IMG/VR virus record: IMGVR_UViG_3300019458_000060
Coordinates: 1-41,370 of that record
DNA: 41,370 nucleotides
Direction: 5' to 3' (one strand)
DNA from: a virus
The notes below the pieces were generated by a model that worked only from the letters and a program-made list of their open reading frames with translations, did not search any database and had not been told where the DNA came from. This document shows, one piece after another, positions 1 through 41,370 of this stretch. Numbering within the stretch: the first letter of the stretch is position 1; every line of letters starts with the position of its first letter. The position numbers and the translations under genes are program-made.

Positions 1-60
1 GCCGCCGCCTCCGCCGCCGCCGCCGCCCGCGCCGCCGCCGCCCGCGCCGCCGCCGCCTCC
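1..60 (+). repeat. 60-base direct terminal repeat, left copy
   Basis: Bases 1-60 are identical to bases 41311-41370. The match does not extend further: position 71 introduces a TAC codon that is absent near the right end. Since 60 is divisible by 3 and the repeat lies inside an open frame, it most simply reflects assembly overlap of a circular or circularly permuted genome. A real in-frame duplication of the Ala tract is the alternative. Confidence 0.85.
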
Positions 61-318
61 GCCGCCGCCTACGCCGCCCGCGCCGCCGCCGCCGCCTTCG
101 CCGCCCGCGCCGCCGCCGCCCGCGCCGCCGCCGCCTCCGCCGCCGCCGCCGACGCCTCCGCCGCCTCCGCCGCCCGCGCCGCCGCCGCCCGCGCCGCCGA
201 CGCCTCCGCCGCCTACGCCGCCCGCGCCGCCGCCGACGATGCCAGCCTCGGCGCGTGGCGGTGGATGCGGGACCTTCTGCTGCGGCTGATCCGCGAGGCG
301 CCGAGCGTGAGACGATGA
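1..318 (+). CDS. C-terminal part of Ala-repeat phage protein (continues from 40753-41370)
   Basis: This is the downstream part of the gene that runs off the right end of the window. Frame 1 is open from base 1 to the TGA at 316-318. About 80 codons encode runs of two to five Ala broken by single Arg, Ser, Tyr, Phe or Asp. A non-repetitive amphipathic tail of about 25 residues (SLGAWRWMRDLLLRLIREA) follows. The right-end portion is exactly 206 codons, so the two pieces join in phase to give 311 residues, or 291 if the 60-base terminal duplication is counted once. The stop overlaps the next ATG (ATGA). The tract should form one long helix; its function is unknown. Confidence 0.8.
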   Translation, partial: AAASAAAAARAAAARAAAASAAAYAARAAAAAFAARAAAARAAAASAAAADASAASAARAAAARAADASAAYAARAAADDASLGAWRWMRDLLLRLIREAPSVRR

Positions 319-1217
319 GCGAGACGACAGCGATTCAATGGACCGACGCGACGTTCAACCCGTGGTGGGGTTGCGAGAAGGTGTCGCCGGGCTGTGCGAA
401 CTGCTACGCGGAGCGTGACGCGAAGCGGTATGGACATGACGTGTGGGGGCCCTCGCCACGCCGCTACTTCGGGGACAAGCATTGGCGCGAGCCGGTCCGG
501 TGGAACCGCGAGGCCGAGGCGTCCGGCGTCCGTCGTCGCGTGTTCTGCGCGAGCATGGCGGACGTGTTTGAGGACCGGCGCGACCTTGACGCCGAGCGGG
601 CCCGTCTGTTCACACTCGTCGAGGAGACTCCCTCTCTCGACTGGCTCCTCCTCACAAAGCGGCCCGAGCGCGTCGCCTCACTCGTTCCCGGCTCTTGGAT
701 CAAAGAGATCTTCCCCGAAAACGTCTGGATGGGCACGAGCGTCGAGAGCCCCGACTACCTCGTGCGCGTCGAGGCGCTCATTGAGATCCCGGCGTTCCTC
801 CACTTCGTCTCGTACGAACCAGCGCTCGCTAGCGTCGACTTCTCGCCGTACCTACGCGACCCTGGCGCGAAACTCGACTGGATCATCGTCGGCGGGGAGA
901 GCGGGCAGAAGGCGCGACCGTTCGATGTCGAGTGGGCTCGCGGTGTTATCTCCGCGTCGAGAGACCGCTGCGCCGTATTCGTGAAGCAACTCGGCGCGGT
1001 CGTGTCATGGAACGGATGCCAGGGAGGCTACGGAAGAGGACCGAGTAACGTCTGGCCGACCACTGATGGCGTAATCGAGGATTCGAAGATGCCTGGGCAG
1101 TGGAGAAAGTACCTCGCTGATCGCAAGGGAGGCGATCCGTCCGAGTGGCCGGTCGACCTCCGTGTCCGCGAGTTTCCACGTTCTCCCGCTTTGACTGTAG
1201 GGAGGCTTTTCCCGTGA
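315..1217 (+). CDS. Phage Gp37/Gp68 family protein (DUF5131)
   Basis: A 300-residue protein of the Gp37/Gp68 (DUF5131) family. Recognisable blocks in order are WTDATFNPWWGC (9-20), a cysteine cluster C20-x6-C27-x2-C30, LLLTKRPER, WMGTSVES, SYEPAL, IVGGESG and VFVKQLG. The cysteine cluster suggests a bound metal or Fe-S cluster, and the family is often compared with radical SAM proteins, but its biochemical role in phages is not established. The ATG at 315 overlaps the preceding stop (ATGA). A longer in-frame start at 255 would intrude into the Ala-repeat gene and is less likely. It lies just upstream of a cytosine methyltransferase, so a nucleic-acid modification role is possible; that is inference from context. 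Confidence 0.93.
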   Translation: MSETTAIQWTDATFNPWWGCEKVSPGCANCYAERDAKRYGHDVWGPSPRRYFGDKHWREPVRWNREAEASGVRRRVFCASMADVFEDRRDLDAERARLFTLVEETPSLDWLLLTKRPERVASLVPGSWIKEIFPENVWMGTSVESPDYLVRVEALIEIPAFLHFVSYEPALASVDFSPYLRDPGAKLDWIIVGGESGQKARPFDVEWARGVISASRDRCAVFVKQLGAVVSWNGCQGGYGRGPSNVWPTTDGVIEDSKMPGQWRKYLADRKGGDPSEWPVDLRVREFPRSPALTVGRLFP

Positions 1218-1251
1218 ACGAGTCCACGAAGCAAGGGAAGGGGGCGTAGGT

Positions 1252-2484
1252 GTGGCTTCACGTCCCGCGCGAGTGCTGTCCTGCTTCTCCGGCGTCGGCA
1301 GCCTCGACCTCGCTCACCGACTCGTTTTTCCAGACGCTCGCGTCGTCTGCTACATCGAACGGGAGATCCCTGCGGTGGCAGGGCTGGCGGCGCGCATGGC
1401 GGACGGGTCGCTTCACCCCGCTCCGGTGTGGTCAGACGTTAGAACCGTCCCCGACGTGGTTCGCGCCGAGTGGGTCGTCGGTGGATTCCCGTGCCAGGAC
1501 CTCTCCTCCGCCGGCAAGCGCGGGGGGATCGGCGGCGCCCGAAGCGGACTCTTCTACGCGATGCTCGACGCGGCCGAGCGGTGCGGAGCGCGATACCTGT
1601 TCCTCGAGAACGTCCGAGGGATCCTCTCTGCCGACGGGGTGGATGGCGAAGTGGACGCCGACGGGATGGGTGACGGAGCCGACGCTGTTCGAGCCATCGC
1701 CTCCGTTTCGTGGGCGCTGGCCGACGGCGGCTTCGATGCGGAGTGGGTATGTCTTCGCGCGTCCGCCGTTGGCGCTCCGCACGGTCGGGACCGGTGGTTC
1801 TGCCTCGCGTGGCGCGTGGCCGACGCCTCAAGCGCACGACACGGAGAGCCCGAAGTCGGCGGCGCAGATCGCGGCGATGCGCGCGATTGGCCCCGGCGTG
1901 GCGAACCTGAACGAGGCTGTCCTGAAGTGGCCGACCCCGAAGGCGAAGACGGGCGGGGCGAACTCCAAGAGGGGCGAGCGTGGCGCGGGCGGGCCGGATC
2001 TACAAGAGACGGCGCGAACATGGCCGACCCCCGCGTGCCGGGACGACAAGGGCGCGAACGCGAGCGACACGCACTCGACGGATCAACTCCCGAATGTCGC
2101 GGTGCGTTGGCCGACCCCGAGCGCGATGGACTCCATCGGATCGCGGAACGCGACATCGACGAGGCCCAAGGGCTCGGCGCATCACGACGGGACGACGCTG
2201 ACCGACGCGGCGCTGACCTTCCCCTGTTCCCCCCAGGACCCGGCGAGTGGGCCGATGGCGGAGGCGGTCGGATGCTCCCTCTCGATCGAGACGCTGCCCG
2301 ATGGGTCGAGGTGCTTGCGGAAAGGCCCGACCTCGCGCCGGCGGTTGAACCCGGCGTTCGTGGAGTGGCTCATGGGGTGGCCGATAGGGTGGTGCGACTA
2401 CGCGGCGCTGGAAACGGAGTCGTGGTTCTCCAAGGTGCGGTCGCTCTACGACTGCTTTGCCGAAGGGCCGGAGTGACACCGTGA
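1252..2484 (+). CDS. DNA cytosine-C5 methyltransferase
   Basis: A 410-residue protein that should transfer a methyl group from SAM to C5 of cytosine in DNA. Motif I is SCFSGVGSLDL (10-20). Motif IV is GGFPCQ with catalytic Cys81. Motif VI is LENV (118-121). Motif VIII is APHGRDR (175-181). The C-terminal VADRVVRLRGAGNGVV fits motifs IX-X. Between VIII and IX lies a variable target-recognition region with four (V/M/L)AD(A/P) repeats. The GTG start at 1252 follows an AG-rich stretch; a GTG at 1250 opens a different frame. The stop overlaps the next gene (GTGA). A probable role is protecting phage DNA from host restriction. Oddly, a second open frame over the C-terminal half also looks methyltransferase-like (see 1736-2476). 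Confidence 0.92.
   Translation: MASRPARVLSCFSGVGSLDLAHRLVFPDARVVCYIEREIPAVAGLAARMADGSLHPAPVWSDVRTVPDVVRAEWVVGGFPCQDLSSAGKRGGIGGARSGLFYAMLDAAERCGARYLFLENVRGILSADGVDGEVDADGMGDGADAVRAIASVSWALADGGFDAEWVCLRASAVGAPHGRDRWFCLAWRVADASSARHGEPEVGGADRGDARDWPRRGEPERGCPEVADPEGEDGRGELQEGRAWRGRAGSTRDGANMADPRVPGRQGRERERHALDGSTPECRGALADPERDGLHRIAERDIDEAQGLGASRRDDADRRGADLPLFPPGPGEWADGGGGRMLPLDRDAARWVEVLAERPDLAPAVEPGVRGVAHGVADRVVRLRGAGNGVVVLQGAVALRLLCRRAGVTP
1736..2476 (+). CDS. Overlapping +1 frame inside methyltransferase gene, with WPTP motifs
   Basis: In the frame one base ahead of the methyltransferase, an ORF is open from 1250 to 2476. From about ATG 1736 it stops looking like noise. It has four WPTP motifs (WPTPQAHD at 1817, WPTPKAK at 1928, WPTPACRDD and WPTPSAMD) and ends with LNPAFVEWLMGWPIGW followed by DYAALETESW. 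From memory, WPTP repeats and NPxFVEWLMGxPxGW occur in phage cytosine methyltransferases and in proteins annotated near them. Each WPTP is encoded by the same bases as a VADA/VADP-like motif in the main frame (TGGCCGACSCC). It could be a dual-coded protein, a frameshift-accessed alternative C-terminus, or the remains of an ancestral frame. Whether it is translated is unknown. Confidence 0.4.
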   Translation: MRSGYVFARPPLALRTVGTGGSASRGAWPTPQAHDTESPKSAAQIAAMRAIGPGVANLNEAVLKWPTPKAKTGGANSKRGERGAGGPDLQETARTWPTPACRDDKGANASDTHSTDQLPNVAVRWPTPSAMDSIGSRNATSTRPKGSAHHDGTTLTDAALTFPCSPQDPASGPMAEAVGCSLSIETLPDGSRCLRKGPTSRRRLNPAFVEWLMGWPIGWCDYAALETESWFSKVRSLYDCFAEGPE

Positions 2485-3125
2485 ACGAGCCGACGAAGGA
2501 AGCGCTGGAAGCGGCGCGCAAGATCCGCGTCAACCTCGCCGCGATGCTCGACCACGGGTACGGCTGGATACTCAATGACGATCACATGACCGACAAGATC
2601 GACGGGCTCCTCGCCCGTGCCCTCGACGCCTTCCGCGCCGCGCGCCCCACAAAGGCGGGACAACCGTACGACCATGAGCGCGCGACAGCCAACGTGCGGT
2701 CGCGGTGGCCGAGCGTATCTCCGGTCACTCTCGCACGGTGTATGGAGACGATACGGGCGTGCGACGAGAAGGTTGGCGACGATGGACTCTGCTCGTGCTG
2801 CCGCGAGATGGCGGATCATCTGGCAGCGGCGTACGACCACGGTGCCGCGGGACGGTTACCCTCCGGTCAGGTTCTGTCCGCGCGCCCCGAGTCCGAGGTC
2901 GAGAGGGCACTGAAAGCCCACCACTCCGCCTGCCGCACCTACGCAGAGGCCCTGCTTCCTCGACTTGGGTCGCCCGAGGAGAAGATGCTCATGGGTGCGA
3001 CGCATTGGCCCGCGCATCTTGCTGCTGGCGCTCTCCGACAGGAGGTCGCGCGAACCCGTGCCGCCCTCCTCGCCGCCGAGCGCGCGGCGGGCGGGAACGA
3101 CGAGACGAAGGGAGAGGTGACGTGA
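2481..3125 (+). CDS. Hypothetical protein
   Basis: A 214-residue protein I do not recognise. It is mostly helical, with Ala-rich stretches and a Cys group CSCC around residue 100 (DDGLCSCCREMADHL). The GTG at 2481 overlaps the methyltransferase stop in a GTGA junction, which I prefer to the in-frame codon at 2457 because it matches the rest of the operon. If the alternative methyltransferase frame ending at 2476 is used, the gap is 4 bases. Its end overlaps the next gene, so it is translationally coupled on both sides. Confidence 0.75.
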   Translation: MNEPTKEALEAARKIRVNLAAMLDHGYGWILNDDHMTDKIDGLLARALDAFRAARPTKAGQPYDHERATANVRSRWPSVSPVTLARCMETIRACDEKVGDDGLCSCCREMADHLAAAYDHGAAGRLPSGQVLSARPESEVERALKAHHSACRTYAEALLPRLGSPEEKMLMGATHWPAHLAAGALRQEVARTRAALLAAERAAGGNDETKGEVT

Positions 3126-3469
3126 AGCACAACATCGAGTACGTCGTCTGGTATCGACGTGGTGCTGCCCCGAAGCGTGGGGTCGTGGCACCATCGCTCA
3201 AGAGAGCCATCGGATGGTCGAGGATGCCCCCGCACAACGGCTGGAGGTTCGATCATGTAGAACGAGTCACGACAAACAGCGAGGTCGTACTTGTCGCTGG
3301 ATCCAGACACGAACCGTGCCTGAACTGTGGTGGTTTGGGCGGAGGAATTGATCCTACTGACGTTGGTTGGACGTGCGTCCGCTGCGGTGGAACCGGGAGA
3401 GTCGAGACACCGAAGCGCTTGATCCGCGCTCGTCGCGCAGAGCGCGCGAAAGGGACGGTGGGATCGTGA
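3122..3469 (+). CDS. Small protein with CxxCxG zinc-ribbon motifs
   Basis: A 115-residue protein of unknown function. The N-terminal two thirds has no recognisable motif. The C-terminal part carries two CxxCxG-like knuckles (CLNCGGLGGG and CVRCGGTG), as in DnaJ-type zinc-binding modules, then a basic tail (RLIRARRAERAKG). It starts with GTG overlapping the preceding TGA, after the AG-rich GAAGGGAGAGGTGAC sequence, which can serve as ribosome-binding site. Binding of zinc and possibly nucleic acid or protein is inferred from the cysteines only. Confidence 0.72.
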   Translation: MKHNIEYVVWYRRGAAPKRGVVAPSLKRAIGWSRMPPHNGWRFDHVERVTTNSEVVLVAGSRHEPCLNCGGLGGGIDPTDVGWTCVRCGGTGRVETPKRLIRARRAERAKGTVGS

Positions 3470-3696
3470 CTCGACGAATCCGTGGCACCTGTTCCTACTG
3501 CCGCCGTGAGGTGGGGACCCACGGGCATCCAGAGGATCGCTGTGTTCGTTTGGCGAACCGACACCGCGAAGGTTGGTTCGCTGGTCTCCTTCGTGACAAT
3601 CCATGTCCCGGATCGAACTGCACGGCGATCCTGTCGCGCGAGCAGAGGGACGAGGCGGACGCACTTGGACGAACCGAGAAGAAGGTGACCCCGTGA
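3466..3696 (+). CDS. Small Cys-rich hypothetical protein
   Basis: A 76-residue protein starting MTRRIRGTCSYCRREVGTHG. The pairs CSYC and, further on, CPGSNC, plus His residues, suggest a small zinc-binding fold. It starts with GTG overlapping the preceding TGA and ends overlapping the next GTG, so it belongs to the coupled run of small genes from 2481 to 4398. No function can be assigned. Confidence 0.68.
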   Translation: MTRRIRGTCSYCRREVGTHGHPEDRCVRLANRHREGWFAGLLRDNPCPGSNCTAILSREQRDEADALGRTEKKVTP

Positions 3697-4190
3697 CCTC
3701 GACCGACCCCGTTCGCGCGCTCGTGGAGGCGGTGCGGGCGCTGTTCATCTTGGAGATGGACGTGCGCGAGCGGCCCAGCATCGGCCACGCGTACGTCTGC
3801 GACCGATGCGGTGCGAAGGGCGACAAGGACGAGAACGGCCGCTGGAGCGTCGGCGCTAACGGGAAGCGGTACGAACCGCAACACCGCTCCTCTTGTCCGT
3901 GGGCGGTTCTCCGCGCGGCCCTCGTAGCCATCGACGCGAAGCAGGTGGCGGACGTGGATGCGCTGTGCGACGCGCACGGCCAAGGCCAAGAGAGCGCGAT
4001 TCAAGATGTGCGCGGGATCATCGCTGCGCTCGAACCGCTCTACACCGACGAGATGTGGAGGAGAGCCTTGCTTGCCGTGGAGTCTCGACTGCCGCCCGTA
4101 CCCCCGCCAGCGCCGAGTGCCCCGCGCGCCGACGAACACACGGACGCCGAGGAAGCGGGGGGAGAGGCGAGGGAGAACGGAGGTGGATGA
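3693..4190 (+). CDS. Hypothetical protein with CDRCG motif
   Basis: A 165-residue unknown protein. It contains a CDRCGAKGDKDENG segment near residue 35, and SSCPW about 30 residues later, which together could bind zinc. It ends in a Pro/Ala/Glu-rich low-complexity tail. The GTG start at 3693 overlaps the preceding stop; an in-frame ATG at 3603 would overlap that gene by about 90 bases and is rejected. Confidence 0.72.
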   Translation: MTSTDPVRALVEAVRALFILEMDVRERPSIGHAYVCDRCGAKGDKDENGRWSVGANGKRYEPQHRSSCPWAVLRAALVAIDAKQVADVDALCDAHGQGQESAIQDVRGIIAALEPLYTDEMWRRALLAVESRLPPVPPPAPSAPRADEHTDAEEAGGEARENGGG

Positions 4191-4398
4191 GACCGTGTTG
4201 ACACGCGAGGAGATGCGCGCACTTGCGGACCGGGCCTTGCGACAGGCTTTTTTGGAGCGGAGTGCCATGAAGTTCGCCAACTACGACCAGCGCGCCCGAA
4301 CGTACGAGCGCCTCGCAGACGCGGCCGACGCCGTCGATGCGATGCTCGCACGCGACGAGCACTACTCCATGTGGGGAGAGCCCGGGGCTGGGGCGTGA
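4183..4398 (+). CDS. Small hypothetical protein
   Basis: A 71-residue helical, charged protein (MDETVLTREEMRALADRALR...) with no motif I recognise. The GTG at 4183 overlaps the preceding gene by 8 bases and sits behind AACGGAGGTG-type ribosome-binding sequence. GTG 4195 is an alternative start giving a protein shorter by four residues. Confidence 0.65.
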   Translation: MDETVLTREEMRALADRALRQAFLERSAMKFANYDQRARTYERLADAADAVDAMLARDEHYSMWGEPGAGA

Positions 4399-4429
4399 AG
4401 GTGTCCGTGTCGCGCGGTAGCGTCCCCGG

Positions 4430-4978
4430 GTGCGCGCGGCCCCCTCCCCGCCGGCCCGCCTCTCGGCCGCCGAAGCCCGGCGCTTCCTCATCGCTCGGCG
4501 CGGGCTCCGTGCCCCGTTCCCGGCCCTCCGTAGGGGGCCCCGGAAGCAGCGGGCGGAGGGGGCGGCCTCGGGTACCTCCGACGGTTCCGGCTCGCCTACG
4601 GCCAGTTCTGGCGGCCGGCGAGCCAGCCGCGCGAGCCCCGAGGAAGAGCGCCTCGTGGCCGACCTACGCCTACGCGGGGCCGATCCCCCGGCTCGGGACG
4701 CCCGCTACGGTCTCGTCGACCTCGACGGGACGGTGAGGCGCTACCGATTCGATCTCGGCTGGCCCGATCTACGTCTCGCCGTGGAGGTCCAGGGCGGCGT
4801 CTGGAGCCGTGGGGCGCACGGCCGTCCCTCGAACCTCGAACGCGACGCCGAGAAGGCCGCGCTCGCAGCGGCGCGCGGCTGGACGGTCGTCCCGATCACG
4901 AACGCGATGATCCGGTCGGGTCGCGGACTCCGCCTCGTCCTGGCGGTGCTCGAGCGCCTGCGGACTACGGGACCTTGA
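4430..4978 (+). CDS. PD-(D/E)XK-type (DUF559/Vsr-like) endonuclease
   Basis: A 182-residue protein. The last 110 residues match the small phage nucleases related to DUF559/Vsr: an acidic helix (SPEEE, 69-73), then RFDLGWPD with Asp108, then LAVEVQGG with Glu119-x-Gln121, and a basic helix ERDAEKAALAAARGW around Lys142. These are the expected D...ExK/Q active-site elements, so metal-dependent DNA cleavage is likely. The first 65 residues are low-complexity Ala/Pro/Arg. The GTG at 4430 is the first start after an in-frame stop at 4418-4420, leaving a 31-base gap from the upstream gene; a later start is possible. It ends the early operon and overlaps the convergent minus-strand gene by 14 bases. 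Confidence 0.8.
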   Translation: MRAAPSPPARLSAAEARRFLIARRGLRAPFPALRRGPRKQRAEGAASGTSDGSGSPTASSGGRRASRASPEEERLVADLRLRGADPPARDARYGLVDLDGTVRRYRFDLGWPDLRLAVEVQGGVWSRGAHGRPSNLERDAEKAALAAARGWTVVPITNAMIRSGRGLRLVLAVLERLRTTGP

Positions 4979-5249
4979 GCTTCGCAGCCGCCACGATCGC
5001 CTTCTCTCGGTCAGACAGGCCGACGACGTCGTCGGGAAGCCTCGCCCCAGGGATGCTCGGGTCCTGCCCCTGTAGGAAGTAGAGCCGCGCCAGCGCGAGC
5101 ACGAACGCGAACGCGTCCGGCACGATCTCGTCCCACGGCGCAGGGAGAGCGAAGAGGCCGATCCAGACCGGCACCTTCACAGCGAGCCAGGAGATTGCGA
5201 ACGTCACGAGCACTTGCCAGCCGGAACGCTCGACGAACGTCTTCAGCAT
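4965..5249 (-). CDS. Small membrane protein, holin candidate
   Basis: A 94-residue protein with one clear hydrophobic segment (about 12-36, VLVTFAISWLAVKVPVWIGL) and a second (about 45-60, FAFVLALARLYFL), followed by a soluble C-terminus rich in Asp/Lys. The size and two helices would suit a holin, but no family signature is visible. The ATG is preceded by TAGGAGACACACG, a good ribosome-binding site. It is the last gene of the minus-strand operon, 10 bases after the serine protease. Confidence 0.65.
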   Translation of the reverse strand: MLKTFVERSGWQVLVTFAISWLAVKVPVWIGLFALPAPWDEIVPDAFAFVLALARLYFLQGQDPSIPGARLPDDVVGLSDREKAIVAAAKLKVP

Positions 5250-5259
5250 CGTGTGTCTC

Positions 5260-6198
5260 CTAGACCGCGAGCTCGACGTCGAGGCGGTCGAGTACCTCTC
5301 GGAACGGGTTCGCGTACGTGAAGTCCTCTCCGCTCGCGTCGCGACCGCCAGCGAAGAGGAGTGCGACGACGCGGCCGTCGCGCAGGACGACGAAGGATCC
5401 GGAGTCGCCGGGGCCCGAGAAGTCGCTGGTCGGTCCGCCGCTCACCTCGATCTGATCGTCGAATCGCATGAGGCCTTGGTCGTATCCGACCGAGAGTCCG
5501 TCGACCTCGACGGCGGTCACGCGACCTTTCGTCGCCTCGGTGGTCCTGCCGATCTTCAGCACCTCGACACCCAAGAGATCCTCGGCGGGTCCGAGATACG
5601 TCCCGCTGAGGTTCGCGTTGATCGCCCCGTTGAGCGATGGAGCCGTCACGATGGACTCGTCGACGCGCAGGAACGCGGCGTCGACGATGTTCCGCGAGAC
5701 TAGCGACAGCGGGACGTGGCGCTCGAGGACGGAGACGAGGTCTCCCGTCGTACCGAACGGCTGTCCGGTGCGGTGACCGATCGTCGCGCGGCCCTCGTCG
5801 GCTCCGACGTGCGAGTTCGTGACGATCCCGAGACGACGCGAGACGCGATCACGTCCGAACCCGCCGAGCGTCCCGACGAACGGGCGCGCCGCCATCCCGA
5901 TTTGCAGTCCGGCCTCGAGCGGACGGATCCGGCTCTGTAGCCGCTGCTTGAGCGTCGGGCGCTTCGTGACCGTGACGATCCGGACGTTCCGCTCTCCTTC
6001 CGGCGCGAGCGCGGCCATCGGTTCGGCGGCCTCGAGAGACGTCGCACGGACGACAAGGACGTGCTCTCCGTCCTCGCGTCTGCCGATCCCGAGGCCCACG
6101 CCCTCCGGATACTGCGGAGCGGAGAGCGGGAAGATGCCGCGACGCGCGATCGTCTCGCGTACCGCCGACTTGATCCCGCGGACGTCACCAGGCGTCAC
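5260..6198 (-). CDS. Trypsin-like serine protease
   Basis: A 312-residue protein with the chymotrypsin/trypsin-fold peptidase pattern. The catalytic His130 is in VTNSHV, Asp173 in NIVDAAFLRVD and Ser266 in GPGDSGSFVV, with the usual downstream GRVVALLFAGG strand. The blocks KIGRTTEATKGRVTAVEVDG and NSHVGADEGRATIG resemble the Nal1-like group of bacterial serine peptidases, by recall. No signal peptide is visible, so it may act in the cytoplasm or in the particle. The GTG start overlaps the stop of the upstream lipoprotein (GTGA). Its substrate is unknown: virion maturation, host-protein cleavage and a moron-type role are all possible. A capsid protease role seems less likely, because it is far from the head genes. 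Confidence 0.85.
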   Translation of the reverse strand: MTPGDVRGIKSAVRETIARRGIFPLSAPQYPEGVGLGIGRREDGEHVLVVRATSLEAAEPMAALAPEGERNVRIVTVTKRPTLKQRLQSRIRPLEAGLQIGMAARPFVGTLGGFGRDRVSRRLGIVTNSHVGADEGRATIGHRTGQPFGTTGDLVSVLERHVPLSLVSRNIVDAAFLRVDESIVTAPSLNGAINANLSGTYLGPAEDLLGVEVLKIGRTTEATKGRVTAVEVDGLSVGYDQGLMRFDDQIEVSGGPTSDFSGPGDSGSFVVLRDGRVVALLFAGGRDASGEDFTYANPFREVLDRLDVELAV

Positions 6199-6590
6199 CG
6201 AGGCACCTCGACGGGGCTAGAGAGCTTGCGGGTGACTCGGTTCGACGCGTCGAGGACCGCGATCACGAGCCAGCGTCCTTGTCCGTCCTCGACTTTCCAT
6301 CGTGCCGTCGCGTCGGACGCGGAACCGGCGGGGACGATCTCGTCTGGCGCGCGCCCAACGGCTGCCGTCGCCTCGGCGAGCGTTGCGCCGACAGCGATTC
6401 GATCGAGGACATCCGAGACGCTTGCCGGCGGGGGCGCTGGCGGCGGAGTCGGAGACGGCGGGGGCTCCGGCGGCGGGGCGGGAAGCGTAGGCGGCGCTGC
6501 CGGCGGGAGATCGGGCGGCAGCGTCGGCGGCGGAACGGGGGCGCACGCCGCGAGAAGGAGGGCGAGGAGGAGTCCTCGGCGGAGCGTCAC
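6195..6590 (-). CDS. Pro-rich lipoprotein with BamE/SmpA-like domain
   Basis: A 131-residue protein. The N-terminus MTLRRGLLLALLLAAC is a lipoprotein signal with lipobox LAAC (Cys16). A roughly 40-residue Pro-rich spacer (18-57) follows. The C-terminal domain (about 60-131), with VSDVLDRIAVGATLAEA, then ARWKV and WLVIAVLDASNRVTRK, resembles the SmpA/OmlA/BamE fold. It should be exported and lipid-anchored. The Pro-rich linker recalls outer-membrane spanins, but the folded BamE-like domain does not fit a simple Rz1. The GTG start overlaps the preceding stop (GTGA). Confidence 0.8.
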   Translation of the reverse strand: MTLRRGLLLALLLAACAPVPPPTLPPDLPPAAPPTLPAPPPEPPPSPTPPPAPPPASVSDVLDRIAVGATLAEATAAVGRAPDEIVPAGSASDATARWKVEDGQGRWLVIAVLDASNRVTRKLSSPVEVPR

Positions 6591-7123
6591 GGGCAGCGAG
6601 GCACCTGGCAGATTCCGCCGTGGCACGCCGAGCGAGCGAAGCCCGCGCGTTTTACCGCGACGGGTTCGCATCCGGCCGCCTTCGGCGCGGCCTGCGGTGC
6701 GGGCGCAGGCGCGCACGGATCCGGCGCCGCCTGCGGGATCGGCACGACCGCCTTGCGAACTCGGCGGGTCTGCGTCTCCCATTTCGTGACCGGGACCTGG
6801 ACCTGTTCGTCGACGTCGACGAACTGCGGGGCGGCTGACATCGGAGCGGCCTGCGGCGCCGTCGGGGGCCCGACCGTCCACGTCGTCCCGTCCCACACGA
6901 CTCCGCCCTTCAGCCGGAAGTGAGGCCCGAGCGGGACGTTGATGCCGATGATCTCCTGGGGCCCGGCGTCGGTCGGCTGTGCGTCGAGTGCGGAGATCAC
7001 GCCGCCGCTGACGGATCCGTCCGAACGAACGACCGCGGCTCGCGCGCCGGTCGACGCGGTCGACCAGCACGCGGAGAGCGGGGCGGCGAGGAAGAGAACG
7101 AGAAGAAGGGCGACGCGTCGCAT
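6587..7123 (-). CDS. Putative lipoprotein
   Basis: A 178-residue protein with lipoprotein signal MRRVALLLVLFLAAPLSAC (lipobox LSAC, Cys19). The mature part is Ala/Pro-rich with several Cys in the last 45 residues, including ACHGGICQVPRCP at the end. I recognise no domain. The ATG has a strong ribosome-binding site (AGGAGG, 5-base spacer), unlike the coupled junctions nearby. Together with the long inverted repeat upstream (7196-7245) this suggests an independently expressed unit: two lipoproteins, the protease and a membrane protein. Confidence 0.78.
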   Translation of the reverse strand: MRRVALLLVLFLAAPLSACWSTASTGARAAVVRSDGSVSGGVISALDAQPTDAGPQEIIGINVPLGPHFRLKGGVVWDGTTWTVGPPTAPQAAPMSAAPQFVDVDEQVQVPVTKWETQTRRVRKAVVPIPQAAPDPCAPAPAPQAAPKAAGCEPVAVKRAGFARSACHGGICQVPRCP

Positions 7124-7195
7124 GGGAGCCTCCTGTGCCTCTCGACGAATCGGGAGCGTAGCACCGTTCCCGCCGTGGGGTACGCTGTTCTTGTC

Positions 7196-7245
7196 GCGGG
7201 GCCCGGCAAACCCACTCCCCCCATCCGATGACGGTCGGGCCCCGC
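7196..7245 (-). terminator. Long inverted repeat before lipoprotein-protease unit
   Basis: GCGGGGCCCG (7196-7205) and CGGGCCCCGC (7236-7245) are perfect 10-base complements with a 30-base loop. They lie in the 143-base gap between the end of the 97-residue gene (7267) and the next start (7123). There is no U-run, so an intrinsic terminator is only a possibility; an RNA processing or operator site is also possible. Confidence 0.4.
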
Positions 7246-7266
7246 GGGGAAGTCGGCGCGCGTCTC

Positions 7267-7560
7267 CTAGCAGACGTGCCGCACGCGGAGCGTCCCGCCG
7301 CCCGGCAGCGAGTGGTCCGTGTAGTTGTCCGTCGTCGAGCCCGCGCTCGCGACGACCATCGGCGGGCTTCCGTAGAGCACCTGCCATCCGGTGATCTCCT
7401 CGCACGGCTCGGTCTGGTCCTGATCGTCGTCCCCGATCGGACACCCGCCGAGCTCGTCGAAGATCGTGACGATCCCGTTCGCGCCGAAACTCTGGTAGAC
7501 CCGCGCGAGGATGAGCGGGTCGGTCAACGTCCGTTGCTCTCCGAAGCGCCACGTCGCCAT
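7267..7560 (-). CDS. Hypothetical protein
   Basis: A 97-residue protein (MATWRFGEQRTLTDP...) that I do not recognise. It has three Cys, an acidic middle (GDDDQDQTEPCEE) and a C-terminal Gly-rich segment, and no signal peptide or membrane helix. The ATG at 7560 lies 3 bases after the preceding stop. It closes the run of tail and possible lysis genes before the inverted repeat at 7196-7245. Confidence 0.7.
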   Translation of the reverse strand: MATWRFGEQRTLTDPLILARVYQSFGANGIVTIFDELGGCPIGDDDQDQTEPCEEITGWQVLYGSPPMVVASAGSTTDNYTDHSLPGGGTLRVRHVC

Positions 7561-7563
7561 GTG

Positions 7564-7773
7564 TCACCGTCCTTTGCTTCGCAGGAAGACCTCGATCTCC
7601 TCTGCCACGCGGAGGATCTTCTCACCGAGCTCGAGGACCGCCTTCTCCCGCGCCTCGGCCGCCGCGACCCTCGACCGGACGTCTCGGAGGCTCACGAAGA
7701 GGATGCCGCAGAAGGCGCAGGGTCCGAGCGCCGCGAGGAGAAGAAGCACGCTAGTCCGTCGTCGCGCGAACAC
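7564..7773 (-). CDS. Small membrane protein with coiled coil
   Basis: A 69-residue protein: a basic N-terminus (MFARRRT), one hydrophobic helix (9-28) and then an amphipathic Glu/Lys/Arg-rich helix to the end. This N-in, C-out layout with a coiled coil resembles inner-membrane spanins but is short. The GTG at 7773 overlaps the upstream gene by 23 bases; a GTG at 7749 just after the upstream stop is an alternative start. It is part of a cluster of four small membrane or secreted proteins. Confidence 0.65.
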   Translation of the reverse strand: MFARRRTSVLLLLAALGPCAFCGILFVSLRDVRSRVAAAEAREKAVLELGEKILRVAEEIEVFLRSKGR

Positions 7774-7936
7774 GGCGCAGGACTCCCTCGAAGACGTACA
7801 GGGCGGCGGCGTAGGTGCGGACCGTCTCTCCCAGGTCCGACAGCGCGCGATCTCGTGATGTCGACTGTCGTACCGGACCAGCCTCGATCGTGAGGGCCGG
7901 GAAGAGGGCGAGGACGAGGAGGATTCTGCGCGTCAC
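7751..7936 (-). CDS. Small protein with N-terminal hydrophobic segment
   Basis: A 61-residue protein beginning MTRRILLVLALFPALTIEAG, a signal-peptide or membrane-anchor-like start, then a charged helical remainder. No lipobox Cys is present, so it is not an obvious outer spanin. The GTG overlaps the preceding stop (GTGA). Confidence 0.65.
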   Translation of the reverse strand: MTRRILLVLALFPALTIEAGPVRQSTSRDRALSDLGETVRTYAAALYVFEGVLRRVRATTD

Positions 7937-8166
7937 CGTGGTCGCGTCCGCTCGTCGACCCGCGCGAGCGTCTCGCGGAGGCCCGTCAGCGTGAACTCGA
8001 TCCGCTCCATCCTGTCTTCCAACTTGTCGAGCCGCATCGTCACGGCGTCGACCTGATGGACCGCGACGAAGAGGACGCCGACGACGCCGACGACCGTCAG
8101 GAGGATCGGCCACGCCTGGACTACGGTACGCATCCGACGATCGTTCGATGCCTCGGGGGGGCTCAC
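7933..8166 (-). CDS. Small membrane protein with coiled coil
   Basis: A 77-residue protein with a short N-terminus, one membrane helix (about 18-42, WPILLTVVGVVGVLFVAV) and a heptad-like C-terminal helix (DKLEDRMERIEFTLTGLRE). The GTG start overlaps the preceding TGA. The function is unknown; its position after the internal virion genes suits lysis or membrane channel functions. Confidence 0.68.
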   Translation of the reverse strand: MSPPEASNDRRMRTVVQAWPILLTVVGVVGVLFVAVHQVDAVTMRLDKLEDRMERIEFTLTGLRETLARVDERTRPR

Positions 8167-8549
8167 CGTTGCTCCTTGAAGACGCCGTCGCGCACGCGGC
8201 CGAGTTCGGCGATCATCTTCTCGAAGCGGTCGCGGATCCACTCGCGGTCGGTCGCCGCGATCGCCTCGACGTGGTCGATCTTCGCGCGCAGCGCGTCCAC
8301 GAGGAGCCGCATCTCGCGTTGTAGTACCTCGTCCTGCCCGCGGACGAGCGCGCGGAGTTCCGCCTGGACCGCCTCGTGGACGCGGTCGCGTAGCGCCAGG
8401 ACCTCCTTCGCGTGCTCGGCCTGGGCGCCGATCCGGTCGTAGAGCGGGACGACCACGACCGCGAGTCCCAAGACGGCCGAGAGCGACCAGCCGAGGACCC
8501 GCGTCGGGATCGCGCCGTTCGCGGGCGGTGCGGCATCACTCGGTCGCAC
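8163..8549 (-). CDS. Membrane-anchored coiled-coil protein, spanin-like candidate
   Basis: A 128-residue protein with a short N-terminus, one transmembrane helix (about 18-40, VLGWSLSAVLGLAVVVVPLY) and about 85 residues of continuous charged helix. This is the topology of an i-spanin (Rz), but no overlapping Rz1-like lipoprotein frame is evident. The GTG overlaps the end of the 1253-residue gene by 14 bases. Alternatively it could assist DNA ejection, given its neighbour. Confidence 0.68.
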   Translation of the reverse strand: MRPSDAAPPANGAIPTRVLGWSLSAVLGLAVVVVPLYDRIGAQAEHAKEVLALRDRVHEAVQAELRALVRGQDEVLQREMRLLVDALRAKIDHVEAIAATDREWIRDRFEKMIAELGRVRDGVFKEQR

Positions 8550-11500
8550 GCTTCAGCGCCTCTCGGACCTCGCGGATCTCGACGACCCGCGCTCGGATCT
8601 CGGACTTCAGGTTCTCGCGCTCGGTCGCCTTGTCCGCCTCCGACATCCGCTTGTCGCGCCCCAAGTACTCGAGGCGCTGGACTTGCCGGCGTTGCTCGGC
8701 GATCAGGGAACGGAGCCGCGCCTGCGCCTGCTCCTTGACCTTCACGTTCCGAATCGTGACGCCGCCGAAGCGCGAGAGACGGAGCAGTCCCTTCTCCTCC
8801 TCCGCCACTTCGGAGAGTTGCGTCTGCGTCCTGCCTCCGGGCAGGAACGGACCGGGGATCAGCGTCATGCCGAGTTGTCGGCGCTTCAAGCGTGCGGTCT
8901 CGGCTTCGGAGGCGCCCTCGGGGATGTAGGGCTTCCCGGTGAACAGCGTCTTGCCGGCCACCCATTCGTAGATCGCGGTCGCAAGGGGCCCAGGCGAGAG
9001 CCCGAACGGCGTCCGCTGGTCTCGCTCTCCGGCGAGCGTCCTCAACGTCGCCTCGATGTCGGCGCCGATCGGGACTGTGTAGGAGAGGTCCACGATGCTG
9101 TAGACGCCTTCGTTCTTGTCTCCCTTGACGGCGGGGCGGAGCGGGCCCGGCGCCATCCACGGCGGGAGGATCTTCCGAAGGTTCTCCTCGTCCTTTTCGG
9201 ACAAGCCCGCGGCGCGCGAGATCGCGTTCGATCCCTCGATCAATGCGCTTGCCACGAGAGCGGTCGTAACCGGCTTCTCGATGGCGGCGCGAGCGAAGAT
9301 GCGGGCCGCCTGTTCGGGGAACGAGAGGAACGGCGGGGCGATCTGACGGCCGAGCGGTCCGATGCGCTTGTACAGCGCGGGGATCACGCCTTCTCCGAAC
9401 GTCTGGTACGCGCCACGGACCGCCGCGCCAGCCTGTTCGGCGCTCATCCCGGACCGCAGCTTCTTCACGAACGAGCCCATCTTCGTCACAGTGTCTTCAA
9501 GGCGGTAGAGCGCGGAGGCGATCTCCGTGCCGGGGATCGCGGACGCGATCTTCCCGCGCTTCAAGAGTTCGCCCTTCTCGGCGAGGTAGTTCCTGACCTT
9601 GCTGCGCCAGGTGTCTCCGGCGCGTCTCGCGATCGTCGAGGCGAGGTCCATGACCTCCGTCGAGATGAAGTCGGAGGCGAGGACTCGCTCGCGGAGCGCG
9701 GCGAGTTTCAGGTCCCGCGCCGACATCGCCGTCCCGCCGATGTCGACGGTCGCGCCCTTCTCCGCGCGCATCGCCTTCAAGCCCGCGAGTGAGTGGGAGA
9801 GGTTGGAAGGATCGAGGGCGGAGAAGTGGTCGAGTTCCTTGAAGACGACCGTTCCGCCGATGTTCCTGACGTGCGTCGCCGGGTTTCCCGCGGTCAGCAG
9901 CATCTTGTAGTCGGAGAGCAGGCCGTCTAACAGTTCGCCGACCTTCTCCAAGATCCCGCCGTCCTTGGCGCCGAACAGGCCCTTGACCTCGCGCGCGATC
10001 CTGGGCGTGACGTACTTGCCCGCGAGGTCGCCGTAGCGCCAGCGTTCGTTCGGGAGCGGGTCCTTGTCTAGCCCCTTGCGCCACGTCTCGCTCGATAGTT
10101 TCGGGTCGGCGGCGAAGTCCCGCAGGGCCTTGAACGCGGCGATAGAGGTCCGTTGGTTCGCAAGGCCGTGCGCGACGACGGGCCCGGGGTCGCGGATCTC
10201 GTCGAGTTCTTGGCGTTTCTCGGGCGACAGTGTCTTGCGCCTGAAGATGCGACCTTGGTTGACGCCCGCGCGCCCGCCGCCAGCCTCCTTTCCCTCCTCG
10301 ATCACGCGGAAGCGACGCGGGAGCCAGCGGCCTTCCCACTTCTCGTACGTCTCCTTCGACAGCCCGCCGAGTTCCATGAGCGTCCGCTGGTTCGCGGTCC
10401 GCTGCGCGCGGTACTCGTCGACGGTCTTCGCGTACGCCTCTCCTACCTCCTTCGCCACGGACGCGCGGTCGCCTTCGCCCGTGAAGTAACGGAACACGGT
10501 CTCCTTCTGCGCGTCGGTCAACGGCCGGCCGTTGTCGCTGACGCTCAAGTCCTTCAGCGCGAACCGCGCGACCTCTCGCGCCTCTTGCTTCTCGCCCGTG
10601 AATCGGTGGATCCGCTCGCCGATCTTCCCGAACCGGACCGACGGGAGCGGCTCGCCGGTCAAGCGTTCGATGCCGGCCTTCGTCTTCTCCCACGCGACGC
10701 GAACGGCCTTGTCGGCGAACGTGGCGACTGCCTCTGCCGCGCGCCTCGGGAACCCGACGATCTTCGCGGCGCCGCTTGCGACCTCGCGCGTGGTGCCGCC
10801 CAAGAGCGAGGGCAAGTAGATCCCGCCGCCCGTACGCGCGGGAGGAACCGGTGGTTGAGTGGCGACCTCGAGCGGGCCGAGTGTGGGTTCGCGTAGAGGC
10901 GCGATCTCGACCGGCACCTCGGGACCCTTGAGCATCGGGTCGATCCCGCTCTGCTCGCGCGTCGTCCATCGCGGCGCAGGCACCGACAGCGTCGTCTCAC
11001 GCTTCTTCAGGAGCGCGTCGACGACAGTCTCGGCTTCGCGCTGGATCTTCTTGTCCCAGGCTTCGTAGTACTTCTCGCTCTGCCCTGCGGGCCGCGACTC
11101 CGAAGACACGCGCTTGACGGCGTCTACCATCCGCGCCCGCGCGAAGTCCGCTTCGAGTAGATCGACGGTCAGCTCCTTCGCCGACCTCGTGTATTCCTCC
11201 ACGAGTCTCTGGCTGATCGCCGTCCCGCGCTTCGACATCGCGCCCAAGACGAACCCAGCAAGCGCGTTCGCAGACTCGACCTCCAAGTCGATGCCGCCTT
11301 CTCGAACGAGCCCGATGAGGCTCGACCCGGTCGTGAACCCGAGCGCCTCGGCGCTGCCGCGCGAGAACCAGCCTTCGCCGCCGACTTTCCGTAGCGACCT
11401 CGCGACGGGCCCCGCGATGGCGCCGAAGGCCCCCATGACCGCGCCTTCCTCCGGATCCCCTGTGACGGCAGTCCCCTCGGCCGCGAGAACGAGCGGCCCG

Positions 11501-12297
11501 GCGATCCGCGCCGCGATCTGCGGGTTCATCCCCGCACGGACGAGCCCTCTCGCCACGGCCTTCGCAAGCATCGGGACGGACGCTCCCATGGCGCCGACGG
11601 CGCCGATCGTCTCGGCGACCGCCGTCGCCACGGGCATCTCCGCCGCGACCGCGCCGCGCAACTCGGCGACCTCCGCGACCACGTCCCGCCCAGGCTCTCT
11701 CGACTCCTTCCCTGTGATCAAGCCGCCGAACGGGACCGGCGGGCGGCTCAAGTCCTCGCGGATCTTGTCGCGGAGTCCTAACGTGGACCACTTCGACGCC
11801 TCGTCGAGCCCCGCCATCCCGACCATCGCAACGCGCTTGAAGAATCCCGCCTCCTCTACCTCCTTCCGTCTGATCGCCTCCGTCGAGACGTCGACGTTCA
11901 TCAGGTACTTGGCCTGGAACGTCGAGAGCCGCTCGCCGAAGGTGAGAATGCGGTCGACGTCCTCGCGCGTGGGGTCCTCGGTGGCGTTGACGTAGTCGGT
12001 GGCGGTCTTCTTGGCCCACGCGCGGGGGTCGTGGATCGCCTTGCCGAGCGCATCCTCCAGCATTTGCGCGCGCCGAAACGAGTGTGCGAGCGGTAGCGTC
12101 TGCGAACCGTACGACTTGGACAGCGCCTCGCCTGCCTTCTTAGTTTCCTCCGCCGCCCGCCTCCTCTCCGACAACTCGCGGTAGTACGCGTCGCGAAGCG
12201 CCACGCTCTCCTCGTCAGGCAACAGCGCCGCTACGTCGGCGTCGTACTCGCGCACTTTCCGCGCAAGGTCGGGGGCGAGGCCATCGGTCTCCGGCAC
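8536..12297 (-). CDS. Very large internal virion / ejection-type protein
   Basis: A 1253-residue protein, the largest in the window. It is largely helical and charged, with a hydrophobic stretch around 240-330 rich in Ala/Gly/Val. A middle segment (LLTAGNPATHVRNIGGTVV) and a late segment (LSPGPLATAIYEWVAGKTLF) resemble the large polyvalent or internal virion proteins of podoviruses. It occupies the position of T7 gp16, last of the virion genes. It probably travels in the capsid and is ejected with DNA; I see no clear lysozyme or transglycosylase motif. The GTG start overlaps the upstream TAG (TAGTG). Confidence 0.82.
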   Translation of the reverse strand: MPETDGLAPDLARKVREYDADVAALLPDEESVALRDAYYRELSERRRAAEETKKAGEALSKSYGSQTLPLAHSFRRAQMLEDALGKAIHDPRAWAKKTATDYVNATEDPTREDVDRILTFGERLSTFQAKYLMNVDVSTEAIRRKEVEEAGFFKRVAMVGMAGLDEASKWSTLGLRDKIREDLSRPPVPFGGLITGKESREPGRDVVAEVAELRGAVAAEMPVATAVAETIGAVGAMGASVPMLAKAVARGLVRAGMNPQIAARIAGPLVLAAEGTAVTGDPEEGAVMGAFGAIAGPVARSLRKVGGEGWFSRGSAEALGFTTGSSLIGLVREGGIDLEVESANALAGFVLGAMSKRGTAISQRLVEEYTRSAKELTVDLLEADFARARMVDAVKRVSSESRPAGQSEKYYEAWDKKIQREAETVVDALLKKRETTLSVPAPRWTTREQSGIDPMLKGPEVPVEIAPLREPTLGPLEVATQPPVPPARTGGGIYLPSLLGGTTREVASGAAKIVGFPRRAAEAVATFADKAVRVAWEKTKAGIERLTGEPLPSVRFGKIGERIHRFTGEKQEAREVARFALKDLSVSDNGRPLTDAQKETVFRYFTGEGDRASVAKEVGEAYAKTVDEYRAQRTANQRTLMELGGLSKETYEKWEGRWLPRRFRVIEEGKEAGGGRAGVNQGRIFRRKTLSPEKRQELDEIRDPGPVVAHGLANQRTSIAAFKALRDFAADPKLSSETWRKGLDKDPLPNERWRYGDLAGKYVTPRIAREVKGLFGAKDGGILEKVGELLDGLLSDYKMLLTAGNPATHVRNIGGTVVFKELDHFSALDPSNLSHSLAGLKAMRAEKGATVDIGGTAMSARDLKLAALRERVLASDFISTEVMDLASTIARRAGDTWRSKVRNYLAEKGELLKRGKIASAIPGTEIASALYRLEDTVTKMGSFVKKLRSGMSAEQAGAAVRGAYQTFGEGVIPALYKRIGPLGRQIAPPFLSFPEQAARIFARAAIEKPVTTALVASALIEGSNAISRAAGLSEKDEENLRKILPPWMAPGPLRPAVKGDKNEGVYSIVDLSYTVPIGADIEATLRTLAGERDQRTPFGLSPGPLATAIYEWVAGKTLFTGKPYIPEGASEAETARLKRRQLGMTLIPGPFLPGGRTQTQLSEVAEEEKGLLRLSRFGGVTIRNVKVKEQAQARLRSLIAEQRRQVQRLEYLGRDKRMSEADKATERENLKSEIRARVVEIREVREALKRATE

Positions 12298-13697
12298 TAC
12301 CTGGACTCCAAGTACTTCAACAGTGACGACTTCGACTCCTTCGCGGGAGGCGGCGCGGAAGGCGCCGGCTCGCCCCCCAACTGCTTCCGTAGGGCGTCGA
12401 TCTGCGCGTCGATCCTTCGCACCTCCTCCGCCAACTCGTCGTCTCCGAGCATTCCGAACCGGTAGTCGCGCGCCAGAGACGCCTTCTGCCGCTCCAACGT
12501 GTTGATGTCGCGCTCGATCTCAGCTCGCTCCTTCGCCGGCTGCGCGACGACCGCGCGCGTCGTCGCAAGGTGCTTCGCCTTCAACTGCGCGTAGGACAGG
12601 TTCTCGTCGCCATCTTCGTAGGCGCCGCGGGCCCTCAACTGTTGGAGCATGACGTCTCTGTCGGTCGGCTCCTCCTTCTCCCGCGCCTCGATCCCGCGTT
12701 CTTGCCGTGCGCTAACGGCACCCTGCGACCGGATCTCCTTCCCTCGCGCCATCGCGTACTCCGCCTCCTCCTTCGACTTGGGGACGTCGTAGGCCCGCCC
12801 CGGAATCGGGATCGCGTCGGGGTCGATGCTCCACGGTCTCTCTCCGAGGACGCGCCGAGCCTCGGGGTCGCGCGCGATCGCGGCGAGAGCGGCTTGGAAC
12901 TCGCGGTCTTCTTGCGCTGCCCGCTGCGCCTCCTCCTCCTTCTTCTTCGCCGCCTCCTTCGCCTCCGCGCGCTCGCGCTCCATGCTCTTCAAGGCCACGC
13001 GCGCCACGTTGGCCTCGTGCGCCGCCTGTCTGTGAAGGTCGCCGGCCGCGTTCGTCGCCGTGAGCGACCCTTGACCAGCGGCGCGGTTCAGGGTGTCCTC
13101 CGCAACCTCCGCCTTCCGCGTCGCGGCGGATAGCGCGTCCATCAGCTCCACCTCGTCGGTCATGCGCGCGACCGGCGGCGCGGACGGCCTCGCGCTGGCG
13201 CGCGGAATGCGGCACGAGCCTCCCGCGCAGACCTTTGGAGGCGGCGCCTGCGTCCTCGCCCCGTACCGTTCCCCGGTCGCTGCCGTCTGCAAGATCGACT
13301 TGATCGAGGCGTCGGAGTCGACTGCTCGCTGAAGCGCCTCCGTCAACTTGTCGTCGACCGGCTGCCCCGCCTCTCGCAGTCGCGTCAGTAGGTCCACGTC
13401 CAGGCGCGCTCGGTCCGACTCCGACTTCAGGTAGTCGAGCCGCATCCGGTCTTTCTGCATCTGCTGCGAAGCGTCGAACTGCCGCCTCTCCTCGGACAGC
13501 GCCGCCTGCCGGTCCTTGCGCGCGAGCCCGAGCCGCCTCTCCTCTCGCCTTCGATCTGCGAGGCGTTCCAGCCCGGCCGCGACGCCGGAAAGCGCCCGTC
13601 CGTACGGCTCCACGGTCTGTGCCGTCAACTGCGACGCGAGCGCGTATGGTGCCATCCAGCCCGTCGAGAATCCGAACTGCGGAATCTGTACGGCCAT
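12297..13697 (-). CDS. Internal virion-like coiled-coil protein
   Basis: A 466-residue protein with a short non-helical start (MAVQIPQFGFSTGWMAPYA) followed by long Arg/Glu/Lys/Ala-rich helices likely to form coiled coils. A Pro-rich break occurs around 165-190, and a second helical region reaches a Ser/Lys tail. Size and position match the middle internal core protein (gp15-like) of podoviruses, by synteny rather than motif. The ATG at 13697 follows the previous stop by 5 bases, and the protein ends overlapping the 1253-residue gene. Confidence 0.78.
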   Translation of the reverse strand: MAVQIPQFGFSTGWMAPYALASQLTAQTVEPYGRALSGVAAGLERLADRRREERRLGLARKDRQAALSEERRQFDASQQMQKDRMRLDYLKSESDRARLDVDLLTRLREAGQPVDDKLTEALQRAVDSDASIKSILQTAATGERYGARTQAPPPKVCAGGSCRIPRASARPSAPPVARMTDEVELMDALSAATRKAEVAEDTLNRAAGQGSLTATNAAGDLHRQAAHEANVARVALKSMERERAEAKEAAKKKEEEAQRAAQEDREFQAALAAIARDPEARRVLGERPWSIDPDAIPIPGRAYDVPKSKEEAEYAMARGKEIRSQGAVSARQERGIEAREKEEPTDRDVMLQQLRARGAYEDGDENLSYAQLKAKHLATTRAVVAQPAKERAEIERDINTLERQKASLARDYRFGMLGDDELAEEVRRIDAQIDALRKQLGGEPAPSAPPPAKESKSSLLKYLESR

Positions 13698-13702
13698 GTC
13701 GA

Positions 13703-14407
13703 CTACCCCAGGAACGAGAACGCGCTGCCGACGATGTCGCCGATCGCTCCGAAGATCCCGGCAGAGTTCGATGCACTCGCGGACTTCTTGGCGGCGTACT
13801 CTTGCGCGGCAGCCGCCTGTTGCCCTCCTCGAAACAGAAGCGCGTTCGTCAAGAACTGAACCCACGCGGTCGACGGGTCCTGTCCCTCGAACGCCGAGAC
13901 GCGCTCCGCACCGAGGAGTGCCCGCTGCCTGTCCGCGGCGTCCTCTCTCGCCTTGTCGATGCGGAGTTGTGTACGGGCGTCCGAAATCTTCCCGAGCCGC
14001 GCGATCCGTGCCTGCGACCCCAGGCCCGCCGCGATCCCGCCGCCCGTGACGCCCGCGCCTCCGAGGAAGTTTCGGATCTGCCCGATGTCTCGCTTGAAGT
14101 CACGCGAGGCGACGTCGGACGCCTGCGCCTCGAGCATCCGCTCCGTCTCGTCGGAGATCGTCGGCACGAGCGACTTCTCGTACGCGCCCTTCACCCGAGA
14201 CAGGCCCTCGTGGTAGCGCCTCTCCTCCTCCAACCCCAGGCGCTTCGCCTCCCCCGCGGCGGCGCCGAAGATCTTGTTCACTTGGTCGGAGAGGAAGTTG
14301 AGTTTCGTCTCCCGCGCGGTTTTCGCCCACGGCGCCGCGCCGGTGTAGAGGAAGTCCTCGGGCTCGAGGTCCAGGTACTTGCGCTGGTAGGCGGTGGTTT
14401 CGACCAT
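13703..14407 (-). CDS. Internal virion / ejection protein (gp14-like by position)
   Basis: A 234-residue Ala-rich helical protein ending in a Ser/Gly and hydrophobic stretch (GIFGAIGDIVGSAFSFLG). Its length, composition and place before two larger internal proteins resemble T7 gp14 or P22 gp7-type ejection proteins. The ATG overlaps the preceding TGA (ATGA). Confidence 0.72.
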   Translation of the reverse strand: MVETTAYQRKYLDLEPEDFLYTGAAPWAKTARETKLNFLSDQVNKIFGAAAGEAKRLGLEEERRYHEGLSRVKGAYEKSLVPTISDETERMLEAQASDVASRDFKRDIGQIRNFLGGAGVTGGGIAAGLGSQARIARLGKISDARTQLRIDKAREDAADRQRALLGAERVSAFEGQDPSTAWVQFLTNALLFRGGQQAAAAQEYAAKKSASASNSAGIFGAIGDIVGSAFSFLG

Positions 14408-15444
14408 CAGCGGTCTCCGACGTAGGCGTAGTCTACGAGCATCGTCACGTCGGCCATGCGAACGTGCGGTTGTCCGAAGTGTTCGACGGAGGCGACGACG
14501 CCCTGCCCCTTCCTCACGAGCCGGTCGCTCTCGTAGAGCGTCACCGGGACGTCCGCTCGAAACGGCGTGACCGCGCTGTCGAAGAGGCCGAGCGTGGTGC
14601 GGCCGACGAGCGGGTCTGCCAACTGCGCGCGGACGACCACGCGAGAGACGCCGGACCCGGCCGTCACTTGGTCGGATGTCTTCACGAGCCGAATCGCACG
14701 GAGCATGTAGGTCGCCCGCGGGAACCACGCGCCGTAGGTTTGCGGGTCAGCGGCGACCGAGGCGTTTCCGTAGAGGTACTGAAGCGCTGGGGCGACCGTG
14801 AACGCCATCGTCGCCCCGCTCGGGAAGCCGTCAGGCAGGGCCGCGTACGCCCGCGCGACCGTCATGTGCGTGTTGCAAACTCCGGCGCTGTTCCCGAGGA
14901 GCGTGTCCGAGAGTGCCAGCGGCACTGTCGCCGACGTACAGGTCGCCGTCCCGAAGTGCTGGACGAGCCAATAGAGCCGGCCTTCCTTGAGGCTCACGTT
15001 CACGGTGACGAACTTGTAGGCGGTCGACGAACAGTCGATCTGGCTGGACCCGAACAGCAGACGGTTCGGATACAGGTTCCCGGCGAGGTCGTCGATCGCG
15101 TCGTAGATCCCGATGCGCGCGACGCTGGTCGCGGCTCCGGTCGTCACGTTCATCGCGATCTGCTTGACCGCCAGGTTGTGCGAGTGGATGAACGGCACGG
15201 CCCGGAGCACGTCGACCGAGAACGCCGTCGTTCCTTGCGCGGTCCCGTTCCTGGCGTTCGCGGTGAACTCGCAGTCGGTCGCTCCGAGGACCGTGTTCGG
15301 CGCGAAACCGAACGTAGACCGCGCGCCAGGCTGAAGGTCCACGAACGACAGCGCCGCCGTGCGCTCCAAGAACGCGGGGTCGTTGAGCGCCGCCTCGATG
15401 TCCGAGGGCCCACGCTTGACGACACGGATCGCGGTCGGCAGCAC
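14407..15444 (-). CDS. Probable tail or virion structural protein
   Basis: A 345-residue protein with beta-rich composition (many Thr, Val, Ala, Asn), which I do not recognise. It starts MLPTAIRVVKRGPSDIEAAL and contains a repeated pattern of short beta segments with several Cys in the middle. It follows the nozzle gene with a TAGTG overlap and precedes the internal virion genes, so a tail-associated structural role is inferred. Confidence 0.7.
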   Translation of the reverse strand: MLPTAIRVVKRGPSDIEAALNDPAFLERTAALSFVDLQPGARSTFGFAPNTVLGATDCEFTANARNGTAQGTTAFSVDVLRAVPFIHSHNLAVKQIAMNVTTGAATSVARIGIYDAIDDLAGNLYPNRLLFGSSQIDCSSTAYKFVTVNVSLKEGRLYWLVQHFGTATCTSATVPLALSDTLLGNSAGVCNTHMTVARAYAALPDGFPSGATMAFTVAPALQYLYGNASVAADPQTYGAWFPRATYMLRAIRLVKTSDQVTAGSGVSRVVVRAQLADPLVGRTTLGLFDSAVTPFRADVPVTLYESDRLVRKGQGVVASVEHFGQPHVRMADVTMLVDYAYVGDR

Positions 15445-17996
15445 TACGGCGTCTCCGCAACGAGCGGTGACGCTGTCGTGATGTTCGGCATCACGGCCAG
15501 CAACTCGACGTGGGCCCCGAGCCCCAAGGCGAACACCTCCACCTGGACACGTCGCCCTCGAGGCGTCCGCGTCCAGAAGACGTGCTCCCCGTCGCTCTCG
15601 TCGAGGTCGACGTGGTCGGACAGCCCGCTCGATCGAAGGATCACGGTCTCGACGTCGTCGGAGTCCTTGGCCGTCGAAACCCACGCCCGCCCGCCGGAAC
15701 CAGGCGAGAACGCAAGCGTCACGGTCTCGCACTTCTTGTAGAGGTCGGGAGCGCCGAGGTGTGTACGCGACGAAAGGAGCGTCAGCGGGATCTCTCCGAC
15801 GATCACCCTGTCTCCCACGACCGGCGCCGTCGCCAAGCCCCAGGCGAGGACCAGCGTCGAGGACGTCCCGCTCGCGACCTTCCCGATCTGTGGGTTCCCG
15901 AAGGCGTCGATGTGGACGACAGACCCTCCCGTGTACGTGGTTGCGGTTCCCGAGTACGGGGTTCCGGAGACGGTGATCGTCTTCGTATTCGCGTCGTAGG
16001 AGGCGACGGTGGCGACGAGGTCTCCGGTCGCGACGTCCGTGTCGCCGACGTCGTTCTGGAACAGGTTCCCGAAGGCGTCGCCCACCAGCGCGACGCTCTG
16101 TCCGCCAGGGACCTCGATCGCCTCGCACGCGGTCACGGCGAGCGCCGTGTGGTCGAAGAAGGCGCCGGTCTGCGTGTTGTAGACGAGGCAGTAGTTGTTG
16201 TAGGGCTCGCCGTCGAGCGGCACGTACCAGCGCACGGTCTCGGTCACGGGGTCGAAGTAGCCGCAGATGCCGTCCGCCTGGTCAGCGTTCAACCTCTCCA
16301 ACGTCCCACGGATCCCGAACACCTGACCACCGATCGGGTCCGGAGAGGAGATGCATACCGGCTTCGTCCCGTCGACCCAACGGAAGACGCCGTTCGGCCC
16401 GATCCAGTAGAGGATCCCGCGTGCGTCGACGATCGACTCGTTCGACCACGCGCCGCACTTCTCTGCGACGAGGTCGGGCGTCATGGCCGCGTCCGGCTCT
16501 CCGGTGACGGCCCACAGGTTCGTCCTCGTCCAGACGTTGAAGGCGTCGAACGCGGTTCGGCACCCCGTGGCGCCGACGATCGACGCGGTCTTTATCCCCT
16601 GGACCGACTGCGACGGCGGGAAGTTGTTCGGCAGCAACTGGACCGAGTAGAAGACCTCGCACGGGTCTCGCGTGTCTCTCACCACGTAGGAGACGGCCGC
16701 GCCATCTACCTCCGCGCTCTTGAACGGCACGTTCAAGGTGAGAGTCCGCGTGTTCTCTGCGACCTCGACGATCAGGTACTCCTCGGAGTCGCCAGAGACG
16801 AAGAAGGAGCGGCCGATCCAGTCGACCTTCGGGCGCGCGTCGGCAGAGAGGACGACGGACGCCGAGTCGACGGCGACGTTCGCGGTCCCCGCGCTGTAGT
16901 CCTGCTGGATGACCGCACCGACGCCGCAGAGCGAGCCCTTGTAGAAGTCCTGGTAGCGCGTCCTCGTGGGATACCCGGACGTGTAGGGCCGGTGGATCGA
17001 GTCGTCGTACGGGTCGTTCTCGGTGATCGCCTCGTCGGAGAGGTCGTCGACGTACGGCTCCGCGGTACCGATCGGGAGTTCGCGGCCGGTGTGGAACTCG
17101 CTCCCGCCCGTCGCCGAGCGCAACCAGCGGTGATGGTCGATTCCGTCGCGCGCGTTCCCGTCCGTGAACACGGTCTGGTTCACGTTGCAGTTGGTCCCCT
17201 GCGTCAGTTCCGCGGGCGTGTCCGTGATGCCCGTCGCCGCGTGGTCCTTCGCGCGGACGCGCTGGTAGGCGTACTTGAAGCGGCCGGTCCCTGGTTGCGT
17301 TCCGGTCCCGACGGCGCCGCCAGTGAACCTCGAGCCGGTGCCGAACGACGTGATGTTCGCCCCGATGACCTTGACCGCGAGGTAGGAGTTCCCGTCCGTC
17401 CCGTACGAGCGAGCGCGGAACACGCACGTCGTCGCGGTGTTGGACGTCGACGTGACGTCGTTCTCCTTCGCCCAAGGCCAGTCCTCGCCGGTCGGCACGG
17501 TTCCGAAGTGGCGGCCCAGGTGCCAGACGTCGTCCTGCTTCCCGACCCCGTTGATGAAGTCGGCGATGTTCTGAAGCGACGCCGTGGCACTCACACCGAT
17601 CTTCACCTGGTCGGCGTTGCTCGACACATCGAGCGTCGTCTTCATCGTGACGAAGCCGTTGCCGATCTGTCCCGGGCGGCCGACTTGGATCAAGTCTCCG
17701 TCGGAGAAGTTTCCGGAGACCGTGAGCGTCGCCGTCGCGCGCGTCGCGGTCGACGCCACGGTCTGCGCGTCCTTCGGCGCGATCGGGCCCGTGAGCAGGA
17801 GCGTCGAGTCGATGACGTGGTAGAGGAAGTCGAGGCCGTTCGACAAGAACAGCGCGCGGAGCGCGGGGTCGAACACCGTCGAGAATGCGCCGTAGTCCTT
17901 GAACGTGGGAGAGAGGACGGAGCTGACCGATACCCCGATCGTCGCCGGAGCCGCGATCGTGCCGGAGGCGGGGATCGACAGCGGACCTCGGCCCAC
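15444..17996 (-). CDS. Tail nozzle protein (T7 gp12 / P22 gp10-like)
   Basis: An 850-residue beta-rich protein in the position of the podovirus tail nozzle. Evidence includes its length, its place between adaptor and internal virion genes, and repeated propeller-like segments such as NLWAVTGEPDAA, ILYWIGPNGVFRW and VRWYVPLDGEPYNNY. It would form the tube below the adaptor ring through which DNA leaves. The GTG overlaps the TAG of the upstream LamG gene by one base (TAGTG). The usual N-terminal opening of such proteins seems to sit in that upstream gene instead. Confidence 0.8.
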   Translation of the reverse strand: MGRGPLSIPASGTIAAPATIGVSVSSVLSPTFKDYGAFSTVFDPALRALFLSNGLDFLYHVIDSTLLLTGPIAPKDAQTVASTATRATATLTVSGNFSDGDLIQVGRPGQIGNGFVTMKTTLDVSSNADQVKIGVSATASLQNIADFINGVGKQDDVWHLGRHFGTVPTGEDWPWAKENDVTSTSNTATTCVFRARSYGTDGNSYLAVKVIGANITSFGTGSRFTGGAVGTGTQPGTGRFKYAYQRVRAKDHAATGITDTPAELTQGTNCNVNQTVFTDGNARDGIDHHRWLRSATGGSEFHTGRELPIGTAEPYVDDLSDEAITENDPYDDSIHRPYTSGYPTRTRYQDFYKGSLCGVGAVIQQDYSAGTANVAVDSASVVLSADARPKVDWIGRSFFVSGDSEEYLIVEVAENTRTLTLNVPFKSAEVDGAAVSYVVRDTRDPCEVFYSVQLLPNNFPPSQSVQGIKTASIVGATGCRTAFDAFNVWTRTNLWAVTGEPDAAMTPDLVAEKCGAWSNESIVDARGILYWIGPNGVFRWVDGTKPVCISSPDPIGGQVFGIRGTLERLNADQADGICGYFDPVTETVRWYVPLDGEPYNNYCLVYNTQTGAFFDHTALAVTACEAIEVPGGQSVALVGDAFGNLFQNDVGDTDVATGDLVATVASYDANTKTITVSGTPYSGTATTYTGGSVVHIDAFGNPQIGKVASGTSSTLVLAWGLATAPVVGDRVIVGEIPLTLLSSRTHLGAPDLYKKCETVTLAFSPGSGGRAWVSTAKDSDDVETVILRSSGLSDHVDLDESDGEHVFWTRTPRGRRVQVEVFALGLGAHVELLAVMPNITTASPLVAETP

Positions 17997-18892
17997 TAGA
18001 CCGTCACGGGGTAGACCCCGCCTCCCGCCACGACGTAGACCGTGTTCGCGCTCGAGTTACCGCGCGTCTGCCCGATCGCCTGGATCGGGACCGGGTTCAC
18101 GGAGAGAAGCGAAGCGGTTGTCGTCGGCGACCCGCCCGTCTTCCCGTGTAGACCGAAGACGCTGCGGTCGAGCACGTACCCGTTGGCGTCCGCTGTCATC
18201 ACGGCGTCGAGAAGAACGGACGGCGCGTGCGGGATCAACGTGCGCCCGGCGAGCCCCATCCGGCCCGTACGGTACGGCGAGCAGAGCGTCACCCGCTCGA
18301 TCCGCCCGTCGTAGAAGTTCGACGACCCTCCGTTCGCGCCGACGTAGAGGACCGCGGTCGACGATGCGATGGCGGCAGTCGTCGACCCGGACGCGCTCGT
18401 TCCGTTGACGGTTAGCGTGTAGGTGAGCGAGCCGGCCCTCGAGAGCCTCCCTTCGATCCGAGTCCCGGCCGCCAAGCCCGTGACCTGAAGCGTCAGCGTG
18501 TTCGCCCCCGTGTCGGTCACTTGCGCGACGACGCGGCCCGAGGATGTCGAGTCCTGGAAGATCAGCAGTTGCCCGCTGTGGTGAAGGATCGTGCGCGGGG
18601 ACGAGAGCGAGTCCGCTTGACACAAGAACTCGACCGACCACGAGGTCCGAGCCTGAAGTCCGCCGAGCGTCCGCGCGTCGTAGTCGAACTGCACGTAGTC
18701 GTTCGACCCGTCGAAGTCGAGGATCGTGTTGGTGGCGGCGATCCGTGCGAGCCGCTGGATCCCCTTCCGAGACTCGGCGCCTACGCGCGTCGAGATGACG
18801 TTCGTCAGCGCCCGCCAGACCGGGAACTCGGTCGTCTCCTCTAACGTCTGCGTGTTCAGGCCCGGCGAGAAGTCGAGCGCGCGCAGTTTCAC
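17996..18892 (-). CDS. LamG/concanavalin-like domain protein of the tail
   Basis: A 298-residue protein. Residues 1-48 (LRALDFSPGLNTQ then RKGIQRLARI) look like the opening segment of nozzle-type proteins. Residues about 50-250 form a LamG/concanavalin-type beta-sandwich: LDFDGSNDYVQFDYD, TSWSVEFLCQAD, VLYVGANGGSSNFYDGRIE. The end (IQAIGQTRGNSSANTVYVVAG) leads directly to the nozzle gene. Such domains often bind carbohydrate, so attachment or particle stabilisation is plausible. The GTG overlaps the adaptor stop (GTGA). Confidence 0.76.
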   Translation of the reverse strand: MKLRALDFSPGLNTQTLEETTEFPVWRALTNVISTRVGAESRKGIQRLARIAATNTILDFDGSNDYVQFDYDARTLGGLQARTSWSVEFLCQADSLSSPRTILHHSGQLLIFQDSTSSGRVVAQVTDTGANTLTLQVTGLAAGTRIEGRLSRAGSLTYTLTVNGTSASGSTTAAIASSTAVLYVGANGGSSNFYDGRIERVTLCSPYRTGRMGLAGRTLIPHAPSVLLDAVMTADANGYVLDRSVFGLHGKTGGSPTTTASLLSVNPVPIQAIGQTRGNSSANTVYVVAGGGVYPVTV

Positions 18893-19785
18893 GACGCCGC
18901 CTCCGGAAGGTGGTAGGTGAGTCGAGACGTCCCTTGCGCGTCGAACGTGCCGAGCACGGCGGGCCGGTTGCGCTTCGGCTTCAGGTTCCCCCACAAGGAC
19001 TCTACCATCTTGTCGACCTCGGCGACGGTCGTCACCTGTCTGTTCCCGCCGACGCGTTGCGCGTAGAGCGCGGTCCCGAGGATCATCGCCTGGTCGAAGT
19101 CCTCGCCCATCATGTGAAAGTCGCCGTCGCCTGTCAGTTCGACCCAGCGCCGCAAGCCGTGGACGCGCAGGCGGTAGACGTCGTCGGATACCGGGCTCAC
19201 GCGGACGCGAAGCGTCTGCGCGGTCGTCGACGGGCAGTCCGACCACGTACGCGGGATGCCGGCGCCGACGGGGACGATCGAGGAGGCGTCGAAGGTTGGT
19301 TGGACCACGTAGTCCAGTTGGACCCACTCGTTCCCGATCATCACGTAGACCTCGCGGATCGAGCCGAGCGTCGCCGCGACGTCGTACTCGTCCTCGAAGA
19401 CGACGTACGTCACGCCGGCCGCCGTGTCCTCCAAGTAGTTCGAGGTGAGCGTCAAGGCCGTCGCCGACCCGTTCGCCTGGATGCGGTACCACGGCGCCGC
19501 GTAGCCGCGGCCGAACTTGTGCCCGGCGAGAGAGGACCACGTTGTCCCGCTGCCTGTGACGCTCGCGCTGTTGACCGTCACCGTTACTGTTCCGGTCGAA
19601 TACGGCTCGAACGTCGTCACGAACGTCTCGGTGTTCCGCTGCGGCCACTCGTGCCGGCGGAGGAGGTCGCGCCCGAACATGTTCACGTAGTTCGCCAGCG
19701 ACGTCTCCTCCTCCGACCCCTTCTTCGTCGAGAGGCCGAGGAGCATCCCCGCCTCGCCGATGATCGAACGGTAGTCGAGGCCCAT
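18889..19785 (-). CDS. Head-tail adaptor protein
   Basis: A 298-residue protein starting MGLDYRSIIGEAGMLLGLST. It combines an N-terminal helical segment (SLANYVNMFGRDLLRRHEWP), a beta-rich insert and a C-terminal helical part (FDQAMILGTALYAQRVGG, VDKMVESLWGN). This resembles the gp4/gp11-type adaptors that bind the portal ring in podoviruses. Assignment rests on this layout and on synteny with the nozzle gene. The ATG overlaps the upstream stop (ATGA). Confidence 0.72.
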   Translation of the reverse strand: MGLDYRSIIGEAGMLLGLSTKKGSEEETSLANYVNMFGRDLLRRHEWPQRNTETFVTTFEPYSTGTVTVTVNSASVTGSGTTWSSLAGHKFGRGYAAPWYRIQANGSATALTLTSNYLEDTAAGVTYVVFEDEYDVAATLGSIREVYVMIGNEWVQLDYVVQPTFDASSIVPVGAGIPRTWSDCPSTTAQTLRVRVSPVSDDVYRLRVHGLRRWVELTGDGDFHMMGEDFDQAMILGTALYAQRVGGNRQVTTVAEVDKMVESLWGNLKPKRNRPAVLGTFDAQGTSRLTYHLPEAAS

Positions 19786-20120
19786 CAGGCGATCCTTCCT
19801 TTGATCTGAAGGTAGCCCGTGAACGCCAACTGATCGGAGGTGTCCGCCAGGACCCAGACCATCTGGTGCGAGTAGCGGCCCTTTAGCGACGACGTGTTCG
19901 CGGGCGTCAGCGTGATCGTGTACGTGCCGGTCCCGGTGACCGTGATCCCGGAGGCGGTCGTCTTCGTCAAGACAACGGCGCCGAGGTCGTCGACGAGCGT
20001 CCAAGTCCCAGTCGCCCCGGCGAGCGAGATCAGCGCGTCCGTGTCCTCGTCGCGGTGCGTACAGGTGAAGACCTTGGACTCTCCCGCGTACATGACGTGA
20101 TTCTGGTCGAGGAGCGCCAT
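19785..20120 (-). CDS. Ig-like structural protein
   Basis: A 111-residue beta-rich protein (MALLDQNHVMYAGESKVFTC...). Its alternating hydrophobic pattern and TGTYTITLTPANTSSLKG suggest an immunoglobulin-like sandwich, common in small phage structural or baseplate-upper proteins. It lies between fibre-like genes and the adaptor. The exact role is unknown. Confidence 0.7.
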   Translation of the reverse strand: MALLDQNHVMYAGESKVFTCTHRDEDTDALISLAGATGTWTLVDDLGAVVLTKTTASGITVTGTGTYTITLTPANTSSLKGRYSHQMVWVLADTSDQLAFTGYLQIKGRIA

Positions 20121-20123
20121 CGG

Positions 20124-20408
20124 CTAGCCCTCGCCTTCCCAGGTGACGGCCGGCTTCGCGTTCCCGCGCCAGGAGACGTTCGGCTTCGCCGTCCCGCTCC
20201 ACGAGACGTTCGTCTGACCGGTCCCGCGCCAGAGGACGACGTCGTGTACGAACGTGGGCGCGCTCTCTGCCGCGATGCCGTTGTAGGACCAGCCCGAGGA
20301 CTGCCGCCACGCGGCGGGCTTCGAGGCGTTCGGCGTGACGCCGGGAATTAGGGTCGGGACAAGGACCCCGGAGACCGAGCGGCGCTTGCTGGCGGTGTTG
20401 ATTGCCAT
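20124..20408 (-). CDS. Small protein with Trp-rich repeats
   Basis: A 94-residue protein starting MAINTASKRRSVSGVL. The C-terminal third consists of three imperfect ten-residue repeats (NVSWSGTAKP, NVSWRGNAKP, AVTWEG). The ATG overlaps the fibre stop (ATGA). It is probably structural; no family is recognised. A much longer ORF in the same frame, running to 21953, is a shadow of the fibre gene. Confidence 0.72.
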   Translation of the reverse strand: MAINTASKRRSVSGVLVPTLIPGVTPNASKPAAWRQSSGWSYNGIAAESAPTFVHDVVLWRGTGQTNVSWSGTAKPNVSWRGNAKPAVTWEGEG

Positions 20409-22174
20409 CAGGCCATCTTCGTCTCGGAGTACGTCGTTCCGTCGTCGGAGAGCGTCTTCGTCCCGAGGACTGTGCCGTCGTCCTTGTGAACCTCCTTCGC
20501 GGTTCCGGTGATGTCGATCTTGTTTCGGAGCGCCATGTAGAGGAGCGCGAGCGCCTGGATGAACGTCGGCGACGCGGCCGGGACGCTGGTCAACTCGGTC
20601 ACGGTGCCGCCGAGGACGCTGTCGCGGATCTCCTGGGCGGCGTCCGCCGCGAGCGCGTCGGCGTCGATCGCACCGGTTGCGATCTTCGCCGCCGTGATCG
20701 TGTCCGAGGCGAGATCTGACGCCCCGAGCGTGAAGCCCAGCGCGGTGAGCGTGCGGGAGGCCGTTGCCCAAACCTTGTCTGCCGCTCCCTGCGTGAACTC
20801 CGCCGAACCGATCGCGTCCGTAGCGATTGCGGTCGCGTCGATGGCGCCCGCGGCGAACTTGGCCGCCGTGATCGTCCCGGCCGCGAGGTCGGCGGCGGCC
20901 AGCGTGAACCCGAGAGCCGTCAACGTCCGAGACGCACTCGACCAGACCTTGTCCGCGGCTGCTTGCGAGAACTCGGAGGCGCCGATCGTGTCCGCGGCCA
21001 AGTCGCCGGCTCCGAGAGTGAACCCGAGGGCGGTCAACGTCCGCGTCCCGGACGCCCAGACGGACGTCGCAATCTCGGTCGCCGCGTCTGCGTTCAGCGC
21101 CGCCGCCGTGATCGAGTCGTCCATGAACCCGGGGACGTAGGCCCATGGGAGGATCGCGAAGGTCGACGTGTTGTCGGGCGCCGTGAAGAATGCGGGCGTC
21201 ACGGTGGCGATCTTCGTCGTTCCGTCGTAGCCAGCGATCAGGCGCACCTGACCGGCGCCGGTCCCACCCGTCAGCAGGACGACCGTGAACTTGTAGAAGT
21301 TCGTGGTCGCGGACGCGGAGGCGTCGAGCGTGATGGCGGATGCCGCGCCAGCCTGCGCGGTTCCGCTTCGGATCGTCTGAAGGCCGGTGTCCGCGGCGAA
21401 CGTCGCACGGTCGATCGCAGCGTCCGCGATGGCCGCCGCCGTCACGACGTTTGCCGCCATCGCCCCAACGCTCGCGTCCACCCGCGAGCTCACGAGTGCG
21501 TTCGGCGCGGCTCCCAACCACTCCTTCAGGTCCGCGTGCGCCATCCCGTCGGTCTCGATCGCGAGCGTTCTGCCGAGCGTGCTCGGCTGAAGCGCCTTCA
21601 GTGCCCCGACGCACATTCCCTCCGCCAAGAGGATCTCGTACGTCGTGTCGCTCGAGGGGTTCGTCTCCCAGTTCGGGACGACGGTCGCCACCTTCGACGA
21701 CGTGTTGTACGCCGTGATCCGCCGCGCCTGGTTGTTCGCTCCTCCAGTGCCGCCGCCTCCCGTGCCGCCCGTGGTCTTCACGAAGCAGCCGGCGAGGTCG
21801 AACGCGGCGGCGCCGGAGGCGAGCGTGATCGTTCCTGCCGCGCCGGCCTGCGCGGTCCCGGACTCGACGATCCCGAGGACGCGCGGGTAGAGCGTGGCGA
21901 GCGTGGTCTTCGGCCCCGATGCGGCCTTCGCGGCGAGCGAGAGAGCCGAGCAATCTGTCTCCGCTCCCGTGAGCGTCAGCATCCCGACGGAGTTCTTGGG
22001 CGACGCGACCTCCTCGGCCGTGTCCGTTGCGGTGCCGTCGTCCTTCGAGACCTCGGTGTCGGGCGTCGTCGGGTCGGTCGGGTCGCCGTCCGCGTCGAGG
22101 TAGGGGATCAAGACGGTGTAGCGCGCGCCCTTGATCGGGTAGGGGAGCGCGGCGTGTGAGGCGTGGTTCGCCAT
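20408..22174 (-). CDS. Repeat-containing tail fibre / appendage protein
   Basis: A 588-residue Ala/Thr-rich protein. Two related beta modules occur at about 107-182 and 270-342, each SGTAQAG... then GGTG... then KVATV. Three copies of RTLTALGFTL lie at 378-387, 416-425 and 474-483, embedded in D-T-I-x-A-A-type repeats. The end (FIQALALLYMALRNK, then TLSDDGTTYSETKMA) is a tail I have seen in other phage structural proteins. It is probably a trimeric fibre or similar appendage, and a candidate for host attachment. Confidence 0.76.
   Translation of the reverse strand: MANHASHAALPYPIKGARYTVLIPYLDADGDPTDPTTPDTEVSKDDGTATDTAEEVASPKNSVGMLTLTGAETDCSALSLAAKAASGPKTTLATLYPRVLGIVESGTAQAGAAGTITLASGAAAFDLAGCFVKTTGGTGGGGTGGANNQARRITAYNTSSKVATVVPNWETNPSSDTTYEILLAEGMCVGALKALQPSTLGRTLAIETDGMAHADLKEWLGAAPNALVSSRVDASVGAMAANVVTAAAIADAAIDRATFAADTGLQTIRSGTAQAGAASAITLDASASATTNFYKFTVVLLTGGTGAGQVRLIAGYDGTTKIATVTPAFFTAPDNTSTFAILPWAYVPGFMDDSITAAALNADAATEIATSVWASGTRTLTALGFTLGAGDLAADTIGASEFSQAAADKVWSSASRTLTALGFTLAAADLAAGTITAAKFAAGAIDATAIATDAIGSAEFTQGAADKVWATASRTLTALGFTLGASDLASDTITAAKIATGAIDADALAADAAQEIRDSVLGGTVTELTSVPAASPTFIQALALLYMALRNKIDITGTAKEVHKDDGTVLGTKTLSDDGTTYSETKMA
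20733..21050 (-). repeat. Three in-gene repeats in the fibre gene
   Basis: The DNA for the three RTLTALGFTL copies and their flanks is closely related, with spacings of about 114 and 174 bases. Repeats like this can expand or contract by recombination. Confidence 0.6.
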
Positions 22175-22175
22175 G

Positions 22176-22916
22176 TCAGAAGATCCGCCCGCCTTCGCGC
22201 CCGAGTTCCGTGGGACGAGAGAACCCGACGGGGGAGATGAGACCGTGGCGGCGCATCGCCGGGTGCCCGGCCGGTGCGCCTCCCGCCTCGATGAACGCCG
22301 CGATCTTCGCGCACCAGTTCCCGCCAGGGCTCAACGTCCACGTCGCCGTCTCCGAGCCGGACGACACCTTGTGGAGGAGGTTCGCGGGAGACGATGTCGC
22401 TTGCGCCTCCGCCTCCTCGTCCTGTGTCGACCCTGACCACGTCGGAGTCATGCCGAACGTGCCGGAGGTTTCGTCGGTTCCCGTGATGAAGGCGTAGTAG
22501 ATCCCCGCCGTCGACGGGCTCGCCGCTCCCGACGATCCGCTCGTCGAGTTCCCGTTCCCGCTGTTGGACGCGCCGAGCGATCCTGTCGTGGCGACTCCCG
22601 TCGACTCGGCGACGACGCCGACCGGATACGAGCCGGCCGTGAAGGTCCATGTGACGGTGTGAGGCGACCCCGTGAGGATGTTCTCGGCGTACGCGCCGTG
22701 GACTCGTGCGTTCCCGTTGCTGACGACCGAGCCGATCTGTGTGTAGGTGTTCGAGCGGTTGTCCGCCACGCTCGAAAACGCTCCGCCGCCGCCCGCCCAC
22801 CAGCCGACGAAGGTGACGATGTGATTCCCGGCCGTCGGCGTCGCGGAGAACGTCACGGCGACGGTCGTCACGTCGCCGGCCTGGACGAGGTCGCTCTGTC
22901 CGTAGGCGGCGGCCAC
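22176..22916 (-). CDS. Beta-rich structural protein
   Basis: A 246-residue protein. Residues 1-190 form a Ser/Thr/Gly-rich beta domain (TVAVTFSATPTAGNHIVTFVG, ITGTDETSGTFG), with a very low-complexity middle (GNGNSTSGSSG). The end (HPAMRRHGL... RPTELGREGGRIF) resembles a short C-terminal signature seen in other phage tail or head proteins. It is probably an appendage or decoration protein. It is in the run of structural genes between capsid and adaptor. Confidence 0.7.
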   Translation of the reverse strand: MAAAYGQSDLVQAGDVTTVAVTFSATPTAGNHIVTFVGWWAGGGGAFSSVADNRSNTYTQIGSVVSNGNARVHGAYAENILTGSPHTVTWTFTAGSYPVGVVAESTGVATTGSLGASNSGNGNSTSGSSGAASPSTAGIYYAFITGTDETSGTFGMTPTWSGSTQDEEAEAQATSSPANLLHKVSSGSETATWTLSPGGNWCAKIAAFIEAGGAPAGHPAMRRHGLISPVGFSRPTELGREGGRIF

Positions 22917-22917
22917 G

Positions 22918-23292
22918 CTACGCCGTCTCCGTCTCGAGGACCACCGCTACGGTCGCGTCCACGAGTCCACGGACGCGCAGGAAGGCCCGAACGGACTGAC
23001 CACGGAGCGCGCGAGCCCCGGCGCCCAAACGCTCGACGAAGATCGGGTTTCCCGTCATGCCGGCCTTCCGCACGAGCGTCCCTGGTCCACGAGACGCGCT
23101 GAAGTAGTGCTCCCACCGCGCGCCGACGAGACGTTCGACGCCGACCTCGACGTCGGAAAGGAACGCGTCCACGAGGTTGTCGACCTCGACGCGAATCCGC
23201 GTCAGTTGGCCGGGCATGACCGAGTCCGTTGAATGGTAGAGCCCGGACGACCGAACGGATCTCGTGAGAACCGTGGTCCTATCGACCGCCAC
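22918..23292 (-). CDS. Hypothetical structural-region protein
   Basis: A 124-residue protein (MAVDRTTVLTRSVRSSGLYH...) rich in Val/Arg. It contains LTRIRVEVDNLVDAFLSDVE and VRAFLRVRGLVDATVAVVLE, compatible with a beta-rich head completion or virion protein, but no family is recognised. The GTG at 23292 is chosen because GGAGG stands just upstream (GCGGAGGTAGCC-GTG); the longer start at 23316 would overlap the preceding small gene. Confidence 0.68.
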   Translation of the reverse strand: MAVDRTTVLTRSVRSSGLYHSTDSVMPGQLTRIRVEVDNLVDAFLSDVEVGVERLVGARWEHYFSASRGPGTLVRKAGMTGNPIFVERLGAGARALRGQSVRAFLRVRGLVDATVAVVLETETA

Positions 23293-23294
23293 GG

Positions 23295-23468
23295 CTACCT
23301 CCGCGTGCCCCACCACGCGCCGAGCACGAACCCAAGGTCGAGCGCGCCGAGCCCAGCCGCGGCGAGGTGCCAGGACGGCGAGAAGACGCAGCCGGCGATG
23401 ACCGCCGCCCCCAAAAGGCCGGCCACGACGACCTCGAGCGTCTCCACGACAGAACCAGCGGGCGGCAT
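23295..23468 (-). CDS. 57-residue membrane protein
   Basis: A short ORF starting MPPAGSVVETLEVVVAGLLG. It has two hydrophobic helices (about 11-30 and 35-51) and a basic end (WWGTRR). The ATG is preceded by CGAGGAGAAGCG, a good ribosome-binding site, and the stop lies 2 bases before the next GTG. It fills an otherwise empty gap between coupled genes, which supports it being real. Its role is unknown; a holin-like or membrane-channel role is possible. Confidence 0.66.
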   Translation of the reverse strand: MPPAGSVVETLEVVVAGLLGAAVIAGCVFSPSWHLAAAGLGALDLGFVLGAWWGTRR

Positions 23469-23484
23469 CGCTTCTCCTCGTCTA

Positions 23485-23859
23485 CTACGTCGGGCCCCCG
23501 ATCTCGTCGAAGAACAGCACCTGGATCACGCTGTCGGTCTTGACGCGCACGCTGTACGTGAGCGGCGTCGACCCGTCCTGCGACGAGAACTTCCGCGCGC
23601 CGAACTCTTCCATGTACATCGTGTTCGCGGGAATCGCGGCGTCTCCGTTCAACGTGATCGAGAACGCGTTCGTTCCGTCCGTGACCCGGATGTCGACTTT
23701 GCTCGACGTCGTGAGCGCGATCGTGAGCCGCAGTTTCGCCGCGCGCGCCCCAGGCGTGACCGGCGCGAAGATGTTCGTGTTCGCCCCGGGCGCCGGTCCG
23801 TTGTAGACGGTCGCCAGCGCGAGCACGTAGGACTCGGATAGGTGGCAGTTCTCGGGCAT
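23485..23859 (-). CDS. Capsid-region structural protein
   Basis: A 124-residue protein with a beta-rich pattern (LRLTIALTTSSKVDIRVTDG, TYSVRVKTDSVIQVLFFDEIG), similar in feel to head fibre or decoration proteins but not assigned to a family. The ATG follows GCAGGAA. It is separated from the upstream capsid genes by two strong hairpins (23889-23937), so its expression may be set apart from theirs. Confidence 0.7.
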   Translation of the reverse strand: MPENCHLSESYVLALATVYNGPAPGANTNIFAPVTPGARAAKLRLTIALTTSSKVDIRVTDGTNAFSITLNGDAAIPANTMYMEEFGARKFSSQDGSTPLTYSVRVKTDSVIQVLFFDEIGGPT

Positions 23860-23888
23860 TTCCTGCGCTCCCGGTTGACTTGCGAGAT

Positions 23889-23937
23889 CCGGCCCCGAGT
23901 CGCCTCGGGGCCGGGTCCTCTCGTTCCCGAAGGAACG
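23889..23937 (-). terminator. Two tandem stable hairpins after the capsid genes
   Basis: Read as minus-strand RNA, CGUUCC-UUCG-GGAACG (23937-23922) comes first, one base after the stop of the 159-residue gene. It is a C(UUCG)G tetraloop hairpin. Then CCGGCCCCGAG-GCGA-CTCGGGGCCGG (23914-23889) forms a perfect 11-base-pair stem with a GNRA tetraloop. No U-run follows, so mRNA 3-prime-end stabilisation or attenuation is as likely as termination. Confidence 0.65.
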
Positions 23938-24417
23938 CTAGACGCAGTAGCCGACGAAGGCCGCGACCGTGTCCGCCCCGTCGACGTCCGCGGTCGTCGC
24001 CACGCCGATCGCCGCCGTCGTGCGGGCGTTCGCCGCGACTCCGTCGCAGGTCCCGTCCGTCGTCGCGTGGCAGATCAGGCACTCCCCGACCACGATGTCG
24101 TCCGCGCCGCTCGTTAGGAGCGTCGCGTACGGACCGTAGATCAGGACCCACCCGTACCCGTTCTGCGCGGGCACGGCCAGGCAGACGCCGCCGAAGATCG
24201 CCCCGATGGAAGACCCGCCGGCGCGGTCGTTCGTGACCGACGTCCAGTTGACGTCGGCCAGCGTCAAGGACTGGCCCGCGGCGTACGTCACCGCGTCCTT
24301 GAACTGGACGAACCGGTAGCGCTTCCCGTCGACCTCCGCTTCCTGCCCGGCCTTCGCCGGGAGGTCGTCGGTCGATGCGTAGACGCTCGTGAAGGGGCCG
24401 TGGATGTGCGAAGCCAT
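23938..24417 (-). CDS. Putative capsid decoration / head-associated protein
   Basis: A 159-residue protein directly downstream of the major capsid gene, 18 bases away. It has a beta-rich start (VDGKRYRFVQFKDAVTYAAG) and a Gly/Ala/Thr-rich end (IGVATTADVDGADTVAAFVG) of the kind seen in capsid cement or DUF2190-like proteins. The assignment is by position and composition. It probably shares the capsid transcript, which ends in stable hairpins. Confidence 0.68.
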   Translation of the reverse strand: MASHIHGPFTSVYASTDDLPAKAGQEAEVDGKRYRFVQFKDAVTYAAGQSLTLADVNWTSVTNDRAGGSSIGAIFGGVCLAVPAQNGYGWVLIYGPYATLLTSGADDIVVGECLICHATTDGTCDGVAANARTTAAIGVATTADVDGADTVAAFVGYCV

Positions 24418-24435
24418 GTAGTCGGTTCCTTGGGG

Positions 24436-25407
24436 TCAGGAGATAGACGTGTGCTTGCCGAGCGCGGGCCGGCAGTTCGTGAACACCTGGCCGAAGAACC
24501 AGACGTTCGTCGCGCGCCCGGCCTTCTTGCCGGCGCGCATGTCGAACCAGTCGTCGATCGTCAGGCCGTAGCCATCCTGGACGACCATGAAGACATGGTT
24601 CTCGTTCAGGAAGTACGCCGTCCCTGCGTTCATCTTGGGGGCGTGAACGACCCGCGCGTCGTCGAACCACAGTTGCGGCCCGGCGCCGAGGTTGTACTGC
24701 GGCGCCTTCGTGTTCGTGTCCTGGAACCACGTCGTCTTCGCGTAGCCCGTGGCCTTGATCGCGTCCCAGACGGTGTCGCCGACGAAGACCCTCGAGGGCG
24801 CGGTCACGCCCTTGAACTTCGTGGTCTGCCGCATGGCCGCGCGCCACTTCTGCGGGCCGTCCGAGGTGAACGTGTACGTCGCGTCCGTGTGCGCCGCCCA
24901 CGCGGAGAGCGTCGACTGCGCGATCCCGGACGTCGTTCCCGTCGCCGAGACAACGTCGGCCAAGGCCGACACGTCCCCGGCGGTCGTCGACGCCGCGAGG
25001 AGTTTCGACTCGAGGTTGTCCCAGAGGAGGTTCATCGCGGACTTGACGCGAGTCTCGGCGAGGCTCGTGAGCCCGTCGCCGTTCATCGCCTCGAGCTCGT
25101 CCTGGAGCCAGATCACGACCGGCTCGTGCATCAGGACGAGACGCACTTCGGCGTGCGTCACCGGGTCGGTGGCGACCATGTCGAGGTCGCCGCCGCGTGC
25201 CACCGTGCCGCCGACGGGATCGAGCGCGTCCCAGATCGGGGCCTTGTGGTAGACGCCACCGTTCGCGGTCTTGCGGTTCTCCATGAACCACTCCGCGACG
25301 GGGGTCTTCTTCAGGTAGATGTTCATCGGCTCCGTGGAGAGCCACTCCTGGAAGTGCGCGGTCAGGACGGTGTTCTTCTCCTGACTCGTGAAACTCGGCT
25401 TGGCCAA
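24436..25407 (-). CDS. Major capsid protein (HK97 fold)
   Basis: A 323-residue protein with features of podovirus-type HK97-fold capsid proteins. The N-terminal segment is helical (TAHFQEWLSTEPMNIYLKKT); SAMNLLWDNLESKLLAA and SRVFVGDTVWDAIKATGYAKTT follow, and the late part (FDDARVVHAPKMNAGTAYFL) fits the A-domain core. It follows a scaffold-like gene. The likely start is TTG at 25407, with GGAGG 8 bases upstream; no ATG or GTG start fits. The ribosome-binding site lies at the foot of a hairpin (25417-25434), unusual for the most abundant virion protein. Confidence 0.92.
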   Translation of the reverse strand: MAKPSFTSQEKNTVLTAHFQEWLSTEPMNIYLKKTPVAEWFMENRKTANGGVYHKAPIWDALDPVGGTVARGGDLDMVATDPVTHAEVRLVLMHEPVVIWLQDELEAMNGDGLTSLAETRVKSAMNLLWDNLESKLLAASTTAGDVSALADVVSATGTTSGIAQSTLSAWAAHTDATYTFTSDGPQKWRAAMRQTTKFKGVTAPSRVFVGDTVWDAIKATGYAKTTWFQDTNTKAPQYNLGAGPQLWFDDARVVHAPKMNAGTAYFLNENHVFMVVQDGYGLTIDDWFDMRAGKKAGRATNVWFFGQVFTNCRPALGKHTSIS

Positions 25408-25416
25408 GGTCTTTCC

Positions 25417-25434
25417 CTCCGGTGTTCACCGGAG
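25417..25434 (-). promoter_or_regulatory. Hairpin covering the capsid ribosome-binding site
   Basis: CTCCGGTG-AA-CACCGGAG in the minus-strand RNA is a perfect 8-base inverted repeat. Its 3-prime arm ends in GGAG, part of the GGAGGG that precedes the TTG capsid start. It lies in the 43-base gap between scaffold and capsid genes. It could control the capsid-to-scaffold ratio or mark RNA processing. Confidence 0.55.
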
Positions 25435-25450
25435 CGCGGACGACGTACTG

Positions 25451-26557
25451 CTACATGCCTCCGCGCTTCAGTTGGTCGGCGGTCACGGGCTGGTCCGGGT
25501 GCTTCTGGGACCAGACGTAGGCGAGGTGTTCTCGCGTTTCGTCGGCGCCCTTGGGCGGCCGGTTCTCCCGCATGTGGTTGGGAAGCGGGGGCGGTTTGAC
25601 CGCGCCGCTGCCTCCGTCGTGGGCCGCCACTCCCGCCGTCCTTCCCGGAGCACTCGGAGACCGCGGATGGGTCGTGGGCGTCTCGACTTGCGCCTTGGCA
25701 GGCAAGTACGGACGAAGCCACTCCACCGCGTTCTCGGGCTCGATCGTGTCCCACGTCTTCCCGCCGGATACCTTGGCGTACTCGTTCGCTCTCCCGATCG
25801 CGGCGTTGAGCGCCTCCTTGTCGAAGCCGGACTCGGCCCCGAACTCGGTCACGCTGGAAACACGCCGCTGCATCGTCGAGATCGGAGTCTTTATGTCGTC
25901 GTCGATCGCGCTGCGCGCGACCTCCGTCGCCACCTTGCGGATGTCCGCCTCGCGCTGCTTGAACAGCGCGTCGAACGTGCGCGCGATCCGCGCGTCGATC
26001 CGAGCCGCCGTGTCCGGCTCGAAGTCGTCCGCGATGTCGCTCTCGCCGGCCGGCCTGTCGAACTCCCGCTGCGCCGCTTGCGCCGCGCGCGGGTTCTTCA
26101 ACACCCGGTCCCACAGGTCCGCTTTCTCCTTGAGCGCCGCCTTCTCGCCGTCGAAGCGCCGCTGCTCATCGAGGAGTTTTTCGCGCTCCTTGGTGAAGTA
26201 GCGGTCCGCCTCGCGGCGCTGGTTCAAGACCCACTCGCGGGTCTCGGGGTCGAGGGACTGTAGAGGAGCCCTGTACTTCTCGGGGAGGTGCGAAAGGTCC
26301 GGGGGCTGGTGCGGCTTGGGTTCCGCCGTCGCTTCCTTCGCCTTGCCGTTGGCGGCCGTCGAAGGGGTCGCGCCGGGGGTCGTGCCCGCGTCGCCCTTGT
26401 CCCCACCGGAGGAGTCACCGAGCACGTCTTCTGGCGGCGCGTTCCGGGGCGGGCGCGCGTCGATCTTGGCCGCGGTCGCCTTGCGGCGGGCCGCGTGCTT
26501 CTCCTCGATCGCATTCCGCTCGCTGTCCGGGTCCGCTTTCGTCGTCGTCTCGGTCAC
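25451..26557 (-). CDS. Scaffolding protein
   Basis: A 368-residue, very hydrophilic protein rich in Glu, Asp, Ala, Lys and Arg. A disordered N-terminus (1-85) with Pro/Thr/Ala leads to a coiled-coil region (EWVLNQRREADRYFTKERE, then KLLDEQRRFDGEKAALKEKA), a helical middle and a Pro-rich, basic C-terminus. This composition, and its place immediately before the capsid gene, are typical of internal scaffolds that guide prohead assembly and leave before DNA packaging. It starts with GTG after CGGGAGTGC. Confidence 0.85.
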   Translation of the reverse strand: MTETTTKADPDSERNAIEEKHAARRKATAAKIDARPPRNAPPEDVLGDSSGGDKGDAGTTPGATPSTAANGKAKEATAEPKPHQPPDLSHLPEKYRAPLQSLDPETREWVLNQRREADRYFTKEREKLLDEQRRFDGEKAALKEKADLWDRVLKNPRAAQAAQREFDRPAGESDIADDFEPDTAARIDARIARTFDALFKQREADIRKVATEVARSAIDDDIKTPISTMQRRVSSVTEFGAESGFDKEALNAAIGRANEYAKVSGGKTWDTIEPENAVEWLRPYLPAKAQVETPTTHPRSPSAPGRTAGVAAHDGGSGAVKPPPLPNHMRENRPPKGADETREHLAYVWSQKHPDQPVTADQLKRGGM

Positions 26558-26591
26558 GCCGAAGCACTCCCGCCGGTCGGCAACGAGCCGA

Positions 26592-26607
26592 CCGACCGGT
26601 CGGGATC
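26592..26607. repeat. Palindromic 16-mer, copy 1 (upstream of scaffold)
   Basis: CCGACCGGTCGG is a 12-base perfect palindrome, here extended to CCGACCGGTCGGGATC. The same 16-mer occurs on the other strand at 30503-30518. Both copies lie in gaps just upstream of minus-strand gene starts. It could be a protein-binding site or RNA hairpin; the role is unknown. Confidence 0.5.
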
Positions 26608-26667
26608 ATACACCCGGGTACCACGGGCTACACGGAACCCGTCCGGCGCGCTCGCCTGGGCCGAGCC

Positions 26668-26928
26668 TCAAGCCTCCGGGTCGTTCTTCGCCGAGCCGTT
26701 CTCCTTTAGGGCGTCGGTCAGCTCCGCGACGCAAAACTGCGCCAAGCCGAGCGACTCGACCGTGCCGCCGACCCACATCACCCGGATCCCGTAGTTCCTC
26801 GTGATCCACGAGACGAGCATGGTCTTCTGACGCCTCCCGATCGCGTCGACGAGGCGAGAGGTCTCGACCAAGTCAAGGTCGGCGTCAGAGACGGTTCGAG
26901 CGCCGGAGGGTTCGTCGGCCGGGTACAT
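26668..26928 (-). CDS. Small hypothetical protein
   Basis: An 86-residue protein (MYPADEPSGARTVSDADLD...), mainly helical, with a possible amphipathic central part (KTMLVSWITRNYGIRVMWVGG). No family is recognised. It lies between a lipoprotein gene and the scaffold, 37 bases after the lipoprotein stop and 110 bases before the scaffold start. Confidence 0.66.
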   Translation of the reverse strand: MYPADEPSGARTVSDADLDLVETSRLVDAIGRRQKTMLVSWITRNYGIRVMWVGGTVESLGLAQFCVAELTDALKENGSAKNDPEA

Positions 26929-26965
26929 CAGGGCGCCACGCCATCCTCCATCAGTTGAACATCGA

Positions 26966-27400
26966 TCACTCGAACCACAGGTCGTTCCTCGACAGGTACC
27001 ACCCGTCGTTCACCCCCGGCTCGTACTCCACCAGCGCCACGTACTCCATCCCGAACACGTCCACCGCGTACACGAACAGCGTCCCAGCCACCGGGTTCTC
27101 GCTCGCCTCGCACTCGAACACCGAACCCGGCCCTGCCACCCCGTCCGTGAAGAACTTCAGCGGCTCGCTCGACGCCGCCGCGTACCCGACCTCCACGACC
27201 TCCACCTGACCCACCACCCCGACGCCGAACCTGTCGCTCGGCGTGTCCAGCACGAACGACGACGACTGCGGCGGCACGACCGCGAAGTCGGGCGCGACGC
27301 TCCGATCCGGCCACGCGCTCGACGGCGACACGCCCCCGCCGCACGCGACCAGCGAGACGAGAGAAACCAGCAGCACCGCAAGCACAACGGCGATCTTCAT
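26966..27400 (-). CDS. Putative lipoprotein between portal and scaffold
   Basis: A 144-residue protein with a strong lipoprotein signal (MKIAVVLAVLLVSLVSLVAC, Cys20), then GGG and a small beta-rich domain (VEVVEVGYAAASSEPLKFFTDG, ending in WYLSRNDLWFE). It should be exported and lipid-anchored. Lipoproteins inserted among head genes are often expressed accessory genes, for example superinfection-exclusion factors; that role is inference. The ATG has GGAGGACTC upstream and overlaps the preceding TGA (ATGA). Confidence 0.82.
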   Translation of the reverse strand: MKIAVVLAVLLVSLVSLVACGGGVSPSSAWPDRSVAPDFAVVPPQSSSFVLDTPSDRFGVGVVGQVEVVEVGYAAASSEPLKFFTDGVAGPGSVFECEASENPVAGTLFVYAVDVFGMEYVALVEYEPGVNDGWYLSRNDLWFE

Positions 27401-27609
27401 GAGTCCTCCGATCTGCTACGTGGTAAGTGTACGCGCGCGTTCCCCGCTGGATCCGCGACTCGCCCAGCGCGACAAGGCTCCGCAGTCGAGTGGTAGTGCT
27501 CGATCCTCGCCAGCATCAACTCCTCCGACCAGAACTCGAGTGAGTCGACGCCAAGGTTGCTCCGAGTGCGAGGGTCCATCAGCCGCGGGTCCGTCTTCCG
27601 TCTCGGCAC
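27397..27609 (-). CDS. Small hypothetical protein
   Basis: A 70-residue basic protein (MPRRKTDPRLMDPRTRSN...) with a helical centre (LEFWSEELMLARIEHYH). It is coupled to the lipoprotein by an ATGA overlap, so the two probably form one cassette inserted after the portal gene. No function can be assigned; the GTG start is the only reasonable one. Confidence 0.6.
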   Translation of the reverse strand: MPRRKTDPRLMDPRTRSNLGVDSLEFWSEELMLARIEHYHSTAEPCRAGRVADPAGNARVHLPRSRSEDS

Positions 27610-27658
27610 GGACTCCTAAGAAACAAGAACCCGAGCCTGCGTCAACCGACCGCTCGGT

Positions 27659-29773
27659 CTACGACGCGAGGACCCGTTCCCGCGCGTTGTTCCGCGGCCC
27701 CTCCTCGCGCTTCTTCTCGCCCGGGATCGATCCGTTCCCGCCGCCGGCCGACCCTCCGCCAGCCGGTCCGCCGCTGGCCATCACCATCATCGCCCGCATC
27801 TGCTGAAGCGCCATCAGCGCCTGCGCGTCCTCCGGCTTCGGAACCCACCTCGTCGGCGCGGCCAAGTCCATCTCCTTCGCCAACCGCTCGACGTACGGCA
27901 TCGGGTCGTACTCGGGCATCCCTGTCAGCGGGTTCCGCAGCGAGTTCAAGAGCGCGATGAAGTCCATCAGCGTCTTCTGGCGCGCCAGGTCCTCGGCGCG
28001 CGTCGTCGACGCGAAGCGCACCGACAACTTGCAGTTCCGAAGCGCGCCGAGCGCCTTCCGTACGACCCCCGCGTCGAACCCGTACGCCGCGATCATCTCG
28101 TCGGAGAACTTCACGCGCACGATCGCCGCGAACCGCTTCACGATCCCGGCGAACGCGCGCTCGTAGACGCGGACGACGTCTCCCTGCGTAGTCGCAGCCC
28201 CTCGCAGCGCCATGTCCTCTTGCGCCGCCGTGTCCGCGATCGGCTCGCCTGTCAGTTCCGCCATCCCGAGCGAGACCATGTTTGCAAAGTCGGCCATCGA
28301 CCGAAGCGAGGCGTCCAAGTACGCCTTCGGCGGTTCGCTCGTGTCCAACTCGGTCAGGAACTCGCCGTGCCGCGCGAGGTCGTAGTTGTCCGGCGGCTCG
28401 ACGATCACGCCGTCGACGCCCAACTGCAACAGCGCCAACTGCGTCGAGTCCAGGCCCTTCGCGGCCCGGTACTTCCTTCCGCTCGCCTTGCACGCGCGGA
28501 TCCACGCGGTCCGGTTCTTGATCGTCTCGATCTGCGGCGCCCACCCGGCCTTCAACAACGGCTCGCCGAACAGAAGCACCGGGTCCTCACCGTTCGCCTC
28601 GATCGGGACCGCGATCTCGAACGGGAAGAAGTCGTCGTTTAGAGCCTCGCCGTTCTCGTTCAAGTGCGGGTAGGTCTGGTCGTCGTTCAGGTAGTCGTCG
28701 TAGCCCTCGGCCACGTACTTGATGCAGCAATGGACGCGGTCGTGGATCTCCAGGATGAAGAAGCACTCGTTCTCCTGGTCCACCTGGTCCTGCTTGAGCG
28801 ACGGCTCCGAGACCTTCGCCCCGCGTCTCCCCATCACCTCATTGTACGACCGCGGCTTGACCTCCTTTCGCGCCTTCAGCGTGAACCGCTCCTCCGACAT
28901 GAACTCGTCGCGCGTCATCGTGAACGCGCGCGCCATCCACTTGAGCCTCGAGCGGACGGTCGTCGTCGGGTCCCAGCGCAGGTCCGTGTTGATGGCGAGG
29001 AAGGTCGCCGAAAGCGCGCGCGTCCGCCCGTTCATCTGCTTCGGCCGCGTCGCCTCCTCCGCGACCTTCGCGTCCGCGATCTGCGCGAGCGCCGTCAGGT
29101 CCGTCACCTGCTCGTCCGAGAGAGCCGCGCGCGCCAGGTTCTCGGTCCCGTCCTCGCGCGTCCCCGCGAGAAGTTCGCGCGCCGCCTCCGCAATCGCACG
29201 AAAGTCCATGCCCTCGCCCAACTCGACCGGCTTCCCCTCGTAGACGTCCATCACGATCTTCGCGGACTCGATGCGACCACGGAGGTCGCGCTCCGCGTCG
29301 GGGACTCCTGACCCGAACTGCACGCCGACCGCGAAGACCCCGCGCGTGAACGAAGACCGCATCGCCTTCCGGCACGCCGACACCACGTCAGCGTCGTCCG
29401 ACAGCACTTGCAGGAACCGCTCGCCTTCAGACTGCTCGGCCTGCGTCAAACCCTTCGGCTCGACCATCCGGATCGTGGGGAACTCGTCGTAGGCCTTCCC
29501 GAGATAGATCGTCGTCGCGCGCTGGAACAGGTTCAACGGGACCGTGTCGTCGACCTCGAGCGTGTTGCCGCGGTACTGAACGGCCTGCGTCGGCCAGATC
29601 GGACCGAAGTCGCCGCGCAGCGCGCGCTCGTACTTCTCGTGATGCTCGCGCACGCCCTCGTAGACGCGACCGGCCGCGTCCCACCGCGACCACCACAGCC
29701 GCACCTCGTCCTGACGCGACAGCGGCCTAGCCCCAGGCCGCAGGTACGACTTGATCTTCGAGTAGAGCCCCAC
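27659..29773 (-). CDS. Portal protein
   Basis: A 704-residue protein of the size and pattern of podovirus portals. It has an N-terminal LWWSRWDAAGRVYEGVREHH, then VPLNLFQRATTIYLGKAYDE, PTIRMVEP, and a long helical C-terminal half with EYDPMPYVERLAKEMDLAAP. A Gly/Ser-rich tail follows. It forms the 12-subunit ring at one capsid vertex through which DNA is packaged and released. It is downstream of TerL with two small genes between. The ATG overlaps or abuts the preceding gene end (29777). Confidence 0.92.
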   Translation of the reverse strand: MGLYSKIKSYLRPGARPLSRQDEVRLWWSRWDAAGRVYEGVREHHEKYERALRGDFGPIWPTQAVQYRGNTLEVDDTVPLNLFQRATTIYLGKAYDEFPTIRMVEPKGLTQAEQSEGERFLQVLSDDADVVSACRKAMRSSFTRGVFAVGVQFGSGVPDAERDLRGRIESAKIVMDVYEGKPVELGEGMDFRAIAEAARELLAGTREDGTENLARAALSDEQVTDLTALAQIADAKVAEEATRPKQMNGRTRALSATFLAINTDLRWDPTTTVRSRLKWMARAFTMTRDEFMSEERFTLKARKEVKPRSYNEVMGRRGAKVSEPSLKQDQVDQENECFFILEIHDRVHCCIKYVAEGYDDYLNDDQTYPHLNENGEALNDDFFPFEIAVPIEANGEDPVLLFGEPLLKAGWAPQIETIKNRTAWIRACKASGRKYRAAKGLDSTQLALLQLGVDGVIVEPPDNYDLARHGEFLTELDTSEPPKAYLDASLRSMADFANMVSLGMAELTGEPIADTAAQEDMALRGAATTQGDVVRVYERAFAGIVKRFAAIVRVKFSDEMIAAYGFDAGVVRKALGALRNCKLSVRFASTTRAEDLARQKTLMDFIALLNSLRNPLTGMPEYDPMPYVERLAKEMDLAAPTRWVPKPEDAQALMALQQMRAMMVMASGGPAGGGSAGGGNGSIPGEKKREEGPRNNARERVLAS

Positions 29774-29776
29774 CGG

Positions 29777-30085
29777 CTACTCGATGCCAGGGTACGCCTT
29801 GTCCATCAGGCAGCACGCGCGTACGTAGGCCGGGTAGGCGACGTCGCGCATCCACGCCGCGATCCGGAGGTCCGCCTGCACCGGGTACATCCGGCTGATC
29901 TCGGCCTGCGCCGAGTGCGAGTAGTAGAACCACCGCCTCGCGAACTCCTGCGGCGAGTCGACCTCGATGCCGTTCTTCCGCAGGTGCGCGACGACGTCCG
30001 GGATCCGCGGGCGCCAGACGTCAGGCCCGATCGTGTCGGCCTGCGAGACGAGGTCCTTCGCGCTCAACTCGGTCGCTGTCGGCAT
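29777..30085 (-). CDS. Hypothetical protein upstream of portal
   Basis: A 102-residue protein starting MPTATELSAKDLVSQADTIG, helical, with conserved-looking aromatic residues (ARRWFYYSHSAQAEISRMYP). It has an excellent ribosome-binding site (GTAGGAGGGACC-ATG). Function unknown; position between TerL and portal suggests a packaging or head-assembly role. The longer in-frame start at 30241 is discounted because it lies inside the upstream gene. Confidence 0.72.
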   Translation of the reverse strand: MPTATELSAKDLVSQADTIGPDVWRPRIPDVVAHLRKNGIEVDSPQEFARRWFYYSHSAQAEISRMYPVQADLRIAAWMRDVAYPAYVRACCLMDKAYPGIE

Positions 30086-30093
30086 GGTCCCTC

Positions 30094-30483
30094 CTACGCC
30101 TTCGCCTTTGGTGTCCACTTGAGGATGAAGACCGCGGTCGAGTCGCCGTTCGGCATCGCGCCGGCGGCTCCTTCGTCGACCTCGATCTCCCCGTCGGCGA
30201 CGTCGAGGCCGATCGAGCGGAGCGTGCTCACGATCTTCCATCGCGCCTTCTCGACCTCGGCGCGCACGACCCCAACGTCGACCATCGACACCGTCCCAGC
30301 GCGCTGGATCACCTGGACGCGCTCGACGATCGACGGCGTCGAGAACCCCTCGCGCATCCGAGCCGCGATGATCTCGCCGACGCGGGTCTTTAGCTGAGAC
30401 GCCTCGAGGCTCACCGCGCCGTGTAGAACCGGCCCGTTCTGCGGCAGCCGAGGCAGCGCGGGGAGCGGCGGCAGACCCGACAT
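30094..30483 (-). CDS. Hypothetical protein after TerL
   Basis: A 129-residue protein starting MSGLPPLPALPRLPQ. An N-terminal Pro/Leu-rich part is followed by helices (LKTRVGEIIAARMREGF) and a two-strand end (STAVFILKWTPKAKA). No family is recognised. The ATG at 30483 is preceded by the 13-mer GGTGTAGGCTCTC with a 5-base spacer, exactly as for the gene at 32282. The gap to TerL is 40 bases and holds one copy of the palindromic 16-mer. Confidence 0.7.
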   Translation of the reverse strand: MSGLPPLPALPRLPQNGPVLHGAVSLEASQLKTRVGEIIAARMREGFSTPSIVERVQVIQRAGTVSMVDVGVVRAEVEKARWKIVSTLRSIGLDVADGEIEVDEGAAGAMPNGDSTAVFILKWTPKAKA

Positions 30484-30488
30484 CGCGC

Positions 30489-30501
30489 GAGAGCCTACAC
30501 C
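30489..30501 (-). repeat. Pre-start 13-mer, copy 1
   Basis: GGTGTAGGCTCTC in the minus-strand RNA, ending 5 bases before ATG 30483. An identical 13-mer stands at the same distance before ATG 32282. A shared leader element or duplicated ribosome-binding region is possible. Confidence 0.5.
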
Positions 30502-30502
30502 C

Positions 30503-30518
30503 GATCCCGACCGGTCGG
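30503..30518. repeat. Palindromic 16-mer, copy 2 (after TerL)
   Basis: The reverse-complement orientation of the 16-mer at 26592-26607, sharing the 12-base palindrome CCGACCGGTCGG. It is in the 40-base gap between TerL and the next gene. Confidence 0.5.
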
Positions 30519-30523
30519 TACGT

Positions 30524-31972
30524 CTAGCCCCGGAACGGGTTGAACACGCGGCGCCGATGCGGGCCGGACAGCCGCTCGCGCCAGAAGTCGGCGGCGTAGT
30601 CCTCGCGCGGCGGCTTCGGCACATCGCTCGCGTGCTTTACGACCCACGCGAACGCGCCGCTCGTCGCGTCCACCTGGTCCATGTAGCCCTTGAGGTCAGG
30701 CGTAGCGCTCGTCAGTTCGTCCACGTAGGCGTGCGTCCACGGCCCCGACATCACCCGCACGTTCCCGCCGCGAGCGTAGGACGCGAAAGGTTGCGCGCGG
30801 ACCCACTTCGGCCCCGTCGCCTTCGTCCCGTGCGTCCGGTATCCGATCAGCCTCCGGCGCCGCGAGTCCGTGACCGAGATCCCAGCCGACCCCGGCTCCT
30901 CCTCCCAGTCGACGTCGACCTCCATACCGTCGACTGCCGCCGTGTCGTCGATCAGCCGCTCGACGTCTCCAGCGTTCCACCGACCACGGACGACGTGCTC
31001 GATCGTCACGACGCCGCGCGGGTTCCGAGACATCAGGAGCCCGACCGTGTAGCAGCCGTCCTCCTTCGTCGCCGCGCAGTCCCAGTAGCGCACTCGAGCG
31101 TAGGCGTCCGATGGGAGGACGTCGACGGTCGACAGGAACTCGCGGTCGATCAGCGCGCCCTCCGAGATCGCCTGCGGGTCTTGCTGGTACTCGGCCGCCC
31201 ACCCGAACGGAGACATCGACGCGCGGATCGTCTCGAGCGCCTCGCGCGAGAACCTCTCCGGCCACAACGCCTCGCCTTCCGTGCGGCCGAGCGGATCGTC
31301 TCGCTCCGCGAGCGCTGGCAGGCGCACGCGCGTCCACTCGCCGGCCTGCGACTCGATGATCCGGCCCGCCAGGTCCTCGCGATGCCAGCGCTGGTGCATC
31401 ACGACGTAGATCGCGCCCGGCTCCTGGCGCGGGATTAGGTCGTCTCGCCACCACGTCCAGACCGCGTCGCGCTGCGTCTTCGAGTGCGCGGCCTCGCTGC
31501 CCTTGATCGGGTCGTCGACGACCACGACGTCGCCGCCGCGACCGACGACAGCGCCGCCGACGCCTACCGCGTATAGCCCGCCGCCTTCCGTCGTGTCCCA
31601 CCGATCCGCGGCGCTCGAGTCCGACGAGACGCGGACCGACAGCGCGTCCGCGTTCGCGATGATCGTGTTTCGCACGCGGCGTCCGTAGTGCGACGCAAGG
31701 TCGGCCGTGTGACACGCGAGGATCACGCGTCGCGACGGCCACCTGTTCAGGTACCAGAGCGGGAACGCGTGACTGAAAAGCTCAGACTTCCCGTGCCGCG
31801 GCGGCGCCTCCACCAGCAGTCTGCGAGGCGTGCCCGTTGCCGCTCGCGCGAGCATCCGTGACATCGTCACGATGTGCGGCAGGTTCGGCTGGTACGACCC
31901 TCGCGTCAGGATCCACAGGAGCGCCGCCGGGCTCTGGGAGCCCAAGACTCGCAAGTAGGTCGTGGGCAGCAT
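30524..31972 (-). CDS. terL: Terminase large subunit
   Basis: A 482-residue packaging motor. The ATPase Walker A is APPRHGKS (56-63), close to the classical phage variant. Walker B is DVVVVDDP (148-155). The nuclease domain begins RYWDCAATK with Asp298, and the later D-rich VDVDWEEEPGS and C-terminal DQVDATSGAFAWV are typical. It translocates DNA into the prohead through the portal and cuts the concatemer. The ATG at 31972 is chosen over an upstream TTG at 31996. It overlaps the small-subunit candidate by 191 bases, unusually long. Confidence 0.96.
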   Translation of the reverse strand: MLPTTYLRVLGSQSPAALLWILTRGSYQPNLPHIVTMSRMLARAATGTPRRLLVEAPPRHGKSELFSHAFPLWYLNRWPSRRVILACHTADLASHYGRRVRNTIIANADALSVRVSSDSSAADRWDTTEGGGLYAVGVGGAVVGRGGDVVVVDDPIKGSEAAHSKTQRDAVWTWWRDDLIPRQEPGAIYVVMHQRWHREDLAGRIIESQAGEWTRVRLPALAERDDPLGRTEGEALWPERFSREALETIRASMSPFGWAAEYQQDPQAISEGALIDREFLSTVDVLPSDAYARVRYWDCAATKEDGCYTVGLLMSRNPRGVVTIEHVVRGRWNAGDVERLIDDTAAVDGMEVDVDWEEEPGSAGISVTDSRRRRLIGYRTHGTKATGPKWVRAQPFASYARGGNVRVMSGPWTHAYVDELTSATPDLKGYMDQVDATSGAFAWVVKHASDVPKPPREDYAADFWRERLSGPHRRRVFNPFRG

Positions 31973-32282
31973 CGACGGATCGGGGAGTGAGCGCAAGGAC
32001 GTTCACATGTACGGGCGGAACGGGCACCGTACTCGCCGGCTCGCCTCGAGGCCGCAGAAACGCCGCCGCCGTCTCCACGGCCCGCGTGTCGTCGCCGACC
32101 AGCGTCGAGAGCGCCTTGCGCTTCTCGCTCGGCGTAGTCTTGTCGCTGTGGGCGTACGCAGCGAGCGCGCGTCTCGCCTCACCGTCGGCGGCAGCGCCAA
32201 GCCGAGCCTCCATCGCTCGACGGAAGAGCCGCCTCGTCGAGAATTTGTCGTCGTTGGGGACGAGCGCGGAACCGTCGGCCAT
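31782..32282 (-). CDS. Putative terminase small subunit
   Basis: A 166-residue protein immediately upstream of TerL. The first 95 residues are helical and charged (STRRLFRRAMEARLG, SEKRKALSTLVGDDTRAVETAAAFL), compatible with a small terminase DNA-binding protein; the last 65 are low-complexity and encoded over the start of TerL in another frame. The assignment is by position. The ATG has the pre-start 13-mer GGTGTAGGCTCTC at a 5-base distance. Confidence 0.62.
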   Translation of the reverse strand: MADGSALVPNDDKFSTRRLFRRAMEARLGAAADGEARRALAAYAHSDKTTPSEKRKALSTLVGDDTRAVETAAAFLRPRGEPASTVPVPPVHVNVLALTPRSVDAAHDLLASLGLPEPGGAPVDPDARVVPAEPAAHRDDVTDARASGNGHASQTAGGGAAAAREV

Positions 32283-32287
32283 GCCGA

Positions 32288-32300
32288 GAGAGCCTACACC
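32288..32300 (-). repeat. Pre-start 13-mer, copy 2
   Basis: The same GGTGTAGGCTCTC as at 30489-30501, again 5 bases before an ATG (32282). Confidence 0.5.
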
Positions 32301-32324
32301 AGAACCCTCCCCACTCCTCCACTA

Positions 32325-33494
32325 TCACGGTTGCGCGCTCGCGTCCACGGTATCCGAGTGGGCGGACGGAGTGGCGTCGGGGTCTTCGGGTCGATGAAGG
32401 ATCGTGCGTCGAGCGTTCGGGACGACGATCGCTGGCTTAGTGGGGCGGGAGCGGGGCGGGTGGGGCGAGGCGAGACGGTCCGGGTAGGTGTCTCTGAGGT
32501 AGGCGAGGAGTCTCTGGATCGTGCGCTCTGCGTAGGCGGCGAAGTCGGCGTCTCGCTCGGTGATCGGCGTTCCGGCTTCGATGGCGTCGTAGATCGTGGC
32601 GAGCGAGCGGGAGAGGTGTGAGGCTTCGTCTGCCTGGATGCGGCCTCGCTCGTCTGGTGCGACTGGTCCTCCTGGCTCGCGCTTGGGGGAGCCGTTTGCG
32701 AGGCCGAGGTAGGCGGTGGCGGCGCGTTTCCAGACCCATGGGCCTTGCGAGCGGTCGAGGACGGCGTAGGCGTCGGCGATGGCGTCCTTGGAGGCGCCTG
32801 CGCTCGCGAGTTCGGCGCGTGCTTTCGACCACGAGTCCGTGATGGGATCCGAGGCGGGAGAGCGAAGCGAGGGGGGCGAGCCCGAGGCTTCGGGCGAGCC
32901 CCTCTTATTCTTCTCTTCTCCGGATACCGGAACCCGGAAAGCATCGGTAGGCTTCGGTGCGGCGCTTGTCTCGCAAGAGGTTACGCGCGGCGAGGCTTCG
33001 GGATGGGCTTCGGGTGAGGCTTCGGGTGAGGCTTCGGGTCGGAAGCGGCCATCCGGACCACGGCCGCGACCGTTCGAAAGCCAGCCTGCGGCGCGTCGGA
33101 CCTCTACCGATCTATGGCCTCCTCGGCGGCCGGCTTCGCTGAGCGTTTTCCGTAGGCTCTGCGCGTCGGCGTACGCGCGAGCCCAAGGCTGCTTCGAGCG
33201 CCAATTCCGGAGTCGGTAGACGCCGGAGTCGAGTAGTTCGAGGAAGCCAGCGGTCTCGCCGCTCGGGACGGCGAGAAGGGCTTCGACGAAGGCCCCTGGT
33301 TTCCCGCGCCACTTCGCCGCGCTCTCGATGGCGGCGGCGTCCATCTCGTAAAGGTCTCCGCTCGGTCGGTGTCGCCTTGCCCATGCCCATAGACGGAGGA
33401 GCTCGAAGCCGCCGGCCGTGTCGAGTCGACGGAGGAGAGCGAGGGTCTTCGGGTGGTCGAAGAACTCGATCCGAAGGAGGAGGTCGAGGCCCAC
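32325..33494 (-). CDS. Replication initiator-like protein (winged-helix N-terminus)
   Basis: A 389-residue protein. Residues 1-110 (LRIEFFDHPKTLALLRRL, FELLRLWAWARRHRPSGDLY, GVYRLRNWRSKQPWARAYA) resemble the N-terminal winged-helix domain of phage replisome organisers and DnaD-like proteins. A linker at about 150-170 contains P-E-A-S/H repeats, then a Ser/Pro-rich region and a helical C-terminal domain (SWSKARAELASAGASKDAI, GPWVWKRAATAYLGL). It probably binds the origin and recruits host helicase. The DNA for the linker is itself repetitive and iteron-like. The GTG start has no strong ribosome-binding site. It is the first gene of the minus operon. Confidence 0.74.
   Translation of the reverse strand: MGLDLLLRIEFFDHPKTLALLRRLDTAGGFELLRLWAWARRHRPSGDLYEMDAAAIESAAKWRGKPGAFVEALLAVPSGETAGFLELLDSGVYRLRNWRSKQPWARAYADAQSLRKTLSEAGRRGGHRSVEVRRAAGWLSNGRGRGPDGRFRPEASPEASPEAHPEASPRVTSCETSAAPKPTDAFRVPVSGEEKNKRGSPEASGSPPSLRSPASDPITDSWSKARAELASAGASKDAIADAYAVLDRSQGPWVWKRAATAYLGLANGSPKREPGGPVAPDERGRIQADEASHLSRSLATIYDAIEAGTPITERDADFAAYAERTIQRLLAYLRDTYPDRLASPHPPRSRPTKPAIVVPNARRTILHRPEDPDATPSAHSDTVDASAQP
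32884..33039. other. Iteron-like repeats, candidate replication origin
   Basis: Four tandem 12-base units lie at 32992-33003, 33004-33015, 33016-33027 and 33028-33039, with plus-strand consensus GAGGCTTCGGGT. A further unit stands at 32884-32895 and a weaker one near 32947. A pyrimidine and relatively AT-rich stretch (CTCTTATTCTTCTCTTC, about 32903-32920) lies between. Iterons inside the initiator gene beside an easily melted tract is the lambda O/ori arrangement. The repeats also encode P-E-A-S units, so a protein-level cause is possible. Confidence 0.5.
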
Positions 33495-33868
33495 GTCAGC
33501 GGATCCGCGGCGCGTCGAGCGGGTCGGACGCGTGCGAAGGGCACGGCGAAACGGGCTCGTCTACACGGACGGCGGCGCGCGCGTAGGTGGGCGGCACGGA
33601 TAGACTCCGGCCGGGTCGCGGGGGCGACTCCGCGGGGGCCCGGCCGGTACGGGGTTCGAGCCCCGCCAGAGGGGTCGCCCGAACCCTCGGCCGGGGGCCG
33701 CCGGGAGGGCCGCGGGCGGCGAGCGGAAGCCTACCCGCGGAAGTCGAGGAAGGAAACAGGTTTACGCTCTCGCGCTATAGAGCGGTAGCGAGGCGTTTTT
33801 CCGCTTGTAACGTTCCACGTTCAGGGTAGGATCCTGTGGTCGCCGATAGGGGCGACGGAGGTACGACG
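33495..33868. other. Divergent intergenic region, structured
   Basis: No convincing gene lies in these 374 bases between the two divergent operons. The left part is very GC-rich, with a perfect 9-base inverted repeat CCGGCCGGG/CCCGGCCGG (33607-33615 and 33639-33647) and a hairpin CGGGG-TTCGAG-CCCCG (33650-33665). The right part (about 33750-33830) is richer in A/T. It probably contains promoters and operators for both directions, and may contain a packaging or origin element. Confidence 0.6.
33753..33781 (+). promoter_or_regulatory. Candidate sigma-70-type early promoter
   Basis: GAAACA (33753-33758), a 17-base spacer and TATAGA (33776-33781) lie about 90 bases upstream of the first plus-strand gene. 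The -10 hexamer is good and the -35 weak (3 of 6). An inverted repeat CTCGC...GCGAG (33770-33792) overlaps the -10 box and could be an operator. Confidence 0.35.
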
Positions 33869-34108
33869 ATGACGAGTCTCCGACGGATGGGGCGGACCGA
33901 GGCCGTGCGCGCGGCGATCTACGATCTCTCGCTCGCGCTCGACCCGCATCGGCAGGGCGTGTGCTGGCCGGACACGATCGCGTGGGACGGTCGGCCGCTC
34001 GACGAGCAGGCGCGCGACCTCCTCGCGCTCGTGGACGACGACTCTCCTCCGGAGGTCGTCGCTGCGGCGACGGCGCTTGAGGACGCGATGGCTGGCGGTG
34101 CGTCGTGA
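33869..34108 (+). CDS. Small hypothetical protein, first early gene
   Basis: A 79-residue protein (MTSLRRMGRTEAVRAAIYDL...), helical and acidic toward the end, finishing in AMAGGAS. The ATG at 33869 is chosen because GGAGGT lies 6 bases upstream; a GTG at 33836 in the same frame has none. Function unknown. It ends with the repeated junction GGTGCGTCGTGA that also starts the next gene. Confidence 0.72.
   Translation: MTSLRRMGRTEAVRAAIYDLSLALDPHRQGVCWPDTIAWDGRPLDEQARDLLALVDDDSPPEVVAAATALEDAMAGGAS
34097..34108 (+). repeat. Junction 12-mer, copy 1
   Basis: GGTGCGTCGTGA encodes Gly-Ala-Ser-stop of one gene, supplies a weak ribosome-binding site, and contains the GTG start of the next. Identical copies lie at 34345, 34860 and 35081. 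Confidence 0.7.
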
Positions 34109-34356
34109 CGGCCCCGGCCGAGATCATCGGCGCGTGGAGACGAGTCGGGTCGCGCCGTGGCGTCCCGTGGCGCTACATCGCGGTCTTCACCGACGGTGGT
34201 AGTGGTAGCGTCACTCTCGACGATGGTCCGCCCGGCGCGTGGCGCTGGTTTAGGAGCGCGTCTAATGGCGCCACGATCGCCTACGGAGACGCGCTGACCT
34301 CCGCCGCCGCGAAGGGCGCGTGCGAGCGGGCCCGCGAGAGAGGCGGTGCGTCGTGA
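34105..34356 (+). CDS. Small hypothetical protein
   Basis: An 83-residue protein (MTAPAEIIGAWRRVGSRRG...) with a short beta-rich core (WRYIAVFTDGGSGSVTLDDG) and a helical end. Unrecognised. Its GTG start lies within the junction 12-mer, and it ends in ERGGAS with a second copy. Confidence 0.68.
   Translation: MTAPAEIIGAWRRVGSRRGVPWRYIAVFTDGGSGSVTLDDGPPGAWRWFRSASNGATIAYGDALTSAAAKGACERARERGGAS
34345..34356 (+). repeat. Junction 12-mer, copy 2
   Basis: GGTGCGTCGTGA, same layout as at 34097: Gly-Ala-Ser-stop overlapping the next GTG. Confidence 0.7.
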
Positions 34357-34871
34357 CCGCCAAGTCACGGTGTGTCACGGTCCGCCTCACCTTGGCCGAG
34401 GCCGGCGCCATCGAGGAAACGTCCGACAACGGAGTCGACCAAGGATACTTCTACATCAACGACGACGGCACCGACACCGGGCACGGAGGCAGGCGCCGCT
34501 TCGTCGCATGGGAACGGGGCATCGCCAAACTACGCGACGCAATCCGCGACGCGGGCGGGCTCGACCAGAAGAGCACCCCCCGACGCGGAAGGCGGGCGGC
34601 CGTGGGCGGCTCTCCGCTCGACGCCATCTGCCCGTGCGGCGAGCACGGCGTGGACCGCGGGACGTGGGACTGCGAGACGTTGGTCGTGCGCGACGTAGCG
34701 GAGGGGACCGAGGAGGGGGTCTCCGCGGAGGCGTTCCGCGCCGACAACATCGAGGACGAGGAGACGATCGAGGCGCTCGCGCGGGTGCTGCGGCGCGAGA
34801 CGCGGGTCGAGATGCTCGGCGGCGGCGCGACGCCGTGCGTCGAGATCCGGCTGGCGGGAGGTGCGTCGTGA
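34353..34871 (+). CDS. Hypothetical protein
   Basis: A 172-residue protein starting MTAKSRCVTVRLTLAEAGAI. The middle contains a Cys/His segment (AICPCGEHGVDRGTWDC) that could bind zinc, with an acidic region (DNIEDEETIEALARVL) after it. No family is recognised. It ends in LAGGAS, again in the junction 12-mer. Confidence 0.7.
   Translation: MTAKSRCVTVRLTLAEAGAIEETSDNGVDQGYFYINDDGTDTGHGGRRRFVAWERGIAKLRDAIRDAGGLDQKSTPRRGRRAAVGGSPLDAICPCGEHGVDRGTWDCETLVVRDVAEGTEEGVSAEAFRADNIEDEETIEALARVLRRETRVEMLGGGATPCVEIRLAGGAS
34860..34871 (+). repeat. Junction 12-mer, copy 3
   Basis: GGTGCGTCGTGA preceded by GGGA, making a good GGGAGGTG ribosome-binding site for the next GTG. Confidence 0.7.
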
Positions 34872-35092
34872 CCCGCGGCGGTCGGCTCGATCTGCTGCGC
34901 GCCGCCTACCGCGAGGCGCGCGAGAGGTTCAACCGTGGGGATGTGGTCATGGGCGAGTGTGCGCTACGGACGGCCGAGGAGTTGGACGGCGCGCCCGTTG
35001 GGCTCTCGACCACCCCCAGCGGCCGTTACGCGCGGCCGGCCCTAGCGCGTGAACTCTGGTACGAGGCGATCCGCGCGGGCGGTGCGTCGTGA
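34868..35092 (+). CDS. Small hypothetical protein
   Basis: A 74-residue, mostly helical protein (MTRGGRLDLLRAAYREARER...) ending in AIRAGGAS. No motif is recognised. Start and stop both lie in copies of the junction 12-mer. Confidence 0.66.
   Translation: MTRGGRLDLLRAAYREARERFNRGDVVMGECALRTAEELDGAPVGLSTTPSGRYARPALARELWYEAIRAGGAS
35081..35092 (+). repeat. Junction 12-mer, copy 4
   Basis: GGTGCGTCGTGA, the last full copy. Shorter variants (GCGTCGTGA) recur at about 35466-35474 and 38625-38633. Confidence 0.7.
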
Positions 35093-35304
35093 TGGCAACG
35101 CCCCAGACGAAGACAGTCACGGAATCCGAGCGCGAGGAGCGTGAGGCACTCGCCCGCGACCTCTTCGTCCAGATGACGACGTATGCCCTCGCGCTGGACG
35201 TGCTCGCCTGGCGCGTCAACGGCACGCCAATGGCGTGCGGCGCGTTCCTGCTCGCGGACGTGTTTTTGGCGGAGCGCGCGCGGCAGCGGGAAGCGAAGCC
35301 GTGA
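35089..35304 (+). CDS. Small hypothetical protein
   Basis: A 71-residue helical protein (MMATPQTKTVTESEREER...) with a hydrophobic central helix (YALALDVLAWRV). GTG 35089 and ATG 35092 are both possible starts; GTG matches the neighbouring junctions. Its stop overlaps the next GTG. Confidence 0.64.
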   Translation: MMATPQTKTVTESEREEREALARDLFVQMTTYALALDVLAWRVNGTPMACGAFLLADVFLAERARQREAKP

Positions 35305-35474
35305 TCCGCGTCGTAACCACTCGCGCCGACGGGACGCCGCTCCTCTGTAAGTTCTGCCGAACTCCGATCGCGTTCGACAAGATCGCTCTTCTCTTCACGC
35401 ATCGCGAGATCGACCACGCCGAGGCCGTGCGCCGCCTCGACGAGTTGATCGCAGAGCGGGAGCGAGCGTCGTGA
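35301..35474 (+). CDS. 57-residue protein with CxxC
   Basis: A short coupled gene (MIRVVTTRADGTPLLCKFCR...). One CKFC pair and a single HREIDH stretch suggest a small metal-binding unit. It starts GTGA on the preceding stop and ends ERAS with GCGTCGTGA, a partial copy of the junction repeat. Confidence 0.62.
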   Translation: MIRVVTTRADGTPLLCKFCRTPIAFDKIALLFTHREIDHAEAVRRLDELIAERERAS

Positions 35475-35785
35475 TCTCTTGCCTCAACCGTCGACGCGGG
35501 AAGCGCACGATCCCCACGCCCGACCGCGGCGGCGTCCCCTACTGCCGCGGCCATCTCGTCGTCGTGCTCACGGTCCCCGTCATCGTCACGCTCAAGAGCT
35601 GGCGCGACGAGAGGCCCGAGACGATGCTGCCCGCGCGGCTTCTCCGTTCTGGCGTCCGCGTTCGTCCCGAGCTCGTCGTCGCCGCGCTCCGGTCGTCGTC
35701 GACGCACGACGTTCGATGCTCGACCTGCGCCTACTCGAGGAACAGCGCGAAGGCCGCGCTTCGGCTTCGGGGGCGTTCCTCGTGA
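35471..35785 (+). CDS. Hypothetical protein
   Basis: A 104-residue basic protein (MISCLNRRRGKRTIPTPDRG...) with a hydrophobic stretch (HLVVVLTVPVIVTL) and a late CSTCAYS motif. It is coupled by GTGA at both ends. A longer shadow in another frame (35479-35886) shares only its last 34 codons with a real gene. Confidence 0.6.
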   Translation: MISCLNRRRGKRTIPTPDRGGVPYCRGHLVVVLTVPVIVTLKSWRDERPETMLPARLLRSGVRVRPELVVAALRSSSTHDVRCSTCAYSRNSAKAALRLRGRSS

Positions 35786-35886
35786 ACAGACTCACGCCCC
35801 GCATCGCCGCCTTCGTGATCCTCGTCCTCGCCGCAGCGGTCGCCGCAGCGGCCATCGTGAACACGACCAGGAGACGCAACCCGTGA
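35782..35886 (+). CDS. 34-residue membrane peptide
   Basis: A very short ORF, MNRLTPRIAAFVILVLAAA then VAAAAIVNTTRRRNP: one transmembrane helix with basic ends. GTGA overlaps at both ends fit it into the coupled operon, which is the main reason to accept it. Function unknown. Confidence 0.55.
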   Translation: MNRLTPRIAAFVILVLAAAVAAAAIVNTTRRRNP

Positions 35887-36326
35887 CCGATCCCACGCCT
35901 TCCTTCGCCGACGCGATCCTCTACTGCGAGGAGCGCATCTTCCCCGCGCTCCGAGACACGACCGACTACATGCGGCTCCGTGAGGAGATCCGCGCGGCGT
36001 TCCGCTCGGTCGGCTACCGGTCGTTCGATGGTTCGATCGAGGCCGCCGTCGCGGCGTTCTGGATCTGGCGCTCGGACTACGTCGTCGAGTTCTCCTACGA
36101 CGACGTCGAGGACGCGTTCGAGATCCAGGACGGGAACTTCCGCGCGCGACTTTCCGCGTCGTCGGCTTCGGACGTGCTGTTCGGGCTCGACACGAACGCC
36201 GACATCGCCGCGCTGTGGAAGCGGATCGACAAGGCGCATGACAGAGAGGCCCGCGACGCGCGGGACGAGGCGAGAGACCACACGCGCGGCTGCCGCTGCG
36301 ATGTCTGCGTCGCGTGGGCGGAGTAG
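35883..36326 (+). CDS. Hypothetical protein
   Basis: A 147-residue protein (MTDPTPSFADAILYCEERIF...) with an acidic middle (YVVEFSYDDVEDAFEIQDG) and a Cys pair near the end (GCRCDVC). No family is recognised. The GTG start overlaps the small membrane peptide. Confidence 0.7.
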   Translation: MTDPTPSFADAILYCEERIFPALRDTTDYMRLREEIRAAFRSVGYRSFDGSIEAAVAAFWIWRSDYVVEFSYDDVEDAFEIQDGNFRARLSASSASDVLFGLDTNADIAALWKRIDKAHDREARDARDEARDHTRGCRCDVCVAWAE

Positions 36327-36354
36327 GGCAATCTTCAACCAAAAGGAGACCGGG

Positions 36355-36855
36355 ATGGCACGCGTCCTGTTCGAGACCTACCTGGGAACGAGGATCGAGG
36401 TCGACGACGTAGGCAGTTTCTACATTCTGCCGCACGGCTGTCCGCGAAAGTTGAAGTTCCTTACGGCGCAAGCGGCGCGGCGCGCGGTCCTCGATGAGGG
36501 CCGGGTTCCGGATCAGAAGCCTCTCCGCCTCTATCTCTTCGACGGCATCGACATCGAGCCTGTCGATGTGATCGGGTTCGGCGGCCCGCGCGGGTCCTAC
36601 CTCCTGTCCACCGAGGGCCATGCTCTTCGGTACGTCGCGCACGCCTACGCGACCCGCGAGCAAGCGGAAGAGATCAGCGCGCTCCGCCAGAAGTCGAGAG
36701 CGGCGGAGCGAGAGGAATCGGCGAGGATCAACGCGCTCGGCATCCCACTACTCATCGGGTTCAGCGGGAAGACCTACAAGGAGTGGAGCAGCATGATGCT
36801 CGCTCGCGGCGTTTTGTACGCTCCGGAGGACGCGGCGTCGGAGTCCAAGCCGTGA
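36355..36855 (+). CDS. Hypothetical protein with own ribosome-binding site
   Basis: A 166-residue protein starting MARVLFETYLGTRIEVDDVG, with an alpha/beta look (FYILPHGCPRKLKFLTA, LRLYLFDGIDIEPVDVIGFG). Unlike its neighbours it has a 28-base gap upstream and a good ribosome-binding site (AAAGGAGACCGGG-ATG). Unrecognised. Confidence 0.74.
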   Translation: MARVLFETYLGTRIEVDDVGSFYILPHGCPRKLKFLTAQAARRAVLDEGRVPDQKPLRLYLFDGIDIEPVDVIGFGGPRGSYLLSTEGHALRYVAHAYATREQAEEISALRQKSRAAEREESARINALGIPLLIGFSGKTYKEWSSMMLARGVLYAPEDAASESKP

Positions 36856-37049
36856 CGCTCGGGGCCGCCCGCTCCCCGATCGTCGCTCGTCGCGTCGCCC
36901 GGTGGCGCGACGAAGTCGACGAGGCCGCCGCCGGCATCGTCCGCGGAGGCCAGGGACGCACGGAACGCGACCTCCGCCGGTACGCCCGCGCGGCGGCCGT
37001 CTCCAGTCTCCTCCTTCTCCTCGCCCTCGTCGCGGCACTCGTGACGTAG
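36852..37049 (+). CDS. Small tail-anchored membrane protein
   Basis: A 65-residue protein with a basic helical N-terminus (PIVARRVARWRDEVDEAA) and a C-terminal membrane helix (VSSLLLLLALVAALVT) ending at the stop. The GTG overlaps the preceding TGA. Function unknown. Confidence 0.65.
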   Translation: MTLGAARSPIVARRVARWRDEVDEAAAGIVRGGQGRTERDLRRYARAAAVSSLLLLLALVAALVT

Positions 37050-37055
37050 GCGAGT

Positions 37056-37092
37056 CCGAGGACGGGGACGCTTGGAACGTCCCCATCCTCGG
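37056..37092 (+). terminator. Long stable hairpin in the early operon
   Basis: CCGAGGACGGGGACG (37056-37070) pairs with CGTCCCCATCCTCGG (37078-37092) around the 7-base loop CTTGGAA, 15 pairs with one mismatch. It starts 7 bases after the stop of the previous gene and lies 30 bases before the next ATG. No U-run follows, so a terminator, attenuator or processing site are alternatives. Confidence 0.5.
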
Positions 37093-37122
37093 GTAGAACC
37101 TTCCACCTAGGAGACCCCCGCC

Positions 37123-37368
37123 ATGCCCCCGAAAGGCGTCCCCCTCTCTCCCGCCGAGCGAATCGCCCTGTTCCTGTGGGCGCTCGATCGCGGCGCGACC
37201 GAGGTGGCGGAGGACATCCACTCGTCCCCCGACTCGCTCGCGAACTGGATCGCGGGGATCTGTAGCCCGTACCAAGTCTCGTACCGAGTCATCGTCCGCA
37301 AGGTCCGCGCCCGCGGATCAGAGACCGCCGCCGCTCTACGCGAGGCCGCACGGCTCGTCTCTCGCTAG
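37123..37368 (+). CDS. Small putative DNA-binding protein
   Basis: An 81-residue protein (MPPKGVPLSPAERIALFLWA...). The central part (GATEVAEDIHSSPDSLANWI) resembles a helix-turn-helix, and the C-terminus is basic. The ATG has TAGGAG upstream and follows the hairpin at 37056-37092. It may regulate the early operon; this rests on a weak motif. Confidence 0.62.
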   Translation: MPPKGVPLSPAERIALFLWALDRGATEVAEDIHSSPDSLANWIAGICSPYQVSYRVIVRKVRARGSETAAALREAARLVSR

Positions 37369-37392
37369 TCGCCTCGCCACCCGGAGGATCCG

Positions 37393-37836
37393 ATGGAACC
37401 GACCGCGAACGAGACCGCAACGCCCGCCGAGAAGCCGGCGCGAAAGCGCGCACGGAAGCCGAAGGCGGCCAAGCCGCCGAAGGACCCGACCGCCCCGAAG
37501 CGGACCGTCAACCGCTTCTCGCTCCGCGCCTGGATCGACAAGCGGAAGACCGAGACGGGGAAGCCGGTCGACCTCGCGCTCACGGCGCTCGGCGACGACT
37601 TCGCGCGTCGTCTCCGGGTCGCGCTCGGCACGAATGTCCCCGACCTGGCGCGCTTGCGGGCGCGAGTCGATCGGCTCTCGACGCTCCTCGTCGACGCGAA
37701 GGCGGACCTCCTGGCGGCCGAGAATCCCGGGCTCGCCTCGATCCCGCTCGTCGCGCGGCTGATGGCGACCGCCGACCGGATCCAGGCCGCCGCGCGCGAG
37801 AACGTGGAGACGATTTCGTCGGGGACGCTGTCGTGA
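37393..37836 (+). CDS. Hypothetical protein, basic N-terminus
   Basis: A 147-residue protein. The first 45 residues are Lys/Pro/Ala-rich and probably disordered and nucleic-acid binding (KPARKRARKPKAAKPPK). A helical domain follows (FARRLRVALGTNVPDL, then RLSTLLVDAKADLLAAE). A GGAGGATCCG-ATG ribosome-binding site supports the start. It is coupled to the Erf gene by GTGA, so it may assist recombination; that is context only. Confidence 0.7.
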   Translation: MEPTANETATPAEKPARKRARKPKAAKPPKDPTAPKRTVNRFSLRAWIDKRKTETGKPVDLALTALGDDFARRLRVALGTNVPDLARLRARVDRLSTLLVDAKADLLAAENPGLASIPLVARLMATADRIQAAARENVETISSGTLS

Positions 37837-38633
37837 CGGCCCCCGCGAAGCCGGTCCCCGAGGAGGCTTCGTCGCTCGCGCCCGTGGAACCGCCCGCGGG
37901 CGCGGCGCTCCTCCCCTCGCAGGAAGAGACCGTCGCCGGCCTCCTCCGCCTCGCCGTCGAGAGGGGACTGTCGCCCGAGGGACTCGAACGGCTGGTCGCG
38001 CTCTCCGAGCGCGTGGACGACCGTCGAGCCGAGCGCCAACTGTCCAACGCTCTCCGCGCGTTCCAGACCGAGTGCGCGAGCATCGAGAAGTCGAAGCACG
38101 TCTCGGTCGCGACCCGAGCCGGCGGCGAGTACGGCTACGACTACGCGCCGCTCGACGTGATCCGCGAAGCGATTCAGCCGCTCCTCGATCGGAACGGTTT
38201 CGGCGTCTCCTTCGACTCCGACCTCGACGACAAGGGGCGACTCGTCTGCGTCTGCTGGCTCCATCACGAGGGCGGCGGGAAGAGGAGCGCGCGCTTCGTC
38301 TGCCCCGTCGACGGGTCGCCGACGATGAGCGGCCCGCAGAAAGCGGCCGGGACGCTGACGTTCGCGAAGCGACAGGCGCTCGTGGCCGTCCTGGGTCTCA
38401 CGATGACGGACAAGGACGACGACGGGGCGAACCCAGACGCGCCGAGCCCGCCGGTCTCGGAGGACCAGGCCGCGAACATCCGGACGATGCTCGACGAGCT
38501 CGGGAAGCGCGTCGACCGGGCGCGGTTCCTCGCGTGGCTCCGCGTCGCCCCCGGTGGGACGATCGCGGACATTCGCGCGTCCGACTACGCGAAGGCGGTC
38601 AAGATGCTGGAGCGGAAGAGGGAAGCGTCGTGA
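37833..38633 (+). CDS. Erf-family single-strand annealing protein
   Basis: A 266-residue protein of the ERF superfamily. The core (about 65-200) has LSNALRAFQTECASIEKSK, then GYDYAPLDVIREAIQPLLDR, GFGVSFDSDLDDKGRLVCVC and AAGTLTFAKRQALVAVLGL, all typical of ERF proteins. It anneals complementary single strands in phage recombination and DNA repair. It is directly followed by, and overlaps, the partner exonuclease, forming a Red-like pair. The GTG overlaps the preceding stop. Confidence 0.92.
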   Translation: MTAPAKPVPEEASSLAPVEPPAGAALLPSQEETVAGLLRLAVERGLSPEGLERLVALSERVDDRRAERQLSNALRAFQTECASIEKSKHVSVATRAGGEYGYDYAPLDVIREAIQPLLDRNGFGVSFDSDLDDKGRLVCVCWLHHEGGGKRSARFVCPVDGSPTMSGPQKAAGTLTFAKRQALVAVLGLTMTDKDDDGANPDAPSPPVSEDQAANIRTMLDELGKRVDRARFLAWLRVAPGGTIADIRASDYAKAVKMLERKREAS

Positions 38634-39280
38634 TCCGCGTCGACGTCGAGCAGCGGACAAAGGAGTGGCGCGAGGCACGCGCTGGGATCGTCACCGCGTC
38701 CGCCTTCGACCGCCTCCTCACCCCGAAGACCCTCAAGCCGAGCGACCAGGCCGAGCCCTACATGAACCGCCTCCTCGCCGAGTGGTTCCTTGGTCGACCG
38801 CTCGACGACGAAGACGGCGACAGCGACTCGTGGATGAAGCGCGGGATCGTCATGGAGGCCGAGGCGTGGGCGTGGTACGCGGTCGAGCGCGAGGTCGAGG
38901 TCGAGGAGGTCGGGTTCTGCCTCCGCGACGACCGCCTCGTCGGATGCTCGCCGGACGCGCTCGTCGGCGACGACGGCGGCCTCGAGGTGAAGGTACCGAG
39001 GGCAGACGTTCACGTCGGCTACCTCCGCAACCCGGAGTCGCTCGTCGCGAAGTACCGCGGGCAAGTCCAGGGGTGCCTCCTCGTGACCGGCCGCGCGTGG
39101 TTCGACCTCCTCTCGTACAACCCGGCGATACCGCCGGTCCTCGTGCGCGTCACGCCGGACCCGACGTACGTCGAGAAGCTCGGCCCCGTCCTCGCGGCGT
39201 TCGTCGGGCGGCTCCGGTCGGAGCGCGAGCGGCTCGCGACGCTCCGCGACTCGTACCTCGCCGCGAACCCGTTCGCGTAG
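38630..39280 (+). CDS. YqaJ/lambda Exo-type exonuclease
   Basis: A 216-residue protein of the YqaJ-like viral recombinase (PD-(D/E)XK) group. It has the early block RTKEWREARAGIVTASAFDR, a middle MKRGIVMEAEAWAWYAVER, then GCSPDALVGDDGGLEVKVP holding the D...ExK active site (Asp, Glu, Lys), and YRGQVQGCLLVTGRAWFDLL. It resects double-stranded DNA 5-prime to 3-prime to supply single strands for the Erf protein. It starts GTGA on the Erf stop. Confidence 0.92.
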   Translation: MIRVDVEQRTKEWREARAGIVTASAFDRLLTPKTLKPSDQAEPYMNRLLAEWFLGRPLDDEDGDSDSWMKRGIVMEAEAWAWYAVEREVEVEEVGFCLRDDRLVGCSPDALVGDDGGLEVKVPRADVHVGYLRNPESLVAKYRGQVQGCLLVTGRAWFDLLSYNPAIPPVLVRVTPDPTYVEKLGPVLAAFVGRLRSERERLATLRDSYLAANPFA

Positions 39281-39290
39281 GAGGCGACCC

Positions 39291-39605
39291 GTGGACTCTC
39301 GGAAACGCGACGAGATGAACCAGGCGCGTCCCGGACGCCAGGTCGTCTTCTCCGAACACGCGCTCGAGCGCGTCGCCGATCGCGGCGTCGAGCGCGCGCA
39401 CGTCGAGGCCGCCATCCTCCGCCCCACGCTCTCCGGGCCCGCCGAGAACGGCGCGCGGTGGGCTACCGGCGTCGTGATGATCGGAGGCCGGCGGACGTTC
39501 GTGACCGCGATCTACGCCGTCGACGCGAGCGGCGCGTTCGTCGTCGTGACGGCGTACCTTGGGCCCCCGTCTCGAATCCGAGTCGCCGACGGAGCGCGCC
39601 GATGA
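39291..39605 (+). CDS. DUF4258-like small protein
   Basis: A 104-residue protein with VFSEHALERVADRGVERAHV near the N-terminus and a late FVVVTAY strand, the pattern of DUF4258 proteins, some of which belong to RelE-like toxin families. No antitoxin is obvious beside it. The GTG is preceded by GTAGGAGGCGACCC. It lies 10 bases after the exonuclease. Confidence 0.7.
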   Translation: MDSRKRDEMNQARPGRQVVFSEHALERVADRGVERAHVEAAILRPTLSGPAENGARWATGVVMIGGRRTFVTAIYAVDASGAFVVVTAYLGPPSRIRVADGARR

Positions 39606-39874
39606 AGGACTCCATTCGCGAGCGTGTCCGCGCGGCCGGTCGCGAGCGCGCGCGCGAAGAGGCGAAGAGGATCGGCGACGGCTGGCCGCTTCCGATCGGA
39701 TTCGAGTGGGCGAGATACGCCTCTCGATGGGCGACCTCGAAGTACCGCGCCGACTGGTTTGACGGGTTCGACCACGAGGTAAGGTCGATCGTCGTCGCGC
39801 TCAACGCTCTGCCGCCGACGCGCTACCACTTCGTCGCGCGGCTCCGCGCCGCGCTGGAAGGCATCGCGCCGTGA
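39602..39874 (+). CDS. Small hypothetical protein
   Basis: A 90-residue, helical, basic protein (MKDSIRERVRAAGRERAREE...), with Trp and Tyr spaced through its centre (FEWARYASRWATSKYRADWF). No family is recognised. The ATG overlaps the preceding stop (ATGA). Confidence 0.68.
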   Translation: MKDSIRERVRAAGRERAREEAKRIGDGWPLPIGFEWARYASRWATSKYRADWFDGFDHEVRSIVVALNALPPTRYHFVARLRAALEGIAP

Positions 39875-40113
39875 AGATCAAGAGCGCATCCGAGGTCGTC
39901 GTCGGGACCCGCGCGTGGGTCGTCCTCGGTGGTCGACAGTTCCGGTCCGGAGACCGCGCGCACTTCGCGTTCATCGACCACCGGTACGGAAGGAACCGAG
40001 AGATCGCCTGGGCCATCCCCGCGTGCGGCGCGATGTCGGGACAAGTAAGCAGCGGGTACAAGCCTCGCGCGTGCCTCGCGTGCGCGCGGATCGAGCGGAG
40101 CGTCCGAACGTGA
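39871..40113 (+). CDS. Small hypothetical protein
   Basis: An 80-residue protein (MKIKSASEVVVGTRAWVVLG...) with a beta-rich core and a late Cys pair (ACLACARIERS). It may bind a metal. It starts GTGA on the previous stop. Confidence 0.66.
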   Translation: MKIKSASEVVVGTRAWVVLGGRQFRSGDRAHFAFIDHRYGRNREIAWAIPACGAMSGQVSSGYKPRACLACARIERSVRT

Positions 40114-40151
40114 CCGAAGCACAAGCGACAACCAACAGCAGGAGGAGCAAG

Positions 40152-40382
40152 ATGATCGAGCGCCGCGCGCCTGTTTCGGCCGAGGAGTTCGTTCGGATCT
40201 GGCAGACGTCGAGTTCTCTTGCGGAGATCGCCAGACTCGTCGGCGCCAGTTCGGCTTGTGCTTCCGAACGAGCGATGAACTACCGGAAGAGGGGAATCCA
40301 CCTCAAGAAGTTCAACATCGGGCGCGCGCCGCTCGACGTCGCGGCGCTGAACGAGGTCATCAAGAAGGCGGCGCGCCCGTGA
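40152..40382 (+). CDS. Putative helix-turn-helix protein
   Basis: A 76-residue protein (MIERRAPVSAEEFVRIWQTS...). The segment SSSLAEIARLVGASSACASE followed by RAMNYRKRGIHLKKF looks like a helix-turn-helix with a basic recognition and wing region, so a transcriptional regulator is likely. The ATG at 40152 has an excellent GCAGGAGGAGCAAG ribosome-binding site. GTG 40110 in the same frame would overlap the preceding gene by 4 bases and is the alternative. Confidence 0.7.
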   Translation: MIERRAPVSAEEFVRIWQTSSSLAEIARLVGASSACASERAMNYRKRGIHLKKFNIGRAPLDVAALNEVIKKAARP

Positions 40383-40413
40383 CGTCGACGTTCCACGTTC
40401 GCGACGCTGCCGC

Positions 40414-40737
40414 ATGATTGCGCGTGTCTACTTCCGCGGGCACGACGGCAGCCCAACGATCTCCGGCGTCGGGAAGCGCGGGCGGCGCAGCGCGCGCGTC
40501 GCCGTTGCGATGGTCGTTGGGTTCGAGTCGAAGCGCGGCGACTTGTGTCCGTACCGGAAGCGGAAGTACGCGACGGCGTGGCTGCGGGGTCTCGCCGATC
40601 AGAAAGGTGGAGGCGCACGCCCTCAGACGTGGCGGCCGAGACATAATGCGGAGCTCCTCCGCCGTGTGTTTGGGCGCTACCACGCCGCGTCGTACTCCCG
40701 CGTCAGGCACCACGCGCGCCAGGCGCTTCATGGCTAG
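40414..40737 (+). CDS. Hypothetical basic protein
   Basis: A 107-residue, very basic protein (MIARVYFRGHDGSPTISGVG...) with no recognised motif. It lacks a clear ribosome-binding site. It is accepted because it fills a gap between two well-supported genes and ends 15 bases before the next start. An overlapping frame at 40418-40756 is probably a shadow. Confidence 0.52.
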   Translation: MIARVYFRGHDGSPTISGVGKRGRRSARVAVAMVVGFESKRGDLCPYRKRKYATAWLRGLADQKGGGARPQTWRPRHNAELLRRVFGRYHAASYSRVRHHARQALHG

Positions 40738-40752
40738 AGAGGAGTCGCGAGC

Positions 40753-41370
40753 ATGACCACGTTCCTTGTGACCGCACCGACCCGCGCGAAGTACCTCGCG
40801 CGCGCAAGAGAACACGACGAGAAAGACGAGATCGTCCAGGGGGACTATTGGAACGGACGCAAAGGCTGCTGCGTCGGTTGCCTCGCGCACACCGGGACGA
40901 ACGCGCACCGCGCGCTACACGACGCGGGCGTGCTGCCCGAGCAAGTCGCGTACGTCGCCGACGCCATCCACGAGGGAATGCCTCTCGATGAGGCGAAGGG
41001 CTGGCCCGTGACGCTGATTGAGGCGATCCCCGAGCGCGGCGCTGACCTGGGCATGGTCTGGCCGCGCTTCGCGCTCGCGTTGCTATCGGACGAGGCGTCT
41101 CCGGTCGTCGTCGCGGCTCGTGGACACGATCGCGTCGTGGCAGCAGTCGATGGCGTGGCTGCGCTGTTCCACTCGTGGGTAGAGACCGGCGAGCGGCCCC
41201 CGGAGGAGCGATGGAGAGCCGCCGCCCGCGCCGCCGCCGCCTCCGCCGCCGCCGCCTCCGCCGCCTCCGCCGCCCGCGCCGCCGCCGCCCGCGCCGCCGC
41301 CGCCCGCGCCGCCGCCGCCTCCGCCGCCGCCGCCGCCCGCGCCGCCGCCGCCCGCGCCGCCGCCGCCTCC
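40753..41370 (+). CDS. Ala-repeat phage protein, N-terminal part (continues at 1-318)
   Basis: The frame is open to the last base, exactly 206 codons. The N-terminal domain (about 1-155) has YWNGRKGCCVGCLAHTG, then VLPEQVAYVADAIHEGMP and AKGWPVTLIEAIPERGADL. From memory this matches a family of phage proteins of unknown function with a GKGCxVGC-like cluster and a long Ala-rich tail. From about codon 157 the sequence becomes Ala runs broken by Arg or Ser. The ATG has GAGAGGAGTCGCGAGC upstream. The gene resumes at base 1 and ends at 318. Confidence 0.8.
   Translation, partial: MTTFLVTAPTRAKYLARAREHDEKDEIVQGDYWNGRKGCCVGCLAHTGTNAHRALHDAGVLPEQVAYVADAIHEGMPLDEAKGWPVTLIEAIPERGADLGMVWPRFALALLSDEASPVVVAARGHDRVVAAVDGVAALFHSWVETGERPPEERWRAAARAAAASAAAASAASAARAAAARAAAARAAAASAAAAARAAAARAAAAS
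41221..41370 (+). repeat. GCC-rich Ala-codon repeat tract, right part
   Basis: A run of GCC codons interrupted by single TCC or CGC, with a dominant 15-base unit (four GCC plus one variant). It continues at 1-240, where TAC, TTC and GAC variants also occur. The exact length across the contig join cannot be known from this sequence. Confidence 0.85.
41311..41370 (+). repeat. 60-base direct terminal repeat, right copy
   Basis: Identical to bases 1-60 (see that entry). Confidence 0.85.

Follow-up and report, generated by a model that had tools for sequence, protein, structure and literature searches.

A virus methyltransferase gene with two full-length overlapping frames, interpreted as a split C5-cytosine methyltransferase

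A single gene in a virus record carries two reading frames that overlap over its whole length on the same strand, and we consider it likely that they encode the two subunits of a naturally split C5-cytosine methyltransferase (C5-MTase). The record was analysed over its full 41,370 nucleotides, here called the window. One frame, alpha (frame 0), carries the catalytic motifs, and the other, beta (the +1 frame), carries WPTP modules and a segment resembling motif IX. Comparison with relatives shows that both frames are conserved, that the motifs are divided between them, that the arrangement of the starts is kept and that the modules are shuffled.

We also lean towards the broader view that hundreds of phages and prophages, in several bacterial phyla, encode both structural domains of a single enzyme in two frames of one stretch of DNA, behind one ribosome-binding site and nearly coincident starts and with exchangeable cassettes in the second frame, and that annotations record just one frame or the other. 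Prokaryotic same-strand pairs that overlap at full length have rarely been documented. Because both products are apparently parts of one enzyme, the constraint on each can easily be read and tested. If this is true, the family offers abundant natural data on the sharing of one sequence by two frames, and the annotation of a widespread group of phage methyltransferases changes. It would also add a modular recognition system for cytosine methylation, overlooked because it sits in the unannotated frame. A literature search found no report of such dual coding; as most subscription papers lay outside its scope, this is weak evidence of novelty.

Division of the enzyme between two frames

Both frames begin with GTG and are open, alpha for 410 aa and beta for 408 aa (Table 1). 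FSGVG, GFPCQD (with Cys81), ENV (residues 119-121), HGRDR (177-181) and GAGNGVV lie in alpha, so that motifs I, IV (PCQ), VI (ENV), VIII (RxR) and X are all in one chain. An earlier interpretation made from the letters of the DNA (the sequence-only reading) had taken this frame for a complete C5 methyltransferase. The signature residues it named are present, but the canonical motif IX is absent from alpha. PF00145 matches residues 7-189 only (E=2.3e-19), and the monomer layout of this family is broken, with the recognition domain and motif IX outside the alpha chain and FVEWLMGW in the +1 frame.

That reading was right that the +1 frame is open across the gene and that it holds four WPTP motifs placed on the bases of VAD-type motifs. 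All four are exact (W190, W227, W258 and W287), they share their bases with VADA, VADP, MADP or LADP of frame 0, and they are followed by LNPAFVEWLMGWPIGW. The DNA of this last segment also codes the alpha stretch ahead of motif X, and F370, V371, E372, W373, L374, M375, G376 and W377 of beta are invariant in a 61-row alignment. Searched separately, beta matched phrog_1008 (8e-27) and phrog_27243 (5e-16), which are distinct from the PHROGs matched by frame 0 (phrog_29583, 363 and 116), and both were matched by 61 of 61 aligned members. The WPTP frame thus has database relatives, as the sequence-only reading needed it to have. Nothing matched beta in Pfam, NCBIfam or PDB.

The AlphaFold model of alpha has a pLDDT of about 95 over most of residues 1-190, and residues 203-313 are predicted to be disordered (pLDDT <50). 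Its best Foldseek match is M.HaeIII (1dct, E=2.5e-12, about 184 columns). The beta model is poor (pTM 0.26), with low confidence over residues 1-200 and a confident stretch at 361-408. Given this model and the lack of a Pfam or PDB match, the small-domain fold of beta is putative. In C5-MTases the large domain comprises motifs I-VIII and X, and the small domain comprises the recognition region and motif IX (PMC3404938). With I-VIII and X in alpha and the modules and IX in beta, the frames split the enzyme at its domain boundary.

The start codons of the two frames overlap. The Shine-Dalgarno-like stretch GGGAAGGGGG lies 5 nt from the beta start and 7 nt from the alpha start, and an in-frame TAG (1247-1249) immediately precedes the beta GTG. 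We infer that one ribosome-binding site would serve both frames. The overlapping arrangement is kept in relatives, as ATGTGG, ATGAATG/GTGAATG or ATGACATGG. In 62 of 63 aligned loci, a start codon stands where the beta alignment begins (MWLY, MTWLY, MAWLF etc.). The beta start was located in 199 of 234 loci, and in 192 of those 199 the alpha start codon falls at +2, -4 or +5 nt from it, although the +2 offset is automatic once beta begins MW and so counts as evidence through conservation of the W and not independently.

We propose that ribosomes would load at one site and begin translation in beta (1250) or, 2 nt downstream, in alpha (1252). Alpha would contribute the catalytic domain (I-VIII and X). 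Beta would run as a mostly disordered leader across the catalytic DNA and then form the small domain from its WPTP modules and motif IX, so that each frame would idle through the domain of the other. We infer that both frames are translated and that their products associate into one active enzyme, whose probable role is to protect phage DNA from host restriction by marking it. In the comparison with relatives, the WPTP modules behave like recognition cassettes that can be exchanged.

Table 1. Features of the methyltransferase gene, in window coordinates
Feature	Position	Strand	Evidence or remark
Purine-rich Shine-Dalgarno-like stretch GGGAAGGGGG	1235..1244	+	read from sequence
Overlapping start codons GTGTG (beta GTG 1250, alpha GTG 1252)	1250..1254	+	first starts of both ORFs
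Beta (+1 frame): N-terminal leader, WPTP modules, motif IX-like segment, putative small domain	1250..2476	+	PHROG matches
Alpha (frame 0): predicted C5-cytosine methyltransferase subunit, motifs I-VIII and X, catalytic large domain	1252..2484	+	Pfam, AlphaFold, Foldseek
Catalytic Cys81 codon, alpha (GFPCQD, motif IV)	1492..1494	+	invariant in 61-63 relatives
ENV, alpha motif VI	1606..1614	+	E119, N120, V121 invariant or almost
HGRDR, alpha motif VIII	1780..1794	+	R179, R181 invariant
Recognition region, coded in +1 frame	1810..2211	+	beta excess; alpha a poorly constrained linker
WPTP 1, +1 frame	1817..1828	+	
WPTP 2, +1 frame, module WPTPKAKTGGANSKRGERGAGGPDLQE	1928..1939	+	
WPTP 3, +1 frame	2021..2032	+	
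WPTP 4, +1 frame	2108..2119	+	
LNPAFVEWLMGWPIGW, beta motif IX-like segment	2345..2392	+	conservation, beta-synonymy
GAGNGVV, alpha motif X	2404..2424	+	G387, N388, G389 invariant; helix 392-406 pLDDT >90

Recurrence of both frames in relatives

The gene is 70% GC. Synonymous shuffles leave its +1 frame open in 7% of cases (1.9 stops expected), and elsewhere in the GC-rich contig chance alone gives ORFs as long as 829 aa. The openness of the +1 frame in the window alone is therefore not significant, and the claim is carried by relatives. Searching with the +1 protein gave 230 viral loci, and 80 of them were kept. In the mixed set of 90 loci, a beta start was assigned automatically to 59 and by hand to a further 7, and 63 aligned pairs were used after one broken, one duplicate and one ambiguous locus had been set aside; a realignment leaves out two rows from annotated phage records. 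A search of bacterial genomes gave 144 relatives, 80 of them kept. An alpha-only search was added because the earlier searches had used beta.

Viruses and bacterial genomes together contain over 200 related loci with the same +1 relation, which mostly spans the whole gene. Motif IX lies in the +1 frame relative to the catalytic frame in 74 of 90 mixed loci and in 79 of the 80 bacterial-genome loci, 71 of which are dual and open over the whole gene. Hosts of the genome loci range from Alpha- and Gammaproteobacteria through Myxococcus to Planctomycetota and Chloroflexi. In the alpha-only search, the catalytic half (the N region) has no +1 stop in 74 of 76 classified viral loci, 49 loci pass a strict dual test and two are single-frame; the loci are akin to each other, many in this set closely, and these counts are not independent. 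The E. coli, Salmonella phage and Acinetobacter versions have alpha and beta open and a stop-rich third frame, and the dual-coding Acinetobacter locus has a GC content of 44%.

Existing records divide over which frame is the gene. Two Synechococcus phages, Yong-M2-251 (L004) and Ssp-JY39 (L191), have 100% identical DNA over the methyltransferase gene, yet one record annotates alpha, as a methyltransferase, and the other annotates beta, as a hypothetical protein. In Acidovorax phage Alfacinha3, beta is the sole annotated frame.

Some loci depart from the common pattern. A prophage copy in E. coli PCP07014 (L187) has a premature stop in both alpha and beta and is annotated as a pseudogene. A few loci, among them L070, L137, L148, L153 and L154, have alpha stops ahead of motif IX; in L070 and L153 the alpha frame, read through its stops, still encodes motif X downstream. 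In these five, alpha may be decaying or motif X may be supplied separately. In L022 the WPTP/IX segment stands in a different frame relative to the catalytic motif (rel=2), and a motif X-like piece lies downstream in the +1 frame, consistent with an indel or an assembly error. Two weak matches lie in plasmids.

Constraint on the second frame and competing explanations

Across 59 loci there are 0 +1 stops against 237 expected, in a set chosen because its beta frames are open. A fair test is confined to the N region, which the search patterns leave untouched. Here viral loci have 10 +1 stops against 75.8 expected (68 loci), with four loci accounting for all ten, and bacterial-genome loci have 0 against 72.2 expected (76 loci). 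Stops in the +2 frame of this region are about as frequent as expected, and single-frame or split relatives, used as a control, have 65 +1 stops against 60.1 expected.

In a leave-one-out profile test over four regions, the +1 frame of the window outscored all synonymous shuffles in each (window against shuffle maximum, in bits): N 61.7 vs 46.2, middle 42.1 vs 38.8, recognition 84.1 vs 32.5 and C-terminal 66.5 vs 29.5. In the recognition region, the mean excess over ten loci was 50.8 bits for beta, 14.5 for the +2 control and 16.0 for alpha given beta. We interpret the far larger beta excess to indicate that beta codes the recognition region and that alpha is nearly a passenger there. At the C-terminus, both alpha and beta are constrained. 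Alpha dominates in the catalytic half (122 bits); the beta value of 46 is modestly over the +2 control of 34, and since that control is also raised, part of the signal in this region reflects shared ancestry or DNA conservation.

The first codon position of alpha is the third of beta, and a further test uses this to ask how often alpha first-position changes are synonymous in beta. Their share is 0.849 against 0.754 expected over residues 3-78, 0.852 against 0.736 in the recognition region and 96.6% against 73.2% in the motif IX overlap. The excess is absent from residues 79-121 and from the single-frame control (0.831 vs 0.849). A comparison of pairwise +1 identity with that of synonymous shuffles was dropped, as +2 was raised too; the profile, stop-codon and beta-synonymy tests, with their controls, were used instead.

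Taken at the level of sequence, dual coding of the gene is well supported. Substitutions across homologues respect the WPTP frame, as they must if it codes for protein. The sequence-only reading had suggested that the recognition region might be truly dual-coded. Dual coding held up, but the limits it drew did not: the whole gene is involved, and frame 0 carries little of the constraint in the recognition region itself.

A programmed +1 frameshift near 1800-1830, raised in the sequence-only reading, is disfavoured, and we judge it unlikely. Translation from the alpha start would then yield two products, unshifted alpha and a fusion protein joining motifs I-VIII to the WPTP/IX part. The +1 frame does take over right after motif VIII, and actinophage pairs overlap just after VIII with the second ORF always in +1. 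However, no shift is needed to explain the gene. With a shift there, the catalytic half would not need an open, partly conserved +1 frame, nor would beta need the N-terminal start codon found in nearly all aligned loci, and the fusion would be without motif X, which remains in alpha.

Production of beta from an internal start only, as in the actinophage pairs and with some other cause for the upstream openness, is about equally improbable for the window gene. Candidate starts exist at 1643, 1670 and 1736 (ATG at 1736 and 1643), and the four loci that hold all the viral +1 stops of the catalytic half (L014, L044, L051 and L067) have them upstream of the modules, so that an internal beta start is probable in that branch. 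Against this explanation, no internal start column ahead of the modules exceeds 36 of the 63 aligned loci or is comparably conserved, the bacterial-genome loci are free of upstream +1 stops, and the beta-synonymous excess extends over residues 3-78.

That one frame is real and the other a shadow of codon use in GC-rich DNA is very improbable: the 7% chance of an open +1 frame in the window and the common bases of the VADA and WPTP motifs would fit it, but neither frame is reproduced by synonymous shuffles, the Acinetobacter locus is dual-coding at much lower GC, controls have normal numbers of +1 stops, and alpha has its catalytic residues and beta its phage homologues.

Recognition modules and other split layouts

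WPTP-type modules have a median length of 39 aa, and 0-8 were counted per locus. The WPTPKAKTGGANSKRGERGAGGPDLQE module of the window is found at other positions in many loci (for example, at 83% in L010 and 81% in L041). We identified 164 module pairs that are at least 65% identical between loci whose catalytic parts are less than 60% identical, and position or copy number differs in 135 of these. Module pairs between distant loci at E<1e-6 number 755 in beta, 162 in alpha and 37 in the third frame. The modules are thus conserved in the beta frame, not in alpha, and shuffled among phages.

Multispecific phage C5-MTases of the SPR and phi3T type carry tandem recognition modules of about 40 aa. 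The window gene is like them in having tandem modules of that size, repeated and exchangeable, in a phage C5-MTase, and unlike them in that its modules lie out of frame with the catalytic part, on a separate chain. Multi-specificity of the window enzyme is hypothetical, and the exchangeable cassettes suggest it. In comparison with the single-chain enzymes M.HaeIII and M.HhaI (PF00145), alpha matches the large domain by sequence and fold, but the small domain lies in another chain and frame.

The closest known enzyme is M.EcoHK31I (YGGCCR), a C5-MTase of two polypeptides, compared here by description. Its small subunit (beta, 176 aa) is encoded in an alternative frame within the gene for the large subunit (alpha, 309 aa); going by these sizes, the window differs in that beta spans the whole gene and the starts nearly coincide. 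In M.EcoHK31I the large subunit has motifs I-VIII and X and the small subunit has motif IX (PMC3404938), and the two parts in the window are divided in the same way and are likewise encoded apart. The recognition domain of M.EcoHK31I is placed in the large subunit (PMC3404938), whereas the recognition modules of the window are in beta. M.AquI (CYCGRG) is also a C5-MTase in two polypeptides, encoded by two overlapping genes and split after motif VIII. Its beta has both IX and X (PMC3404938), unlike the window, where X is in alpha. The window pair is, as far as these sequence features indicate, a further form of the naturally split C5-MTase known from M.EcoHK31I and M.AquI.

In actinophages these two parts are encoded by distinct ORFs that overlap, and the second is in +1. 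In Zaka and Andrew, alpha ends after motif VIII, and a separate +1 ORF has LPTP modules, IX and X; pairs of this kind, Zaka gp91/gp90 for example, resemble M.AquI. In Streptomyces-type methylase genes (L005, L091-L103), the catalytic frame contains IX and X, LPTP motifs are in +1, and a nested +1 ORF ends near IX. The sequence-only reading had also considered that phage methyltransferase subfamilies are related by an old frameshift. This does not explain the window gene, because both frames are retained there, but IX and X do occur in different frames in some other phage lineages. A second functional frame within a phage methylase gene has a precedent in the ShiLan domain, an out-of-frame HNH endonuclease that is a mobile insertion in the third frame of an actinophage methylase gene (PMC11855218). 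The second frame of the window differs in coding part of the methyltransferase itself.

The methyltransferase gene sits in a 41 kb virus record with a terminase gene at 30524-31996 on the minus strand. Its upstream neighbour (255-1217) is a DUF5131 gene (phrog_2045) to which no function is assigned. The product of window positions 4430-4978, which matches phrog_503 (1e-18), is one that we take to be reminiscent of a Vsr/DUF559-like nuclease.
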